The notes under the pieces are model-generated. The model saw nothing but the letters and a program-made list of their open reading frames with translations. It was not told where the DNA came from and did not search any database. From positions 3,286,001-3,350,000 of the forward strand of contig NC_019567.1 of the NCBI RefSeq assembly GCF_000317895.1: a stretch of DNA of 64,000 bases, in the 5' to 3' direction. This stretch comes from Bdellovibrio bacteriovorus str. Tiberius (GTDB lineage: Bacteria; Bdellovibrionota; Bdellovibrionia; Bdellovibrionales; Bdellovibrionaceae). Shown here in pieces: positions 1 to 64,000 of the stretch (position 1 is its first letter; every line of letters begins with the position of its first letter). Position numbers and translations under genes: made by a program.

Positions 1-698
1 GCAACTTCACGCAGCCGACTCCGACCAAGCCGTCACTTTTGACTTATGACGAAGTTCGCACTTTGTTCCATGAGTTCGGTCACGCTTTGCACGGCATGCT
101 GTCTGAATGTACTTATCCTTCCCTGAGCGGCACCAACGTTTACTGGGACTTCGTGGAGCTTCCTTCCCAGATCATGGAAAACTGGGTTGGCGAAAAAGAG
201 GGCCTGGATATCTTTGCCCGTCACTATGAAACCAACGAACCCATGCCGGCAGAGCTGATCGAAAAATTGAAACGCTCCCAGAAATTCCAGGCGGGTTACA
301 TGTCCTGCCGTCAGATCCAGTTCGGTCTGATGGATATGGCTTGGCATTCCACCAATCCAGACACCATCAAGGACGTGGACGCATTTGAAGAGCTGGCAAC
401 GGCCGAAACCCGTCTGTTCCCGAAAGTGGATGGCGCGAATTCCTCTTGCAGCTTCGGCCACATCTTTGCTGGTGGTTATTCTGCAGGTTATTACTCTTAC
501 AAATGGGCCGAGGTTCTGGATGCGGATGCCTTTGAGTACTTCAAGGAAAAAGGCCTGTTCAATCAGGAAGTGGCCAAGAAGTTCAAAGACAACGTTCTAA
601 GCCGTGGTGGCACCGAGCACCCGATGGATTTGTACAAGAAATTCCGCGGTCGTGAGCCGGATCCAAACGCTCTTTTGCGTCGTGATGGACTGATTTAA
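1..698 (+). CDS. M3-family oligopeptidase (Dcp/OpdA-like), 3' part only
   Basis: The gene enters from the left edge; the reading frame is open from base 3, so only the C-terminal ~231 residues are visible. They contain the zinc motif HEFGH (bases 69-83) and, about 25 residues later, the DFVELPSQ segment that carries the third zinc ligand (Glu) in M3 peptidases. The glycine/tyrosine-rich GGYSAGYYSYKWAEVLDAD stretch and the closing FRGREPDPNALLRRDGL are also typical of peptidyl-dipeptidase Dcp and oligopeptidase A. These enzymes trim short peptides in cytoplasm or periplasm; the N-terminus that would show export is outside the window. The stop codon overlaps the nadK start by one base (TAATG), implying translational coupling. 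Dcp versus OpdA cannot be decided from this part. Confidence 0.93.
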   Translation, partial: NFTQPTPTKPSLLTYDEVRTLFHEFGHALHGMLSECTYPSLSGTNVYWDFVELPSQIMENWVGEKEGLDIFARHYETNEPMPAELIEKLKRSQKFQAGYMSCRQIQFGLMDMAWHSTNPDTIKDVDAFEELATAETRLFPKVDGANSSCSFGHIFAGGYSAGYYSYKWAEVLDADAFEYFKEKGLFNQEVAKKFKDNVLSRGGTEHPMDLYKKFRGREPDPNALLRRDGLI

Positions 699-1609
699 TG
701 AAGAAGAGTTCGATGGACAAAGAACACAAACAGAGCAAGCTGGTTTTGAAAGAAAACGGCAGCATTGGTTTGGTCTATCGCCTGGAGACTGCGCAAGCGG
801 TCTCTTTGGCTAAAAAGGTCGCGGAATTTCTGAAAGAACGCGGCTTTGACGTCTTCACCTGCCCTGATCAGAAAGTGGTTGCGGGCACGAAGGCGGCGAA
901 AACCAAAAAGCACATGGACGATCTGAAACTGGTGATCGTTCTTGGCGGTGACGGAACGTACTTGCGTGCCGTTCGTTTGCTGGAAGGTCGCAGTGTTCCT
1001 ATTCTGGGCTTCAACATGGGCTCGTTGGGTTTCCTGACAGCTCACAGTGCGGATTCCTGCTTTGATATCATCGAAAAAACTCTGGATGGAAAAATGGTTC
1101 AGCGTCCGCGCTCCATGATCCATTCCAAAATCCTGCGCAAAGGAAAGGTTCGTGCCGAGTACCACGCGCTGAACGACATGGTGATTGAAAGGGGCTCGAT
1201 GTCCCAATTGATCAACACGGCGATTTATTCTGAAAAGTTCCTGGTAAGTCAGGTGAAGGCCGATGGTTTCATCGTGGCAAGTCCTTCGGGCTCCACGGCG
1301 TACAATCTGGCAGCGGGTGGCCCGATCTGCCATCCGGAATCCCCGGTGTTTGTGGTGACCCCGGTGGCGCCTCACAGCCTGACTTCCCGTCCGTTGTTGT
1401 TCCCGGATGACCGGGAGCTTTCTTTCCGTCTGGAGGGTAAAACCCAAAAGGCCCACTTCATCGTGGACGGACAGAAGATGACCGAGCTGACGGCCGATGA
1501 CGAAGTCATCATCAGCCGCTCTTGTTATGACCACTGGATGGTTCGTGAAGCCAATCACAACTATTTCCATTTGCTGCGCGAGAAACTGAAATTCGGCGAT
1601 CGAAACTGA
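698..1609 (+). CDS. nadK: NAD kinase
   Basis: This is an ATP-dependent NAD kinase, which makes NADP from NAD in the cytoplasm. The signature GGDGT lies at residues 83-87, followed by NMGSLGFLT, the conserved LNDMVIERG segment near residue 160 and a PSGSTAYNLAAGGP glycine-rich loop near 195. At 303 residues it matches the usual length. The start at 698 overlaps the preceding peptidase stop; an alternative Met at 713 has a purine-rich GAAGAAGAG upstream, so the first five residues are uncertain. recN follows 15 bases later, so peptidase-nadK-recN looks like one transcription unit; nadK next to recN is a common bacterial arrangement. Confidence 0.96.
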   Translation: MKKSSMDKEHKQSKLVLKENGSIGLVYRLETAQAVSLAKKVAEFLKERGFDVFTCPDQKVVAGTKAAKTKKHMDDLKLVIVLGGDGTYLRAVRLLEGRSVPILGFNMGSLGFLTAHSADSCFDIIEKTLDGKMVQRPRSMIHSKILRKGKVRAEYHALNDMVIERGSMSQLINTAIYSEKFLVSQVKADGFIVASPSGSTAYNLAAGGPICHPESPVFVVTPVAPHSLTSRPLLFPDDRELSFRLEGKTQKAHFIVDGQKMTELTADDEVIISRSCYDHWMVREANHNYFHLLREKLKFGDRN

Positions 1610-1624
1610 GCTTAAGGAAAGATT

Positions 1625-3325
1625 ATGTTACTTGAGTTGAAAGTGTCCAATTTTGCGATTATCGAAAACCTGCATGTCTCTTTCAAAGAGGGACTGAACA
1701 TCATGAGCGGTGAAACCGGTGCCGGTAAATCCGTTCTGCTGAAAAGTCTTTCCCTGTTGATGGGCGGCAAAGGTTCCAGCGACACCATTCGTACGGGCGC
1801 CACTCAGGCGACCATCGAAGGTTCATTTGATATTTCCTCCCGCCCCGACATTCAGAAAATGCTGCACGATATGGGCATTGAAGCCGAAGAGCAGACACTG
1901 ATTGTCCGCCGTGTGCTGAGCGCTGGTGACAAATCCAAGGTTTATCTGAACGGCGGCTTAAGCACCCTCAACAGCTTGAAAGATATCGTGGCTCCGATGG
2001 TGGAACTGGCAGGGCATTCGGCTCCGCTGATTGAAATGACCGGCCAGCACGAAAATCGCAACCTGATGTCCAAGCACTATCACCTGGATCTTTTGGATCA
2101 GTACGCCGGCACCTGGGACAAGCGCTTGTTGTTCACTGAAAAATTCAACCGCTATCACGCGATCTTTGCTGAAATCAAAAAGCTTGAAAGCGACGCCAAA
2201 CAAAAGGCGCAGCGCCTGGATTTTTTGACTTATCAGCGTGATGAAATCGCCAATCTGGATCTTTCCCCGGGCGAAGACCACGAACTGGAAGTCGAAGTCA
2301 AAAAACTGAAAAATTCAAATCGTATTGGTGCGTTTGTGGATCAGGCTGAATCAGCTCTGTACACGGACGATGATTCAGCCATCAGCCGCCTGAATGCGAT
2401 CCTGAAAAAAGGCCTTGAGATTTCCAACGTTGATCCGCAAATCGCGGCGAAACTGGAAAATCTGGAACAGGCCAAGACGTTGATTGATGAAAGCATCTAT
2501 GACCTGCGCCAGTACGCGAACAAGATCGATGCCGACCCACAACGTCTGGAAGAAGCTGAAAGCCGCCTGAGCGACTTGCGCAAGCTGCAGAAAAAATACG
2601 GCGCGACTGTGGATGACATCCTGAAAGCCCTGATGGAGATGGAAATTGAAATCTCCAACCTGCAAAATTCTGAAAGCCGCGTGGAAACTTTGAAAAAAGA
2701 GGCCAGCATTATTTTGAAAGAGCTTGAAGCCCTGGGTGCGGATTTGCACAAACGCCGTCAAAAAGGAGCCGAGCTTTTGGCTGACAGCGTGAACGCGGAA
2801 CTGCTGGATCTGAACATGAAAGGTGTGACCTTCCATGTGATGACCGAAAAACTGCAGGAACTGGCTTCCACAGGACTGAGCGACGTGGAATTCCTAAGTC
2901 AGACCTCCAGCAAAGATGCAAAACGCCCCCTGGCGAAATTTGCCTCTGGCGGAGAGCTGAGCCGTATTCTTTTGTCACTGAAGCGTGTCGTGGGTTCCAG
3001 CAATCAGCCGCGCACTTATCTGTTTGATGAGGTGGATACGGGTGTATCTGGCGAAACGGCAGAAAAAGTCGGCCGTAAATTGCGCACGATTGCCAAAGGA
3101 CAACAGGTTGTCTGTGTGACTCACCTTCCGCAAGTGGCAGCATTCGGAGATATTCACTTCTTTATCCAGAAGTCTCCGCAGAAAGAATCGGTCTCGATGC
3201 TTGTGTCAGAACTCAAACAAAAAGACCGTGTTCAGGAAATCGCCCGCCTTATCAGCGGTGAAAAGATCTCGAAAACATCCCTGGCCCATGCCGAGCAACT
3301 CTTGGCAGAAGCCAAACAAAACTAA
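1625..3325 (+). CDS. recN: DNA repair ATPase RecN
   Basis: RecN is an SMC-like ATPase that acts in double-strand-break repair. The N-terminal head starts with LLELKVSNFAII and has the Walker A GETGAGKS at about residues 29-36. A long coiled-coil-rich middle (about 150-400) follows. The C-terminal head has the signature FASGGELSRILLSLK, a Walker B with LFDEVDTGVSG, and the VCVTHLPQVAAFGD switch segment. The length of 566 is close to E. coli RecN. It lies 15 bases after nadK and is followed by a strong terminator hairpin, so it closes this unit. I see no SOS box upstream; expression probably follows nadK. Confidence 0.96.
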   Translation: MLLELKVSNFAIIENLHVSFKEGLNIMSGETGAGKSVLLKSLSLLMGGKGSSDTIRTGATQATIEGSFDISSRPDIQKMLHDMGIEAEEQTLIVRRVLSAGDKSKVYLNGGLSTLNSLKDIVAPMVELAGHSAPLIEMTGQHENRNLMSKHYHLDLLDQYAGTWDKRLLFTEKFNRYHAIFAEIKKLESDAKQKAQRLDFLTYQRDEIANLDLSPGEDHELEVEVKKLKNSNRIGAFVDQAESALYTDDDSAISRLNAILKKGLEISNVDPQIAAKLENLEQAKTLIDESIYDLRQYANKIDADPQRLEEAESRLSDLRKLQKKYGATVDDILKALMEMEIEISNLQNSESRVETLKKEASIILKELEALGADLHKRRQKGAELLADSVNAELLDLNMKGVTFHVMTEKLQELASTGLSDVEFLSQTSSKDAKRPLAKFASGGELSRILLSLKRVVGSSNQPRTYLFDEVDTGVSGETAEKVGRKLRTIAKGQQVVCVTHLPQVAAFGDIHFFIQKSPQKESVSMLVSELKQKDRVQEIARLISGEKISKTSLAHAEQLLAEAKQN

Positions 3326-3333
3326 GTCCTTTA

Positions 3334-3360
3334 AAAGGCTGCCTCCGGGCAGCCTTTCTA
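3334..3360 (+). terminator. Intrinsic terminator after recN
   Basis: A perfect 10-bp stem AAAGGCTGCC / GGCAGCCTTT with a 4-base loop starts 8 bases after the recN stop. The T run is short (TTT then CTA), but the stem is strong and correctly placed. Confidence 0.8.
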
Positions 3361-3434
3361 ATTTGTAAGTTCCCCACCACAAATCCCATCCCCTACCATT
3401 AAGGCCTACACTCATATTTTTAAGGAGACGGGCT

Positions 3435-4376
3435 ATGATTCTTGTTATGGGGGCAACCGGACATATCGGTTCAAAAATCACCACTCACCTTCTCGCCAAC
3501 GGCCAACAAGTGCGCTGCGTGGCCCGCAAGTTCCCTAACAAAGAAGCCTTCCGCGGTGCCGAGCTGGCACAAGGTGATGCCAATGACGTGAGCTTCCTGA
3601 TGGACTGCATGCGCGGCTGTTCTGCAGTGTTTACGATGATTCCACCGGACATGAGCGCCAAAGAAGTGCGCTTTTACCAGAACAAATTCGGCGAAGTGAT
3701 CGCCGAAGCGATCGAAGAGGCCGGCGTTAAAAAGGTTGTGAACCTTTCCAGTGTGGGTGCTGACCTTGAAAGCGGTACGGGCCCGATCCTGGGTCTGCAC
3801 GACCAGGAAGAAAGACTGAACTCCATCACCCGCGCGGACATCGTGCACCTGCGCCCGACCTATTTCATGGAAAACCTGCTGACCGGAATTCCCAGCATCC
3901 TTTCAATGAACCGCTTCTTCGGGACCATGTCCGGTGAAGTGCCCGTCCCAATGATTGCCACCCGGGATATTGCCGCTCGTGCGGCGTTCCTGCTGATGCA
4001 TCCGGAATTTAAATCCTACAATGTCGAGTATCTGCTGGGCGAACGGGATGTGACTTTCGATGAAGCCCTGCGCATCCTTGGCCAAGCTATCAAAAAGCCC
4101 GAGCTGGAATACGTCGAGGTACCTGAACAGGAAATGAGAAACTACCTGATCGGCGCGGGCCTGACCGAAGACTGGTCGGATGCCATGCTGGAAATGAGCC
4201 GCTCCTTTAACAACGGCTCGATCGCCGGCACCTTCAGCCGTGATAAAAAAAACACAACCGCGACGTCTTTGGAGGAATTCGCCAGAACAACATTCCTGGA
4301 TGCTTACACACGTGCCCAGCGCGCTGACGCAGACAGAAAATCCCGTCCATCCTCGGAGCGTGAGGCCAGACCGTAA
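3435..4376 (+). CDS. NmrA-like NAD(P)-binding oxidoreductase
   Basis: This is an atypical short-chain dehydrogenase of the NmrA/NAD(P)H-dependent type. The Rossmann motif GATGHIG is at residues 6-12, followed by a basic residue pattern (CVARKF) suggesting NADP, then FTMIPP and VVNLSSVGAD near residues 57 and 95. The C-terminal part (LRPTYFMENLLTG, PMIATRDIAARAA) matches NmrA-like enzymes and sensors. It has a good ribosome site (AAGGAG, 7 bases before ATG). The C-terminus ends in a charged tail rich in Arg and Ser. It is preceded by a terminator, so it is probably a separate unit. Its substrate cannot be read from sequence; it could be a quinone reductase or a redox sensor. Confidence 0.82.
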   Translation: MILVMGATGHIGSKITTHLLANGQQVRCVARKFPNKEAFRGAELAQGDANDVSFLMDCMRGCSAVFTMIPPDMSAKEVRFYQNKFGEVIAEAIEEAGVKKVVNLSSVGADLESGTGPILGLHDQEERLNSITRADIVHLRPTYFMENLLTGIPSILSMNRFFGTMSGEVPVPMIATRDIAARAAFLLMHPEFKSYNVEYLLGERDVTFDEALRILGQAIKKPELEYVEVPEQEMRNYLIGAGLTEDWSDAMLEMSRSFNNGSIAGTFSRDKKNTTATSLEEFARTTFLDAYTRAQRADADRKSRPSSEREARP

Positions 4377-4422
4377 GGTCTTGTGCTTCCCAATTCCCGG
4401 AAGATGGTGATAGCCTTTTCGA

Positions 4423-6516
4423 ATGAGAAAAAGTGTATTGGCTATCGCACTTCTGGGAGTTTCCTGCATGCACAAAAATTATCTAGATTATCCGAAACCT
4501 GAAAAGATCAAAACTGAGCTGTCCAAACACGGGGACATCCGTATGGACGACTATTTCTGGCTGCGTGAGCGCGAGAATCCTAAAGTCGTCGACTATCTGA
4601 AAAAAGAAAATGCCTACACCGCCGACATGATGAAACCGGCTAAAGAGCTGGAAGAAAAAATCTTTCAGGAGCTGAAATCCCGTGTGAAAGAGGACGAATC
4701 TTTCGTTCCGGCCAAAGATGGCGACTACTGGTACTCTGCCCGTTATGAAGTGGGCCAGCAATACCCTTTGCACACACGCCATAAAGGCAGCCCGACAGGT
4801 CCGGAAGAAATTCTGATCAATGTTCCGGAGCTGGCAAAAGGCCATACCTACTTCAGCTCGACCGGCCCGCGCATGAGTCCCAATCATAAAATGATGGCCT
4901 ATGCTGTGGATACCGTGGGTCGTCGCTTTTACACGATTCATTTCAAAGATCTGACCACCGGGAAAGTTCTTGAAGATAGAATTGAAAATGTCACTGGCAA
5001 CCTAAGCTGGGCCAATGACAACGAAACGATCTTCTATACTGAACAGCATCCCGAAACCCTGCGTTCTGAAAAGATCTACCGTTACAACATCAAAACGCAC
5101 AAGAAAGACCTCATCTTCCACGAGAAAGACGACACCTTCAGCGTTTACGTTTACAAGTCTTTGTCTGAAAAGTTCATTTTCATCGGCTCTTACAGCACTC
5201 TGACAACTGAAACACGCTTTATGTCCGCGGACACCCCGCAAGGGACTTTCAAGGTGTTCAATCCGCGTGAACGTGCGCATGAATACTCGGTCACTGATGG
5301 CGGCGACAAGTTCTATATCGTTTCCAATAAAAATGCCCGCAACTACAAACTGATGGTGGCGGATCTGGATCACACAGAGGAAAAGCACTGGAAGCCTTTG
5401 ATCCCGCACCGTGAAGACACTTATCTTGAAAGTGTGACGGTGTTTAAGAACTTCATCGCCCTGGATGAGCGCCACAACGGTTTGACTCAAGTACGTATTG
5501 CAGATCGCAACGCCCAGAATCCTTACGAACTGAAATTTGCGGATCCAAGCTATCTGGCGTCTGTCGGTGACAACCGTGAATACGACACTGAATGGCTGCG
5601 CTACAACTATGAATCCATGCGTCTGCCGGATTCAGTTTATGACCTGAATGTAAAAACCAAAGAGCAGGTTCTGAAGAAAGTGAAAGAGATCCCGAACTAC
5701 AATGCGGATCTTTATAAAACTGAGCGCGTGTTCCTGACAGTTCGCGACGGCACTAAAGTTCCTGTGTCCCTGATCATGAAAAAGGACTTCAAGAAAGACG
5801 GCAAGTCCTCGATGCTGGTTTACGGATATGGATCTTATGGCGCCAACATGGACCCTTGGTTCAGCAGCGGCCTGTTCAGCCTGGTGGATCGTGGTTTCGT
5901 CTATGCCAAAGCCCACATCCGCGGAGGCTCTGAAATGGGTCGTCACTGGTATGACCAGGGCCGTACACATTCCAAGATGAACACCTTCAATGACTTTATT
6001 GACGTGACAGATGCTTTGATCAAAGACGGCTATTCTTCAGCAGACCACACCTTTGCCATGGGCGGCAGTGCCGGGGGCCTTTTGATGGGTGCGGTGATGA
6101 ATCTGCGCCCGGATCTTTACAAGGGCATGGTCGCACAGGTGCCGTTCGTGGATGTGATCTCAACGATGCTGGACGATAGCATTCCGCTGACAACCAGCGA
6201 ATACGACCAGTGGGGCAATCCGAACGTGAAAGAGGATTACGAGTACATTCGCAAATACTCCCCTTACGACAACGTCAAGGATCAGGCTTATCCGAATGTT
6301 TTGGTGACGACAGGTTTCCACGATTCTCAGGTTCAATACTGGGAGCCGGCGAAATGGGTGCCGAAGCTTCGTGAACACAACAAAGGGACTTCGATGATTC
6401 TTTTGAAGACTGACATGGAGTCAGGTCATGGAGGAGCTTCCGGCCGCTTCGATCAGTTGAAAGAAACGGCCACGGAATATGCGTTTATTCTGATGGTTAA
6501 CGGGAGTAAGAATTAA
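4423..6516 (+). CDS. S9A prolyl oligopeptidase / oligopeptidase B, probably exported
   Basis: A 697-residue serine peptidase of the prolyl-oligopeptidase family, which cleaves short peptides. The N-terminal beta-propeller begins DYFWLRERENPKVVDYLKKEN, typical of oligopeptidase B. The alpha/beta-hydrolase domain holds Ser549 in GGSAGG, Asp634 in GFHDSQVQY and His669 in SGHGG, a complete triad. The first ~16 residues (MRKSVLAIALLGVSC) look like a signal peptide and possibly a lipoprotein signal, although Gly at -3 makes the lipobox weak; E. coli oligopeptidase B is cytoplasmic, so export would be a difference. The stop overlaps the convergent L,D-transpeptidase stop. Whether it prefers Arg/Lys or Pro was not resolved. 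Confidence 0.92.
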   Translation: MRKSVLAIALLGVSCMHKNYLDYPKPEKIKTELSKHGDIRMDDYFWLRERENPKVVDYLKKENAYTADMMKPAKELEEKIFQELKSRVKEDESFVPAKDGDYWYSARYEVGQQYPLHTRHKGSPTGPEEILINVPELAKGHTYFSSTGPRMSPNHKMMAYAVDTVGRRFYTIHFKDLTTGKVLEDRIENVTGNLSWANDNETIFYTEQHPETLRSEKIYRYNIKTHKKDLIFHEKDDTFSVYVYKSLSEKFIFIGSYSTLTTETRFMSADTPQGTFKVFNPRERAHEYSVTDGGDKFYIVSNKNARNYKLMVADLDHTEEKHWKPLIPHREDTYLESVTVFKNFIALDERHNGLTQVRIADRNAQNPYELKFADPSYLASVGDNREYDTEWLRYNYESMRLPDSVYDLNVKTKEQVLKKVKEIPNYNADLYKTERVFLTVRDGTKVPVSLIMKKDFKKDGKSSMLVYGYGSYGANMDPWFSSGLFSLVDRGFVYAKAHIRGGSEMGRHWYDQGRTHSKMNTFNDFIDVTDALIKDGYSSADHTFAMGGSAGGLLMGAVMNLRPDLYKGMVAQVPFVDVISTMLDDSIPLTTSEYDQWGNPNVKEDYEYIRKYSPYDNVKDQAYPNVLVTTGFHDSQVQYWEPAKWVPKLREHNKGTSMILLKTDMESGHGGASGRFDQLKETATEYAFILMVNGSKN

Positions 6517-7322
6517 TCTCTTACGTCCTGCACGATGATCAGCGCACTGAAAGTGTTGAACTTAACAGTTTCGCCGGTCTTCTGGCTTGTCCAGTACTGA
6601 GAATTGATGTACTTCACGCTGCCATCCTCATTCAACACCGGAGTTCCGTCCGGATTGATTTCAGGGATGGTGGCGCGCTCAGTTTCTTTCACACGGTTGA
6701 ACAACTCTTCAGCTGTTTTGGCATCCTGACGGGTGCAACCACCGGAAGCGCGGCCTCCAAGATAGTCCGTGTATTTCTTGTAAACTTCGTGCAAAGCCAA
6801 ACCGTTGTCCACGTCATAGAAGATCGCAAACGGCATGGATGAATCCCATGAACTGGAGTGGTGATCCTTGGACAGGAATTTCGGTGTGTAATAGCCTGTC
6901 GGCGTCTGGGACCAGTAAGATTTCGCCGGAGCCCCTGTGCACTCTTTATTCTTACGTTTCAACTCAAGACCTTCACGGCCTGTAGAAACTTTGGAATTGA
7001 TAACAACACGGCCATATTCATACACGCGCATTGTCTGAGCGGTACGACCCTGTTCAGCCTTGTTGATCACGATCACATAGCGGAAATCACGCAGCCAGGG
7101 TTTCGAATAGAAATCCTGCTCGTTGAAAGCCTGCTGCTGCCTTAGATATTCCGGCAAACGTGTCGTAATAGCTTTTTCGTACGAATAGACCTGGCTGTAT
7201 TCCTGGTCTTCATATTTACAGTCATTAAACGCGTTTTTCACCTTACCCCAGAACGAGGCCGAGGCGGATTGACTGACAACCAGAGCCGCGGCAACGACTC
7301 CGTACTTCATAACGTTCTTCAT
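6513..7322 (-). CDS. L,D-transpeptidase (YkuD fold), exported
   Basis: A peptidoglycan L,D-transpeptidase-like protein. The YkuD signature is complete: TPTGYY, then His178 in ALHEVY and the catalytic cysteine Cys196 in GGRASGGCTR. The N-terminus after the chosen start is a signal peptide (MKNVMKYGVVAAALVVSQSASAS), so it acts in the periplasm, forming 3-3 cross-links, attaching proteins to the wall or exchanging D-amino acids. I chose the ATG at 7322 rather than the upstream GTG at 7328 because GGAG lies 5 bases before it. The C-terminal ~50 residues (PEINPDGTPVLNEDGSVKY) extend beyond the core domain. Bdellovibrio remodels its own and prey wall with such enzymes, so a predation role is possible but inferred. 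Confidence 0.88.
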   Translation of the reverse strand: MKNVMKYGVVAAALVVSQSASASFWGKVKNAFNDCKYEDQEYSQVYSYEKAITTRLPEYLRQQQAFNEQDFYSKPWLRDFRYVIVINKAEQGRTAQTMRVYEYGRVVINSKVSTGREGLELKRKNKECTGAPAKSYWSQTPTGYYTPKFLSKDHHSSSWDSSMPFAIFYDVDNGLALHEVYKKYTDYLGGRASGGCTRQDAKTAEELFNRVKETERATIPEINPDGTPVLNEDGSVKYINSQYWTSQKTGETVKFNTFSALIIVQDVRD

Positions 7323-7419
7323 AATCACTCCGTTCTTTTTATGAAAAGACGAATTTCATACAGCAAAGACTTTGCCACATTTTGAGACACTGATCTGAAA
7401 TCTGGAGGCTTTGAACGGA

Positions 7420-7445
7420 AAAGGCCCCTGAAAGGGGCCCTTAAA
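7420..7445 (-). terminator. Intrinsic terminator after chemoreceptor gene
   Basis: On the minus strand a GC-rich stem (GGGCCCCT / AGGGGCC with a 3-base TTC loop) is followed by TTTTCC, about 45 bases after the stop codon of the methyl-accepting protein gene. Confidence 0.75.
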
Positions 7446-7487
7446 AGTCACGTAGTAAATAAGTTCAACACCGGCTGTTTGGGAGCC

Positions 7488-9116
7488 TTAGAAACCCTCG
7501 ATAGTACCCACCTGGCGTTCGTCATCAAAAGGGATCACATCACTGGCTGCGGATTGTTTCGCAACCTTCTTAGGCGGAACCTTCGAAGCCTGAGAAGCCT
7601 TCACAACCGGAGCTTTTCCCAGAGAGGCTGGTGCGGCGGCCGGAGCCACTGCGGTCACGCCCCCTTTGCCGTGAATCACTTCATTTAACTGCGAAGTCAG
7701 CTTCTGCGACGTCGCAGCCATCGAGTCGATTTCGGCACTGGAAGCCGCGATTTCTTCAGCGGAAGCGGCATTGCTTTGAGCAGCCTGATCCAGCTGGTTC
7801 ATGGCTTTGCTGATCTGCTGAATGCCGGCCGTCTGTTCCGTACTGGCAGTCGCGATTTCATTATTCAGATCAGACACCTTTTTAACGGAAGTCACAATGT
7901 TATCCAAAACCATACCGCTGGAGCTGGCAATCTGACTGCCCTCTTCCACTTGTTGTACGGATTGTTTGATCAACTGAGTGATGTCTTTGGCGGCCGAGGC
8001 ACTTCTTTGCGCCAAGGCACGCACGGCTTCGGCCACAACGGCAAAGCCCTTCCCCTGTTCTCCGGCACGTGCGGCTTCCACCGCCGCGTTCAGGGCCAGC
8101 AAATTTGTCTGGAAGGCAATATCGTCGATCACGTGAATGATTTCTTCGATCTTGCGGGATGAACCGGATATTTGTTCCATGGATGAAATCAGCTTTGAAA
8201 TTTCGCTCTGACCTTTTTCAGCCACGTCACGGGACGAAGCTGAAAGACTTGCGGCCTGTTTGGCGTTGTCCGAATTCATCTGTACCATGGAAGAAAGCTC
8301 TTCCAAAGACGCCACGGTTTCTTCCAGGGACGCTGCCGCTTCCGTGGAAGACTGGGACAAACTTGTCCCCGCACTGGTCATCTGGGTCACCGCACCCGCC
8401 ACGTGATTGCTGGCATCAGTCAGCTGTTCAGAAATACCAGAGATCTCTTTGGACATACGGGAGGCAATCCACAACAGTGTCCCGGAGATAAGAATGTTGC
8501 CGATGATGGTGGTCAGAATATTCCACATCTTTACAGACTGCTCAGCCTGATGAGCCAGTTCCCCTTCGGCCATAGCCTTGCCTTCATAGATCTTCAAGGC
8601 TGCGGCTGTAAATTCACTGACCGGCACGCCAGCCACGGTGTAATCGCCACGCAGAAGCTCTTCCGCCTTTTCCAGGCCGGCAGCATCTTTGGCTTTCAGA
8701 TTTTTCAAAATGTCTTCCATGATAGCCAAAATTGCCGGGAATTTGTCCTGAGCTTTGTCGAACAGGGCTTTTTCTTCGGCAGTGAAAGGCGTCTTGGTGT
8801 ATTTTTCATAATCCTTGCGATAGGAATCCAGGGCCTGCTCGGCCATGACCAGCTCACCGTCAATGTCTTTGCCCGCCTTGAAAAGGCTTAAGGCAGAATA
8901 AGCGCGAAACCCAAAGGCATTTCGGGAAATACGCATATCCGTCAGAATCAGGATATTGGGAATGATTTCGTTGTGCGAACTTTTCAGGAGTTCATTGACC
9001 CGGCCCACCCCGTTGACGGAAATAACTCCCACCATACAGAAGGCCACAATCGGAAGGGCTGCTGCGAATAACAGTTTGCCTTTGATGCCGCGAAACCAGG
9101 ACGTGATGTTGCCCAT
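7488..9116 (-). CDS. Methyl-accepting chemotaxis protein with 4-helix periplasmic sensor
   Basis: A membrane chemoreceptor of 542 residues. A first membrane helix is at about residues 13-32, a ~160-residue helical periplasmic domain of the four-helix-bundle type follows, then a second membrane helix near 195-215. The cytoplasmic signalling coiled coil carries the highly conserved hairpin tip ([37 protein letters not shown]) that docks CheA and CheW. A lysine/alanine/proline-rich tail (about 485-530) precedes the final VGTIEGF; no NWETF-type CheR pentapeptide is seen. The ribosome site is GAGGAG about 10 bases before ATG. The ligand is unknown. It ends in its own terminator and lies downstream of acnA, separated by a hairpin. 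Confidence 0.93.
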   Translation of the reverse strand: MGNITSWFRGIKGKLLFAAALPIVAFCMVGVISVNGVGRVNELLKSSHNEIIPNILILTDMRISRNAFGFRAYSALSLFKAGKDIDGELVMAEQALDSYRKDYEKYTKTPFTAEEKALFDKAQDKFPAILAIMEDILKNLKAKDAAGLEKAEELLRGDYTVAGVPVSEFTAAALKIYEGKAMAEGELAHQAEQSVKMWNILTTIIGNILISGTLLWIASRMSKEISGISEQLTDASNHVAGAVTQMTSAGTSLSQSSTEAAASLEETVASLEELSSMVQMNSDNAKQAASLSASSRDVAEKGQSEISKLISSMEQISGSSRKIEEIIHVIDDIAFQTNLLALNAAVEAARAGEQGKGFAVVAEAVRALAQRSASAAKDITQLIKQSVQQVEEGSQIASSSGMVLDNIVTSVKKVSDLNNEIATASTEQTAGIQQISKAMNQLDQAAQSNAASAEEIAASSAEIDSMAATSQKLTSQLNEVIHGKGGVTAVAPAAAPASLGKAPVVKASQASKVPPKKVAKQSAASDVIPFDDERQVGTIEGF

Positions 9117-9233
9117 AGATGTAAAACTCCTCGATAACGTTCTGATTTACTCTTCGTTTTTAATAGAACTTTACTGAAGGGTTCGGGACAGTTTCTTAAC
9201 GGAAGGTAATTTTTTAGACCTGGTCGGTGGACA

Positions 9234-9261
9234 AAGCTCTCGCCTGTTCAGGCGAGAGCTT
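9234..9261. terminator. Perfect 13-bp hairpin between acnA and the chemoreceptor gene
   Basis: AAGCTCTCGCCTG and its exact complement are separated by two bases. It starts 18 bases after the acnA stop. No T run follows on the minus strand, so it may be a 3' stabilising structure or a factor-assisted terminator rather than a classical intrinsic terminator. Confidence 0.6.
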
Positions 9262-9278
9262 GTGAATTGTGTAAGGAA

Positions 9279-11963
9279 CTAGACCAGCTTGCGAAGCACG
9301 TAATGGAGGATGCCCCCATTTTTGTAGTACTCAAGTTCAACCGCGGTGTCGATGCGAGAACGTACTTTCACGTCCTCTTTCTGACCGTTGGCGCGATGAA
9401 TGGTCAACGTCAAATCCTGCTGCGGCTTCATCCCGGCTGCAATGCCGGAAATATCGAAAGTCTCAGTGCCATCCAAATGCAAAGTCTTGCGATCAGTGCC
9501 CGGATGGAATTGCAAAGGCAGAACCCCCATACCAATCAGGTTGGAACGGTGAATACGCTCAAAACTTTCCGCGATCACAGCTTTCACACCCAACAAACGA
9601 GTGCCCTTGGCTGCCCAGTCACGGGAAGATCCTGTGCCGTACTCTTTACCCGCGATCACCACCAAAGGTGTCATCGTGGACTGATACTTCACGGAGGCAT
9701 CGTAAATGGCCAGCGTTTCGCCGCTTGGCACGTACTTGGTCATGCCGCCTTCCACACCCTGAAGCATTTCGTTCTTGATGCGGATATTGGCAAACGTACC
9801 ACGCACCATCACCTCGTCATTACCACGACGGGATCCGTACGAGTTGAAGTCATGAGCTTCCACTCCATGGGACGTCAGATAACGTCCTGCCGGAGAATCT
9901 TTCTTAATACTTCCGGCCGGTGAAATATGGTCCGTCGTGATAGAATCACCCAAGATAGCCAAAGGACGAGCCCCTTTCACATCATGAACCGCTTCCGGCT
10001 TCAGACCCATGCCTTCAAAGTACGGTGGATTCTTGATGTAGGTGCTTTTTTCCCAGCTGTATACCTGTGATGACGTGGTATTGATTTTCTGCCAGTCTTC
10101 TGTGCCCGCGAAAACATTTCCATAACGAGTGTCGAACATTTTCGTTTCAACAGTCTTGTTGATGGTATCCTGGATTTCCTGAGTACTTGGCCAGATGTCT
10201 TTCAGGTACACCGGCTTGCCGGCAGAATCTTCGCCCAGAGAATCCCTGGTGATATCGATCATCATATTACCCGCCAAAGCGTGCGCCACCACCAGCATCG
10301 GGGACGCCAGATAGTTCGCTTTCACGTGCGGATTGATACGGCCTTCAAAGTTGCGGTTTCCGGAAAGAACCGACGCCACAACCAGATTTCCTTTTTCAAC
10401 GGCCCCTGCCACCGGCGCATCCAGCGGACCGGAATTTCCGATACAAGTCGTGCAACCATAACCCACAAGATTGAAGCCAAGTTTATCCAGATAAGTCTGC
10501 AAACCTGCGCGCTCTAGATAGTCCGTCACCACCTGAGACCCCGGAGCCAGGGATGTTTTCACCCACGGCTTCACGGTCAGGCCTTTTTCCACGGCTTTCT
10601 TCGCCACCAGACCGGCACCGATCATCACCGAGGGATTGGAAGTGTTCGTGCAACTGGTGATCGCGGCGATAACCACATCCCCGTGACCCAAAGAATAATT
10701 TTGACTGTCCACAGCAACCGCCGACGCGGATTTGGTCGTTTTGTCGGCTTCTACCTGGAATCCTGCGACCAGTTGTTTTTTGAAGTCTTCAGCAGCTCCA
10801 GCCAGAACCACACGGTCCTGCGGGCGTTTCGGTCCTGCCAGTGACGGCACCACCGTGGACATGTCCAGATGAAGAGTGTCGTTGAAGTGATAGTGCTTTT
10901 CAGCTTCTTCTGAACGCCACAAACCGGTTTCTTTTGCATAAGCCTCAACCAAAGCAATCGTTGCGGCATCACGGCCGGACAGACGCAGATACTTCATTGT
11001 CTGTTCGTCCACCGGGAAGAACCCGCAGGTTGCACCGTATTCCGGAGCCATGTTGGCAATCGTCGCACGATCCGCCAAGGACATGGACGCCAGACCCGGG
11101 CCATAGAATTCAACAAATTTTCCGACCACACCTTTTTTTCGCAGCATCTGCGTGATGGTCAGAACAAGATCCGTCGCGGTCGTGCCTTCTTGCATCTTGC
11201 CATCCAGCTTAAATCCGACCACTTCCGGAATCAGCATGCTGAGAGGTTGCCCCAGCATCACCGCTTCCGCCTCGATACCACCGACACCCCAGCCCAGCAC
11301 GGCCAGACCGTTGATCATGGTGGTATGACTGTCTGTGCCCACCAGCGTGTCCGGGAAGGCATTGGCACCATCCGACCCTTGATTGGACCAAACCGTTTTA
11401 CCCAAATACTCCAGATTCACCTGGTGGCAAATACCGGTGCCCGGCGGAACCACTTTGAAATTCTGAAACGCGTTCTGCCCCCATTTCAGGAAGACATAAC
11501 GTTCGTGGTTTCGTTCAAATTCCATCTTAACGTTTTCATCAAAGGACTTCGGCGTACCGAAAGCATCGACCATCACCGAGTGGTCAATCACCAGATCCAC
11601 TGGCACCAGCGGGTTGATCTTTTTCGGATCACCACCCAGAGCTTTCATCGCGTCACGCATTGCTGCCAGATCCACGACTGCCGGTACACCGGTGAAGTCC
11701 TGCATCAGCACTCGCGCCGGGAAGAAAGAAATTTCGCGGGAAAGGGATTCGGTGCTCAGGCTCAGCAGGGAATCAATGTCCTCTTTGCTGACATGCAGAC
11801 CATCCTCGTGGCGCAGAAGGTTTTCCAAAAGGACCTTCAGCGACACCGGTAGTTTTTTTATATTGGGATGCTGGATTTTCTGAGCGTTGAAAGTGGTGTA
11901 GCTCTGAGAGCCCACCTGAAGTTTCGATTTCGTCTTAAAACTGTCTTTGGATTGAATGAACAT
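9279..11963 (-). CDS. acnA: Aconitate hydratase A
   Basis: Aconitase of the AcnA/IRP1 type, which interconverts citrate and isocitrate in the TCA cycle with a [4Fe-4S] cluster. At 894 residues it has the expected length. The three cluster cysteines are in SCTNTSNP and [11 protein letters not shown]; the [20 protein letters not shown] and C-terminal [13 protein letters not shown] and [20 protein letters not shown] segments are all present. It starts 16 bases after the Nudix hydrolase stop, so the two are probably cotranscribed. The ribosome site AAGGAG sits in the loop of a 6-bp hairpin that abuts the start codon (see separate entry), which may allow translational control. Confidence 0.98.
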
Positions 11964-11981
11964 GAGAGGCTCCTTCCTCTC
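11964..11981 (-). promoter_or_regulatory. Hairpin presenting the acnA ribosome-binding site
   Basis: On the minus strand GAGAGG and CCTCTC form a 6-bp stem whose hexaloop is exactly AAGGAG, the Shine-Dalgarno sequence; the stem ends directly at the ATG. It also covers the end of the Nudix stop codon. The pairing is seen directly; a regulatory role is inference. Confidence 0.5.
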
Positions 11982-12528
11982 AATTCCACTCCCCTCTTAG
12001 GAATTTATCAAGCCAAAAAGCCCCGATCTGGGTTTTCACATCGCTGACTTTTCCCTCGAGAACAAGCTGCATCAGATCCGCGGGTTTTACTTCGACAACC
12101 TCAATAAACTCGCCCTGATCCAGACGCTGTTGGAGCTGAGTCAAATCCTTGGCCAGATACAAATCAATGTGTTCGTTGGAATAACCAATGACCGGGTGAA
12201 TTGTGGTCAGGAACTTCCAGTCTTTGGCTTCATAACCGGTCTCTTCGAGCAGTTCTCGTTTTGCTGTCAGCAGGGTTTCTTCATTGTGATCCCTTTTTCC
12301 GGCCGGGAACTCGAGAAAAACTTTCTTTACGGCATGGCGGTACTGATGAATCATCACGACATTTCCATTCGGCAAAAGCGGAATCATCATGGCCGCGCCG
12401 GGATGCAGAATGTATTCACGAGTGTACGTGCGCCCGTCAGGGGCCCGCACCTGATCCTGTTCAATTTTGAGGTATCGTCCTTTAAAAATCTGACGCGTGG
12501 ACAGCGTCTTTTCTTCCAAATGCTTCAT
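11980..12528 (-). CDS. Nudix hydrolase, ADP-ribose pyrophosphatase type
   Basis: A Nudix enzyme with a perfect box fitting GX5EX7REUXEEXGU: it begins at GKRDHNEE and ends RELLEETGY, with metal-binding glutamates in REXXEE. The preceding PAG-like segment ([11 protein letters not shown]) and the [12 protein letters not shown] tail suggest the ADP-ribose/NDP-sugar hydrolase group. I chose Met at 12528 ([15 protein letters not shown]), giving 182 residues; a longer frame reaches 12606, but its extra 26 residues are not family-like and run into a CCTTTTG/CAAAAGG inverted repeat. No strong Shine-Dalgarno is seen for either start. acnA follows 16 bases downstream. Confidence 0.86.
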
Positions 12529-12699
12529 GGTGTTCAGAGTCTCATACAGACACGCTGAAGTCGCTCCATTTCGTCTGGACCAAAGATGGTCCCGCCTTTT
12601 GTCCAAAAGGTGTAGAATGGATGAGGCTCATAGATGTTGAATTCAAGAGTGTTGTATAGACTTGTGTTAAATCAAATTTGAAAGATCAGGAGGATCACT

Positions 12700-13458
12700 A
12701 TGAGAGCTTTGACCAAGGTGGGAATATTCATGTCCACCGCTCTTCTTGCTTCGCTCATGTTTGCCCAGGATGCAAACGCCCAACGCCGCCTTAGTCGCGG
12801 TCCCAGCCTTTCAGGCGACATGTCTTTGGGAATCGGTCTGTCGACTGTTTCTGCCGGACAAAATGACATGAACTCGTTGATTGACGCCGCTCGTGCGAGC
12901 GCCGCCAACGCTGACACCAAATCTCTGGGCAGTGCCTGGGAATTTTATGCCAACTGGTCTTACCGCTTCAGCGGGACTTCTTATGCATTTGTCTTCCGCC
13001 CTTCTTACTTCATGCAAAGCACTGAAGGTTCAGGCACTGACGGAAGTTACGATTACAAACTGACGGGATTCACTGTCTTCCCGATCTTCCGCATGTATCC
13101 GCTGGAAAATTCTTTCATCAAGTTCTACATGCAGACAGGCCTGGGTTACGGTTCCTTGAGTGGTGAAATCACCGCCGGCACCAAGAATCTGGATTTCAAA
13201 GGCAGTGCCTTTGGCGCCATGGGTGGTATCGGTGTGGACTTCTGCTTCACCGACGCTCACTGTCTGACGGTGGAAGGCAATATCCGTTACATGCCTATTG
13301 AACGAAATCTGACAACCGGAGGAAACTGTACCGGTGCCAGCGACATCCCGGGCGTCAGCCAGTGCGGTGGCGATTCCGAAGTCGAGCGCAATGGCAAGGA
13401 CTTGTCGACGACCATGTCCGGAGTGCAGGGCCTGATCGGTTACACGATGAATTTCTAG
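12700..13458 (+). CDS. Exported beta-barrel-type outer membrane protein
   Basis: A 252-residue protein that I do not recognise as a named family. A signal peptide (MRALTKVGIFMSTALLASLMFAQDANA) is followed by alternating hydrophobic/aromatic strands with glycine and ends in phenylalanine (IGYTMNF), as outer-membrane barrels do. Strand-like segments such as WEFYANWSYRFSG, YAFVFRPSYFM and FIKFYMQTGLGYG support an 8-to-10-strand barrel. Cysteines at FCFTDAHC, GNCTG and SQCGG could form surface disulfides. The ribosome site AGGAGG is 6 bases before ATG, and a strong terminator follows, so it is a single-gene unit. Confidence 0.8.
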   Translation: MRALTKVGIFMSTALLASLMFAQDANAQRRLSRGPSLSGDMSLGIGLSTVSAGQNDMNSLIDAARASAANADTKSLGSAWEFYANWSYRFSGTSYAFVFRPSYFMQSTEGSGTDGSYDYKLTGFTVFPIFRMYPLENSFIKFYMQTGLGYGSLSGEITAGTKNLDFKGSAFGAMGGIGVDFCFTDAHCLTVEGNIRYMPIERNLTTGGNCTGASDIPGVSQCGGDSEVERNGKDLSTTMSGVQGLIGYTMNF

Positions 13459-13493
13459 CAAGACTAGTGTCTTGTTTCAGTACTGATTCGCTC

Positions 13494-13524
13494 AAAAAGC
13501 CACCTCCAGAAGGTGGCTTTTTTT
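13494..13524 (+). terminator. Intrinsic terminator after the 12.7-kb barrel gene
   Basis: AAAAAGCCACCT pairs with AGGTGGCTTTTT around a short loop and is followed by a T run, 36 bases after the stop codon. Confidence 0.9.
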
Positions 13525-13588
13525 ATTCCCGCCCTGAGACACCAGGCGACTTTAGAAGTCTTCAGTTTTTGCCGATATTTTAACAAGC

Positions 13589-14155
13589 ATGAATACACGG
13601 GACGTGAATAAAATCGCCATATTAGGGATGATCGTATCGATCCTCTCTGCCTGCTCGGACGCCAGTCCGACAGTGTCGATTCTGCGTTCTGTGGAAAGTC
13701 TTGAGTTCAATCCAAGTCACGTTGTCACTTCCAGCCTGAACAGTGTGCCATTACAAGCCTCTTGCGCCAACTTCATCGGCAACATCGACATGAGTCTCGA
13801 TGGCGGTGTCACCTGGATCACGCCGACCAGTTATGACGTCACCGCGCCGTCATCGTGTGTGAACGGCAAGTTCACCGTCAGTCTGTCCAATCTGAAATCC
13901 CCGTGGAGCTCTTTGGCGATTTCACCCGGGCAAACTCTGAAAGTGAAATTCCGCGCACAACCGCGCAAGAACAATTTCTTCTACAAAGAAGTAACAGTGC
14001 TTTATTCCCCGTCATCCACCCGCAGTCAGGACATCCTGATTGGCAGTGCCGAACAGGCCGGTGGTGGATACCGCGTAAAAAGCCGCCTTCGTCATCAGCA
14101 GCAGCATGTCGCCACGGGCGGCAACTTTAAAATCAAAGGGAGAATCACAGAATGA
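13589..14155 (+). CDS. Small lipoprotein coupled to fibre protein
   Basis: A 188-residue lipoprotein: after a short N-terminus, IAILGMIVSILSAC provides a hydrophobic segment and a lipobox (LSAC). The mature part has Ig-like features (DMSLDGGVTWITP, PGQTLKVKFRAQPRKNNFFYKEVTVLY) and ends with a basic, glutamine/histidine-rich stretch (RLRHQQQHVATGG). I do not recognise the family. Its TGA overlaps the start of the fibre gene by four bases (ATGA), so the two are translationally coupled and probably act together, for instance with the lipoprotein anchoring or helping to assemble the fibre; that role is inferred. Confidence 0.75.
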   Translation: MNTRDVNKIAILGMIVSILSACSDASPTVSILRSVESLEFNPSHVVTSSLNSVPLQASCANFIGNIDMSLDGGVTWITPTSYDVTAPSSCVNGKFTVSLSNLKSPWSSLAISPGQTLKVKFRAQPRKNNFFYKEVTVLYSPSSTRSQDILIGSAEQAGGGYRVKSRLRHQQQHVATGGNFKIKGRITE

Positions 14156-16920
14156 AAAATCTGATTTATTCCCTTATGCTGATTTTGACGACAGCTTCGG
14201 TTCCGGCTCAGGCAGCTTCGCCGTCGCCAGGTCCGTTGTTCACTTATGAAGGTTTGCTGACGGATGCCGCGGGCACTCCGATCACCACAACCCAGACCGT
14301 TCTTTTACAGATTATCTATCCATCCACTTGTGTGGTGTTTGAAGAAACCCACAGCATCACCCCTGGTTCCAGCGGTGAATTCAGTGTGATTGTCGGCAGT
14401 GGCACACGCACGGATTCCACGGGCAATACCGCGGATCGCATTTTTGCGTCTGCCGGCAGTGTGACCTGTTCTGACACCAGCACCGTGACGGCATCGGGAT
14501 TCACAACCCGTTCTTTGCGCGTGCGTGTGGGCGGAACCGATCTGACGCCGGATGTGGCGATCAATACGGTTCCATTTGCCATCAATGCCGCCCGTCTTGC
14601 CGACAAAACCGCCGCAGACTTTGTACAGGTTTCAGCGTCGACAACTCAAACCAATGTTGACAGTGTTTTCAGCCGCTACAGCACTTTGAACAGTGTTTTG
14701 AATATGTTCACAACAGCGGGCGCCAACGGTCAGGTTCTGATTGGCACTGGCACCGGCTATACCCCGGCAAATTTGACGGCGGGTTCCGGTATCAATATCA
14801 CCAACTCTTCCGGTGGCATTACGATTTCTGCCAGCGGTGGAGGCGGCTCGGTCACTTCCGTGACAGCCCAATCACCTTTGGGTGTTGCCGGAACTGCAGC
14901 CGTGCCGGATCTGTTCATCACACAAGCCAACTCCACCACTAACGGTTATTTGAGTTCCGCAGACTGGCAGGCCTTCAACAACAAGCAAGACAAGTCCCTT
15001 TCCACGGGCCGAATTTGGGTTGGCAGCAGCGGCATGTCTGTGGAAGTTCCCGTCAGTGGCGATGCGACTTTGGATTACTCTGGTGCCCTCAGCCTTGCAA
15101 GTGTCGGCACCCCTGGCACTTATCCCAAAGTGACCGTTGATGCGAAAGGCCGCGTGACTGCGGGCTCAGCACTGGTGGCTGCGGATATTCCGTCCCTGGA
15201 CTGGAATAAAATCACCACGGGTTTGCCATCTTCACTTTCTGGTTATGGCATCCTGGATGCTGTTAAAAACTTTGGTGGCACGGCAGGAATCATGTCTGGC
15301 ATAGATGCGGCCCGTCCGGCTGCGGGTAATGCAGGCCTTCTTTATATTTCTTCAGACACTCATCAGATCTATCGCGACAATGGGTCCTCATGGAGCACTC
15401 TGGGGGGCGGTGGAGCGGCAACCCCGATCAGTCTTACGTCCCAAGTCACGGGAGTCCTGCCCATTGCGAACGGTGGTACTGGTGCATCCTCTGTTGTTGG
15501 CGCGATGGCGACTCTATCCCCGCTGACAAGCAAAGGCGATATTCTGGTTCACAACGGTACAAACAACGTTCGCCTGCCTGCGGGATCCCCTGGCCAGGTT
15601 CTGACCGCGGATACTGCTGATGCCAACGGTGTGAAATGGATCTCGATTCCCACGGGCACCGTCACGAATGTGACTGGCACGGCTCCGGTGGTTGTTTCCA
15701 ACAACACCACAACGCCGACTATCTCGGTCAACGATGCCACCGCCAGCACCAAAGGTGTTGTGCAAATCGGAAGTGGTCTGAATGTCACATCCGGCACCGT
15801 CAGCGTGAATCCGGCATCATTCCCTTCGATAGTCCCGGTTTCAAAAGGTGGTACCGGCACTGGCACCATCGCGGCAAATAAAATACTGATGACCAACGGA
15901 TCAGCCAATGCATTCACTGAATTTTCGTGCGGCATCGGTCAGGCCATTGCCTTTGATGCCATGGGTGTTGCCGGCTGTTCCAGCTACAGTTCCTTGGGTG
16001 TGATTGTGAATTCAGGGAACTCTTTGGGAATCCCGATGATCGTGGGCACCAACGATGCCTTCAGCCTGTCGCTTGAAACCAACAATACGACCCGCATGAC
16101 GATCGACGATAACGGCCGCGTGGGTATTGGAACAACCACCCCAGCGACGCCCCTGCATGTGCTCGGATCCGGTGAAGTGGCGCGCTTCGTGTCTTCGGCC
16201 ACAGGTGGTGTGGTGTTAGATTCCACGGCGCTGAATTATAATCCGTCTTTGATCTACAGAAAAACCAATATCAATCGCTGGTCGATGATGGTTAATGCGG
16301 TATCCGAAAGCGGATCCAACCTGGGTTCGAACTTCAGTATCCTTCGCTATGATGACGCTGGCACCACGCTGGGAGCGGCAGTGACAATTGATCGCGCCAC
16401 CGGGAACTTTGGTATCAATACCGCGGCACCGACTTACACCATTCACGTGACCGGGACTGCCGGATTAAGTACAGGTTCTGCATGGACAGTGGCATCCGAT
16501 GCACGCCTGAAAGACGTGCATGGCGATTATGAATACGGCTTGAATGAAATTCTGAAACTGCACACAGTTCGTTACAATTACAAAGCTGGCAACGCCGCGA
16601 AAATCCCTTCGGATGTTCCTATGGTGGGCTTCATCGCCCAGGAAGTTCAGCAGGTGATTCCGGATGCAGTGAAAACCCGCGCTGACGGCTATCTTGAACT
16701 GAATGTCGACCCCATTCACTGGGCGACCGTGAATGCGGTGAAAGACCTTCACGGCATGTGCAAAGCCACGCAGGATCAACTGAACACCATCACTCGAAAA
16801 GTCGCTTCTTTGGAAGAAGATGCTGCTGCGAAAGACCTGCGCATCAAGGCGCTGGAAGATGAAAACAAGAGTCTCAAAAAAGACCTGGAAATGATCAAAG
16901 CCAAACTTGGCCTGCAGTAA
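14152..16920 (+). CDS. Phage-tail-fibre-like surface protein with C-terminal S74 chaperone domain
   Basis: A 922-residue secreted protein (signal peptide ending near AQAAS). The N-terminal domain (FTYEGLLTDAAGTPITT...) is followed by long low-complexity Ser/Thr/Gly/Ala beta-rich sequence like phage fibre shafts, with motifs seen in fibre proteins such as GYLSSADWQAFNNKQ (about residue 265), two GGTG-containing segments (LPIANGGTGASS, VPVSKGGTGTGT) and NGRVGIGTTTPATPLHV. The C-terminal end is a peptidase S74 intramolecular chaperone: Ser782 and Lys787 in SDARLK, then GFIAQEVQQVIPDAV and a terminal coiled coil. In known S74 proteins this domain trimerises the fibre and cuts itself off before the Ser, which here would release 141 residues. 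It resembles the mosaic trimeric adhesins reported in B. bacteriovorus; a prey-contact role is inferred. Confidence 0.87.
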   Translation: MKNLIYSLMLILTTASVPAQAASPSPGPLFTYEGLLTDAAGTPITTTQTVLLQIIYPSTCVVFEETHSITPGSSGEFSVIVGSGTRTDSTGNTADRIFASAGSVTCSDTSTVTASGFTTRSLRVRVGGTDLTPDVAINTVPFAINAARLADKTAADFVQVSASTTQTNVDSVFSRYSTLNSVLNMFTTAGANGQVLIGTGTGYTPANLTAGSGINITNSSGGITISASGGGGSVTSVTAQSPLGVAGTAAVPDLFITQANSTTNGYLSSADWQAFNNKQDKSLSTGRIWVGSSGMSVEVPVSGDATLDYSGALSLASVGTPGTYPKVTVDAKGRVTAGSALVAADIPSLDWNKITTGLPSSLSGYGILDAVKNFGGTAGIMSGIDAARPAAGNAGLLYISSDTHQIYRDNGSSWSTLGGGGAATPISLTSQVTGVLPIANGGTGASSVVGAMATLSPLTSKGDILVHNGTNNVRLPAGSPGQVLTADTADANGVKWISIPTGTVTNVTGTAPVVVSNNTTTPTISVNDATASTKGVVQIGSGLNVTSGTVSVNPASFPSIVPVSKGGTGTGTIAANKILMTNGSANAFTEFSCGIGQAIAFDAMGVAGCSSYSSLGVIVNSGNSLGIPMIVGTNDAFSLSLETNNTTRMTIDDNGRVGIGTTTPATPLHVLGSGEVARFVSSATGGVVLDSTALNYNPSLIYRKTNINRWSMMVNAVSESGSNLGSNFSILRYDDAGTTLGAAVTIDRATGNFGINTAAPTYTIHVTGTAGLSTGSAWTVASDARLKDVHGDYEYGLNEILKLHTVRYNYKAGNAAKIPSDVPMVGFIAQEVQQVIPDAVKTRADGYLELNVDPIHWATVNAVKDLHGMCKATQDQLNTITRKVASLEEDAAAKDLRIKALEDENKSLKKDLEMIKAKLGLQ

Positions 16921-17030
16921 TCTCATTTCGAAACTTCAAAACATACCATTACAGTACGACGTGTGGGGGATACTTCCACAGTTTTTACAATTTTGTTAAT
17001 CTTATAGATAGCTGATTGTAGAGGTACGTA

Positions 17031-18209
17031 ATGACAAAATCACTATTGATGGCCGTGCTGTTGGTGTCCCCTTTCGCACTGGCGAAAAAACAAAATGAAC
17101 CCAATCTTCGCGCGCGTGGCCTGCTGAAAAAAATCACCTGCAGTTATCACGGCAGCGGAAAAACCCCTACCGGCGAAAGCATCGGATCGGTGGACTTTGC
17201 CGATCCGGAAAAAACCGTCTGTGATCCCCTGGGCAGCGGTTCTGCCAACAATACCGAAAACGGTCTGTTTGCGAAGCTCTTCGTAAAAAGCCCTGAGATG
17301 TCCAGTCCGGTCAAAAGCGTGATGGACTATTACAACAACGGTGTGAAGCTTGAGCAGGATCTGTATTTTTCGGACGTCAATGTACCGACGCGCGTTTTCA
17401 CTGACGGCTTTGCCACCAGGAACGGCGAAGTGCTGATGGATGCCAGCGGCAACAAACTGATCGAAAACTTTGCCATCGAATACACCTCCGTCCTGAAACT
17501 TTCAGATCAGGATCGTGAAGGCCACTATGAAATTTCATTGCTGTCTGATGACGGTGCCCGCCTGTTTGTGAAAGAGGGCGACGCATGGAATGAACTGGTG
17601 AATAACGACGGCGTGCACCCGACCCGTCTGGGCTGTCCTTTCCGCACGGTGGAAATGAAAAAGGACACCGAACTGCCGATCCGTATTCTGTACTATCAGG
17701 GGCCGCGCTATCACATTGCCAATGTGATGCTGTGGAAACATCACAAAAAGGCCCAAAGCTGGAAAAAGCCTTCGTCGCATTCCCTGTGCGGCATTCAAAG
17801 CAACAATTTCTTCTACAACCCGAACAACGGAAAAAAACAAGCGGCGGTGAAGTTCCTGGAAGCCACGGGCTGGGATGTGGTTGCGCCGGCCAACTTCCGC
17901 ATGCCTCCTTTGAAACCGAATCCGTGCGTGGAACCGGACTTTGCTTTAAGCGACTTCAAGGTGGCCTCGGTGGCCGCTCCGAATGCAGAAATTACCTGGT
18001 CGACAAACTTCCCGTCCTCAAGCCAGATCTATATCGTCAATATCTTCACGGGTGAGGAAATGTACACCGCGGTTGATAGCGAGATGGTCACAAGCCATAA
18101 AGCCGTCTTAAGCGGTCTGATCCATGGTTTGCAGTATCAGGTTCAGGCCATCAGCGTGGATGCAAGCGGTAAAGAGCTTCGCAGCCCTGCCATCATGCTT
18201 CTGCCATAA
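17031..18209 (+). CDS. Exported PA14-like and Fn3-like domain protein
   Basis: A 392-residue protein with a signal peptide (MTKSLLMAVLLVSPFALA). Residues ~95-250 look like a PA14 domain: YNNGVKLEQDLYFSDVNVPTRVFTDGF, then HYEISLLSDDGARLFVKEGDAWNELVNNDG and LPIRILYYQGPRYHIANVMLW, the pattern of carbohydrate-binding PA14 modules. Residues ~300-390 look like a fibronectin type III domain (ITWSTNFPSSSQIYIV, HKAVLSGLIHGLQYQVQAISVDASGKE). Such modules bind glycans or surfaces. It stands 110 bases after the fibre gene with no clear terminator between; the AT-rich gap includes a TATAGA that could be a -10 element, but no good -35 is seen. Localisation and ligand are inferred. Confidence 0.72.
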   Translation: MTKSLLMAVLLVSPFALAKKQNEPNLRARGLLKKITCSYHGSGKTPTGESIGSVDFADPEKTVCDPLGSGSANNTENGLFAKLFVKSPEMSSPVKSVMDYYNNGVKLEQDLYFSDVNVPTRVFTDGFATRNGEVLMDASGNKLIENFAIEYTSVLKLSDQDREGHYEISLLSDDGARLFVKEGDAWNELVNNDGVHPTRLGCPFRTVEMKKDTELPIRILYYQGPRYHIANVMLWKHHKKAQSWKKPSSHSLCGIQSNNFFYNPNNGKKQAAVKFLEATGWDVVAPANFRMPPLKPNPCVEPDFALSDFKVASVAAPNAEITWSTNFPSSSQIYIVNIFTGEEMYTAVDSEMVTSHKAVLSGLIHGLQYQVQAISVDASGKELRSPAIMLLP

Positions 18210-18261
18210 GCTTATCATTCCTTCCGGGAATACTAAGTTTCCACCTGCTAACTTGCCAGTC

Positions 18262-18287
18262 CCCCGGTTTTTAAATAGAAACCGGGG
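18262..18287 (+). promoter_or_regulatory. 9-bp hairpin directly before the phosphatase start
   Basis: CCCCGGTTT and AAACCGGGG form a perfect stem with an 8-base AT-rich loop and end two bases before the ATG at 18290. The only purine-rich Shine-Dalgarno candidate (GGGG) is in the 3' arm, so the fold would hide it. A weak terminator for the upstream gene is the alternative, but no T run follows. Confidence 0.5.
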
Positions 18288-18289
18288 CC

Positions 18290-19015
18290 ATGAAAGCACT
18301 TCTGATCAGTTTTATTCTTTTGATCTGCTCCCCCGCCTGGTCCCTGCAGTCAGCCTTTGGCGGCACGATTGAAGGTTTAAGCATTCCCAATTCGCACGAA
18401 GTATATAGCGACGCCAGTGGCGCTCGTGTGGTGCGTGGGATGGAGCCCAGAAACAAGGCCCAGATTCATGAGCTGCTGGATTCCGGCATCGAAGAAGTTC
18501 TGATCTTTAAAACCGACACCAAAGGCGAAGTGGCCAAAGAAATCACCCAGCTGCAAAACGCGGGTCTTTCTGCCGCGGCGATCACTCATGTGCCCTTTCC
18601 GTGGAAAGACCTGCATGACTACAAAGCGGCCTGCCGCATGACGATTGAGGCTTTAAAAACAATTGAAAGATCAGTAAAGGCCGGAAGAAGCATTTACTTC
18701 CACTGCACGGTGGGTGAAGACCGCACGGGTTATCTGGCGGGTCTGTGGGGCCTGTGGACCGGTGAATTTGAAACGGCAGCACAGGCCTTTAAAACCGAAA
18801 TGTGTGCCCGGGGTTATGAAGCGGGTAATCCACGCAAGCCTTACAAAGAGGTTGTCGCCAAGATTCGTGAAACACTGACGCCGACCTATCTGAAAATGGC
18901 CACGGTGCTGACAGAAGCCCGCGCACGCGGGCAGAACCTGCACGGGTCCCTGTGCAATCAGGAACCCGTGATTGAAAACGCTGCGGCTTTCCGCTGCGTC
19001 AGCAAAAGAAACTAG
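18290..19015 (+). CDS. Secreted tyrosine/dual-specificity phosphatase-like protein
   Basis: A 241-residue protein with a signal peptide (MKALLISFILLICSPAWS). The phosphatase P-loop HCTVGEDRTG carries the catalytic Cys139 and Arg145 of the CX5R signature. The upstream RVVRGMEPRNKAQIHELLDSGIEEVLIF and ITHVPFPWKDL segments match the atypical dual-specificity/DSP-PTPase fold. It would act in the periplasm, outside the cell or in prey on phosphotyrosine, phosphoinositide-like or inositol phosphate substrates; the substrate is unknown. The start codon sits directly behind a hairpin (18262-18287). Its stop overlaps the convergent NTF2-like gene's stop in the palindrome CTAG. Confidence 0.82.
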   Translation: MKALLISFILLICSPAWSLQSAFGGTIEGLSIPNSHEVYSDASGARVVRGMEPRNKAQIHELLDSGIEEVLIFKTDTKGEVAKEITQLQNAGLSAAAITHVPFPWKDLHDYKAACRMTIEALKTIERSVKAGRSIYFHCTVGEDRTGYLAGLWGLWTGEFETAAQAFKTEMCARGYEAGNPRKPYKEVVAKIRETLTPTYLKMATVLTEARARGQNLHGSLCNQEPVIENAAAFRCVSKRN

Positions 19016-19461
19016 AACATGGTGTTGGTATTTGCGGCCTTTTCAGGAATCTCCTGAATCACGTCCCAGTGCTCGACAATCTTGCCGCCTTCAACACGGA
19101 AGATGTCCACGATCGCGCGTCCGCGGTCGTCTTTGTTCTGTTTGGACAAGACATGCAAAACCACCAGATCCCCTTCAGCAACCACACGCTTGATTTCGCT
19201 GCGAGCTTCAGGATTGGCTTTGAAGTGCGGAATGAAATAGCCCGTGAACGGTTTCACCCCGTCCGGAACCATGGGATTGTGCTGAATGTACTTTGAACCA
19301 AAGTACTTGTCGGCGGCTTCCTGAACCTTGTGATCTCGAAAGACCATATTATAGAAATCAGTGACGATTTTTTTATTTTCTTCCACGGTGGTTTTCTTTG
19401 CCATCGCCGGAAGGGCCAAAGACAGAATCAATGCGGCAGTTACTGCTTTAAATGCTTTCAT
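19012..19461 (-). CDS. Exported SnoaL/NTF2-like protein
   Basis: A 149-residue protein with a signal peptide (MKAFKAVTAALILSLALPAMA) and a SnoaL-like NTF2 fold: KIVTDFYNMVFRDHKVQEAADKYFGSKYIQHNPMVPDG, then KRVVAEGDLVVLHVLSKQNKDDRGRAIVDIFRVEGGKIVEHWDVIQ, the classical pocket residues of the polyketide-cyclase-like group. Members often bind or isomerise small hydrophobic molecules, or have no known activity. It lies 12 bases after the NAD(P)-binding protein gene on the same strand, so it is probably the third gene of the Rrf2-regulated unit. Confidence 0.83.
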   Translation of the reverse strand: MKAFKAVTAALILSLALPAMAKKTTVEENKKIVTDFYNMVFRDHKVQEAADKYFGSKYIQHNPMVPDGVKPFTGYFIPHFKANPEARSEIKRVVAEGDLVVLHVLSKQNKDDRGRAIVDIFRVEGGKIVEHWDVIQEIPEKAANTNTMF

Positions 19462-19473
19462 CGAATGCCCTTT

Positions 19474-20097
19474 CTAGTAACCAATGGTGAAACGTTGTTT
19501 AAGGTGCAGGGATTTTTCCAGTTCATCCACCATGGCGACAGCATAGTCGGCGGTGGAAATTCGGCTTTCGTTTTTTGCATCAAAGACCGGATTGTCTTTT
19601 CCCAGACGGAACTTGCCGGTGCGAGGCCCTGGTTCGATCATCAGTGCCGGACTGAAGAAGGTCCAATCCAGATCGTTCTGGGTGCGGATGAAGTTCAGAA
19701 TCTCGCGCGTGGCGCGTGCGCCGTCTTTCCATTCCGCGGGGAACTGAGGCGTATCCACCAACTGCACTCCCGGAGAAATCTCCAAAGACCCGGCCCCACC
19801 CACAATCAGCAGACGTTTGATGCCAGCTTTTTTCGTTGCGGCTGCATAGGATTTGGCGCCAGTCACACTCATGTCAGTTCCTGGATTATAGGCACTCACA
19901 ACAGCGTCCTGACCCTTCAGAATTTCAGCCAGCTTGTCCGTGTCAGTGACATCGGCTTTTTTCACCAGCAGATTTTCGCGGGATTTGATTTTTTCGGGAT
20001 TTCTGACAATGGCGGTGACTTTGTGTCCGCGGCTTAGCAGTTCTTCCAAAATGTCGGTTCCGATAAATCCGGAAGCTCCGATCAGTGCTACATTCAT
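19474..20097 (-). CDS. NAD(P)-binding oxidoreductase, YwnB-like
   Basis: A 207-residue atypical short-chain dehydrogenase. The N-terminal dinucleotide motif GASGFIG is at residues 7-13 and VTAIVRNPEKIK suggests NADP preference. Later VGGAGSLEISPGVQL and WTFFSPALMIEPGPRTGKFR match the YwnB / flavin-reductase-like group. It has a strong ribosome site (AAGGAG, 6-7 bases before ATG). Upstream lies a 17-base dyad that nearly matches one at the Rrf2 regulator's own promoter, which points to local control. B. subtilis has the same pairing (ywnA regulator next to ywnB). The natural substrate is unknown; a role in redox or electrophile stress fits the pairing. Confidence 0.85.
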   Translation of the reverse strand: MNVALIGASGFIGTDILEELLSRGHKVTAIVRNPEKIKSRENLLVKKADVTDTDKLAEILKGQDAVVSAYNPGTDMSVTGAKSYAAATKKAGIKRLLIVGGAGSLEISPGVQLVDTPQFPAEWKDGARATREILNFIRTQNDLDWTFFSPALMIEPGPRTGKFRLGKDNPVFDAKNESRISTADYAVAMVDELEKSLHLKQRFTIGY

Positions 20098-20114
20098 GGT
20101 TTTCTCCTTTGTTA

Positions 20115-20131
20115 GTAACCATATTTGTTAC
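20115..20131 (-). promoter_or_regulatory. Rrf2 operator candidate before the YwnB-like gene
   Basis: GTAACCATATTTGTTAC has perfect 5-bp arms (GTAAC/GTTAC) with a 7-base AT-rich centre. On the minus strand it overlaps a possible -10 (TATGGT), placing it where a bound repressor would block transcription. It matches the site at 20580-20596 at 14 of 17 positions. Confidence 0.65.
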
Positions 20132-20156
20132 AGTTTAATGCAAAAAAACAGAAGCC

Positions 20157-20576
20157 CTAGTCGACCTTGTGAACCAGATCCGAAAGCTTCGTCTGCTTCA
20201 GCTGATCTGCCACGCAGTCATTCACTTCCGAAAATACCGGCGTCAGCAGCTTCGCCATGCTGGTGCTGACAGGACATCTTGTATTGGGCCGGTTCGGGTT
20301 GAAAGCAAATACGTCGGATTCACCAACGGCCTGATAAATGTCACGCAGGGTGATCTTCTCTGCCGGTCGGGCCAGTTCGACTCCGCCGCCTTTTCCCTGA
20401 TGACAAGTCAGCAGACCCGCTTTGGAAAGCTCGGCCATCAGACGGCGCACCACCACCGGATTGGTGTTGACGCTTCCCGCCACAATGTCGCTCTTCAGAA
20501 GCTCCCCATTGGGGGCATCGTGAGCTACCAGGGTCATAATATGAGTCGCAACTGCGAATCTGCTATTAGCTGCCAT
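20157..20576 (-). CDS. Rrf2-family transcriptional regulator
   Basis: A 139-residue winged-helix repressor of the Rrf2 family: SRFAVATHIMTLVAHDAPNGELLKSDIVAGSVNTNPVVVRRLMAELSKAGLLTCHQGKGGGVELARPAEKITLRDIYQAV is the typical DNA-binding and wing region. It lacks the three-cysteine cluster of IscR/NsrR (only isolated cysteines, as in TCHQG and TRCPV), so it resembles the YwnA/CymR-like branch, perhaps sensing through one cysteine. The promoter lies so close that the transcript probably begins at the ATG itself (leaderless), and an operator overlaps the -10. With the downstream YwnB-like and NTF2-like genes it forms a small autoregulated unit. Confidence 0.92.
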   Translation of the reverse strand: MAANSRFAVATHIMTLVAHDAPNGELLKSDIVAGSVNTNPVVVRRLMAELSKAGLLTCHQGKGGGVELARPAEKITLRDIYQAVGESDVFAFNPNRPNTRCPVSTSMAKLLTPVFSEVNDCVADQLKQTKLSDLVHKVD

Positions 20577-20579
20577 ACT

Positions 20580-20596
20580 GTAACTATATTAGTTTC
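20580..20596 (-). promoter_or_regulatory. Rrf2 operator candidate at the regulator's own promoter
   Basis: GTAACTATATTAGTTTC is an imperfect dyad that covers the -10 element and part of the spacer of the regulator's promoter, and resembles the dyad before the next gene. Autorepression is the natural reading. Confidence 0.65.
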
Positions 20597-20611
20597 ATTT
20601 AAGCCCGTCAA
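20583..20611 (-). promoter_or_regulatory. Sigma-70-type promoter giving a leaderless Rrf2 transcript
   Basis: On the minus strand TTGACG (20606-20611), a 17-base spacer and TATAGT (20583-20588) fit a housekeeping promoter. Only six bases separate the -10 from the ATG, so the start of transcription falls on or next to the start codon, and no Shine-Dalgarno sequence is present. Confidence 0.7.
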
Positions 20612-20687
20612 GAGGTCATTTATCAGCCCCCGCGGTTGAGGGGCATCCCTGTTGATTTTTTACCTGGGACCTGATTATCTGTCCCAT

Positions 20688-21977
20688 ATGGAAACAAAAT
20701 ACTTATCAGGTTTCGGAAATCACTTTTCCACAGAAGCTCGCCCGAACTCTTTGCCTCAGGACCAGAACTCTCCACAAAAGGCCCCGGCGGGTCTTTACCC
20801 TGAACAGCTTAGCGGCACGGCCTTTACAGCTCCTCGTCATTCCAATATGTTTTCCTGGCTGTATCGCATCCGCCCGTCCGTGATGCACAAGCCTTTTGCT
20901 CCGTTGAAGGATCTGACTTCCAAAACCTTCTTCAAGCCTCAGCACATCAATCCCAATCAAATGCGCTGGAATCCGCTGGCTGAAACTTCCGCGAAGCAGG
21001 ATTTCGTGGAAGGCATCCGCACGGTGTGTGGCACAGGCTCTGTGCACGAACAACGTGGTTTGAATGCGCATCTTTATTCCTTCAACAAGTCCATGGACAC
21101 GCGTTACTTCATGAATGCCGATGGTGACTTCCTGCTGGTTCCTCAAAAAGGTTCTTTGCATGTGAAAACCGAAATGGGCTTTATGGAAGTTGAACCCGGC
21201 GAAATCGCACTGGTTCCCCGTGGAATGAAGTTCCAGGTGAATCCACTGAAAGAAGGCACCACTTGCACTGGTTATATCGGTGAAAACTTTGGTGCGGCAT
21301 TCAGACTGCCGGATCTGGGCCCGATTGGCGCCAACGGCCTTGCACACCGTCGTCACTTCCTGACTCCGGTGGCGGCGTTCGAAGACAAAGAAGGAAAGTT
21401 TGAACTGGTCGGCAAATTTGCCGGCGAACTGTGGGGCGCTGAAATCGGTCACTCGCCACTGGATGTGGTTGCATGGCATGGAAACTTTGTTCCATTCAAG
21501 TATGACCTACGCAAATTTAACACCATCAACACTGTCAGCTATGATCATCCAGATCCATCCATCTTCACTGTGCTGACTTCACCAAGTGAAGTTCCGGGCA
21601 CCGCGAACGTGGACTTTGCGATCTTCCCGCCACGCTGGATGGTGGGTGAACACACCTTCCGCCCGCCGTACTTCCACCGCAACTGCATGAGCGAATACAT
21701 GGGTTTGATCTATGGCGAATACGACGCGAAAACCGCTGGGGGCTTTGTTCCTGGCGGCGGCAGCCTGCACAACTTCTATTCCGCTCACGGGCCGGATGTG
21801 GATGCATTTGAAAAAGCCAGCAACGCGGATTTGAAACCGCACAAAATCGAAGCCACCATGGCCTTTATGTTTGAATCCCGTTCACCATATATGGTGACGG
21901 ACTTCGCGATGGGAAAAGACTTCCTGCAGGACGACTATCAGAACTGCTGGCAGGGTTTTAAGAAATACTTCAAATAA
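20688..21977 (+). CDS. hmgA: Homogentisate 1,2-dioxygenase
   Basis: This Fe(II) enzyme opens the ring of homogentisate in tyrosine/phenylalanine breakdown. It begins [13 protein letters not shown], the family's hallmark N-terminus, so I place the start at the ATG at 20688 (429 residues) rather than 12 codons upstream. The iron ligands lie in [16 protein letters not shown] (His and Glu) and in [11 protein letters not shown] (His). The first Shine-Dalgarno is weak. No maleylacetoacetate isomerase or fumarylacetoacetase gene is adjacent, so the rest of the pathway must be elsewhere. A strong terminator follows. Confidence 0.97.
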
Positions 21978-21979
21978 AG

Positions 21980-22006
21980 AAAAAGCCGGGGCAACCCGGC
22001 TTTTTT
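21980..22006. terminator. Bidirectional terminator between hmgA and methyltransferase gene
   Basis: AAAAAGCCGGG pairs with CCCGGCTTTTTT around GCAA. It has runs of A and T on both sides, so it can end both convergent transcripts; the T run overlaps the methyltransferase stop codon. Confidence 0.9.
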
Positions 22007-22763
22007 ATTTCATTCGGGCGTGAAAAATACGCGTGTCGTATTCAATCCGCACCATTCCGTTTTTCTGATATTTATCGAAGATCGCTTCCAATTCGGCTTT
22101 CATCGCGGGATACGCTGCACTGTCCATCTGAGGCATGTACGAAGAAGACAACAACCGCCCCAGCAATCCTGCGAAATCCAGATCCTGATAATTGAAAATC
22201 ACATGCTCATTGTAGGCACCCAGAAAACTTTCAATCTGCGCCTGATCGATATTGTTGTGACGAACCTGCTTATAATCTGAACCATAGTTCGCAATCAGTG
22301 CTTCATAGTCCACGTTAAATCCCGTGCCCGTCATACGACGATCATTCCAGATCAACGCCGCCGTTCCCGGCGATTTCAGAATGCGTTTGAACTCTTTCTG
22401 CGTCGCCACCGGCTCAAACCAGTGAAAGGCTTGAGCGGCAATCACGAAATCCACGCTGTCGGCAGGCAGCCCGGTGTTTTCCGATGAACCGTTCACACTG
22501 TGAAAGTCAGGATAACCCACCAGCGTCTTTTCAGCAGCAGCCCGCATTTTGGCGTTGGGCTCTACACCGTAAACTTTGTTTCCGTTGTCCAAAAAGATCT
22601 CGGTCGAAATCCCCGTCCCCGAACCCACATCAGCCACCGCCATGTCCGGCCTTAACCCCAATTGGTCGATGAAAAACTTAAGCAGTTCGGAGGGATACGA
22701 GGGTCGAAACTTGACGTAGTTATCAACCCGGTCACTAAAGCGTTGAGTCGGTTTGAAATCCAT
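22005..22763 (-). CDS. Class I SAM-dependent methyltransferase
   Basis: A 252-residue methyltransferase of the UbiE/Methyltransf_11 group. Motif I is VADVGSGTGISTEIFL near residues 34-49, followed by VYGVEPNAKMRAAAE (motif II region), PADSVDFVIAAQAFHWF (post-II) and FKRILKSPGTAALIWNDRR (motif III). I chose Met at 22763 (MDFKPTQRFSDRVDNYVKFRPSYP), six codons inside the longest frame, because this is the usual family start. It lies 45 bases after the small secreted protein gene on the same strand. The substrate is not deducible from sequence. Confidence 0.88.
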   Translation of the reverse strand: MDFKPTQRFSDRVDNYVKFRPSYPSELLKFFIDQLGLRPDMAVADVGSGTGISTEIFLDNGNKVYGVEPNAKMRAAAEKTLVGYPDFHSVNGSSENTGLPADSVDFVIAAQAFHWFEPVATQKEFKRILKSPGTAALIWNDRRMTGTGFNVDYEALIANYGSDYKQVRHNNIDQAQIESFLGAYNEHVIFNYQDLDFAGLLGRLLSSSYMPQMDSAAYPAMKAELEAIFDKYQKNGMVRIEYDTRIFHARMK

Positions 22764-22808
22764 ATCTGAACTATACCGCAACGCTTCGGAAAAGTAAGCA
22801 GGTACCTT

Positions 22809-23294
22809 TTAGTTGGGGTTGATGATGTCCATTTTCTTTTGGATTTTAACGGGCGTCATATGGCCGTTGCCGGATTCGGTGTACCCGATCAACTCGACAG
22901 TGGCTGTGACTTTTTCAGGGCTGCCGATTGGCAAGCCGCCGCACTTGATCGGACAAGTCAGATCAAGAATTTCGTTGTTGGTCATGCGCACCGGAATACC
23001 AATGGCATCCAGCTGATAGTCAGAATAAGTGCAGGTGTAAGAACGAATTGAGGACTTGAAGGTGACCTGAATCATTGCCGGCGCAAAAAATTCCCCACTG
23101 CGGTTGGCGATACGAATCTGTGGAATATCAATGTACGGAGAAGCAATATCACGACGATTTGATCCGTCCTGATAAGCCATGCAGCTGATGGACGTGGAAT
23201 GAATGACGAAGGCCTCTTTTTGCACCGTCATTTCCACGGCGGCTTGAGTTGTCATGGCAAACAAAAACACCAAAGCGCTGGCGGCTTTTTTCAT
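22809..23294 (-). CDS. Small secreted protein, unknown function
   Basis: A 161-residue protein with a clear signal peptide (MKKAASALVFLFAMTTQAAV). The mature part is beta-rich and has four cysteines (ISCMAY, YTCTYS, LTCPIKCGG), which probably form disulfides in the periplasm. No family is recognised. It has a good ribosome site (AAGGAGGAATT before ATG). It is probably cotranscribed with the downstream methyltransferase, although the functional link is unclear. Confidence 0.7.
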   Translation of the reverse strand: MKKAASALVFLFAMTTQAAVEMTVQKEAFVIHSTSISCMAYQDGSNRRDIASPYIDIPQIRIANRSGEFFAPAMIQVTFKSSIRSYTCTYSDYQLDAIGIPVRMTNNEILDLTCPIKCGGLPIGSPEKVTATVELIGYTESGNGHMTPVKIQKKMDIINPN

Positions 23295-23386
23295 AATTCC
23301 TCCTTGAATACAAAAAGGATACGCCCTGCAGACCGTGACCGCAAAACTTCAGACTTTTAAGTGATCCAGAGGATTCGGCGTAGTAC

Positions 23387-24145
23387 TTAGGACTCTTCAG
23401 AAGGAAGATACACCCATTCGCCCACGCCATTTTTCAGACAGAAGACTTTCACGCGCTCTTCAAACCACGACCCCAGATTCACCGAGCGCACGGAGTGCCC
23501 GTTGATGGCTTCGGTGTGATCGTCAAACACGTGCATGTGTCCAGAGACAATCAGATCAAAAGGCTTTTCCGCATAGGCTACCGGAGTGTGCTTGCGAATC
23601 ATCGTGATCAGCTCACCTTCATTGGACACACGATAATGTCCACTGCGTTCGCGGCTTTTTTTGCTGGCTTTGTTTCCGATGTGATCCCAGAACTTACCCG
23701 GCAGAATATTTCCCAGTGGTTTGATATAGGGATTGCGAATGATGCTGCGGTATTTAAGATACTTCTCGTCATTCATATTGATCAGATCCCCGTGCTCACA
23801 ACGCACACGAACCCCGTCGATCAGATAATACTGAGCCTCGACAAAAACTTCGATCCCCAGACGTTTTTGGAAGTAACCCTCCACGTGAACATCGTGGTTT
23901 CCTTCGATGAACGTGATCCGGGCCCCGGCTTTGCGAAGGTCTCCCAGTGTCTGCATCAAAGGTTCGAATTTTTTGGCGAAATAGGTATGACCACCCACCC
24001 ACAGATCGAAGATATCCCCGAGCATGAAAAGGTGAACTTGCTGCGGATTGCCCGCCAGCAAAGAACGCAAAAAGCGCAACAGGATTTTCCCATTGCGCTC
24101 TTCAGCGGTTTTCAAGTGAATGTCGGATATGAACCAGGCTTCCAC
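23387..24145 (-). CDS. lpxH: LpxH-like UDP-2,3-diacylglucosamine phosphoesterase, coupled to ftsZ
   Basis: A 252-residue calcineurin-like metallophosphoesterase. Metal-binding motifs are in order: SDIHL (residues 7-11), GDIFDLW (about 43), GNHD (about 81), a CEHGD segment (about 117) and SGHMH (about 205), the pattern of LpxH, which releases UMP from UDP-2,3-diacylglucosamine in lipid A synthesis on the inner membrane. The start is GTG at 24145 and overlaps the ftsZ stop by one base (TAGTG), so it is translated with FtsZ. In E. coli lpxC, not lpxH, follows ftsZ. A second, more distant relative lies at 49627; which one serves lipid A synthesis is uncertain. Confidence 0.8.
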   Translation of the reverse strand: MEAWFISDIHLKTAEERNGKILLRFLRSLLAGNPQQVHLFMLGDIFDLWVGGHTYFAKKFEPLMQTLGDLRKAGARITFIEGNHDVHVEGYFQKRLGIEVFVEAQYYLIDGVRVRCEHGDLINMNDEKYLKYRSIIRNPYIKPLGNILPGKFWDHIGNKASKKSRERSGHYRVSNEGELITMIRKHTPVAYAEKPFDLIVSGHMHVFDDHTEAINGHSVRSVNLGSWFEERVKVFCLKNGVGEWVYLPSEES

Positions 24146-25812
24146 TATTCTTTATTCAGATCGAATCCTTGTTTCTTGCGGATAAAGGCAGGAACTTCAA
24201 GATTCTGGCTGGAGAACGGAGAGCTCAGGACTTCACGAGCCATGCGGCGCGCTTCTTCCAAAGACTGCTGTTCGTGATCCACATTCATGGACAGCTGTTC
24301 CGGGTTATTGTGCTTGGATTTCAAGTCCTGGCTTTCTTTGAAAGCGCGGGCTTTAGCCAGCAACATGTCACGCGGGGACAAAGATGATTCCACTTGCGGC
24401 TGGATCGGGGTTGCAACTTCCTGTTGTGCAGGAACCTGCTGAGCCTGAACCGGCATCTGAGGCATCATGTTTTGTGCTGCCTGCTGAGCCATCTGTGGAG
24501 TCACGGCAGCTACAGGGGGAACAACCACAGTCTCAGTAACCTGAGGAGCTGCCTCTGTCTGCTGTGGTTGAAGCGTAAAAGACTGAACCTGAGTCTGAAC
24601 CGCAGTGATCGGCGGAAGTTCAACCGCTGGCATCTGAGGCATAACTGGCATTTGTGGCATAGTCGGCATAACCGGCATTTGCGGGTACTGAGGCATTTGT
24701 GGCATCTGCGGCATTACCGGCATCTGTGGCATTTGAGCCATCTGTTGCGGCATTTGCGGCATCTGCATGTTCATGCCACCGAAGTGAGCTGCGTTCTGGT
24801 TCAGGAAATTCTGCATTTGATTAACCTGAGCCATGTCGTTCACAAGCTTCACGTCGTGAGCATCGAAACCAGTTGCGATCACAGTCACACGAACTTCATC
24901 GCCCATGCTTTCATCGATAACCGCACCGAAGATGATTTCTGCATCTTCATGAGCCGCTTCAGTGATCAGAGTGGAAGCTTCGTTCACTTCATACAAAGAA
25001 AGGTCAGAACCACCAGTTACGTTGATGATGATGCCAGTAGCGCCATCGATCTTCACATTTTCCAGCAATGGAGAAGAGATCGCCGCAGTAGCCGCTTCAA
25101 CCGCACGGTTGTCACCTTTAGCTGCGCCAGTACCCATGATTGCAATGCCTTTGGAGGACATAACAGTGCGGATATCTGCGAAGTCCAGATTGATAAGACC
25201 GCGGATGTTGATCAGATCAGAGATACCTTTAACAGCCTGAAGAAGAACTTCGTCCGCTTTTTTGAAGGTTTCCAGAAGCGGAGTTCTTTCCGCCGCGATG
25301 GAAAGAAGTTTCTGATTCGGGATCACGATCAGAGTGTCCACGTTTTCTTTCAGTTCAGACAGACCGCCTTCAGCGTGTTTGCCGCGTTTTTTTCCTTCGA
25401 ACAGGAAGGGTTTGGTAACAACACCGATAGTCAGTGCGCCAAGCTCACGCGCAATCTTCGCGACGATCGGAGCGCCACCAGTCCCAGTTCCGCCACCCAT
25501 ACCCGCAGTGACGAAGACCATGTCGGAGCCTTCCAATTTTTCAACGATTTCATTGTAGGACTCGATCGCAGCTCTGCGACCCACATCCGGATTTGCACCC
25601 GCGCCAAGACCTTTTGTAAGGTCAAGACCCAACTGGATCTTATTCGGAGATTTGCTGGCGTTCAGGGCCTGGATATCTGTATTGGCAACGATGAATTCAA
25701 CACCGTTCATGCCGGATTCGATCATTGTGGCAACTGCGTTGCTGCCGCCACCGCCGACGCCCACTACTTTAATATTTGCACCAATATTGATATTTTCTTC
25801 CAATTCAAACAT
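24145..25812 (-). CDS. ftsZ: Cell division protein FtsZ with long Met-Pro-Gln linker
   Basis: The tubulin-like GTPase that forms the division ring. Present are the GGGGSNAV N-terminus, the tubulin signature GGGTGTG (about 107-113) and the T7 loop NLDFADIR (about 208). The globular domain ends near residue 320. At 555 residues the protein is far longer than E. coli FtsZ (383) because of a ~180-residue linker with about a dozen MPQ/MPV/MPT units ([18 protein letters not shown]), then a Gln/Val/Pro-rich part. The C-terminal peptide [11 protein letters not shown] matches the FtsA/ZipA-binding tail. The ribosome site is GGAGG, 5 bases before ATG. It follows ftsA by 61 bases and overlaps the LpxH-like gene. 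Confidence 0.98.
24631..24775 (-). repeat. Tandem-like MPQ/MPV coding repeats in ftsZ linker
   Basis: About 145 bases of degenerate short repeats of the type ATGCCNCAG encode alternating Met-Pro-Gln and Met-Pro-Val units in the FtsZ linker. Such repeats can change length by slippage in multiples of three without losing frame. Confidence 0.7.
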
Positions 25813-25873
25813 TTGATCCTCCCCACAGAATCATCCGCCGTCGCCGAGGCTTGGGCGAACTCAGGCTATAAAT

Positions 25874-27130
25874 TTAAAAAATCTGTCCAAAAAATTCTTT
25901 GATCTTCTTGGTGATCCCGTCCAGCGATTCACCAATGTTCACTTCCTGTTGCTGTTGGTGCGTTTGAAGCAGATCTTTTCTCTGCCCCAATGCATACTGC
26001 AACAGTCCAACAGCGGCGGAGAATTCTCCAGACTTCACCACATCCGTCAGACCACCGATTTCACGAGGTGCCCCTCTGCGAACCGGAATATCAAAGATAA
26101 ACTCTCCCATCTCGATCAGACCATCCAGGTTGCTTGCGCCCCCTGTAAGAACAATCCCGCCACCAAGCATTGGCATCAGGCCGCTCATACGAATGTCATT
26201 GGCAATCAGGTTCAGAGTCTCCTCTGCACGAGCTTCGATAACATCCGCAAGGTCCTTGCGAGGAATCACGCGGGATTTTCTTCCGCCGACACCCTCGACC
26301 TCAACAGTTTCATTTTCATTCACCATAGAAGCCATGGCACAACCATGCTTCTTTTTCAGCTCTTCCGCCGCGAACTGCGGAGTTCTCAACCCCACCGCCA
26401 CGTCGTGAGTGAAGTGCTGGCCACCCACTGGAATTACAGAGGAGTGAGCCACACTGCCGTTGACGAAGTAAAGGGCGTTACAAGCGCCGCCACCCATATC
26501 AACCACGCACACACCCAGATTCTTTTCATCGTTGGACATCACCGCAGTAGCGGATGCCAGCTGGGAAAGAACCAGGCCTGCGATTTTCAAACCGGCTTTT
26601 TCAACACATTTTACTGTATTATTGATAGCACTCTGACCACCGGTCACGATGTGCACATTGGCTTCCAAGCGGATGCCGGACATGCCGATAGGATCTGTGA
26701 TCCCGTCCTGGCCGTCGACTTTGAATTCTCTTGGAAGTACGTGAAGAACAGAACGATCCGTTGGAACCGCCACTGCCTTGGCAGCTTCGATAACACGGTC
26801 AATTTCAGAGGCAGTGACTTCGCGGTTCTTGATCGCGACCATGCCCTTGGAATCAAATGAAGAAATGTGCGAACCAGCAACACCCACCCACACTTCGGAT
26901 ACGGTGTAACCGGACATCAATTCTGCTTCTTCTTTGGCTTTTCTAATGGAATCAGTCGTGGCTTCGATATTGACTACGACACCCTGGCGGATCCCTGTAT
27001 TGGGAGCGGTGCCCACGCCTGCGACTTCGATTTTTCCTTCGGGATTAACTGTGCCGATGACAAAAGAGACCTTGGTAGAACCAATGTCCAAGCCAGCCAA
27101 TACCGGAGCTTTGGGTTTTGATGTACTCAT
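25874..27130 (-). CDS. ftsA: Cell division protein FtsA
   Basis: The actin-like membrane tether of FtsZ. The ATPase motifs are present: GLDIGSTKVSFVIG (phosphate 1, about residues 13-26), the 1C-domain region, VCVVDMGGGACNALYF (phosphate 2, about 208) and MLGGGIVLTGGASNLDG (adenosine motif, about 320). The length is 418, as in E. coli, and the C-terminal helix ITKKIKEFFGQIF is the amphipathic membrane anchor. ftsQ lies 121 bases upstream and ftsZ 61 bases downstream, on the same strand. Confidence 0.98.
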   Translation of the reverse strand: MSTSKPKAPVLAGLDIGSTKVSFVIGTVNPEGKIEVAGVGTAPNTGIRQGVVVNIEATTDSIRKAKEEAELMSGYTVSEVWVGVAGSHISSFDSKGMVAIKNREVTASEIDRVIEAAKAVAVPTDRSVLHVLPREFKVDGQDGITDPIGMSGIRLEANVHIVTGGQSAINNTVKCVEKAGLKIAGLVLSQLASATAVMSNDEKNLGVCVVDMGGGACNALYFVNGSVAHSSVIPVGGQHFTHDVAVGLRTPQFAAEELKKKHGCAMASMVNENETVEVEGVGGRKSRVIPRKDLADVIEARAEETLNLIANDIRMSGLMPMLGGGIVLTGGASNLDGLIEMGEFIFDIPVRRGAPREIGGLTDVVKSGEFSAAVGLLQYALGQRKDLLQTHQQQQEVNIGESLDGITKKIKEFFGQIF

Positions 27131-27251
27131 CCTTAAGTCCTCACGGATGCCTAAACTATAAAAGTTTCAGGAAAGACCACCCGTTAAAATCATTTTAAGG
27201 GGCTTCTAAGGGGGCATCTACCCGACTTTGATCGGTCTTCCAGACTTAAGC

Positions 27252-27998
27252 TTAGGGATCCTTACGCAACCTGACAAGGACTTTCTTTGACAGATTCGCG
27301 TCTATGACGCGCGCGTCAAACTGGCGGGATTCGAGATAATCGACGACTTGGCTGACTCGTGCAGACTTCAAAGACACTTGGTCTTCGCCCATCTTCACCT
27401 GGATTCCAGTTTTGATCATGGTCATCCAGAAGCCTTCTTTATTGTCGTAACGAATTTCAGAAATTGTTTTTCTGCTGAACGATCCTTCAGCAGGAATTTG
27501 TTCAACCACATCAACAGCCTTCTTGCGAAGTTCTGTTTTTTTCACAAAGCCTTCTCCATCAAGCAGCACAACATCCGGAGCCTGCTTGCTTTCAACCGGA
27601 TCCAGGAAAGTTCCATCTTTAATAATAGGAACAAGCTTTCCACCTTTGGCCATGAACAGAAGCTTCACCTCATGCGGGCGCACGCGCACAGACAAAGTCG
27701 TCGGCCAGCTTCTTTTGATATTCAAACCATCCACCCAGTTCAGGGCGTCGACTTCACGGGATACTTTTTTAAGTTTGATATTCCAAAGAGAAACGCCTTT
27801 GTATCGGGCAAGACTTGCCTCCAGGCGATCGACGTGAGGACGTAAAAACTGCTCCTGCCCCGCGGGTGGATTTTCAAGCACAACCTCGACCGAACTGATA
27901 TTGAAAAAGCCATTTTCATTCAGATAAAAAAGCGTTCCCGCAAGTGCTGCAGGCAGAACAATGAATCCAAAGATAAGTTTTAAAACGAGCTTCTTCAC
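27252..27998 (-). CDS. ftsQ: Cell division protein FtsQ
   Basis: A 248-residue bitopic membrane protein of the divisome. A short cytoplasmic N-terminus (MKKLVLK) is followed by one membrane helix (LIFGFIVLPAALAGTLFYL), a POTRA-like segment (FFNISSVEVVLENPPAGQEQFLRPHVDRLE...SLWNIKLKKVSREVDALNWVDGLNIKRSWPTTLSVRVRPHEVKLLF) and the FtsQ beta domain with a KMGEDQVSLKSARVSQVVDYL end. The start is GTG; no strong Shine-Dalgarno is visible. It is separated from murC by four opposite-strand genes and so must have its own promoter in the 27998-28193 gap; none stands out. Confidence 0.93.
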   Translation of the reverse strand: MKKLVLKLIFGFIVLPAALAGTLFYLNENGFFNISSVEVVLENPPAGQEQFLRPHVDRLEASLARYKGVSLWNIKLKKVSREVDALNWVDGLNIKRSWPTTLSVRVRPHEVKLLFMAKGGKLVPIIKDGTFLDPVESKQAPDVVLLDGEGFVKKTELRKKAVDVVEQIPAEGSFSRKTISEIRYDNKEGFWMTMIKTGIQVKMGEDQVSLKSARVSQVVDYLESRQFDARVIDANLSKKVLVRLRKDP

Positions 27999-28192
27999 AG
28001 TCGGAAATCCTCTGCTGTCGTGAATTTTAGATTAGCAACAAGATCGCCAACAATGAAACGCTGTCCGCAAAACAAGACCAAGGTCTTTCACTGGACCTTG
28101 ATGCTCTTACCTTTTCCGCCCGCAACAAAACAAGCTTTAGTCCGTATTGTTTTCGACCTCATTACCGATAGATAGCAAGCGAAGGAGACTCT

Positions 28193-29731
28193 ATGAAATT
28201 TGGCAGCAAGGTAATTTTAAATGTCGCAATATCCTGCGTGGTCTGCACTCTGGCCGCCGTCGGAATCTCCTCCTCCAAGATCCATGAACAGGGACGCGAT
28301 CAACTGGTCGACAAATCCCAGGCTATTCTTTCCCGCCTTGAATCCATGCGCGGCTATGTCGCCATCTCTGGAAACCTGAAAGAAGACTTCACCGCCGCCG
28401 TGGAAAAATACCCGGATGGAAATCTTCCAGAAGATGTGCGCAAACAACTGCTGCGCAAAGTTCCCATCGTGGCCTCGATGGCCGTGGGTTTTGAGAACGC
28501 CGACAAAGACGGCTATAAGTTCCGCGTTTTCACTGCAGCCCCGCGCCGCGATTCCAACAAAGCCACCGCCTCTGAACTGGAAATTCTGAAACGCTTTGAA
28601 GCCGATCCGGAATTAAAAGAAATTGTCGCCAGTGGGGATCATGACGTTGTTGTGTATCGTCCGGTGCGCCTGTCTGAAGCTCAAGGCTGTCTGCTATGCC
28701 ACGGCCACCCTTCCAAAAGCCCATGGGGCAATGGCAAAGACATTCTGGGCTTCCCGATGGAAAACTGGGGCGACAATAAACTTCATGGCGTCTTTGCCGT
28801 CACCTCTTCCACGGATCGCGTGGCAGAAGCGGCCAACAACACAACTTACTCGATTCTTCTGTGGGCTTTGCTGATCACCGTTGTGATTCTGACGGCGTCT
28901 TATTTCCTGCTGCGTTCACCACTGGGCTCCCTGCTTGAAGCCATCAGCACTTTGAATCGTGCGGGCGCGCAAGTTTCCACAACGGGTAATGAGATCTTCA
29001 GCTCCAGCCAAAGCCTGAGTAATTCCGCCGTGAAGGCCGCCGCTTCCATTGAAGAAACCTCTGCCTCCACGGAAGAGGTTTCCAGCATGGTGAAGATGAA
29101 TTCCCAGCACGCATCCAAAGCCCGCGATCTGGCGCACACCGCCCAGGAAAAAGCACGTATCGGTGAACGCGAGGTGCAAAAGCTGACCACGTCGATGGAC
29201 GAAATCACCTCCAGCTCCAAAAAGATTGAAGAGATCATCACCGTGATTGATGACATCGCTTTTCAGACAAATCTGCTGGCGCTGAATGCATCTGTCGAAG
29301 CGGCTCGTGCCGGCGAACACGGAAAAGGTTTTGCGGTTGTTGCCGAAGCGGTTCGCAGCCTCGCACAACGAAGCGCCACTTCCGCCAAAGAGATTTCCAA
29401 TCTGATCAACGACAGTGTTGAAAAGATTGAGTCCGGTCATGAGGTGGTCCGATCCAGTGCCGATTCCTTAAAAGAGATTGTGACCACCATTGAAAAGCTG
29501 TCAGCCCTCAACACCGAGATTTCCGGAGCCAGTTCCGAACAGGAGCAAGGGATCCTGCAAATTAACAAGGCTTTGACAGACATGGATAAGATCACCCAAG
29601 CCAATGCCGCCGCCGCCGAAGAATGCGCTGCCGCTTCGGAAGAGCTGACACGTCAGTCATCCGTCATGGAAGAAGCAGTCCAGCAACTGAACGTTATTAT
29701 TAGCGGAAATGCGGACCGAGCCGCTTCATGA
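28193..29731 (+). CDS. Chemoreceptor with haem-motif Tll0287-like sensor domain
   Basis: A 512-residue methyl-accepting protein. The N-terminal membrane helix (about 7-27) is followed by a periplasmic Tll0287-like (DUF3365) domain whose CLLCH motif (Cys166, Cys169, His170) would bind haem c covalently, within [33 protein letters not shown] second membrane helix is at about 215-240. The cytoplasmic domain has the conserved tip ([37 protein letters not shown]). Haem in such sensors suggests sensing of redox state, oxygen or nitric oxide. It lacks the long Ala/Pro tail of the 7.5-kb receptor. It is inserted, in opposite orientation, between ftsQ and murC. Confidence 0.9.
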
Positions 29732-29782
29732 CCCAAAAATAGACAAATGATGACGGGAATCATAGACCCGTGCAGTTAAAGT

Positions 29783-29809
29783 GCTATCCTTCAAGACAAG
29801 GAGGATAGC
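29783..29809 (+). promoter_or_regulatory. Hairpin sequestering the usp ribosome-binding site
   Basis: GCTATCCT and AGGATAGC form a perfect 8-bp stem with an 11-base loop; the 3' arm ends directly at the ATG at 29810 and includes part of the Shine-Dalgarno (AAGGAGG). It would block translation until melted or rearranged. Confidence 0.55.
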
Positions 29810-30730
29810 ATGATCAATCATTCACTTCTTATTGCCGACGAACTGGAGCACAAGGATGAAGCGTCCTTAAAAAGATCCCAGGTGAACCGTCGCTTCGCCT
29901 CGGACCTGTCTGTCCGCCTGAATTGCCCCGTTTCCTTGTTGTATGTCAAAACTCTGAAAGACATCCCCGGACGCCTGGCCCTTTCTTACGCTGAAAAAGC
30001 CAAGGTCATCAGCCACAAACACCACCAGCTGGCACCGGTCATGAACAACTTTGCCGTGCCCGGGAAACTGATTGTGAAGTTCGGCTCGCCAGTAAAAGAA
30101 ATCTCGGCCGCCGTCAAAGACAACAGTGTCGAGGCTCTGATTGTCGGTTCACGCGCTCTGAAAGGCATGGACCGCTTTTTCCTGGGAAGTGTTGCCGAAG
30201 AGGTCGTGCGCAATGTGAAGCGTCCGGTTTATATTCTTGGGCCAGGAACCCAGCGTGATGACTATAGCCTGCCGACTAAAAAAGATTTACGCATTGCCAT
30301 CGTCACCGACCTGACGAAAAAATGCCGTGCTTCTGAAACCTATGGCGTCAGCCTTGCAAAACGTCTGGGGGCCCACGTGGTGCTTTATCACTCGGTTGCA
30401 GAAACTCTGCGCACGGTGGAACAATACATGTTTGCTGCCGGTGAAGCGACTCCAAGCATTGATACAATTTACGCCGACATTAAAAAAGACGCACAAAACT
30501 CGATGGAGAAAAAACTGGAACGCCTGCGCAGCAAAGGTATTTCCTGTGAGGGATTCATCGAGCAGGAAAAAACTCCGCTGGTGGACACCTTCCTGGCGGG
30601 ACCTGCGGGCCACTGCGATTTGATCTGCATGGGTGATGAAAGTTATGGTGGACTTTTGGGCACGCTGTTGGGGTCCAACCTTCGCGACATGATTGCAAAA
30701 TCACCGGTTCCAGTGATCGTGGTTCGCTAA
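29810..30730 (+). CDS. Tandem universal stress protein (two Usp domains)
   Basis: A 306-residue protein made of two Usp domains. The first ends with GSRALKGMDRFFLGSVAEEVVRNVKRPVYILG, the second with MGDESYGGLLGTLLGSNLRDMIAKSPVPVIVV. Both show the phosphate-loop pattern G-2X-G-9X-G(S/T) closely enough that nucleotide binding by one or both is likely. It is similar to the UspE-type two-domain proteins used in stress survival. It follows the haem chemoreceptor by 78 bases, and its start codon is abutted by an RBS-masking hairpin, which suggests post-transcriptional control. Two hairpins follow the gene. Confidence 0.9.
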   Translation: MINHSLLIADELEHKDEASLKRSQVNRRFASDLSVRLNCPVSLLYVKTLKDIPGRLALSYAEKAKVISHKHHQLAPVMNNFAVPGKLIVKFGSPVKEISAAVKDNSVEALIVGSRALKGMDRFFLGSVAEEVVRNVKRPVYILGPGTQRDDYSLPTKKDLRIAIVTDLTKKCRASETYGVSLAKRLGAHVVLYHSVAETLRTVEQYMFAAGEATPSIDTIYADIKKDAQNSMEKKLERLRSKGISCEGFIEQEKTPLVDTFLAGPAGHCDLICMGDESYGGLLGTLLGSNLRDMIAKSPVPVIVVR

Positions 30731-30733
30731 GCC

Positions 30734-30798
30734 CGTCTGCTCGCAGACGACCTGCAGATATTAAAAAAAAGGTGTCTCAAAACGAGACACCTTTTTTT
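30734..30798 (+). terminator. Double hairpin terminator after usp
   Basis: A first hairpin (CGTCTGC / GCAGACG, 2-base loop) is followed 13 bases later by a strong intrinsic terminator, GGTGTCTC / GAGACACC with runs of eight A before and seven T after, so it can also act in the reverse direction. Confidence 0.92.
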
Positions 30799-30892
30799 GT
30801 CTTCCCCATTTTGTCATGTGCGCAAGCTGTGGACGCTCTTCCTTGCCTGGTTCTTAACTGGCCATGGACAGAAGTTTGCAGTTTTTGCGGGT

Positions 30893-32716
30893 ATGAAACT
30901 GAAATCCCTTCTTTGCCTCGGACTGCTGGTTATGCTTGGGAGCCCTTCTGTTGAAGCGGCCACCAAACGTATTTGCACAATGACCCTGAATTCCGCCGAT
31001 GAAAAAGAGGCGCTCAGGCAGCTTTATGCCTCTGAGGATGTAGAGATCACCGAGCTGGTTCCGTCTGAAGGCAAGAACCCCCGCTGGCTGCAAAATGCCT
31101 GCGCTTCCGGGATTCAGTGCGACGTGCTTTTGATTTCCGGCCACTTTGGCGGCGTGTTCTTTGGCGAAGGCAACAGCACCACTTTGGATTTGAAAGAGAT
31201 CGAACGCCTGAGCTGCGACAACTCCTGCCCGGGCATTTTAAGCAAACCCAAGGATGTCTTCCTGATGGGTTGCAACACCCTTTCCAGCAAAACCCCGGAC
31301 AAACGATCCATCGAAGAATACGTGGAAGTTCTGATCAAGAACGGCTTCCCCCGCGATCTTGCTGAACGCGTGGCTTTTTCCCGCTATTCTGAATACGGCA
31401 TGAGCATCAGCCAGATCTTTTCTTCGGCCTTTAACAACGTCGAACGCCTGCATGGTTTCACCAGCACCGGCCCTATGGGTAAAGTCGCTGGCCCCCTGCT
31501 GAAAAAAGCCCTGCGTGAAACCAGCGCTCAGACCCTGTTCAGCAAGGGCCCGGACACCAAAAAACTGAATTCACTGTTTGGCGGAATGAGCTATCGCATC
31601 GTCACGCCCAAAACCGAGTCCGACCCGAATTACAAAGCCCTGACCTGCAATGCGTATTCTGAAAGCATCAACGAAAACCGTGAAGCCATTAATTTCCTGT
31701 CCAAAAAACTTCATCTGAAGAAATATTATGAACCTCTATTGGAAGCGACTCAGAATCCGCTATTCATGTCCCTTTTGCAGGACACTTTGCGGGCTTCTGC
31801 GGAAGCCACCCGTAATTTTGAAAACTTCTTTGTCGAGATCGGCTCGGCTCGTTCGTTGCCTTTAAAAATGAAAATGCAGTTTGTGGATCTGCAGGCGCAA
31901 CTGGGATTGATTCCTTCCATGGTGAAAGCCGAACAACAAGAACGCCTGATCCGCCAGCGCCTGGGGGATGGGTTGAATTTCATCGTGACCGACCAGTTCT
32001 GCGCGATGAAGGATCTTTTAAAGAACACCGAATTGAAAGCCGCCTGGATTCCGTTCACCGCGGATGCCTGGCAGTTCATCCCTCGCCTGTCCCAGTGTTT
32101 CGGCGGTTATGACGACGGCGTTGAAGGTCTGCTAAAACAGATGATGTACAGCAATGAATCCCCGATTCGCCGCGAAGCCTTGCGCGCTTTAAAAGGCCGC
32201 TTGTATTCCCATGATCTCAGTCAGCTGCTGAAAGCCTCGGCTCAGTGGCCTCAGCGGGACCGTCTGGACATGAGCTACAGTATCGGCCTGAAAGCCCCGA
32301 CTGAAATGCTGCCGCAAATGATTGAAACTTGTCTGACCAAAGCCGCCTCGGGCGACAGTGCGGAATCCCGCGATGGGTATCGTTGGTACTGCTACAACCA
32401 GTTTGAGCCGCTGATTGACAATCCGTTGAAATGTCATCTTTTCGCCCGCAATTTTGAAACACAAAGTGTGACGGGCGTGGACTGGAATTGTTTGACCCGA
32501 TTTAACCACGATATCCACCTGGGGTCGTGTCTTGAAGCGGCCGATCGCAACACCGATGTTGAGAGTTCCGACAATGTCCGCTGGTACTGCTGGTCCAAAT
32601 TGTCTGAGCAAAAACAACTAAGCCGGTCTGAATGTCTTGCTTTGGCCTCCTCAATGAAAATTCAAGGGAACCGATTCAAAGCCAACTGGAACTGCATGAA
32701 TCGTATCGCAAATTGA
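30893..32716 (+). CDS. Secreted protein with possible caspase-fold (CHAT-like) N-terminal domain
   Basis: I place the start at 30893, where a signal peptide begins (MKLKSLLCLGLLVMLGSPSVEA); the mature protein is ~585 residues. I recognise no named family. The N-terminal ~200 residues have a His-Cys arrangement as in caspase-like peptidases: His84 ends a hydrophobic strand (CDVLLISGHFGG) and Cys127 ends the next (DVFLMGCNT), 43 residues apart, followed by helices and a HGFTSTGP segment. The remainder is helical, with HEAT-like stretches (PIRREALRALKGRL) and many cysteines in paired YRWYCYNQF / VRWYCWSKL / ANWNCMNRI motifs. A secreted protease is plausible but unproven. It lies between usp and a dehydrogenase gene, inside the dcw region. 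Confidence 0.6.
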   Translation: MKLKSLLCLGLLVMLGSPSVEAATKRICTMTLNSADEKEALRQLYASEDVEITELVPSEGKNPRWLQNACASGIQCDVLLISGHFGGVFFGEGNSTTLDLKEIERLSCDNSCPGILSKPKDVFLMGCNTLSSKTPDKRSIEEYVEVLIKNGFPRDLAERVAFSRYSEYGMSISQIFSSAFNNVERLHGFTSTGPMGKVAGPLLKKALRETSAQTLFSKGPDTKKLNSLFGGMSYRIVTPKTESDPNYKALTCNAYSESINENREAINFLSKKLHLKKYYEPLLEATQNPLFMSLLQDTLRASAEATRNFENFFVEIGSARSLPLKMKMQFVDLQAQLGLIPSMVKAEQQERLIRQRLGDGLNFIVTDQFCAMKDLLKNTELKAAWIPFTADAWQFIPRLSQCFGGYDDGVEGLLKQMMYSNESPIRREALRALKGRLYSHDLSQLLKASAQWPQRDRLDMSYSIGLKAPTEMLPQMIETCLTKAASGDSAESRDGYRWYCYNQFEPLIDNPLKCHLFARNFETQSVTGVDWNCLTRFNHDIHLGSCLEAADRNTDVESSDNVRWYCWSKLSEQKQLSRSECLALASSMKIQGNRFKANWNCMNRIAN

Positions 32717-32760
32717 CCTCGGGGCCTGCCGGGTTTACAAACTAAGCTCTGGAGGCCACG

Positions 32761-33720
32761 ATGAAACACACCCTGCTCTTTTCTTTTTTGCCACCGGCTT
32801 CGGTCCTTGAACGTGCCTTAAGCCAGTTCAAAGCCACCATTTCCGCCAAAGAACTTTCCGTCGAAGAAATGCTGGATCAGGTTCACAAGATCCAGCCTGC
32901 CGCCATCGTGGTTGTGCCCCGCCAGAAAATCAGCGCCGAAGTCATCAAAGCCCTTCCGGATTCAGTGAAGATCATCGCAACCTCCAGCGTTGGCTTTGAT
33001 CATCTGGATATCAATGCTGCAAAAGAGCGCGGCATCCTATTAAGCAACACGCCCGATGTGCTGACGGAATGCACGGCGGATCTGGGCATGATGCTGCTTC
33101 TGAATGCCTGCCGTCGGGGTCGCGAGTATATGACCATCATGCAAGAGGGCTGGAGAAAAACCTACAGCCAGACCGATATGCTGGGCCTGCAGGTCAGCGG
33201 GAAAACTTTGGGGATTCTGGGCATGGGTCGCATCGGCCGGGCCCTTGCGGACCGCGCCCGCGGTTTTGGCATGAAGGTCCTTTACTGCAACAACAAACGC
33301 CTGCCCCCGGAGCTTGAAAAAGATGCGGTGTATTTCAAGAACTTCCACGACATGCTTCCGCATTGCCAGATTCTTTCATTGAATTCGCCAAGCACCCCCC
33401 AAACCAAAGGCATCATGGACAGCAAAAGTTTTTCCTTGCTGCCTAAACATGCGGTGCTGGTGAATGTGGGTCGTGGGAACCTGGTGGATGAAGATGCTTT
33501 GATCAAAGCGCTGGAAAGCGGTCATCTGTTCGCGGCGGGACTTGATGTGTTCTGCCATGAACCTGATTACAACTTGAAACTGCGTGATTTTCCGAATGTG
33601 TTCTTAACTCCGCACATGGGAAGTGCGACGGTGGAAACCCGATCCGCCATGGGTCATCGGGCTTTGGATAATGTCACCGCGGCGCTGGAAGGCCAACGCC
33701 CCGGGGATTCTTTGTACTAA
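32761..33720 (+). CDS. D-2-hydroxyacid dehydrogenase (glyoxylate/hydroxypyruvate reductase-like)
   Basis: A 319-residue NAD(P)-dependent D-isomer 2-hydroxyacid dehydrogenase. The Rossmann motif GILGMGRIGRALADRARGFGMKV is near residue 150. The catalytic residues appear in VNVGRGNLVDEDAL (Arg), FCHEPDY (Glu) and TPHMGSATVETR (His). It best resembles glyoxylate/hydroxypyruvate reductases, which reduce glyoxylate to glycolate or hydroxypyruvate to glycerate in the cytoplasm; substrate is inferred. Its stop overlaps the convergent murC stop, and no terminator is present there. Confidence 0.92.
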   Translation: MKHTLLFSFLPPASVLERALSQFKATISAKELSVEEMLDQVHKIQPAAIVVVPRQKISAEVIKALPDSVKIIATSSVGFDHLDINAAKERGILLSNTPDVLTECTADLGMMLLLNACRRGREYMTIMQEGWRKTYSQTDMLGLQVSGKTLGILGMGRIGRALADRARGFGMKVLYCNNKRLPPELEKDAVYFKNFHDMLPHCQILSLNSPSTPQTKGIMDSKSFSLLPKHAVLVNVGRGNLVDEDALIKALESGHLFAAGLDVFCHEPDYNLKLRDFPNVFLTPHMGSATVETRSAMGHRALDNVTAALEGQRPGDSLY

Positions 33721-35078
33721 AGCTGATTCAGGACATCCAGTCCCAGCTTCCAGCCGTCTCCGGCACCAAGGGTGACAAACACGTCGCCCTCTTTCAGCAT
33801 GCCCAGAATTTTCTGAGTCGATTTATCATCGCGAACAAAGTACTGGGCATGTTCGTGCTTCATTTCTGAAGCCAGCTTTTCGCTGGTCACGCCTGGAATT
33901 GGTGCTTCACCCGCTGGATAGATATCTGTCAGCAGAACCTGATCCGCTTCCATAAAGGCCGTGGTAAAGTCATGCCAGCAGTGTTGCGTGCGGGAATAAC
34001 GATGCGGCTGGAAGAAAACCACCAGTCTTTGTTTCGGATACTTTTCACGGAAGGCCTGCAATACCGCACGCACTTCAGTCGGATGGTGACCATAGTCATC
34101 ATAGACTTTGATGCCTTTTTTCTCGCCCTTAAAGTGGAAACGACGATCCACACCTTCATAGCGCTGAAGACCCTTGGCACAAGTTGCAAACGGAATTCCC
34201 GCTGCCACCCCGGCACAGATCGCTGCCACGGCATTCAAAGCATTGTGACGGCCCGGAACCTTCAGATTGAATTCACCCACCAGATGTTTGGTACCCAGCA
34301 GACGATCGTTGCGGTGAACCGCATAGTGACCCTGTTCGCCTGTCACAACCAGATCGTTCTTTTCATCGAAACCATAGAACAGGATTCTTTTCGGGAAGTT
34401 TTCAAAGATCTGACGAACCAGCGGATCATCTCCGCACACGATGACTTTGCCATAGAAAGGAACTTTCATGGCAAAGTCGTGGAAAGACTTCTGCACATTT
34501 TCAAAAGTTTTGAAGTGTTCCAGGTGGTCCGAGTCGATATTGGTGATGATCGCGATTTCCGGGGACAGCTTGTGGAAGCTTCCGTCGGATTCATCCGCTT
34601 CGGCCACCAGCCATTCACCGGAACCCAGCATCGCTGTGGACTTGATCAGTTCAAAGCGGCCACCGATTACAATCGTCGGACTTAAGTTCGCTTCCAGGAA
34701 GATCGCTGAAGTCATCGAGGTTGTCGTGGTCTTACCGTGCGTCCCGGCCACCGCAATACCGCGTTTCAGGCGCATGATTTCAGCCAAAGCCTCGGCACGC
34801 GGGATCAGGGGGATCTGACGGGCACGAGCTTCAGAGATCTCAGGATTTCCGTACTGAATCGCACTGGAATACACAACGACGTCGGCTTCGCCCACGTTGC
34901 TGGAAGCGTGGCCTTTAAAGACCTTCACGCCCAGTTCTTTCAGTCTTTCCGTGTTGGCGTTTTCAGCCTGATCACTGCCTGACACTTTCGCGCCGATATT
35001 GTGCAACAGCTCCGCGAGGCCGCACATACCGATGCCTCCAATACCTACGAAATGGAATTTGGCGTGCTGTAACTTCAT
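33717..35078 (-). CDS. murC: UDP-N-acetylmuramate-L-alanine ligase
   Basis: The first Mur ligase of cytoplasmic peptidoglycan synthesis, adding L-Ala to UDP-MurNAc. It has HFVGIGGIGMCGLAELL at the N-terminus, the ATP motif GTHGKTT at residues 112-118, AEADESDGSF near 165 and the DDYGHHPTEVRA segment near 305. The length of 453 is usual. ATG overlaps the murG stop by four bases (ATGA), so the two are coupled. It is the last gene of the mraY-to-murC block; in many bacteria murB or ddl and ftsQ would follow, but here four opposite-strand genes intervene. Confidence 0.98.
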   Translation of the reverse strand: MKLQHAKFHFVGIGGIGMCGLAELLHNIGAKVSGSDQAENANTERLKELGVKVFKGHASSNVGEADVVVYSSAIQYGNPEISEARARQIPLIPRAEALAEIMRLKRGIAVAGTHGKTTTTSMTSAIFLEANLSPTIVIGGRFELIKSTAMLGSGEWLVAEADESDGSFHKLSPEIAIITNIDSDHLEHFKTFENVQKSFHDFAMKVPFYGKVIVCGDDPLVRQIFENFPKRILFYGFDEKNDLVVTGEQGHYAVHRNDRLLGTKHLVGEFNLKVPGRHNALNAVAAICAGVAAGIPFATCAKGLQRYEGVDRRFHFKGEKKGIKVYDDYGHHPTEVRAVLQAFREKYPKQRLVVFFQPHRYSRTQHCWHDFTTAFMEADQVLLTDIYPAGEAPIPGVTSEKLASEMKHEHAQYFVRDDKSTQKILGMLKEGDVFVTLGAGDGWKLGLDVLNQL

Positions 35079-36148
35079 TGCAGGATTTCCTTTGCGATCA
35101 CGGTCGCAGATTGAGGGATATAGAAGTTCTTTATATTCCGAACCATTTGATCACGCAAATCTTTATCCGCCCGCAAAGATTGGACTTCTGAAATCAACCT
35201 TTCCGGCGTTAAATCTTTCTGCAAAATCATGCGGCCCGCGTTTTTTTCCACAAGGCTTTCCGCATTCTTTTGCTGATGATCATCCGCCGCTGGCAACGGC
35301 ACAATAATAGGAATGATGCCAAACGCCGCCGCTTCCGCAATAGAGCTGGCCCCACCACGGCAGACAATGATGTCCGCCCACTGATAGTACTTGGCCATGT
35401 CAAAGATGAACTCAAACGGCTGCACTTCACACGGGGCATTCTTGTATTTGTCAGTCACTCGCTCAAGATCGGCACTGCCCAACTGATGAACGACAGAAAG
35501 ATCCTTGACCCATTCACCACCGCTCATCACCGCGTCACTCAGACAGTTGTTGATGATACGGGACCCCTGACTGCCGCCAAAAGCCAACAAATGGAACTTT
35601 TGATTGTCCGAGCTGTTGTGCACGGCCGCTTCGATTTCGGCACGAACCGGCATCCCGGTTTGGATGATGCTGTCACCCTTCAGATGTTTTTTGGCTTCGT
35701 TGAAAACCACAAAGCACTTGTCGACAAACCGGGACAAGATACGATTGGCCATACCCGGCATCGCATTGGGTTCCCACACCGCCGTGTTAAAACCAATAAT
35801 GCTGGCTGCCAGCACAAACGGACCGGAAGCATAACCACCCACCCCGATCACATACAAAGGCTTCAATTGCCCCAGCAGACGGATGGACTGCCACAGACCC
35901 ACCGGGATCTTCAGCAGGGTTTTCACTTTTTGAATCGGACTTTTTACATTCAATTGACCGGATTCGATCAGATGCAGAGGGAAACCCTCGCGAGGAACAA
36001 TCTTGCTTTCCAGGCCTCTGGAGGTGCCGACAAAGTGCACCTCGATGCTGGGATCAAGCTTTTGCAAAGCCCGGGCGATGGCAATACCCGGATAGATGTG
36101 TCCGCCAGTGCCTCCGCCGGCGATCACGATATTCTTTTTAACAGTCAT
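35075..36148 (-). CDS. murG: Lipid II synthase MurG
   Basis: The glycosyltransferase that adds GlcNAc to lipid I to give lipid II on the inner face of the membrane. It starts with the GGGTGGHIYPGIA loop at residues 11-23. The second glycine-rich segment LAFGGSQGSRIINN is near 190 and the UDP-GlcNAc-binding CRGGASSIAEAAAFGIIPIIVPLPAADDHQQKNAE block is near 260-295. Length 357 is usual. It is separated by one base from ftsW and overlaps murC. Confidence 0.98.
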   Translation of the reverse strand: MTVKKNIVIAGGGTGGHIYPGIAIARALQKLDPSIEVHFVGTSRGLESKIVPREGFPLHLIESGQLNVKSPIQKVKTLLKIPVGLWQSIRLLGQLKPLYVIGVGGYASGPFVLAASIIGFNTAVWEPNAMPGMANRILSRFVDKCFVVFNEAKKHLKGDSIIQTGMPVRAEIEAAVHNSSDNQKFHLLAFGGSQGSRIINNCLSDAVMSGGEWVKDLSVVHQLGSADLERVTDKYKNAPCEVQPFEFIFDMAKYYQWADIIVCRGGASSIAEAAAFGIIPIIVPLPAADDHQQKNAESLVEKNAGRMILQKDLTPERLISEVQSLRADKDLRDQMVRNIKNFYIPQSATVIAKEILQ

Positions 36149-36149
36149 T

Positions 36150-37292
36150 TTAATTTTTCACCTTTGAAGCTGTCCAACGGGATCCAAAGCGACGGGAAAA
36201 CTTGTCTTCTTCGAAAGAGTTCTCGATGTTCAGAATCAATCCGAACATAAAGCACAGGGACACCAAAGAACTTCCACCGTAACTCAAGAACGGCAGAGTC
36301 AAACCTTTGGTGGGAAGAAGTCCCATCACCACCCCTGCATTGATAAATACACTCAAGCCAAATGTCACTGACAAACCCAGAGCCAAGGCTCTTTTGAATG
36401 GCTCCTCAGCTTTGACCGCAATCTGCATTCCGCGGAAAACAACAAAACCGTACAAGGCCAAAATCAAAACAAAACCAACAAAGCCCATCTCTTCACCCAG
36501 TACTGCCAGGGTAAAGTCCGTGTGCGCTTCAGGAAGGAAGAACAGTTTCCCCTGCCCTTGACCCAAACCTGCACCGGTCAATCCGCCGGAATGGAAGCTC
36601 AGCATACTTTGAATCACCTGGAAGCCCTTTTGTGCCGGATCCGCCCAAGGATCTAGGAAGGCCAGAACACGCGCGCGGCGATAAGGCACACTCATCACCA
36701 GGAAATAGAACGCCGGGATCATCACCGCCACCGCACCGATGATGTATTTCCACTGCAGACCGAATGCAAACAACAACGTCACCGCCACCATCACGATGAT
36801 GGCAAAGGTTCCAAAGTCAGGTTGTTTCAACAACAGCGCCATCGGCGCCACCAGCGCTACAAAAATCCAATGCCACTTAACACGCCCCATGAAGTTTTCC
36901 TGGCGGCACAGCAAACTTGCGAACCACACACTGAAGGCGATCTTCAAAAGTTCGCCCGGCTCAAAGCGCACACCGAAAGGAAGTTGAATCCAGCGGATCG
37001 CGCCACCGACTCGAACTCCCAGGCCCGGAACGAAGGTTGCCAACACACCCAGGGTCGCCACCAGCCACAAAGCCCAGCCGTATTTTTCAATGTAGCGGAA
37101 TGGAATGTGGATGGTTGTCACCAGAACACCCATGGCCAAAACCGTAAAGATCAATTGTCGTTTGAAGAAGAACAGACCGTCGCCGTAGGATTCAATCGCG
37201 AAGATAAAGCTGGAGGAATAAACTTGAACCAGCCCGATTCCCAAAAGAGTGATGATAGCAAGAAACAGGCTGCTGGACAGATATCTCAACAT
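36150..37292 (-). CDS. ftsW: Lipid II polymerase FtsW
   Basis: A SEDS-family membrane glycosyltransferase that polymerises septal glycan strands together with the FtsI transpeptidase. It is 380 residues with about ten membrane helices. Typical blocks are VYSSSFIFAIESYGDGLFFFKRQL, WIQLPFGVRFEPGELLKIAFS, the FLDPWADPAQKGFQVIQSMLSFHSGGLTGAGLGQGQGK loop and the C-terminal LPFLSYGGSSLVSLC. The ribosome site GGGGAG lies ~9 bases before ATG. A perfect 11-bp hairpin ends 16 bases upstream of the start. Confidence 0.96.
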   Translation of the reverse strand: MLRYLSSSLFLAIITLLGIGLVQVYSSSFIFAIESYGDGLFFFKRQLIFTVLAMGVLVTTIHIPFRYIEKYGWALWLVATLGVLATFVPGLGVRVGGAIRWIQLPFGVRFEPGELLKIAFSVWFASLLCRQENFMGRVKWHWIFVALVAPMALLLKQPDFGTFAIIVMVAVTLLFAFGLQWKYIIGAVAVMIPAFYFLVMSVPYRRARVLAFLDPWADPAQKGFQVIQSMLSFHSGGLTGAGLGQGQGKLFFLPEAHTDFTLAVLGEEMGFVGFVLILALYGFVVFRGMQIAVKAEEPFKRALALGLSVTFGLSVFINAGVVMGLLPTKGLTLPFLSYGGSSLVSLCFMFGLILNIENSFEEDKFSRRFGSRWTASKVKN

Positions 37293-37308
37293 AAACGTGG
37301 ACTCCCCG

Positions 37309-37335
37309 AGAAAGTGGCTTCACGAGCCACTTTCT
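37309..37335. terminator. 11-bp hairpin between lipoprotein gene and ftsW
   Basis: AGAAAGTGGCT and its exact complement enclose a 5-base loop. On the minus strand it stands 16 bases before the ftsW start and has no T run, so it may be an attenuator, processing site or insulator rather than a full terminator. Confidence 0.5.
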
Positions 37336-37364
37336 AAGTTAATCAGAAGTCCAGATTAAGGTCT

Positions 37365-37392
37365 ATCGGGTCGGAAAAAAGCTGGACCCGAT
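37365..37392 (-). terminator. Hairpin at the lipoprotein stop codon
   Basis: ATCGGGTC and GACCCGAT pair perfectly across a 12-base loop containing six T. It begins within the stop codon of the small lipoprotein gene. No T run follows the stem. Confidence 0.4.
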
Positions 37393-37766
37393 TACTCGGA
37401 GATCACTTCAGCGTCAGACTGCTCAGCTTCCTGTTTGGAAGGAGTCACTGGAGCTTTTTTCGGAGCAGCAGCTTTGCGTTCGCCACGTCCAGATGTAGCG
37501 CAGCAATAGATCACACCGTTCTGATCGGAAGTGTTTTTGTAGTTGGTGATAGAGAAATTGCGGTTGGCGTCGCAGCGGTTGGCCATTTTCATGCTCAGCT
37601 CGACATCAAGATCGTGGTAAACGTCACCACTTAGAAATTCACAGAACATCCCTGTGCTGGCTGCCATCTTTTCACGTTGTTCCTGGCGGGCTTTGAAAGA
37701 TCCGGACGCACAACCGGAAAGAATAAGTGCTGAAGTGGACAATGCAAATAGCAGACGATGAGACAC
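37392..37766 (-). CDS. Small lipoprotein inside the dcw cluster
   Basis: A 124-residue lipoprotein. I chose the GTG at 37766 because AGGAGG lies 7 bases upstream; it gives VSHRLLFALSTSALILSGCASG, a compact signal with an excellent lipobox (LSGC). The mature part carries CEFLSGDVYHDLDVELSMKMANRCDANRNF and VIYCCATSG, then a Lys/Ala/Pro-rich tail (KAAAPKKAPVTPSKQEAEQSDAEVISE). I do not recognise the family. It lies between murD and ftsW, flanked on both sides by hairpins, and breaks an otherwise classical gene order; an envelope or division role is suggested only by context. Confidence 0.75.
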   Translation of the reverse strand: MSHRLLFALSTSALILSGCASGSFKARQEQREKMAASTGMFCEFLSGDVYHDLDVELSMKMANRCDANRNFSITNYKNTSDQNGVIYCCATSGRGERKAAAPKKAPVTPSKQEAEQSDAEVISE

Positions 37767-37794
37767 GGGGCGCCCTCCTGGCATGTTAATACTC

Positions 37795-37820
37795 AAAGGG
37801 CCTCATCCTCGAGGCCCTTT
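37795..37820. terminator. Hairpin between murD and the lipoprotein gene
   Basis: Note the orientation: on the minus strand murD ends at 37844 downstream of this point, and this hairpin lies upstream of murD's stop side only in plus coordinates; it sits between the lipoprotein start (37766) and the murD stop (37844). AAAGGGCCTC and GAGGCCCTTT form a perfect 10-bp stem with a 6-base loop. It follows the murD stop by 23 bases on the minus strand. No T run follows beyond the TTT of the stem. Confidence 0.6.
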
Positions 37821-37843
37821 GCTTGTTTCTTGATTGTAAATTA

Positions 37844-39232
37844 TCAGTGAAACTTTCTCACGATTTCTTTAAAATAATCGCCGCGTTCTTCAAAACTGTC
37901 AAACATGTCAAAGCTTGAGCAACCCGGAGAAAGCAGGACAACGTCCCCGATTCTCGACTTTTGGTAAGCGATCAAAACCGCCTCCTCAAATGTACCGATC
38001 AGGAAGGTTTCAGAGAAGTCACCAAGGTCGCGATTGATACGTTCTTTGGCTTCCCCGACCAAGATCAGGGTTTTCACCTTGCGTTTCACGGAAGTGCGCA
38101 AAGGCTCATAATTCAGGTTGGTGTCTTTACCACCGGCAATCAGGATCACGTTTTCATCAAAAGTGTCCAAAGCGCGCAGTACCGCGTGCACGTTTGTGGC
38201 TTTGGAGTCGTTATAGAACATAACTCCGCCCACTTTGCGCACGTACTCGATACGGTGAGGAAGACCGGTGAAAGTGTTGATCACTTTCTGAACCGCTTCA
38301 CGGGTTGCACCATGTTCACGGGATGCCAGGATCGCCGCCATGATGTTTTCCACGGAATGTTTACCGCGCATTTTCATGCCCTTGATGTTGAAGCTTTCGA
38401 TCTCTGGACCGGTACGAACACGGATTTCGTCGCCAATATTCACAGCGCCACCGATGTTCATGATTTGCGGCTCCAAAGCCGGTTTGCGGGAGAAGTAGAA
38501 GATACGACCGCGCTGAACTGCCGGATCACGAGCCAACTCGACAACCGCGTTGTCATCCGCATTCAGAATGCTGGTGGTTGCCTGGTTGGTGTTTTTGAAG
38601 ATACGGCGTTTTGCGTTTACGTATTCTTCCATGGAACGGTAACGATCCAGGTGGTTTTCAGCCAGGTTCGTGAACACGATGTTGCCCGGATTGAACGTGT
38701 CACAGTGTTCAAGCATGAAGCTTGATACTTCCGCGATCACAACCTGAGCTTTGTCATCCAGACGCAGGTAATCCACCAGTGGTTTTTCGTTCGCCCCACC
38801 AACCCACGTTCTTACACCGGATTCAGTCAGGATCGCCTCAGTGATTTTCGCCACTGTGGTTTTACCGTTGGTACCAGTCAGACCGATGATCGGCTCTTTG
38901 ATAAAGCCGGCAGAGAATTCGAACTCACCGGTGATCTTGATACCCTGAGAACGGGCATAATCAAAGATCTTCAGATTGCTTGGAACACCCGGGGATAGAA
39001 TCACCAGATCCTGTGCAATGAAGGTTTTCGGACTGTGGCCGCCCAGTTCAAACTTGATTGGCAGCTCACCCAGTTGCTCCAGCTGCACGGAAAGTTCCGG
39101 CTTGGATTTGTGGTCTGTCACTGTCACTTGTGCGCCATGTTTGGTCAGGAAGTGCGCCAGGGAAACCCCTGTTTTGCCCAATCCCACAACCAAAATGCGT
39201 TTGTCTTTTAGATCGCTATACTCTTTATACAT
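37844..39232 (-). CDS. murD: UDP-N-acetylmuramoyl-L-alanine-D-glutamate ligase
   Basis: The ligase adding D-Glu to UDP-MurNAc-L-Ala in the cytoplasm. It has RILVVGLGKTGVSLAHFL at the N-terminus, ATP motif GTNGKTT at residues 120-126, the central NLAENHLDRYRSMEEY and the C-terminal GLPHRIEYVRKVGGVMFYNDSKATN and LIAGGKDTNLNYE blocks. Length 462 is slightly longer than E. coli MurD (438). It follows mraY with a 4-base gap. Confidence 0.98.
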   Translation of the reverse strand: MYKEYSDLKDKRILVVGLGKTGVSLAHFLTKHGAQVTVTDHKSKPELSVQLEQLGELPIKFELGGHSPKTFIAQDLVILSPGVPSNLKIFDYARSQGIKITGEFEFSAGFIKEPIIGLTGTNGKTTVAKITEAILTESGVRTWVGGANEKPLVDYLRLDDKAQVVIAEVSSFMLEHCDTFNPGNIVFTNLAENHLDRYRSMEEYVNAKRRIFKNTNQATTSILNADDNAVVELARDPAVQRGRIFYFSRKPALEPQIMNIGGAVNIGDEIRVRTGPEIESFNIKGMKMRGKHSVENIMAAILASREHGATREAVQKVINTFTGLPHRIEYVRKVGGVMFYNDSKATNVHAVLRALDTFDENVILIAGGKDTNLNYEPLRTSVKRKVKTLILVGEAKERINRDLGDFSETFLIGTFEEAVLIAYQKSRIGDVVLLSPGCSSFDMFDSFEERGDYFKEIVRKFH

Positions 39233-39236
39233 CTTC

Positions 39237-40313
39237 TTACCTCAACTTCAGAGTGGCCAAACTTAATACTGCAAGCAAAATGGAAATGATCCAGAAACGA
39301 ACAATGATCTTGGTTTCGGTCAATCCGCCCAATTCAAAGTGATGATGAATCGGCGCCATTTTGAAAACTCTTTTACCGGTCATTTTGAAAGAGATCACCT
39401 GAGTGATCACTGACAATGCTTCGACCACGAAAACCCCGCCCAGGACAAGCATCAACAACTCATTTTGAGTGATGACAGCCATGGAGCCAAGGAAACCGCC
39501 CAGGGACAACGAACCCACGTCACCCATGAAGACTTGCGCGGGATACGCATTGAACCAAAGGAAGCCCATGCCTGCAGCCACGATGGTCGCCGCCACGATG
39601 CTGAGCTCCCCGGCGCCCACCACATGGGGGATTTGCAGATAGTTCGCGATCGAGAAATGTCCGGTTACGTATGCAAACAGACCCAAAGTCGCTGCCGAGA
39701 TCATCACCGGAACAATCGCCAGTCCATCCAGACCGTCCGTCAGGTTCACCGCATTGGCGGTGCCCACAACAACAAGGGCTGCAAAGATCACATAGAAGTA
39801 ACCCAGGTCAATCGAAACGGATTTTACAAATGGAATGGTCACTGCGGTGCTTAGGCCGTGGAAGTGAACCAGTGCCAGAACCACAAGTCCGCTGATCAGA
39901 AACTCGCCAGCCAAACGGATTTTACCGGACAGACCTTTGGAATTCTTTTTGCTGACTTTCAACCAGTCATCCATGTAACCGATCATCCCGAAGCCCCAAG
40001 TGACAATCAGAACACCCCATACCAGCGGGTTCATCATATCCACCCACAACAGACACGGGATCAAAGTGGAAAGAAGAATCAGACCGCCGCCCATGGTTGG
40101 TGTGCCGGCTTTCTTTTTGTGTGTTTGAGGACCGTCATCACGAATCGCCTGACCAAAGTGCTTCAACTGAAGACGTTTGATGAAATGCGGACCCCACATC
40201 CAGCACAGCAAAAAGGCTGTAAAGAAAGCGATAAAGGTTCGAACCGTGATGTACCTGAAAACGTTCAGTGGCGAGAATTCATCCGCCATTGAATAAAGCC
40301 ATTGGTAAAGCAT
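39237..40313 (-). CDS. mraY: Phospho-MurNAc-pentapeptide transferase MraY
   Basis: An integral membrane enzyme that makes lipid I from UDP-MurNAc-pentapeptide and undecaprenyl phosphate. It is 358 residues, with about ten membrane helices and all key blocks: [37 protein letters not shown] (acidic pair), [13 protein letters not shown] and the histidine cluster in MAPIHHHFE. It is separated from murF by the opposite-strand CBS gene, so its block (mraY to murC) probably has a promoter in 40314-40514; no clear match was found there. Confidence 0.98.
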
Positions 40314-40514
40314 GCTGCGCTGATCCCCTGTTGTGACCTAAAAATTTAAATTTGCTAGGAACTTAAAGGGTTTAGCACATCCGCTGGACAAAAATCAAGC
40401 GGAAGTTTGTAAGTAACTGTAATCACTAATGTTTAATGAATTATCTGTGATATGACAGGGCTCATGTTTACCGCCCCTGAAAGTGCTAAAATAATGGCAT
40501 GCAAGGAGGTCGTT

Positions 40515-40985
40515 GTGAAAATTGCGTTGAAAGACCATATGACCCGAAAACTCATCACTGTCAGCAAAGACGCGACAGCTGCAGAAGCTTTGCGTCTGAT
40601 GACCAACTATTGGATTCGCCATCTTCCCGTGCTGGATGAAGAAGAGGATTATATCGTCGGCATGCTGTCAGAGCGGGATCTGCTGCGCTCGCCCCACACC
40701 GAAACTCCGGTGGGAAAATTAATGAGCTCGCCTTTAAAAACGTTCCCCATTGAAGCGCCAATGAAAGCCGTGGTCGATGCAATGATCGAAGAAAAGGTTT
40801 CAGCTTTTCTGATCACCAAAGATGATGAAGTCGTTGGTATTGTGACTTCGGAAGACATGCTGGTGCTGCTGGATCAGATTCTGAAAAAAGATGAGTCTTC
40901 AGACGCCCCTTGGGTCTTGGGAGATTTGTTCGCAAATCCCCTGCTGCAACGAACCGCCTATCTTGTCGGACAAGCGGGAGTTTAA
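40515..40985 (+). CDS. Two-CBS-domain protein
   Basis: A 156-residue protein with two CBS modules: VKIALKDHMTRKLITVSKDATAAEALRLMTNYWIRHLPVLDEEEDYIVGMLSERDLLRS and PVGKLMSSPLKTFPIEAPMKAVVDAMIEEKVSAFLITKDDEVVGIVTSEDML. Paired CBS domains bind adenosyl ligands (AMP, ATP, SAM) or cyclic di-AMP and regulate partners. I chose the GTG at 40515 because GGAGG stands 5 bases upstream; longer frames start at 40452 without a ribosome site. It sits alone on the plus strand between murF and mraY, so a link to wall synthesis is possible but only by position. Confidence 0.9.
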   Translation: MKIALKDHMTRKLITVSKDATAAEALRLMTNYWIRHLPVLDEEEDYIVGMLSERDLLRSPHTETPVGKLMSSPLKTFPIEAPMKAVVDAMIEEKVSAFLITKDDEVVGIVTSEDMLVLLDQILKKDESSDAPWVLGDLFANPLLQRTAYLVGQAGV

Positions 40986-41002
40986 AAAAGAACCGGGAAC
41001 CT

Positions 41003-42424
41003 TTATTGTTTTTCGGCGAAATCCAGCGGTTCACACGGGAAGACGAAGCGCTCTAGCTTTGTCCCGCGTGAGGCTTTGACGACGGCGATGTCGCCGGTTT
41101 TCAGGAAGCCTGCCAGGTCCTGACCGGAAGAATCTTTATAGTCTTTTTCGATCAGCGCCAGGTTTTTGTATCCCGTGCTGTTCAGGCCTTTTGCGAAGGC
41201 AGCAGCGTCATCACCAATGAAATAAACTTTATCAAAGCCCGCCTGGCCAACCCAGGTGCCCAGTTCTTCATGCAGGTTTGCCGAAGCGGAGCCCAGTTCA
41301 CGCATCTGACCAAACACGCCGACTTTGCGGCCCGGGACGGTCAAAAGCTTCATATTGTCGATCAAAGCTTTCATGCTGTCGGGATTAGCGTTGTAAGCAT
41401 CAAAGATCATCTGCGCACCGGACTTTAAGTGCACCAGCTGATTGCGACCCCAGTTGGTTTTACAAGCGGGAAGTCCCGCCCACACCTGCGCCGGAGTCAT
41501 ACCGACCGCCAAACCCACGCTGGCTGCCGCCATCAGATTCGTCAGGTTTTGCGCACCAAACACCTGAACGCGCGCAGTCCCGGCCTCACCACCGATAGAA
41601 CCCTTGATGGAGATCTCGCTCATATTCATGGATGAAATCATCAAATGCACATCCGCACGAGGATCTTCGGAAGAGAACGTCAGGATGCGTGCTTTCGGAA
41701 ATTTCTCGCGCGCTTTCACGTACATGTTGTGAGTTTGTGTGTTATCCAGATTGTAAATGCGCACGGTCTGATCACCGGCGGCTTCATAGATTTCTTCTTT
41801 GGCTTCCGCCACCTTTTCAATAGTGCCAAAAAATTCCATGTGCGCGCGGCCCACCATGGTGCAAACCACCACATCCGGTTCTGCAATATGCACCAGCTCG
41901 GTGATTTCACCGGCGTGATTCATACCCATCTCAATGATCGCGACATCTTTTTTCGGAGGCAGTTGCAGCAACGTGAAAGGAACACCCCAGTGATTGTTGA
42001 AGCTTCCTTTGTTGTAGTGAACGTCCATGGCAGAGCCCACCAGCGCTGCGGTAAATTCTTTGGTCGTGGTTTTACCGTTGGAACCTGTGATCCCGACAAT
42101 GCGGGCACTGGATTCGTGACGGGCCCAGTTGCCCAGCTTCTGCAGGGACTTCAAAGTATCAGGGACCAGCAAGATGGTGACTTTGTCCTTCAGCTTTTCG
42201 GTCTGGGCATTTTCTTCATGCACCATCAAAGCGGCAGCGCCGGATTCAACCGCTTTCTCCAGGAAGTTGTGGGCGTCAAAGGCTTCACCCTTAAGCGCGA
42301 TGAAAAGCTGACCCTGCAACTGGGCGCGGGTGTCGGTGCCGATCCCAGCGAAATTGGTTTCTTTCTGGCTCAGGATTTTTGCACCCGTGACTTTAGCGAT
42401 TGTTTGCAGGTCCATGGCTCTCAT
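41003..42424 (-). CDS. murF: UDP-MurNAc-tripeptide-D-alanyl-D-alanine ligase
   Basis: The last cytoplasmic Mur ligase, adding D-Ala-D-Ala. It is 473 residues, with the ATP motif GSNGKTT at 114-120, the HYNKGSFNNHWGVPFTLLQL block, EMGMNHAGEI and the DAYNANPDSMKALIDNM segment near 340. The ribosome site GGGAG is 6 bases before ATG; the murE stop lies two bases upstream, so the two genes form one unit. Convergent with the CBS gene, 17 bases apart, without a clear terminator. Confidence 0.98.
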   Translation of the reverse strand: MRAMDLQTIAKVTGAKILSQKETNFAGIGTDTRAQLQGQLFIALKGEAFDAHNFLEKAVESGAAALMVHEENAQTEKLKDKVTILLVPDTLKSLQKLGNWARHESSARIVGITGSNGKTTTKEFTAALVGSAMDVHYNKGSFNNHWGVPFTLLQLPPKKDVAIIEMGMNHAGEITELVHIAEPDVVVCTMVGRAHMEFFGTIEKVAEAKEEIYEAAGDQTVRIYNLDNTQTHNMYVKAREKFPKARILTFSSEDPRADVHLMISSMNMSEISIKGSIGGEAGTARVQVFGAQNLTNLMAAASVGLAVGMTPAQVWAGLPACKTNWGRNQLVHLKSGAQMIFDAYNANPDSMKALIDNMKLLTVPGRKVGVFGQMRELGSASANLHEELGTWVGQAGFDKVYFIGDDAAAFAKGLNSTGYKNLALIEKDYKDSSGQDLAGFLKTGDIAVVKASRGTKLERFVFPCEPLDFAEKQ

Positions 42425-42426
42425 GC

Positions 42427-43917
42427 TTATCTCCCTTGCAAGGCCTCTTCGGCCACCTTCACATCACTGAAGGGGAACTTTTGTGTTCCGATAATTTGAT
42501 AGTCTTCGTGGCCTTTGCCGGCGATCAGAATCACATCGCCTTCCTCGGCCCGTTTCAGGGTCTGAGTGATGGCATCCTTGCGGTCCACCACCGTTGTGGT
42601 TTTGGCTTTGTGGGATCCACCGACACCAGCCAGGATGTCCTGAATGATGGTTTGTGGATCTTCCGTGCGCGGATTATCAGACGTGATCACCACTTGGTCA
42701 GAATACTTCAAGGCCATTTCAGCCATCAAAGGACGTTTGCCTTTATCACGATCCCCGCCGCAGCCAAAGATCGTCCAGATGCGCGCCTTGGATTGCAGGT
42801 TTTCACGAACCTTGTTCAAAGCCGTCAGGACATTTTCCAGCGCATCCGGAGAATGGGCATAATCCACAAAGACAGAAAGATTTTTATCATTCGGCACAGA
42901 CTGCAAGCGACCCGGCACACCGGTAAAGCGGTCCAGGGCCTCGATGCAGATATTCAGCGGAAGGCCCGCTGACAATCCCGCACCCAATGCCGCCAGGGCA
43001 TTCATCACATTGTGAGTGCCTGACATCGGCAGACGCACTTCCCCTTCCCCTGCGGGGGTCCACACCTTGAAGTGTGTCAGGGCAAAGTCCATCTTCAGAA
43101 TTTCATAGCGGATGTCAGAATCTTTTTCGCCGTAGGTCCACAACACGGCCGGATCCGCCACGCGCAAACGACGGCCGAACTTGTCAGCGGTGTTCACGAT
43201 GGCAAAACACGGACGTTTGTGGGTCTTCCACAACAGATCCGTGAACAGGCGTTGTTTCGCCTCCAGATAGCTTTCCATCGTGTTGTGATAATCCAAATGA
43301 TCACGGGTCAGGTTCGTGAAGATCACGGTGTTGAAAGGAACGCTGTCCACGCGGCGCTGATCCAGAGCGTGCGAGGAAACTTCCATCGCCACCGCCAAAG
43401 CCCCTGCCGAACGGAATTCGCGCAGACGCTTTTGCAAAAACACCGGATCGGGAGTGGTCATTTCAGAAGGCCACACCTGATCGCCCAGATGGTGATTGAC
43501 TGTGCCGATCACTCCGGTGGGAATTTTGCCGTGATTCAAAATGGCTTCGGCCATGTACGTGACAGAAGTTTTGCCGTTAGTGCCGGTGACGCCGACGCAG
43601 AAAAGCTCCTGCCCCGGATCCCAGTAAAAACGGCTGGCCAAAACATCCAGCACTTCGCGGGAATTTGGCACCTGCAATACGATCCCTTCATAACCTTCCG
43701 GGATTTTCGCTTTGTCTTCCACCACCAGCGCCGCGGCCCCTTTCGCGACAGCATCAGGAATAAAAGTATGCCCGTCCAGCTTGCTACCACGAATCGCGAC
43801 AAACACCGAACCCGGCACCACAAGGCGCGCGTCGTTGAAGACCCCTGTCACTTCAATATGAGAGAATGAGTTTTCAGGAATCCCCGGCAGAATGGAAAAG
43901 AGATGTTGCAGTTTCAC
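42427..43917 (-). CDS. murE: UDP-MurNAc-tripeptide synthetase MurE, meso-diaminopimelate type
   Basis: The ligase that adds the third amino acid to the stem peptide. The ATP motif GTNGKTSV is near residue 114, NLTRDHLDYHNTMESYLEAK near 205 and DYAHSPDALENVL near 345. The specificity motif DNPR (in ITSDNPRTEDPQ) indicates meso-diaminopimelate, expected for a Gram-negative wall. Length 496 is usual. The divergent esterase gene starts only 27 bases upstream, so one or both promoters must lie within coding sequence. Confidence 0.98.
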   Translation of the reverse strand: MKLQHLFSILPGIPENSFSHIEVTGVFNDARLVVPGSVFVAIRGSKLDGHTFIPDAVAKGAAALVVEDKAKIPEGYEGIVLQVPNSREVLDVLASRFYWDPGQELFCVGVTGTNGKTSVTYMAEAILNHGKIPTGVIGTVNHHLGDQVWPSEMTTPDPVFLQKRLREFRSAGALAVAMEVSSHALDQRRVDSVPFNTVIFTNLTRDHLDYHNTMESYLEAKQRLFTDLLWKTHKRPCFAIVNTADKFGRRLRVADPAVLWTYGEKDSDIRYEILKMDFALTHFKVWTPAGEGEVRLPMSGTHNVMNALAALGAGLSAGLPLNICIEALDRFTGVPGRLQSVPNDKNLSVFVDYAHSPDALENVLTALNKVRENLQSKARIWTIFGCGGDRDKGKRPLMAEMALKYSDQVVITSDNPRTEDPQTIIQDILAGVGGSHKAKTTTVVDRKDAITQTLKRAEEGDVILIAGKGHEDYQIIGTQKFPFSDVKVAEEALQGR

Positions 43918-43944
43918 GCACTAAGAGTAACTTAGGTCTCAGAT

Positions 43945-44625
43945 ATGAGACAACTCGGAAAACTACATTGCCAAGAAATAAATCACAACGACGATGCGCC
44001 ATGGGTCATCTTCTTCCACGGCTACGGCGCTGATGCCAACGACCTGTTTTCGCTGGGGGAAATCATCCCGACAAAGAAAACGTACAACTGGTTATTTCCG
44101 AATGGAAATCTGGAAGTACCCATTGGCCCGGCCTGGATGGGACGCGCCTGGTGGACAATTGACATGATGGAAATCCAGCGTGCTCAAGAGCGCGGCGAAC
44201 ACCGCGACTTCAGCAACGACACCCCCAAGGGCATGAGCAAAGCCTATGACATGGCCATGGAAATGATCCGTCAGATGAAAGTTCCGTGGAACAAAATCGT
44301 ACTGGGCGGATTCAGCCAAGGAGCGATGCTGGCCACAGAGATCTATCTGCGCGCGCCGGAAACTCCGAAAGGTCTTGTGATCATGTCCGGAACACTGGTT
44401 CATCAGGACGAATGGAAGCAGTATGTTCCCCAGCGCGCCGGCCAGCGATTCTATCAAAGCCATGGCATCAACGATGCGGTTCTGGGCTACAAACAGGCAC
44501 AAAAGCTTGAGACCCTGCTAACCCAAAACGGCATGAAGGGATCCCTGCAAGGATTCCGCGGCGGCCATGAAATCCCAATGCCTGTCATCACCCAAATCGG
44601 GGAATACCTGAGCACTATTCCCTAA
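43945..44625 (+). CDS. Carboxylesterase / phospholipase, alpha-beta hydrolase
   Basis: A 226-residue cytoplasmic serine hydrolase of the YpfH/PhlC-like carboxylesterase group. It has the oxyanion segment FFHGYGADANDLFSL, the nucleophile Ser124 in GGFSQGAM, an Asp region in SHGINDAVL and the catalytic His in RGGHEIPMP. Such enzymes hydrolyse short acyl esters or lysophospholipids. The divergent murE start is 27 bases away. A structured terminator follows. No signal peptide is seen. Confidence 0.9.
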   Translation: MRQLGKLHCQEINHNDDAPWVIFFHGYGADANDLFSLGEIIPTKKTYNWLFPNGNLEVPIGPAWMGRAWWTIDMMEIQRAQERGEHRDFSNDTPKGMSKAYDMAMEMIRQMKVPWNKIVLGGFSQGAMLATEIYLRAPETPKGLVIMSGTLVHQDEWKQYVPQRAGQRFYQSHGINDAVLGYKQAQKLETLLTQNGMKGSLQGFRGGHEIPMPVITQIGEYLSTIP

Positions 44626-44632
44626 CGGGCGT

Positions 44633-44680
44633 CCCGGGTTGAGACGGAAACATTTCAGTTTCTTGTGACCCGGGCTTTTT
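44633..44680 (+). terminator. Branched terminator after esterase gene
   Basis: CCCGGGT pairs with ACCCGGG across 28 bases that contain a second small stem (GAAAC/GTTTC); the outer stem is followed by C and five T. It reads as an intrinsic terminator with an internal hairpin. Confidence 0.75.
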
Positions 44681-44717
44681 GCTTCAGGGCCCTTCAGAAA
44701 GCTCCGTTAGATAGAGC

Positions 44718-47267
44718 ATGAGCATTCTGATCGTACTGGTATCTCTCATTCTTACCGGCTGTGGCGGCATTACCGCTATACTGGGGTCTTCCAAAAGTCC
44801 GGCCAAAACACCACCCACCAAGGTTATTTCCCTGGATGCCGCAAACTATGTCGTCGCCTATGATGGCGAAGGCTCAGTCACCTTTGGATCCAGTGAAATC
44901 ACGCTGGCACCCAAGCCGGCAACGGCCGCCAACCAGACTCATGCGGCCTTGGTATTTATCAAAGAAACTGTCGATACACCGGTTCAGGATTTTGAACTGA
45001 CCGTGGATCTGGCCACCAGCCAGCAACTGCGCCAGAACACCGCTGCCAACGACTGGGAAGTCTTCTGGCTGTTCTTTGGCTACAAAGGAAACATCACTGA
45101 CAAAGCCACGAACTATTATATTTCCAAACCGTCCACCGGATCCGAGCTGGGACTGGCGCACGGCGAACTGGGACAGAAGTTTTTAGGCACTGACAGCGCC
45201 AGTAAGACTGCTGTAGGCGGCCGCCACAAGTTTAAGTTTGTGCGCAAGGGAACCTCGTTCAGTGTCTATCGCGACGACCAGCTTTTTTATTCTTACACCG
45301 ACGGAACCTTCCCTGCCGCTCTTTATACCAGCAAAGGCGCTTTGGGGTTTTACTCTGAAGATGCCGAAGTTAAAATCTATTCTGTGCAGCTAAAACGACT
45401 GGACAGCGGCACGGTGGCTTCGGAAGTACTGCCGCTGTTAACTTCCAACACGCTCGAGTCTCGATCCCCACAATCCGTTTCCACTTTGAACACCACTGTC
45501 ACAAACTCGTCCCAGACCGGGAATCTATTCTGGTCCTGCAACTATAAAAAAATCACCGGCGAAGTCACCGGCCTTGCCAACACCGACTGCCTTTCTGTCG
45601 GAACCATCGGCAGTGATGGTGTGTTTTCCTGGGTGCCGTCATTGGATCAGATCGGAACCTGGATCTTTAACTTTGAAGCCTCTGAAAAACGCGGTGGCTT
45701 TGGCAACAAAGCCTTCCAGGTGCAGGTGCGCCCCGACTGGACAAGCAGCTCGCAATTGTTCCTGTTCGATCCCGAGTTTTCCATCAGCAAAACTCTGGAT
45801 GCCACAAACATCCTGACCACCCGGGCGCCCGCCAGTGCCGACAACAACAAAACGGCGAACTGGCCGGCTTTGACCACGGCAGACTCGATTGATCTGTCAG
45901 GCTTAAGTGAAGTCACCCCTTGGCGCAATGACGGGGTTTCATTGAAAAATGCCCTGCACTTTGATGCTCTTCATGACGATCAGGGTTTGCCGTTAAGTGT
46001 TGCCAATCTGGGAACGACTCAAGATCTGCGCCTGTCCTATTGGTTCAAACGCGACAACGCCGACAGCAAAACGGCCGTGCTGGCCAATCACGCCAATGGC
46101 ACTTTGCAAAGCCGCCATTGGATCGGTGTTATTTCCAGCAGCTATACGGATGGCGGATCAGAAGTCGTTTGTGATGATCCGAATGCAGCCAACGGCGGAT
46201 GGATGTTCGTAACGACCCAAGTGACTGCTGGCAAGCTGAAGACTTTCGTCAGCGGCCGCGAAGTGTGCAGTCAGAATCTGCCGGCGACGTACAATTTTTC
46301 TTCGCCCTTAAGACTGGCGCCCCGGGTTCAGACCTTTTTCCCGTTCGCGGGCCAGATGTCTGAAATTGCCGGCTACACCCAGTCCACCCCGACCGAAATC
46401 TTTCATGATTTCACCGCAACGGCGGAACGCTATCGTCCGGTGAAAGTGGGCGCCATTACCTCCAGTGATTTGGTTTTGCACTGGGATGCCGCCAATGCTG
46501 ATCGCGGCATGGCACCTTCAGCAAGCGCACCGGGTTGGTTGGGTTGGTTTGATCTGGCTCCGAAAGCTTTGACCAAGATCATGGGCGGATTTGATGGCAA
46601 TGCCTCTTCAGGCTTTGTGACTCCAACCGCCGCGACGGCCCACATGCAGTTTGATGGTGTTGATGACTACATTCAGGTGACTTCGCAAGCGGACCTTGCA
46701 GCCCTGGGCCCGGCGTGGACCATTGAAGCGTGGTTGCAACCCGGAGCCGCCTTGGGCGTGGACAACAACTTCCCGCCAAATGACGTGCGCCACGATTTGT
46801 TTAAGACCATCTTTGAAAAAGCGCAGTACGACAATGGCAACAAGCTTTCCCATGGCCTGGGTCTGCGTCTTGGAAAAAACAATACCGTCGACGCTTTTTA
46901 CGTGAACAACTATGGTTCGACCGACACCGTCTATGGCGGAATCAGCCTGAATGCCAATCAGTGGTATCACGTTGCTGTCAGCTTTGACAAAGCCACATCA
47001 ACATTAAAAAGTTATGTCAACGGCGCGCTTGAAAGCTCCAAAGTCGTCAATATCAAGCAGGACTCCAACAACGTGGCCCAAAGCGATGGCGATGTTATTG
47101 GCGGAATGTCTGATGGCTTTGTCGGAATTCCTTTTGACGTCGATGGCCGCCGCCGCTTCAACGGAAAGCTGGCAGTGTTGCGCGTTTACCAGAAATCCTT
47201 GGCAGACAGCGCCTTGAAAGCCCACTGCCTTGCGCAGAAAGACCGCTACGGCGTGACCTGCGACTGA
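44718..47267 (+). CDS. Large lipoprotein with LamG-like domains
   Basis: An 849-residue lipoprotein: the lipobox LTGC puts the lipid on Cys15. The mature protein is a chain of beta-sandwich modules. An N-terminal LamG/glucanase-like domain (DWEVFWLFFGYKGNITDKATNYYISKP) is followed by an Ig/cadherin-like part (CNYKKITGEVTGLANTDCLSVGTIGSDGVFSWVPSLDQIGTWIFNFEASEKRGGFG), and two concanavalin-type LamG domains, the last with QFDGVDDYIQVTSQADLAALGPAWTIEAWLQP and NQWYHVAVSFDKATSTLKSYVNG. Such modules bind glycans or proteins at the surface. The neighbouring secreted CxxCH protein starts 33 bases after its stop, so they probably form one operon. Confidence 0.82.
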   Translation: MSILIVLVSLILTGCGGITAILGSSKSPAKTPPTKVISLDAANYVVAYDGEGSVTFGSSEITLAPKPATAANQTHAALVFIKETVDTPVQDFELTVDLATSQQLRQNTAANDWEVFWLFFGYKGNITDKATNYYISKPSTGSELGLAHGELGQKFLGTDSASKTAVGGRHKFKFVRKGTSFSVYRDDQLFYSYTDGTFPAALYTSKGALGFYSEDAEVKIYSVQLKRLDSGTVASEVLPLLTSNTLESRSPQSVSTLNTTVTNSSQTGNLFWSCNYKKITGEVTGLANTDCLSVGTIGSDGVFSWVPSLDQIGTWIFNFEASEKRGGFGNKAFQVQVRPDWTSSSQLFLFDPEFSISKTLDATNILTTRAPASADNNKTANWPALTTADSIDLSGLSEVTPWRNDGVSLKNALHFDALHDDQGLPLSVANLGTTQDLRLSYWFKRDNADSKTAVLANHANGTLQSRHWIGVISSSYTDGGSEVVCDDPNAANGGWMFVTTQVTAGKLKTFVSGREVCSQNLPATYNFSSPLRLAPRVQTFFPFAGQMSEIAGYTQSTPTEIFHDFTATAERYRPVKVGAITSSDLVLHWDAANADRGMAPSASAPGWLGWFDLAPKALTKIMGGFDGNASSGFVTPTAATAHMQFDGVDDYIQVTSQADLAALGPAWTIEAWLQPGAALGVDNNFPPNDVRHDLFKTIFEKAQYDNGNKLSHGLGLRLGKNNTVDAFYVNNYGSTDTVYGGISLNANQWYHVAVSFDKATSTLKSYVNGALESSKVVNIKQDSNNVAQSDGDVIGGMSDGFVGIPFDVDGRRRFNGKLAVLRVYQKSLADSALKAHCLAQKDRYGVTCD

Positions 47268-47300
47268 TCCTTCCCAATTGCAACGTGACAACAGGAACGC

Positions 47301-49061
47301 ATGAGTCAATATAAGTGCATGAGACAGCTCATCCTTATTTCTCTGCTATTGCTTTCAAGCCTGGCCTTTGCTCACCGTCTGGTGCTGGAAGATCCGTCGG
47401 AAGTTCAATCTCTCGAAGAAGGTGACTTCAACCTGGGGGCCGTTTTATTCCGTCTTCCCGGCGCCGATAATAAAAAACTGCTGAAGCACCCCGCTTACAA
47501 TTCTTTGGTGACTGATCTTGAAAAAGACCTGGAGGCCCTAAAAACACAGGATTCCAAACTGGGCGTGGGCATGAACTATGTTCATCGCCTGTTTGATATT
47601 CGCTGGTTGAAGTCACCGGCGGCAAAATTTGAACTGGTGGGTGTCGTCAACCGCATGGATCGCACCGTGTTCAATCCCGGCACCTGCGGCGAAGTCCGTT
47701 TGATCTATCGCCTGTCCTATGCAAAAACTCAGAATCAAACTTTGATTCAGTCCCGTTTGCCGATGACCCTGAATGCCGTCTTTAAACTTCCAGCCACACC
47801 CCTCTGTCAGGCCGTCGCCAAACAATGGTCCTCTCAGCAAAAACCTCCGCTGAAATCCTGGGTGACACTGGCGAATCTGAAATCTCTGGAAGTCAATTTG
47901 CAGGCCGTGCGCTGGCCGTCGACGATTCGTGGGGATATGGGTGGCCATGCTGAATATTTCCTGCGAGTGTACCGCCTTAAAAACAATTCTTTCGTGCCGA
48001 CGGCGATGGAAAACACCCCGGACGTGGCCCGTCTGCAAAATGATTCTGCTTTGCGCGCGGAACTGCTGGCTTGGATTTCGACCCCGGAAAACATCAAGGC
48101 GCTGGATGCCGGAACTTTAAATATTCCAGAAAAGTTTCTGACTACCAAAAGTTCTTCCTTTGCTTTGCACGGGATGAACCGTCTGGCCAACCGTCCGTTT
48201 GATCAGATATTCAAAAAAGACGACTTTAAAAATCTGAAACTGACGGATCTGGAAAACATCTATGGGCCATCCTCGTTCCGTCGCCGATTGAATGATCTTT
48301 CGTGCGCAGGCTGCCACCAAGGGCGTACGATTGCGGGCTTCCATTTTCTGGGTAAAGATCCTGAATCCACGATCTTTGCCAATTCCATTTTTTCCTCCCA
48401 ATCCCCGCACATGATGCAGGAACAAAAGCGCCGTCAGGTTTATTTCCAAAATATCTTCCAGGGAAAGACGCCTGACAGCTCCCGTCCGTTCTCGGAACGC
48501 GATCCCCAAACCCCGGGGCCCATGAATGCCCACTGTGGCCTGCCGGGTTCGGAATACCAGGCTTGGACCTGTGCTGCGGGTTTAAAGTGTGTGGCCGTGG
48601 TAAATCCTGAAACCTCCAAAGAAATCGGCGAATGTCTGCCGGAACAACCGGTGGCGGGCAATCCTTGCGAACCCGGAACAATCACACAAACCGCGCACTC
48701 GCACAAAGATCAGATGAAAGCCTCTGCTCGCACAGCGTGTGCCGGTCATCAGGTCTGCCAAACCACGAAGGTCGGATTCCCGGGTGGAATGTGCTCAGGT
48801 GGTTGCGAGAATCTGAGGCCGGGTGAAGCTTGCGGCGCGATCGCGATTCTTCAAGGATTCAATGACTGTCTGGCACGCAATCGTCCGTTCGGAGAATGCC
48901 TGGCGCAAAACACTCGGCCCGCGGGACTGCAAGCCTGTGACGACAACACATCCTGCCGTGCCGACTACATCTGTAACAAGACCCAGTCCGGAAAAGGCGT
49001 CTGCATTCCACCTTACTTCCTGTTCCAGCTGCGCGTGGACGGCCATCCCAAACCAATCTAA
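47301..49061 (+). CDS. Secreted cysteine-rich protein with one CxxCH motif
   Basis: A 586-residue secreted protein of no family I can name. The signal peptide begins MRQLILISLLLLSSLAFA; the start at 47301 has AGGA upstream and ATG at 47319 is an alternative. The middle has VVNRMDRTVFNPGTCGEVRLIYRL. A single haem-c motif CAGCH (Cys335, Cys338, His339) lies in LNDLSCAGCHQGRTIAGFHFLGKD. The last ~180 residues are packed with cysteines (HCGLPGSEYQAWTCAAGLKCVAV, CRADYICNKTQSGKGVC), giving disulfide-rich, Dickkopf/EGF-like modules. Export to periplasm or outside is likely. It probably shares an operon with the LamG-like lipoprotein gene. Confidence 0.75.
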   Translation: MSQYKCMRQLILISLLLLSSLAFAHRLVLEDPSEVQSLEEGDFNLGAVLFRLPGADNKKLLKHPAYNSLVTDLEKDLEALKTQDSKLGVGMNYVHRLFDIRWLKSPAAKFELVGVVNRMDRTVFNPGTCGEVRLIYRLSYAKTQNQTLIQSRLPMTLNAVFKLPATPLCQAVAKQWSSQQKPPLKSWVTLANLKSLEVNLQAVRWPSTIRGDMGGHAEYFLRVYRLKNNSFVPTAMENTPDVARLQNDSALRAELLAWISTPENIKALDAGTLNIPEKFLTTKSSSFALHGMNRLANRPFDQIFKKDDFKNLKLTDLENIYGPSSFRRRLNDLSCAGCHQGRTIAGFHFLGKDPESTIFANSIFSSQSPHMMQEQKRRQVYFQNIFQGKTPDSSRPFSERDPQTPGPMNAHCGLPGSEYQAWTCAAGLKCVAVVNPETSKEIGECLPEQPVAGNPCEPGTITQTAHSHKDQMKASARTACAGHQVCQTTKVGFPGGMCSGGCENLRPGEACGAIAILQGFNDCLARNRPFGECLAQNTRPAGLQACDDNTSCRADYICNKTQSGKGVCIPPYFLFQLRVDGHPKPI

Positions 49062-49183
49062 GTTTCTTTTCACAGACGAAGGGCCCATTGCGGCCCCACT
49101 GTCTGCACCCTCTTGCGGTACCTACGACCAGACCGATTCTTGCTCGGTGGAATGGTCAAAAATCCTTGATAACCTATGACCCT

Positions 49184-49630
49184 ATGTTCAATTCAAAGGC
49201 TTCCAAGGGCAAAAAATTTATCGACCAGCAGGTCATCAAGCTGGCCGACGGCGAAATCCTTTTCCGCGAAGGGGATCTGAGCCGCGAAATGTACATCGTG
49301 CAAAAAGGCGCCGTCGAAGTCTTTAAAAGAGTCGACGGCCAAACGATGATTTTAAGTCGCATCGACCGCGGCAGCATGGTGGGCGAAATGTCTTTGCTGG
49401 AATCCCTGCCAAGATCCGCCTCTGCACAGGCCGTGGGTGAAACCACCCTGCTGATGTTTGATCCGGGAAGTTTTTTACTGAAAATCCGTCGTGATCCGAC
49501 ATTTGCTTTTGAGCTGATGAAACAACTGAGCGGTCGCATCCGTCAGACCAATGAAAAATTGATCACACTGATGGCGGCAGAACAATTTTCAAAAAATGCT
49601 CTGCAAGAAATCACGGAATCCTCTTTATGA
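49184..49630 (+). CDS. Stand-alone cyclic-nucleotide-binding domain protein
   Basis: A 148-residue protein (start at 49184, MFNSKASKGKKF) consisting of one Crp-like cyclic-nucleotide-binding domain: FIDQQVIKLADGEILFREGDLSREMYIVQKGAVEVFKRVDGQTMILSRIDRGSMVGEMSLLESLPRSASAQAVGETTLLMFD. The phosphate-binding cassette reads GEMSLLESLPRSASA, close to cAMP/cGMP binders. A C-helix follows but no helix-turn-helix, so it is not a transcription factor. The gene overlaps the phosphoesterase gene by four bases (ATGA), pointing to a regulatory-subunit role; that is inference. Confidence 0.88.
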   Translation: MFNSKASKGKKFIDQQVIKLADGEILFREGDLSREMYIVQKGAVEVFKRVDGQTMILSRIDRGSMVGEMSLLESLPRSASAQAVGETTLLMFDPGSFLLKIRRDPTFAFELMKQLSGRIRQTNEKLITLMAAEQFSKNALQEITESSL

Positions 49631-50382
49631 TTATTGATGTCACCACCGAAAAGATGGTGGTCATTTCAGATCTGCATTTGGGAAATCCCTTTTCCGAAGC
49701 CAAAAAATCCCTGATCGAATTTCTGTACTGGGCAGCAGAAAACAAATATGACGTCTGCATCAACGGCGACGGACTTGAGATTGCGCAGGTGTCCTTTCGT
49801 AAAATGGCCGAAGACGTACCCGAAGTCTTTCGTGCCGTGAAAGCTATCACCAAAGCCGGCAACCGCGTGTTCTATGTCGTCGGCAATCATGACATTGTTC
49901 TGGAAAATTTTCTGGAAGACTGGGGTCCTTTGACCCTGGCGCCATTTTTAAATGTTAAGTGTGGCAAACAGCGCATTCGCATCGAACACGGACACCTGTA
50001 TGACCCGTTCTTTGTAAAGCGCCCGGATCTGTACGAATTTTTGACCTGGTTGGGTGGATTTGCCCTGATGGTCAGTCCCCGAATTTATAAAGCCTGGATC
50101 AAGTTTGAAGAATTGAAATCCCGCCTGCGCCGACGCTTCCGTGGCAGCAGCGAAGTCCCGTGCCTGCCCGGGGAACATCCGGATTTTGTGATTGCCGCCG
50201 AAGAAATCTGCTCGCGTGGCTTTGATGCCATTATCTTTGGCCATACCCACCATCCCGGCACCATTGATCTTCCTCAAGGAAGATACTTCAACAGCGGCTC
50301 CTGGATGATTTCACCAACCTATATTGGCATCACAAATCAAGATGTGGTTCTGAGTCAGTTTGAAGCTGACAAGGGTCTTTAG
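49627..50382 (+). CDS. Calcineurin-like metallophosphoesterase (LpxH-related)
   Basis: A 251-residue metallophosphoesterase with SDLHLGNPF (Asp15, His17), NGDGLEIAQ (about 41), GNHDIVLENF (about 83), EHGHLYDPFF (about 122) and GHTHHPGTIDL (about 200), a full two-metal site. The middle insert (FLTWLGGFALMVSPRIYKAWIKFEELKSRLRRR) is amphipathic and probably binds membrane, as in LpxH-type enzymes. The gene is coupled to the cyclic-nucleotide-binding protein. Candidate substrates are a nucleotide-linked lipid or a cyclic nucleotide; sequence does not decide. It is convergent with recQ, seven bases apart. Confidence 0.85.
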   Translation: MIIDVTTEKMVVISDLHLGNPFSEAKKSLIEFLYWAAENKYDVCINGDGLEIAQVSFRKMAEDVPEVFRAVKAITKAGNRVFYVVGNHDIVLENFLEDWGPLTLAPFLNVKCGKQRIRIEHGHLYDPFFVKRPDLYEFLTWLGGFALMVSPRIYKAWIKFEELKSRLRRRFRGSSEVPCLPGEHPDFVIAAEEICSRGFDAIIFGHTHHPGTIDLPQGRYFNSGSWMISPTYIGITNQDVVLSQFEADKGL

Positions 50383-50388
50383 CCGCCT

Positions 50389-51981
50389 TTAACGGCGGCG
50401 CGTAGGATCGCCCAGTTCCGCCAGAATATCCCAGCCGAACTTTTCAAGTTTGGAATCCCCGATGCCATAGATGTTTTTCATTTCATCCAGGGTGCGTGGA
50501 TTTTTAACCGCCAGTTGTCTCAGGGTCAGATCACCAAAGACCACAAAGGCTGGCACGTCGAGCTCTTTCGCTTTCTCGCGTCTCCAGCGCTTCAAAAGCT
50601 CCATGCGTTTTTCCTGAATCTCATCCAGCACGATATCATCGGTGTTGGTGATTTTCTTGGATTTACTCGAAGCTTTTTTCAGCTTGGTCACAACCTGATC
50701 CATCTTCGCCAGCGGAGTCACAGACTTCTGGATACGACGGGCTGATTTCGGGTCACAGCTGTCGCAGTGACCACAGCGCTCGATACGCTGGGAATCCTTG
50801 TAGTAGGTCAGAATCTCGGCGTGACGGCATTCGCCACCTTCCGAGTAGTTCACCAGGGCGTCCAGGTTTCTCCAGCGCGCGTCTTTGATTTCATCCGGCG
50901 CTTCAGAGCTGTGAATAAAGAACGACTGAAGTCCTTTGTCTTTCTTGGAATACAAAGTCAGACAGGTGGAATGCTCGCCATCGCGGCCCGCACGGCCCAT
51001 TTCCTGATAAAGAGCATCGATATTCGCCGGGATCTGGAAATGCACCACCAGGCGCACATCCGGCTGGTCGATCCCCATGCCGAAAGCATTGGTCGCGACC
51101 AGAATACGCAGGTCCCCTTTGGCATAAGCTTCCTGAGTGCTGGTGCGAACATCTGAAGTCAGACCCGCATGGTAATAGCCCACACTTTTTCCGAACTTCT
51201 TTTGCAGGAAGGAGGCGATGCTTTCAGTCACCTTGCGGGTGCCACAGTAAACGATGATGCGGCCTTCAGGTGTTTGTTTGATACTTTGAAGCAGCAACAG
51301 CATCTTTACGTCTTCGTCTTCACACAGCTCAACTTGATAGTAAAGATTGGAACGATAGAATCCGTGAACCATGCGTTCAGGCTTTTGCAGTTTCAGGTGT
51401 TTGGAAATATCATCCAGTACCGTCGGCGTTGCTGAAGCTGTCAGGGCCAGCACCGGAACATCCGGGCACAGTTTTTTCAAAACATTCAGCTGTGCATATT
51501 CTTCGCGGAAGTCATGCCCCCATTGAGACACGCAGTGAGCTTCATCAATCGCAAAAAGACCCACCTGGCGGTTTTGCACCCAGCGATGAAAGCCCTCTTT
51601 CTGGGCGCGCTCCGGGGATAGATACAAAACGAATGCGCCACCTTTGTTGATTTCGGCAAACACTTCACGTTTGTCGTCATCACTTTGTCCGGAATGAAGG
51701 GCGCCCGCCGGAATGCCATAACGGCGCAACGACGCCACCTGATCCTTCATCAAAGCAATCAATGGGGAAATAACAATGACAAGTTTTTGCGTGGCTACGG
51801 CGGGATACTGATAACAAAGAGATTTGCCGCCTCCGGTGGGAAGGACAGCCAGAACATCACGGCCGCCCATCACCGACTCGATGATCTCTTGTTGCCCGCG
51901 TCGGAAACCGGAAAGATTGAAGTATTTTTTAAGGTGGTTTTCCTGCGGGCTGACGGCGATTTCCATAAACGACACTTTCAT
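50389..51981 (-). CDS. recQ: ATP-dependent DNA helicase RecQ
   Basis: A 3'-5' helicase acting at gaps and stalled forks. It has motif 0 (FRRGQQEIIESVMGGRDVL), Walker A TGGGKS at residues 49-54, DEAH in AIDEAHCVSQWGHDFR, and motifs V and VI (GMGIDQPDVRLVVH, QEMGRAGRDG). The zinc-binding cysteines are in ECRHAE and CGHCDSC, but the following RQC winged helix is short or replaced by a Lys/Ser-rich segment, and an HRDC domain ends the protein. Length 530 is shorter than E. coli RecQ (609). It lies on the dcw strand between ftsI and murE. Confidence 0.96.
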   Translation of the reverse strand: MKVSFMEIAVSPQENHLKKYFNLSGFRRGQQEIIESVMGGRDVLAVLPTGGGKSLCYQYPAVATQKLVIVISPLIALMKDQVASLRRYGIPAGALHSGQSDDDKREVFAEINKGGAFVLYLSPERAQKEGFHRWVQNRQVGLFAIDEAHCVSQWGHDFREEYAQLNVLKKLCPDVPVLALTASATPTVLDDISKHLKLQKPERMVHGFYRSNLYYQVELCEDEDVKMLLLLQSIKQTPEGRIIVYCGTRKVTESIASFLQKKFGKSVGYYHAGLTSDVRTSTQEAYAKGDLRILVATNAFGMGIDQPDVRLVVHFQIPANIDALYQEMGRAGRDGEHSTCLTLYSKKDKGLQSFFIHSSEAPDEIKDARWRNLDALVNYSEGGECRHAEILTYYKDSQRIERCGHCDSCDPKSARRIQKSVTPLAKMDQVVTKLKKASSKSKKITNTDDIVLDEIQEKRMELLKRWRREKAKELDVPAFVVFGDLTLRQLAVKNPRTLDEMKNIYGIGDSKLEKFGWDILAELGDPTRRR

Positions 51982-52174
51982 TCAAAGACCCCCTGATTTC
52001 AACAAGATTGCACGGCTTCTTGTGCTGCCGCGCAAACAGGCAGCAAATACAAGACAATGCTCTAAGTGCTCTAAATTCCAAGGGAGTTCCCGGTCGTTTC
52101 CGAATTCCAGTCAGAAAGATTTTGCAAGACCCGCCAGGTGATTTATGCGAACCTATAAATTCGAAGGAGTTTTT

Positions 52175-53029
52175 ATGAAGGCACTCTCATTTCTAACGAT
52201 TCCTGCGCTGCTGCTGGGTTGTTCCTCCCCTGCCCCGAAAGAGGCTCCAGCCAAGGAAACAGCGCCGGTCGCAGCCGATCCTTATCCGGACAAGGCCGTC
52301 TGTTTTTTGCTGATTGATGCACAAACCGGCCAGATTCAGAAGTCCGTCAATGAAGAAAACTGTCAGGTGCAGCGTCCGGCGTGTTCGACTTTCAAGGTTC
52401 CCTTGGCGGTAATGGGCTTTGATTCCGGGCTGTTGAAGAATGAAAATACAAAATATAAATGGAACGGCAAAAAGCACTCCATCCCCGAGTGGAACAAAGA
52501 TCAGACGGCCGCTTCATGGATGAAAAACTCGACGGTTTGGTATTCTCAGGTATTGACCGGCAAAATGGGCTTCCAGAAACTGCAAAGCTATCTGCGCAAG
52601 TTTGATTACGGCAATCAGGATATTTCTGGCGGCATCAAGACCGCGTGGCTGACTCCGGCTTCATTCACTCCGGATGAAAAGGGATTCTCTCTGCGAATTT
52701 CCGGATTTGAGCAGACTGACTTCCTGAAAAAGCTTCTGGCCGACAAACTGCCTGCGACCAAGCGTTCACAAGAGCTGACAAAGAAAATCATGTTCCTGGA
52801 AAAAACCCCGAAGGGTTATGATTTCAGCGGGAAAACCGGCTCAGGTTATACAGATGCAACTTTAAAAAGACGTATCGGCTGGTTCGTGGGATTCATCAAA
52901 ACACCTGATCGTCAGTATGTCTTTGCAACAAACTACATCGACACCGTGGACGTGGAAAATGCCGAATTCGGCAGCCGCCTCGCCAAACAACTAACCATCA
53001 ATCTGCTAAAAGAAGAAAACCTCTGGTAA
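52175..53029 (+). CDS. Class D (OXA-type) beta-lactamase, lipoprotein
   Basis: A 284-residue serine beta-lactamase. Start at 52175 is fixed by GAAGGAG 5 bases upstream. The signal ends in LLLGC, a lipobox. Class D motifs are complete: Ser71-Thr-Phe-Lys (STFK), SQV as the SxV motif in WYSQV, YGN in FDYGNQD and Lys220-Thr-Gly (KTG). It would hydrolyse beta-lactams in the periplasm while attached to a membrane. It is convergent with ftsI, the target of such drugs, and sits in the dcw region. A TATAAAT stands just before the ribosome site, but no matching -35 was found. Class D enzymes have been described in Bdellovibrio. Confidence 0.93.
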   Translation: MKALSFLTIPALLLGCSSPAPKEAPAKETAPVAADPYPDKAVCFLLIDAQTGQIQKSVNEENCQVQRPACSTFKVPLAVMGFDSGLLKNENTKYKWNGKKHSIPEWNKDQTAASWMKNSTVWYSQVLTGKMGFQKLQSYLRKFDYGNQDISGGIKTAWLTPASFTPDEKGFSLRISGFEQTDFLKKLLADKLPATKRSQELTKKIMFLEKTPKGYDFSGKTGSGYTDATLKRRIGWFVGFIKTPDRQYVFATNYIDTVDVENAEFGSRLAKQLTINLLKEENLW

Positions 53030-53030
53030 G

Positions 53031-53057
53031 AAAAAAGGCACCTTCCGGTGCCTTTTT
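53031..53057. terminator. Bidirectional terminator between beta-lactamase gene and ftsI
   Basis: AAAAAAGGCACC pairs with GGTGCCTTTTT around TTCC, with A and T runs on either side; it abuts the ftsI stop codon. Confidence 0.92.
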
Positions 53058-55040
53058 CTATTTCATGATGACGGTGATTTCTTTGCTTTCTGGGACTTGC
53101 GAACCTGGGATCGGGAAGACTTCGCTGACAGTGCCCTGCCCTACGAACTTCACCTTCAGATCCTGACCGCTGACTTTGCGAAGAACTTCGCGGGTGGTCA
53201 GGTTCATCAGATTTGGAACAGTGTCGTCAGTCTCAATGTTCGTGACTTTGTCCAGTTCGTTCGCGGTCAGCAGCGTTCTTGGAGCTTCAGCTTTTTTGAC
53301 CACTTTCGGTTCGGAAGCCACTCGGCGGACTTTCGGATTTACTGTGGATTCTTCAGCCAGCTGCAAAGGAGCAATCCCTTCTTTGCGAACCGCATAAGAT
53401 GCGATTCTTGAGAACACCGGAGCTGCCACCGTCGCCGCATAATAAGATTTGCGCGGGGAATCCACCGCCACATAGATCACAAATTTCGGATCATTGGCTG
53501 GAATGAAACCACCGAAGCTGGAGATATATGCGCCACGAAGGTAACCACGGCCATTCGGATTTACTTTTTGGGCAGTTCCTGTTTTACCCGCCACCATGAA
53601 GCCATCGACACGGGCATTGCCGCCAGTACCGCCCTTGGTGGTCACACCCAAAAGCATCGCGCGCATTTGTGCGGCTTGCTCCGGGGAAAGAATGCGGCGA
53701 ATGGGTTTTGGCTGAACTTCAACCAGCTCGCCCGTTTCAGCATCACGCATACTTTGTACAATGTACGGAGTATTCAAAACTCCACCGTTGGCAATCGCCG
53801 CAAAAGCATTGGCAATCTGCAAAGGTGTCGTGGAAATCCCGTGACCGAAAGAGATATTGGAAAGCAAGTGCTGTCTCCAAGGAAGCCCCTGCACCATACC
53901 GCGGGCTTCACCCGGCAGATCCACACCCAAGCGCTGACCAAATCCGAAATCAAGCAAGCCCTGGCGCAAACGCTCCTGGCCCATCTTGAAAGCAATCTTG
54001 GTCGTACCGACGTTGGAAGACACAGCCAGAATCTCGGAAACAGTCAGGTCCTCGAACTTCTCTCTGGTTTCGGCTTCTTTGATGATGCGGTCGCCAACTT
54101 TAAAACTGCCTTTTTCACAATAGAACTTTGTATTGGGCTGGATCAGACCGTCACGCAAAGCTGCGGCGATCACAAAAGCCTTCATCGTGGAACCCGGTTC
54201 AAACGCATCGGTCACAATTTTATTACGACGATATTCTGATGGAGCCTTGGCCGCTTTGTTCACGTCAAAAGTGGGAGCAGAAGCCAGGGCAAGAACTTTG
54301 GAAGTCTTCGCATCCAGAATCACACCCACTGCATGGTCGGCTTCGAACTGGGAAACCGCATTGGCAAGTTCGCTTTCAAGGCGGTACTGCAAATCGGAAT
54401 CCACGGTCAGCTTCAGCTCCGTCCCTTCCGGGTTTTCAATGAACATCAAACCATCATTGATCAGCGGACGGCCGCGGGCATCGCGCTTGACCAGAACTTT
54501 CTTTTTATTCCCGGTCAAAGCCTGATTGTAACCCAGTTCAAGACCTTCAAGCCCCTGACCTTCACTGCCCAGGAAACCCAGGGTTTGCGCCAGCAGGGTT
54601 TCGTTCGGATAAACGCGGCGCCACTCTTCAACGAATGAAAGACCACGGATGTCCCAGGATTTGATTTCGTCGGCTTTATCCTGTTCCAGCATACGCTGAA
54701 TCCAAACGAAGCGGCGGTTGCCGTCTTTGATTTTCGCATAAACGGATTCAGGCGACTGATTTAGAACTTTCGCCAGCTTCCGGGCCACCTGTTTGCGGTT
54801 TTCCAGAAGTTTCGGATCGGCATACAGCGAATAAGCCGCAGCGGACATAGCCAGGTCACGGCCATTGCTGTCAACAATCGCCCCACGGCGTGCTGGCAAA
54901 GACACCTTGGTTTGGAACTGACGGTTTTGCAAAGCATTCAAACGGTCGTTGGGAAGAAATTGAAGATAGGCGGCGCGCATCGCCAAAGCGGACCACAACA
55001 CCAGAATTCCGACGAAGATGACAACAATACGTGATTTCAA
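53058..55040 (-). CDS. ftsI: Septal peptidoglycan transpeptidase FtsI (PBP3) with PASTA end
   Basis: The class B penicillin-binding protein of the divisome. It has an N-terminal membrane helix (about 5-25), a pedestal domain, then the transpeptidase with EPGSTMKAF (active-site STMK), VSSNVGT (SxN) and AGKTGTAQK (KTG). The C-terminal ~60 residues (TVPNLMNLTTREVLRKVSGQDLKVKFVGQGTVSEVFPIPGSQV) form a PASTA-like domain, uncommon in proteobacterial FtsI but seen in other phyla. The start is TTG, one base after the ftsL stop, with AAGGA 8 bases upstream. Length is 660. Confidence 0.96.
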   Translation of the reverse strand: MKSRIVVIFVGILVLWSALAMRAAYLQFLPNDRLNALQNRQFQTKVSLPARRGAIVDSNGRDLAMSAAAYSLYADPKLLENRKQVARKLAKVLNQSPESVYAKIKDGNRRFVWIQRMLEQDKADEIKSWDIRGLSFVEEWRRVYPNETLLAQTLGFLGSEGQGLEGLELGYNQALTGNKKKVLVKRDARGRPLINDGLMFIENPEGTELKLTVDSDLQYRLESELANAVSQFEADHAVGVILDAKTSKVLALASAPTFDVNKAAKAPSEYRRNKIVTDAFEPGSTMKAFVIAAALRDGLIQPNTKFYCEKGSFKVGDRIIKEAETREKFEDLTVSEILAVSSNVGTTKIAFKMGQERLRQGLLDFGFGQRLGVDLPGEARGMVQGLPWRQHLLSNISFGHGISTTPLQIANAFAAIANGGVLNTPYIVQSMRDAETGELVEVQPKPIRRILSPEQAAQMRAMLLGVTTKGGTGGNARVDGFMVAGKTGTAQKVNPNGRGYLRGAYISSFGGFIPANDPKFVIYVAVDSPRKSYYAATVAAPVFSRIASYAVRKEGIAPLQLAEESTVNPKVRRVASEPKVVKKAEAPRTLLTANELDKVTNIETDDTVPNLMNLTTREVLRKVSGQDLKVKFVGQGTVSEVFPIPGSQVPESKEITVIMK

Positions 55041-55041
55041 C

Positions 55042-55377
55042 TTACAGATCCTTTTTTGCGATGCCTTTTTCAGCCACAGTATTCATCTCGGAAGCCAACG
55101 GGCCCGTCAGATGAATGATCTGATTGGCCTGAACTTTTTTAAGCGTGAATTTTTGCTGTGCCACGGAATCCAAAAGCTGGGGACGCGTGACTTTTGCCAA
55201 AGAGATTTCCTTGGTGCGTTTTTCTTCCCAGACTTTTTTGTGTTCGCGGGTCAGCTTTAGAACGCTGTAACCCATACGGCGCTCTTCCATCTGCAGGAAC
55301 ACGATTGAAAACAAAGTAAAGATGACAATAAGAATACTGAAGAAAGGTTTAAGCTGCTTAAAGTTTTGTGAGCTCAT
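55042..55377 (-). CDS. ftsL: FtsL-like cell division protein
   Basis: A 111-residue bitopic protein with a cytoplasmic N-terminus (MSSQNFKQLKPFF), one membrane helix (SILIVIFTLFSIVFLQM) and a periplasmic coiled-coil-prone segment (LKLTREHKKVWEEKRTKEISLAKVTRP...LKKVQANQIIHL). Sequence similarity to FtsL is weak, as usual, but position between rsmH and ftsI is diagnostic. I chose ATG at 55377 with GGAG 8 bases upstream; a GTG three codons earlier is too close to that site. The start lies inside rsmH (20-base overlap). Confidence 0.85.
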   Translation of the reverse strand: MSSQNFKQLKPFFSILIVIFTLFSIVFLQMEERRMGYSVLKLTREHKKVWEEKRTKEISLAKVTRPQLLDSVAQQKFTLKKVQANQIIHLTGPLASEMNTVAEKGIAKKDL

Positions 55378-56344
55378 CCTGAGCACTCCTCTCGAATATT
55401 CTCAGCTTCGCAGAGCGGGAGCGAGAATTTCTGTCACACTCTTCCTGAGTGGGAACAATTACTTTCTTAGTCACCGTGCGGCCCAGATCCTCGGACTCAC
55501 GGAAAATATTTTTTACGATACGATCTTCCAGAGAGTGGAAAGAGATCACCGCCAGTCGCCCGCCGGGATTCAGCGCGCGAATCATTTTCGGAATCGCCTC
55601 TGCCACCACTTCCAGTTCGGAATTCACCGCCAGTCGCAAAGCCATGAAATACTTCGTAGCCGGGTGATGGCCTTTGACCTGCCAACCGTCCACGCGTTCA
55701 ATCAGCCCTGCCAGGGCACCTGTTGTCTGGAATGCTTTGGTTTTGCGGTCATTGACGATCGCACGTACGACTCGGGAAGGGCGATAGACCTCGCCGTATT
55801 CCTTGAAGATTCGAATGAGCTCATCCTCAGAAGCCGTATTAATAAGCACCTCAGCTGTCAGTCCCTGCTGCTGGTTCATTCTCATGTCCAGGGGGCCGTC
55901 GTTATAAAAACTAAAGCCTCGTTCTCCCTGGTCCAATTGCGGAGAACTCACACCTAGATCTAAGAGCATCATATCAAAGTTATTTAGATTGTGTTCTGAA
56001 AACTGCGTGAAATTACCATGGATTACGTTTAACTGGCCCTTCTCGACTTCAGTCTGGAAGCGGCTTTGCGCGTAGGCAATCGCAGTCAGATCTTGGTCCA
56101 TGACCGTGGCTTTCATCTGGGGGTACGCATACTTCATGGCCATGTAGTGACCGCCCCGGCCAAAAGTCCCGTCGAAGTAATGCAGCTCTTTCTTTTCACG
56201 CAGTGGATAGAATGCTCCCAGCACTTCTTGCAGCAAAACCGGATAGTGTTCAGGAGAAAATTCAAACGGAAGCTCGACCTTAGGCGGGATCACTTCTTCC
56301 TGACGTTCAATTCTTTCACCTGATTGGGGTTTGTACTTCTTCAT
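55358..56344 (-). CDS. rsmH: 16S rRNA m4C1402 methyltransferase
   Basis: RsmH (MraW) methylates N4 of C1402 in 16S rRNA. It is 328 residues, with HYPVLLQEVLGAF, the SAM loop YFDGTFGRGGHY, MMLLDLGVSSPQLDQGERGFSFYNDGPLDMRMN and the C-terminal GGRLAVISFHSLEDRIVKN, all characteristic. It is the first dcw gene here; mraZ, which usually precedes it, is absent from the 56345-56470 gap and the next gene runs the other way. Confidence 0.98.
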   Translation of the reverse strand: MKKYKPQSGERIERQEEVIPPKVELPFEFSPEHYPVLLQEVLGAFYPLREKKELHYFDGTFGRGGHYMAMKYAYPQMKATVMDQDLTAIAYAQSRFQTEVEKGQLNVIHGNFTQFSEHNLNNFDMMLLDLGVSSPQLDQGERGFSFYNDGPLDMRMNQQQGLTAEVLINTASEDELIRIFKEYGEVYRPSRVVRAIVNDRKTKAFQTTGALAGLIERVDGWQVKGHHPATKYFMALRLAVNSELEVVAEAIPKMIRALNPGGRLAVISFHSLEDRIVKNIFRESEDLGRTVTKKVIVPTQEECDRNSRSRSAKLRIFERSAQDELTKL

Positions 56345-56470
56345 GGGGGCCGCGCTTTCACTATAGTTTTCGGGCTATTAGATGATTCAAGGTATGAATT
56401 ATTCTATTGAGCGTCAAGTCGCTTTGCCTTAACCTGTTTTTAAGGCTTCTTCGTATTGAAAAGGATTTCG

Positions 56471-57499
56471 ATGCTTATCAACTGCCCCCGCTGTGGTTTT
56501 CAACAACCTAAAGACAAGTACTGCGCGCAGTGTGGCGTTGATATGGAGAGCTTTAAACCGGCGACTCCTCCAGCCTGGAAACGTTTTTTCGGAAATCCTT
56601 TAATTCAATTGTCTTTGGTGGTTGTTGTTGCTGGCGGTGTCGGCATCACTCTTTACAAAAAGGGCCAGCAAAACCTGGAGCGCCGGGTGAGCTATCTGAA
56701 ATCCACGGTGCAAATCAATTCCGCAGGCGGCCCGGTTGACGTGCCCCCGACAGAAGACAGCGCCAACTTTGCCAATCAAGACACACAAGAGTCGACCCAA
56801 TCTTCCGAAGCTGCTGACGGGACCATCGACGCTTACAAAGTGGATCCATCCCCTGCCACCGCGACGGCTGTGGCGGCCGCCGCGGCACCAGAACTGACTG
56901 ATCGCACGGGCCGCGCAGTGGCCAAAGCCGGAGCCCATCTGATTGTCTACTACACGGAAGTTTCCCGCGGACGCCTGAATGCCATCTTTGGTGCCAGCCG
57001 ATCCACCGGGCAGTTTATGAATTTCAACGAGTACTCGGCAGGTATTCTGCCGGACTTTGAGAAGAACGTGATGAACCGCCCGGACATCAAGATCCTGCAC
57101 AAGGAGGACCGTCCTCTGACCGCCTCCAGAACTTTGCAGTGGTCTTACACCTTGAAAGACCGCAGAAATCCAGCCATTGAAATCGGCCTGACCACGTTCT
57201 TTGAACTGAATGACTTTGATAACAACAACCTGCGCGGCAACCTTGAGATCCAAAGAAACTGGCGTGAGCCGGCTCCGGGTGGCGGGTTTGAACTGCAGCG
57301 CAAATCTTTCCCGGCGATTTTTGAAATCGGCGGCGAGACTGGTTTCTTCATGTCGGGCGTGATGCCTCCGATGTCCAACATGGGCCCGGAAGAAGACCAG
57401 CTGATGAACTTTGAAATCTACAAGATCCTGCGCTCCCCCCAGTTCCGTTCCGGCGAGAGCGACTTTGTGATCTTTGTTGAGTTCGAAAAAGGCAACTGA
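56471..57499 (+). CDS. Zinc-ribbon membrane protein, unknown function
   Basis: A 342-residue protein starting MLINCPRCGFQQPKDKYCAQCGVDM, a zinc ribbon with two CxxC pairs. A single membrane helix (about 42-58, LIQLSLVVVVAGGVGITLY) follows. The rest is an acidic Ser/Ala/Thr-rich linker (to about 135) and a folded domain (LIVYYTEVSRGRLNAIFGAS ... FELNDFDNNNLRGNLEIQRNW) of no recognised family. I chose ATG at 56471 because AAGGA lies 5 bases upstream. The topology would leave the ribbon in the cytoplasm and the folded domain outside. The UPRT-like gene follows after 18 bases. Confidence 0.78.
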   Translation: MLINCPRCGFQQPKDKYCAQCGVDMESFKPATPPAWKRFFGNPLIQLSLVVVVAGGVGITLYKKGQQNLERRVSYLKSTVQINSAGGPVDVPPTEDSANFANQDTQESTQSSEAADGTIDAYKVDPSPATATAVAAAAAPELTDRTGRAVAKAGAHLIVYYTEVSRGRLNAIFGASRSTGQFMNFNEYSAGILPDFEKNVMNRPDIKILHKEDRPLTASRTLQWSYTLKDRRNPAIEIGLTTFFELNDFDNNNLRGNLEIQRNWREPAPGGGFELQRKSFPAIFEIGGETGFFMSGVMPPMSNMGPEEDQLMNFEIYKILRSPQFRSGESDFVIFVEFEKGN

Positions 57500-57517
57500 T
57501 TCACCAAAGGCAGCAGC

Positions 57518-58306
57518 ATGGCATTTCAACAGGAGCTGAGTCACCACTATGGGCCTCAGGTACACATCATTGACAGCCCTTTCCTTAACGGTCTTTTAGC
57601 CAAGCTCTGCCACCCCGACACTTATCAGCCTGAAATCAACCGCATCGTGGAAGTGCTTTACACCCACATGATTTCCATCACAATCAACAATGAATTCGCG
57701 ATGGAAAAGTTCGAGCAGGAAACCCGCATGACGGCCATGCATCCGGATAAAAAGCTGTCTGGCCATCGCATCAACCCCGGGCAGAAAGCCGTCAGCGTGA
57801 ACCTGGCCCGTGCCGGAACTTATCCCAGCCACATCTGTTACAACTTTCTGCACTTTTCTTTGCCTGGGAAAAACGTCCGTCAGGACCATATCTTTGCCGC
57901 CCGGGTGACAAACAGCAAAGACGCAGTGACCGGAGCCGAATTCGGCGGCATGAAGATCGGGGGCGATGTCAAAGACGCTCATGTCATCTTCCCAGACCCC
58001 ATGGGGGCCACCGGCAACACCATGGTGACCGCTATCGACCACTACAAGACCCACATTGAAGGTCCTGCCCGCAAGTTTATAGCCCTTAACCTGATTGTGA
58101 CGCCCGAGTATTTGAAGAATGTACTGGCTGCACACCCAGAGGTCGTAATCTATGCCTTAAGACTTGACCGGGGACTGTCCCCTCAGGCAGTTTTAGATGC
58201 AACTCCCGGACAATTTTGGGACCAGGAACGCGGCCTGAACGAAAAGCAATACATCGTTCCCGGCGGCGGCGGCTTCGGCGAAATCATGAACAACTCCTTC
58301 GTGTAG
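57518..58306 (+). CDS. Uracil phosphoribosyltransferase-like protein
   Basis: A 262-residue phosphoribosyltransferase of the UPRT fold. The PRPP-binding loop is FPDPMGATGNTM (residues ~168-179; UPRT has DPMLATGGS), and the C-terminal YIVPGGGGFGEIMNNSFV resembles the uracil-binding YIVPGLGDAGDR loop. It is longer than Upp (208) with extra N-terminal sequence (MAFQQELSHHYGPQVHIIDSPF) and an internal ELT-like part that differs. It could convert uracil and PRPP to UMP, or have drifted to another base or role. It is followed 17 bases later by hpt, suggesting a base-salvage operon. Confidence 0.75.
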   Translation: MAFQQELSHHYGPQVHIIDSPFLNGLLAKLCHPDTYQPEINRIVEVLYTHMISITINNEFAMEKFEQETRMTAMHPDKKLSGHRINPGQKAVSVNLARAGTYPSHICYNFLHFSLPGKNVRQDHIFAARVTNSKDAVTGAEFGGMKIGGDVKDAHVIFPDPMGATGNTMVTAIDHYKTHIEGPARKFIALNLIVTPEYLKNVLAAHPEVVIYALRLDRGLSPQAVLDATPGQFWDQERGLNEKQYIVPGGGGFGEIMNNSFV

Positions 58307-58323
58307 TTGGAGAAAGGGCGACC

Positions 58324-58854
<531 letters not shown>

Positions 58855-58873
58855 GCAAGACAACTGCACAAAT

Positions 58874-58902
58874 AAAAAAGGAGCCCGCAAGGCTCCTTTT
58901 TT
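58874..58902. terminator. Bidirectional terminator after hpt
   Basis: AAAAAAGGAGCC pairs with GGCTCCTTTTTT around CGCAA, with A and T runs. It also lies downstream of the convergent small secreted protein gene. Confidence 0.93.
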
Positions 58903-58923
58903 CGTTTCAGGATCTGTTGCTGT

Positions 58924-59406
58924 TTAGAACTTGCAGTTCATTTCAGCCAGGACTTTTTCCTTAAAGATCGTCTTCACTGAATCCAGAGCGTAACCCAAAG
59001 AAATATCCTTCAGATCCGGCGACACTTTCAACATCAACACCTGATAGTCCTGACCTTCTGGCCCCATTGCCGGCAGCTTCTCTTTTTTCGTCAGCACACC
59101 ATCACGATAAGTGATGCTTAAACCCGGGCGCGCCACCAGCACGCCTTCTTTCAAGGGCAACTGAGCGGCAGCAATTCGGATGGAATCCTGAATGCCGGTT
59201 TCTTTATCTGAACGCAAAGAAACGACCACGGCACCTTTGCCGTCTTTTTGTTTTTCCACGAAATAATCACAAGAAGTCGCATCTGTGTTCAACAGATTGG
59301 AAAATCCAAGGACCTCTTTCGTGGATTTGGAAACTTCCGTCGCAGCGAAAGTCACGGTCCCAAAAAACAGAATAACGGCGCTAATGGCAAAGATGTGCTT
59401 TTTCAT
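58924..59406 (-). CDS. Small secreted protein, unknown function
   Basis: A 160-residue protein with a signal peptide (MKKHIFAISAVILFFGTVTFAAT). The mature part is ~138 residues with two cysteines (SCDYF near the front and the terminal NCKF), probably disulfide-linked, and LPLKEGVLVARPGLSITYRDGVLTKKEKLPAMGPEGQDYQVLMLKVSPDLKDISLGYAL. I recognise no family. It is a single-gene unit; no strong Shine-Dalgarno or promoter was identified. Confidence 0.68.
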   Translation of the reverse strand: MKKHIFAISAVILFFGTVTFAATEVSKSTKEVLGFSNLLNTDATSCDYFVEKQKDGKGAVVVSLRSDKETGIQDSIRIAAAQLPLKEGVLVARPGLSITYRDGVLTKKEKLPAMGPEGQDYQVLMLKVSPDLKDISLGYALDSVKTIFKEKVLAEMNCKF

Positions 59407-59515
59407 AGGGCGCAGTATAGGCGTGCTTAAAGCCCCTTTAAAGAGGCAATAAACGGCCCTTCCGAAACCCCGAAGAGCCTTTTAATTTCATGCATTTAGC
59501 CACCATGAAAAAGCT

Positions 59516-59538
59516 GCCTGTCAAAACTTCACACAGGC
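59516..59538 (-). terminator. Terminator after the GDT1-family gene
   Basis: On the minus strand GCCTGT and ACAGGC enclose an 11-base loop; the stem is followed by AGC and five T, 13 bases after the gene's stop codon. Confidence 0.65.
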
Positions 59539-59551
59539 TTTTTCAAAGCTT

Positions 59552-60103
59552 TTAGCGCATCAAAATGCCGACACCGAAAAGTACGTATAAAAGCGACGAC
59601 CCGTAGTTGATCCACTTCATCGAAATCTTCTGTGTGAGCTTTTCCCCAAACACCACTGCCAAACCATCAGCAAACATCATCCCCGCAGTCGTGCCCAAAG
59701 TGACCAGCACGATGTTCTGATACTTGGCCGCCAACGCCACGGTGCTAAGCTGGGTTTTGTCACCGATCTCGGCGAAGAAAAACAACACGGTCGTAGTCCA
59801 GAATGCACCCCATTTCATGTTGTCAGTGTTCGAGTCATCTTTGTCCGGGATCAGTATCCACAGGGCAAAACCGAAGAAGGTCAAAGCCAGCGCCCAGTTC
59901 AGCCACTGATCAGGGACGGTGGCTGCGATCCATTCCCCGGCCCAGGCGGCCAAGGCGTGATTTAGAACGGTGGCGGTAAAGATCCCGGCCATCACATGCC
60001 ATGGTTTTTTGAACTTTGATGCCAAAACCAGCGCTAACAACTGAGTTTTGTCGCCCATTTCTGTGGCGGCCACCAGTAAGAATGAATTGATGATTGCTTC
60101 CAT
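59552..60103 (-). CDS. TMEM165/GDT1 (UPF0016) family Mn2+ exporter
   Basis: A 183-residue inner membrane protein with about six helices and the two family signatures, EMGDKTQLLALVLASKF (near residue 14) and EIGDKTQLSTVALAAKY (near 113). Bacterial members such as MneA export Mn2+; the acidic E-x-G-D-K-T motifs form the cation path. Its mRNA leader is a Mn2+ riboswitch of the yybP-ykoY class, which strongly supports manganese as the substrate and detoxification as the role. AGGG lies 3-4 bases before the ATG. A terminator follows. Confidence 0.93.
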   Translation of the reverse strand: MEAIINSFLLVAATEMGDKTQLLALVLASKFKKPWHVMAGIFTATVLNHALAAWAGEWIAATVPDQWLNWALALTFFGFALWILIPDKDDSNTDNMKWGAFWTTTVLFFFAEIGDKTQLSTVALAAKYQNIVLVTLGTTAGMMFADGLAVVFGEKLTQKISMKWINYGSSLLYVLFGVGILMR

Positions 60104-60138
60104 TTGCCCTCTATACGGTTATGACCGTGGGGCTGCTT

Positions 60139-60194
60139 CAAAAAGAAAACGAGACCACACGGTGCTTTGTTAAAAACACTCGTGTCAGTCTCGT
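60139..60194 (-). terminator. Riboswitch-controlled terminator in the Mn exporter leader
   Basis: On the minus strand ACGAGAC (60188-60194) pairs with GTCTCGT (60149-60155), extended by CACG/CGTG, and is followed by TTTCTTTTT. The 5' arm is also the 3' part of the aptamer, so forming the aptamer's closing stem and forming this terminator exclude each other. Confidence 0.8.
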
Positions 60195-60297
60195 CAACGA
60201 AAGGACTTTTGGGGTCCTTGGGCATTTAAACCGGAGTTCATCACTCAGTATGTCGGTTTAAATCAAATCTTGGGAAAGATTGCGACTACTCCCTAAC
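60184..60297 (-). ncRNA. yybP-ykoY Mn2+ riboswitch aptamer
   Basis: The transcript has the closing stem GUUAG / CUGAC, directly followed inside by GGAGUAG on the 5' side and preceded by GACGAGA on the 3' side, the conserved core of the yybP-ykoY class. Internal stems include GGACUUUUGGGGUCC-like pairing and a UUUAAACCGACA / CCGGUUUAAA helix. Binding of Mn2+ should stabilise the closing stem, prevent the downstream terminator and turn the exporter gene on. Confidence 0.85.
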
Positions 60298-60306
60298 TAC
60301 CCGGCC

Positions 60307-60335
60307 AACTTACGAAGGGGGGAAATGAAAGTCAA
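60307..60335 (-). promoter_or_regulatory. Promoter for riboswitch and Mn exporter
   Basis: On the minus strand TTGACT (60330-60335), a 17-base spacer and TAAGTT (60307-60312) place the transcript start just before the aptamer. The -10 is weak (3 of 6), the -35 and spacing are good. Confidence 0.5.
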
Positions 60336-60416
60336 AAGAAAATTCCCCGCAACTTGATGTTGCGTATGACATTCTACACCTTGGCGAACCGGGCTGAATT
60401 CTCTATAACTGGGGGG

Positions 60417-60998
60417 ATGAAGACTTCGATAAAAACACAATTAATCCGCTCGCTTGTCGCGGCCCTGACCGCCCTGGGACTTTTGGCTTTTCTGCTTTGG
60501 TATACTCAGCGTCCGCCGACAATGGGTGGTGACTTTAAATTAAATCACAACGGACAGGCGTGGCAGTTTTCGGAAAACGCGAAAAAGCTGAATCTTCTTT
60601 ATGTTGGTTACGCAAAATGCCCGGACGTGTGCCCGATGGCGCTGAGCTATTCTGCTCAAGCTTTCAAACAACTGACTGAAAAAGAACGTGAAAATGTTCA
60701 ACTGATCTTTATCAGCGTGGATGCCGAAAACGACACCGCAGAATCGGTGTCTGTTTACGCTCACCAATTCAATCCGGAATTTATCGGCCTGACCGGCACC
60801 ACCGCTGAAATCGATGCGGCGATCAAACCGTTTGGCGCCAGCTACATCGTGGAAAAAGATCCGAAGTCCTATCTGGGCTATTCGATCTCGCACACGGACC
60901 GCGTATTTGTTTTGAATAAAAAAGGCATTGTCGTCGACAGCATCCAAAGCCCGCGCTCTGCCGATGAAATTACAACCAAAATCAAGGAGAACCTATGA
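60417..60998 (+). CDS. SCO1/SenC family copper chaperone
   Basis: A 193-residue membrane-anchored thioredoxin-fold protein that delivers copper to the CuA site of cytochrome oxidase. I chose ATG at 60417 (MKTSIKTQLIRSL), preceding one membrane helix (about 11-30). Copper ligands are Cys68 and Cys72 in KCPDVCP and His159 in SHTDRVFV, all present. The start is close behind a run of G that may serve as a tight ribosome site. Its stop overlaps the next start by four bases (ATGA), coupling it to the PCu(A)C protein. Confidence 0.94.
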   Translation: MKTSIKTQLIRSLVAALTALGLLAFLLWYTQRPPTMGGDFKLNHNGQAWQFSENAKKLNLLYVGYAKCPDVCPMALSYSAQAFKQLTEKERENVQLIFISVDAENDTAESVSVYAHQFNPEFIGLTGTTAEIDAAIKPFGASYIVEKDPKSYLGYSISHTDRVFVLNKKGIVVDSIQSPRSADEITTKIKENL

Positions 60999-61456
60999 AA
61001 GCCATCGTACTGGCAGCTCTGACAGTGGCGCTAAGCCCTGTTGCGTTTGCCGCGAAATCTGCCCCGGTCACTATTTCTGACGCCCGCATCTTTGCGCCAA
61101 TCAAAGGCACCAATGCGACAGCAGGCTATGGCGTGATCACGAACACGACCGACAAGGAAGTGACTGTCACGGTTGAAAAGATCGAGCCCTTCAAAGCAGT
61201 TGAAATGCACGAAACCGTGGAAAAAGACGGTCGCATGTCCATGCAGAAAGTGGAAAAGCTGACCATCCCGGCGAAAAAGTCCGCGGAACTAAAACCCGGC
61301 GGCAACCACATCATGCTGTTTGACCCAACCCGCGAAGTCAAAGCTGACGAGACACTGAAAGTGTCTTTGAAAGTAAACGGCAAGGTTGAATCCTTCGACT
61401 TCAAAGTCATCCCGCGCGTGGAAACCAAGAAAGAAGAACATCACCACCATCACTAG
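60995..61456 (+). CDS. PCu(A)C copper chaperone with His-rich tail
   Basis: A 153-residue periplasmic protein (signal peptide MKAIVLAALTVALSPVAFA) of the PCu(A)C family, which supplies Cu(I) for cytochrome oxidase assembly. The copper motif is complete: VEMHE, MSM about 11 residues later and NHIM after a further ~22. The C-terminus is EEHHHHH, a natural-looking histidine tail that could add a metal site. It is cotranscribed with the SCO gene, an established pairing for CuA assembly. A terminator follows. Confidence 0.93.
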   Translation: MKAIVLAALTVALSPVAFAAKSAPVTISDARIFAPIKGTNATAGYGVITNTTDKEVTVTVEKIEPFKAVEMHETVEKDGRMSMQKVEKLTIPAKKSAELKPGGNHIMLFDPTREVKADETLKVSLKVNGKVESFDFKVIPRVETKKEEHHHHH

Positions 61457-61473
61457 TCCCAGCAGTGATTGAA

Positions 61474-61516
61474 ATAGAAAAAGGCGGAGCATTCACTCCG
61501 CCTTTTTTCGTTTTTG
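61474..61516 (+). terminator. Terminator copy 1 (after PCu(A)C gene)
   Basis: Stem GGCGGAG / CTCCGCC around CATTCA, with A run before and six T after. The whole 40-base block, including the flanking ATAGAAAA and CGTTTTTGA, recurs at 62547-62586. Confidence 0.92.
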
Positions 61517-61605
61517 ACCTCGACGTTGGGACTAAACTAATTCAAATTAACTTAACAATCTAAAGTATGTTTATTATTCATCCGAACTAAGTGGCCGGAG
61601 GAATA

Positions 61606-62529
61606 ATGCCAGCACGCCACTTTATATTTACCAGTATCTTCATCTTCTCCTCACCCCTACTTGCGCAAGAGCCACAAACTACTGAGGTGACAAGTGAACC
61701 TGTTGCAATTTCGGAAGTAAAAGAAGTGACCCCACAGGCAACGGTTCCAGCAGTACATGCCGAACCTATTGCCCCTCCCGCTCCGGTGAATCCGGCGCCA
61801 GCCCCTGCTCCAACTGTCGACCCAAAAGTCGAAGTCATGCAAAAACAGATCGAGGAAATGCAGAAGCAACTTCAAACTCTTTCAACTCAAAAAAATGCGC
61901 CACAAACAGCACAACCAGTCTCCCCTATTCCAACGAAGCCTTCCACTCCCTCTAACAACGAAAAAGGAAGTCATGAGGTTCCGCTATTAGGTTCTGAGAC
62001 CGATTTTTCTAATCTACGAAAACGTGAATTCTCTCTTGGCTGGCTATACAACAGTACCAATTCTGAAACAGATTTTTCTCAAGGCGGCGCAAGCGGCAGC
62101 GGCGAATCAAGGAAAGTAGAGATTCAAATCGAGTTCGCGAGGAACTTTACCCGATACGAAATCGGTACTTTTCTTACTAATTCCTATCGCGAAGTAGAGG
62201 ATGAAAATTTAACCACAACTGTATTCGGGGCACTCGTGCGATTTAACTTTATCGAGAATATGCCGGGCAATAACTTCGTACCTTACTTTGCAGGCTACCT
62301 TGTCCTTGCCGGGCAGGAGTATAACAGTGCTGTCTCTGACGAATATGAAATTTCCGGTAATGGACTGGGTGCCGCCCTTGGCTTTAACTGGTTCCCGTTC
62401 GGTGAAATTTTCGCCCTCAACGCAGAACTCCGCCGACTTAGCGGTGACCTAGACAACAACGCCTCACCAAAACTAAAAGTTGAAGAGGAGCAAACCACCG
62501 TAAATGTCGGCTGGCGAATCTACTTCTAA
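61606..62529 (+). CDS. Exported coiled-coil plus beta-barrel outer membrane protein
   Basis: A 307-residue secreted protein. The start at 61606 is fixed by CGGAGG and the signal peptide ends near SPLLAQ. It has a Pro/Ala/Val/Thr-rich linker, a short coiled coil (VEVMQKQIEEMQKQLQTLSTQ, about 80-100), another Pro/Ser linker and a C-terminal barrel of about eight strands from ~residue 140, ending VNVGWRIYF with terminal Phe. The overall plan is like other outer membrane barrels with a periplasmic stalk. By eye the gene is richer in A and T and uses more rare-looking third-base choices than neighbours, and it sits between two near-identical terminators, both signs of possible recent acquisition. 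Confidence 0.75.
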   Translation: MPARHFIFTSIFIFSSPLLAQEPQTTEVTSEPVAISEVKEVTPQATVPAVHAEPIAPPAPVNPAPAPAPTVDPKVEVMQKQIEEMQKQLQTLSTQKNAPQTAQPVSPIPTKPSTPSNNEKGSHEVPLLGSETDFSNLRKREFSLGWLYNSTNSETDFSQGGASGSGESRKVEIQIEFARNFTRYEIGTFLTNSYREVEDENLTTTVFGALVRFNFIENMPGNNFVPYFAGYLVLAGQEYNSAVSDEYEISGNGLGAALGFNWFPFGEIFALNAELRRLSGDLDNNASPKLKVEEEQTTVNVGWRIYF

Positions 62530-62546
62530 CGAAAATCCAATTTAGA

Positions 62547-62586
62547 ATAGAAAAGGCGGAGCATTCACTCCGCCTTTTTTGTTTTG
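62547..62586 (+). terminator. Terminator copy 2 (after barrel gene)
   Basis: Nearly identical to the block at 61474-61516 (same stem, loop and flanks, differing by single-base indels), 1,073 bases further on. Confidence 0.92.
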
Positions 62587-62616
62587 AATCCTCCGAACAT
62601 CTGAAAACCAAATCAA

Positions 62617-62740
62617 GGGGCGTTCAAAAAGGTTCAGATGCGAGGCGGAGGGCCTTGTCTGAAACGCAGGCGTACTCCAAGTACGCCGGAGAGAAAGATA
62701 AGGCCCGACAACGAAGCAGATGGGCCTTTTTCAACGGCCC
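62617..62740. repeat. 124-base folded palindromic element
   Basis: Three nested stems are visible. Innermost: GGCGTACT / AGTACGCC with a 3-base loop (62669-62687). Middle: GGCCTTGTCT / AGATAAGGCC with one wobble (62651-62705). Outer: an imperfect arm from GGGGCGTT to CAGATGC pairs with GCAGATG to AACGGCCC, including AAAAAGG/CCTTTTT, GU wobbles and a tandem G-A/A-G mismatch. It abuts the pirin-like gene's stop and could terminate transcription both ways. It resembles dispersed palindromic repeats of proteobacteria; no second copy was noticed in this window. Confidence 0.75.
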
Positions 62741-62744
62741 GCCT

Positions 62745-63443
62745 CTAGCGCAGGTCAAAGAGCAGGAATTCGGTTTCCTTGAGGGCTTTGATTTTCAGGT
62801 TTTCTTCTTCCACCACCAGGGCATCCCCAGATTTCAGAATTTGGCCATTCACTTCCAGTTCGCCGTCGGCCAATTGCAGCCAAGCTCCCCGTTTGGAACG
62901 CAAAGCGAATTCCTGTTCATACCCTTCGGTAAATACCGACGCATACAGATCCGCATCCTGGTTGATCTTCTGACTGCCCTCACGACCATCTTTGGAAACG
63001 ATCAGCTTGAACTGATTCAGTTTCTGCTCGCGGGTGAAGGACTGCTGGGTGTAACCCGGAGTCGCTCCAACCACGTCAGGCAGGATCCAGATCTGGAACA
63101 GTTGAAGGTCTTCGGTCTCGGACGGATTGTATTCGCTGTGGCGCATGCCGGTTCCGGCGTGCATCGTTTGAATTTCTCCGGCCTTGATCTGACCGACGTT
63201 GCCCAGACTGTCCCGGTGCTCCACAGCGCCTTTCAATACGTAAGTGATGATCTCCATATCACGGTGCGGATGCGCTGGGAATCCGGAGGATTTTGCAATC
63301 CAGTCCTGATTGATCACACGCAAGTCCCGGTAACCCATGAACTTTGGATCGTAGTAGTCGGCGAAAGAAAATGTGTGCATGGATTTCAGCCAGCCACCGA
63401 ACTCTGCATAGCCTCTTTCCTCGGATTTGCGTTGATACATCAT
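62745..63443 (-). CDS. Pirin-family protein (YhhW/YhaK-like)
   Basis: A 232-residue bicupin of the pirin family: the N-terminal cupin contains KSMHTFSFADYYDPKFMGYRDLRVINQD and the metal-binding GFPAHPHRDMEIITYVLKG, then AGEIQTMHAGTGMRHSEYNPSE. Pirins bind Fe and some (E. coli YhhW) oxidise quercetin or act as redox sensors. The C-terminal cupin is less conserved. The divergent LysR-type regulator starts 161 bases upstream, a common arrangement that suggests regulation by it. The stop is close to the 124-base palindrome. Confidence 0.93.
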   Translation of the reverse strand: MMYQRKSEERGYAEFGGWLKSMHTFSFADYYDPKFMGYRDLRVINQDWIAKSSGFPAHPHRDMEIITYVLKGAVEHRDSLGNVGQIKAGEIQTMHAGTGMRHSEYNPSETEDLQLFQIWILPDVVGATPGYTQQSFTREQKLNQFKLIVSKDGREGSQKINQDADLYASVFTEGYEQEFALRSKRGAWLQLADGELEVNGQILKSGDALVVEEENLKIKALKETEFLLFDLR

Positions 63444-63542
63444 AATGACCTCCCACTTGAAATGGAGACTTGGTTGTTGGTTGTCTGCTCTAGCTTCGGC
63501 AGGAACTCCATTTCTTCGTAAATAATATTACACAACTAGACG

Positions 63543-63590
63543 ATCTAAAAAAATTATAATTTTTTGATTAACATGATCTAAATTTTTGAT
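63543..63590. promoter_or_regulatory. Paired AT-rich palindromes, LysR operator candidates
   Basis: A near-perfect 26-base palindrome (63543-63568, arms ATCTAAAAAA / TTTTTTGAT) is followed by a shorter related one, ATCTAAATTTTTGAT (63576-63590). They lie between the divergent pirin and LysR genes and overlap the LysR -35 and spacer. Confidence 0.55.
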
Positions 63591-63595
63591 ATACT
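63568..63595 (+). promoter_or_regulatory. Promoter of the LysR-type regulator
   Basis: TTAACA (63568-63573), a 16-base spacer and TATACT (63590-63595) fit a sigma-70-type promoter. Transcription should begin near 63602, only a few bases before the ATG at 63605, so the leader is nearly absent. Confidence 0.65.
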
Positions 63596-63604
63596 TTTTG
63601 AGAT

Positions 63605-64000
63605 ATGACACTGGATCAACTGCAAGTACTTCAAACCATAGTTAAATCGGGAAGCTTCCGGGCTGCTTCCCAGGAACTGCATCGCGCGCAAAGCGCGGTC
63701 AGCTATGCCATGCGCACCCTTGAAGGTGAGCTGGGCTTTAAAATCTTCAGCCGTGACCAGTACCGCCCGACATTGACCCCGCAGGGTCGCGCTTTCTTAA
63801 AGAAAGCCGATGACCTGATCCTTCAGTTCGATGAACTGGGGGAAACTGCAGAATTATTGAAAAGAGGACATGAACCGATCATCCGTCTGGCCGTCAGCGC
63901 TCTGTGGCCCCTCCCGAATTTGGTCAGTGCGCTGAAGGAATTCTCCTCCCGCTTCCCCCAGACGGAGATCAAAATTATCCACGATGTTCTGAGTGCCGAT
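63605..64000 (+). CDS. LysR-family transcriptional regulator, 5' part
   Basis: The first 132 residues of a LysR-type regulator; the gene runs off the right edge. The winged helix-turn-helix is clear: LDQLQVLQTIVKSGSFRAASQELHRAQSAVSYAMRTLEGELGFKIFSRDQYRPTLTPQGRAFLKKADDLI. The start of the effector domain (PIIRLAVSALWPLPNLVSALKEFSSRFPQTEIKI) is also visible. It is divergent from the pirin-like gene and probably controls it and itself through the AT-rich palindromes in between. The inducer is unknown. Confidence 0.94.
   Translation, partial: MTLDQLQVLQTIVKSGSFRAASQELHRAQSAVSYAMRTLEGELGFKIFSRDQYRPTLTPQGRAFLKKADDLILQFDELGETAELLKRGHEPIIRLAVSALWPLPNLVSALKEFSSRFPQTEIKIIHDVLSAD

Follow-up and report, generated by a model that had tools for sequence, protein, structure and literature searches.

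What holds a MAT (mosaic adhesive trimer) fibre on the predator cell? Its discoverers leave the attachment open; they place the N-terminal domain (N-domain) of the fibre at the predator surface, where it must bind a surface element that was not identified (PMC10769870). The locus described here raises the question of whether a lipoprotein encoded immediately upstream of one such fibre could be this element. The locus lies in a window (the whole 64,000-nucleotide stretch of DNA that we analysed) corresponding to C1:3286001-3350000 of a 3.99-Mb Bdellovibrio genome.

The overlapping lipoprotein and fibre genes

The earlier note on this DNA had described a lipoprotein gene (13589-14155) and a fibre gene (14152-16920) that share an ATGA, and both the coordinates and the description are correct. 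The features of the locus, numbered from the first letter of the window, are as follows.

13495-13524, + strand: hairpin with a T-run, 3′ of the preceding outer-membrane-protein-like gene; read from the sequence
13589-14155, + strand: lipoprotein coding sequence, 188 aa, present once in the genome; assigned to class W of the MAT-associated lipoproteins
13652-13654, + strand: lipobox cysteine C22 (LSAC/SD), invariant in 23 homologues
13691-14014, + strand: Ig-like domain (residues about 35-142) predicted in the lipoprotein by AlphaFold2, pLDDT about 82, with Foldseek matches to Ig domains
14063-14152, + strand: C-terminal tail of the lipoprotein with two strand-like repeats (GGYRVKSRLR ... GNFKIKGRIT), the proposed fibre-docking element (conservation; repeat profile)
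14138-14142, + strand: ribosome-binding-like GGGAG for the fibre, within the last lipoprotein codons; GGAAGGAT-like in relatives
14152-14155, + strand: ATGA in which the stop codon of the lipoprotein overlaps the start codon of the fibre, seen in the sequence and kept in relatives
14152-16920, + strand: coding sequence of a MAT-family fibre, 922 aa, trimeric by homology; orthologue of B. bacteriovorus HD100 Bd3182 (NF053851, 114 bits; PDB 8OJN)
14203-14634, + strand: MAT N-terminal domain, the conserved fibre base, residues 18-161 (NF053851; conservation)
16045-16494, + strand: beta-helical tip, residues 632-781, homologous to a crystal structure (phmmer E 3.4e-76 to 8OJN)
16495-16674, + strand: S74 intramolecular chaperone/protease with S782 and K787 (SDARLK; PF13884); cleavage published for the orthologue
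16962-16980, + strand: terminator-like hairpin between the fibre and PA14 genes; the number of such sites is not above shuffles
17031-18209, + strand: secreted PA14/fn3 protein, 392 aa, third cassette member within Bdellovibrio (17/17 complete loci)

Reading the sequence around the first hairpin, we consider that the lipoprotein and the fibre are probably made from a transcript of their own, which would start after 13495-13524.

The fibre half of this finding is already known. The fibre starts with a signal-peptide-like segment, and its residues 18-161 match the NCBIfam model of MAT fibres, NF053851, with 114.1 bits (cut-off 60). Peptidase_S74 (PF13884) matches residues 782-841 well above the cut-off (E 1.3e-12; 48.3 bits against 22), and the SDxxxK dyad reads SDARLK at 782-787, just as the earlier note had proposed with its Ser782 and Lys787. 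The tip is homologous to a trimeric crystal structure (PDB 8OJN/8ONB/8ONC, E 3.4e-76), although we did not compute trimerisation ourselves; the orthologue in genome G005 matches the 8OJN structure across all 151 residues. That crystallised trimer is the orthologue Bd3182, which cleaves itself at S782 unless the residue is replaced in S782A (PMC10769870). Thus, the S74/MAT part of the note's reading, a phage-derived mosaic trimeric adhesin, and the outcome of the S782A experiment that it suggested are both published for this orthologue (PMC10769870). Display on the predator surface was also seen for C-terminally tagged MATs, Bd3182 among those tested (PMC10769870).

Two relatives carry shorter fibres in this position. 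The coupled fibre of B. bacteriovorus kdesi (L048/L105) stops at 818 aa, shortly past SDxxxK, and its S74 domain looks truncated. In species G016 (L060), the coupled fibre has only 550 aa and a non-S74 tip, and the base and the lipoprotein are of the same kind.

What is new is the lipoprotein partner and its family, as against the fibre, S74 cleavage, trimer and surface display, which were known (PMC10769870). The word 'lipoprotein' has 0 occurrences in that paper, and the protein is not described there. Comparing it with Pfam, NCBIfam and PHROG, we found no family that fits; DUF1573 (PF07610) was rejected at 14.5 bits, below its cut-off of 26.1. The signal peptide carries the lipobox L-S-A-C22, with Ser and not Asp at +2. 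Lipid modification at C22 and sorting of the protein to the outer membrane are inferred from this sequence. AlphaFold2, run on the lipoprotein with five orthologues, gave an Ig-like domain with a pLDDT of about 82 and a low-confidence, unstructured tail. The top Foldseek matches of the former are Ig domains (E 4.5e-4), so that the description 'Ig-like' in the earlier note is true for residues about 35-142. Tail and Ig domain nevertheless reach the same level of conservation, 0.64. Both structure models of this study were built on six sequences each, by single-chain prediction only.

Conservation of the pair and its neighbours

Next to the window's own genome, which is counted, the lipoprotein is present in further Bdellovibrio species to a total of 21/24. 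A match in G012 is a different, large protein and was not counted as the lipoprotein. The four-base overlap is kept in 17/17 complete Bdellovibrio loci of relatives, and at three loci on contig edges the fibre again follows the lipoprotein with the overlap present. The three genomes (3/24) that are devoid of the lipoprotein are also devoid of this fibre class and of the PA14/fn3 orthologue; their MATs are of other kinds only, with at most 39% identity. The earlier note had named lipoprotein-free homologous fibre loci as the observation that would refute it. We looked for a lipoprotein-free locus with this fibre class across the 24 Bdellovibrio genomes, and none was found.

A lipoprotein profile search also led beyond Bdellovibrio: several further genera of the family carry free-standing homologues. 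Wherever the flanks of these could be read, a MAT-like fibre is encoded downstream, and this holds for at least four genera besides Bdellovibrio. These pairs mostly show the same -4 overlap, one genus having a gap of about 80 bases, and the tips of their partner fibres are very different, many of them without S74. The gene pair thus exists elsewhere, as the note had suggested checking, in 21/24 Bdellovibrio species and at least four more genera. The coupling goes beyond chance, with the same overlap at the complete loci, the contig-edge loci and most other-genus loci. Judged by these sequence comparisons, the lipoprotein and the fibre are one evolutionary unit.

Some candidates were set aside in the course of these searches. 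The lipoprotein-like ORF upstream in L037 runs antisense within a serine-protease-like gene and was rejected. ORFs of 900-1570 aa with a lipoprotein-like N-terminus (L090-L093, L102-L104, L063) are not fibres, and so there is no Rosetta-stone fusion. As a separate observation, G029 (L101, reverse-complement 9191-10202) has a 2075-aa fibre followed by a third gene, overlapping by 4 bases, for a secreted protein of 336 aa.

Within Bdellovibrio, the PA14/fn3 gene comes after the pair in all of the complete loci, while genes outside the trio of lipoprotein, fibre and PA14 differ beyond the closest relatives. Elsewhere in the family, 13 genera have homologues of PA14/fn3. The conserved cassette showed no gene for a dedicated outer-membrane channel. 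Downstream of the cassette, 18290-19015 encodes a secreted dual-specificity-phosphatase-like protein (Pfam PF22785, PF13350).

Lipoprotein classes and fibre bases

Some other fibres of the window's genome adjoin lipoproteins of 92-96 aa. Searching the genus with three of these small lipoproteins and ignoring the fibres, we obtained about 50 loci. A MAT gene lies directly downstream of 29/30 small Bdellovibrio lipoproteins outside class D, and a genome has only some 3-30 MAT genes. In these 29 cases, the junction is an overlap of -4 or -8 (ATGAATA) or a gap of less than 65 bases. The small lipoproteins have a lipobox, then a short spacer that lacks an Ig domain, and they end in a similar two-repeat tail.

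The evidence for the tail repeats is uneven. A repeat profile built from window-type tails alone scored 17/17 representatives above their own shuffle mean, with single p values from <0.00025 to 0.44. It was strong in some lipoproteins (p <0.00025, 0.001 and 0.0085) and weak in others, the tail motif being short, and with a mixed-class tail HMM the window-type tails did not rise above decoys. A tail with tandem strand repeats, common to the lipoprotein classes, is likely on present sequences and not proven. We propose that the MAT-associated lipoproteins form a putative family with a lipobox, a spacer (Ig-like in class W, absent in most) and a two-repeat tail. The earlier note had overlooked three things: lipoproteins of this kind also accompany other fibre classes, the family can do without the Ig domain, and the PA14/fn3 gene is a conserved third member.

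In HD100, too, members of this putative family adjoin fibres. Immediately upstream of each of its MATs of 843 and 627 aa lies a lipoprotein of class C or class B. From their lengths and from the nearness of the genes to each other, we infer that these two MATs are Bd2734 and Bd2740; the locus tags were not read. Bd2734 (843 aa) and Bd2740 (627 aa) are the two MAT deletions that caused a measurable delay of predation (PMC10769870).

We then compared the lipoprotein class with the parts of the fibre. Conservation along the fibre is 0.51-0.64 in the N-domain and falls to 0.17 in the tip, where the mean similarity is 0.18. Clustering the lipoproteins by their own sequence gave in essence the classes used on the N-domain tree. 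The eight lipoprotein labels need 9 changes on this tree, compared with a shuffled mean of 34. Distances between lipoprotein tails and between N-domains correlate over 39 pairs with a Mantel r of 0.94 (permutation maximum 0.26), and r is 0.90 for the small lipoproteins only. Within the window-type loci, the lipoprotein distances correlate with the fibre tip at 0.78 and with the N-domain at 0.67. We do not use this within-class correlation as evidence because tip and N-domain are about equal, which reflects shared ancestry. Over all classes, the lipoprotein class tracks the fibre N-domain while the tips swap freely. Co-duplication of neighbours alone could yield the correlation of tail and N-domain, and contact between the two remains an inference.

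Most MATs of the window's genome have bases of the YQGR kind, and none of these fibres has a lipoprotein upstream. An upstream lipoprotein is therefore not a general habit of MAT genes. One S74 fibre of the window's genome, 1419 aa long and with a base of class A, also has no upstream lipoprotein and is an apparent orphan (L039:3186 in reverse-complement coordinates; G000:C1 near 1088000-1092500).

The class D lipoprotein is a single, highly conserved type that sits just after an S74 fibre in 15/20 genomes. In other genera, several class D homologues are encoded upstream of a fibre whose base is of the YQGR/YHGR kind. Judging the presence of YQGR-kind MATs in each genome by its best MAT score, we find class D across the 24 Bdellovibrio genomes only where high-scoring YQGR-kind MATs occur (one-sided p 0.002). 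Four genomes have no class D, and three of them also have no high-scoring YQGR-kind MATs. The exception is G017, which has about 20 fibres, many of them high-scoring and of the YQGR type, and no class D lipoprotein. Class D probably serves the YQGR-base class in trans, as far as this distribution can tell; G017 weakens the stricter idea that class D alone partners every YQGR fibre. Most Bdellovibrio genomes encode, 3′ of the class D lipoprotein, a conserved secreted protein with 'VVDVRRNITLSExxxxYKDFYI' (L150-L169).

A possible anchor or passing partner of the fibre base

The lipoprotein is a candidate for the surface element bound by the N-domain because it is encoded on the same message, matches the base class and is absent together with the fibre. 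In the mechanism that we propose, the lipoprotein would leave the cytoplasm, receive its lipid at C22 and be sorted to the outer membrane. The tandem-strand tail of the lipoprotein, set off by the Ig-like spacer in class W, would bind the N-terminal base of the fibre that the same message encodes. This would keep the fibre on the predator surface, its variable, S74-processed tip directed toward prey. Each fibre-base class would be paired with its own lipoprotein class, and the YQGR-base class, mostly without an adjacent lipoprotein in Bdellovibrio, would be served in trans by class D.

That the lipoprotein anchors the fibre base as one half of a two-part fibre system is the reading that we favour, with some confidence and no more, as binding, outer-membrane location and anchoring are all inferred. 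The earlier note had suggested an anchor or assembly partner in a two-component fibre system. This suggestion withstood the attempted refutation and is backed by the overlap and the co-absence; anchoring is only inferred. We have no binding or localisation data and no model of the complex, so the binding itself is not shown. The shortness of the tail motif, the lack of class D in G017 and the orphan fibre L039:3186 also count against this reading. Nor does anchoring explain how the fibre crosses the outer membrane.

The main rival is a transient export or assembly role. Small outer-membrane lipoproteins with such roles exist, namely the pilotins. A pilotin- or chaperone-like lipoprotein might meet the base in the periplasm and help the fibre to cross the membrane or trimerise without being its permanent anchor. 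The overlap and the base-class matching fit this role just as well, and the absence of a dedicated outer-membrane channel from the conserved cassette would suit it. However, a separate lipoprotein class for every base class has the look of docking specificity, and a general exporter needs no such set. There is no direct evidence either way, and we regard the transient role as unlikely while keeping it in play.

We give still less credit to the possibility that the two proteins never touch. Neighbouring genes with unrelated functions are commonly coupled in translation, and the overlap might set only the fibre level while the lipoprotein does a separate job in the envelope or in handling prey glycans. 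No interaction data speak against this; but the many pairs with divergent lipoproteins, the class match with the N-domain, the co-absence and the linkage seen again in other genera do. Phage fibre genes often adjoin a chaperone gene, and a chaperone specific for the tip, like the Tfa proteins of phages, which are matched to the tip of their fibre, could be imagined here too. We find it very improbable, since the lipoprotein is kept while the tips vary (with or without S74, at the low similarity given above), its class follows the base, and the S74 domain is already a chaperone.

Returning to the anchor, we can extend it to a broader proposal, to which we commit only tentatively: matched outer-membrane lipoprotein sockets, one per base class, with the tips swapped and the YQGR class using one socket in trans, would supply the surface element that the MAT prey-recognition system has so far lacked. 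The lipoprotein family names candidate genes for the attachment that the discoverers left open (PMC10769870), including the neighbours of the fibres that match Bd2734/Bd2740 in length. If true, the proposal would tie the class of the socket to that of the base, a modular rule for how predators exchange tips to widen their prey range. It would also be an example of a cell reusing a phage docking part.

The closest known system is the set of MAT fibres of HD100, especially Bd3182 (8OJN, 8ONB, 8ONC), to which the window's fibre is orthologous, with the same length, S782/K787, beta-helical tip and N-terminal MAT domain. Unlike the pair described here, the published account of Bd3182 and the MATs has no lipoprotein partner and does not identify what the N-domain binds on the surface (PMC10769870).

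A fainter likeness is to phage side-tail fibres, whose lambda-type N-terminal domain (PF08400) weakly resembles the MAT N-domain. This phage tail fibre model matches 5/6 orthologues with a best E of 0.0011, all scores lying below the cut-off (19.5 bits against 26.6). For the N-domain, Foldseek ranked a chain of the Ur-lambda tail tip first (E 0.013). The N-domain sequence had no match in the PDB, and VIA-align returned generic beta-sandwiches only (Z about 6 or less). The faint resemblance to PF08400 would fit the reuse of a phage docking part; the phage end docks on the virion, whereas the MAT N-domain would dock on the lipoprotein.

For a lipid anchor there is a precedent in Bd0875, a lipobox adhesin of the MIDAS family that is believed to be held on the predator surface by a lipid (PMC11003981). 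In that case the adhesin carries the lipid, whereas in the pair described here the lipid would be on a separate partner.
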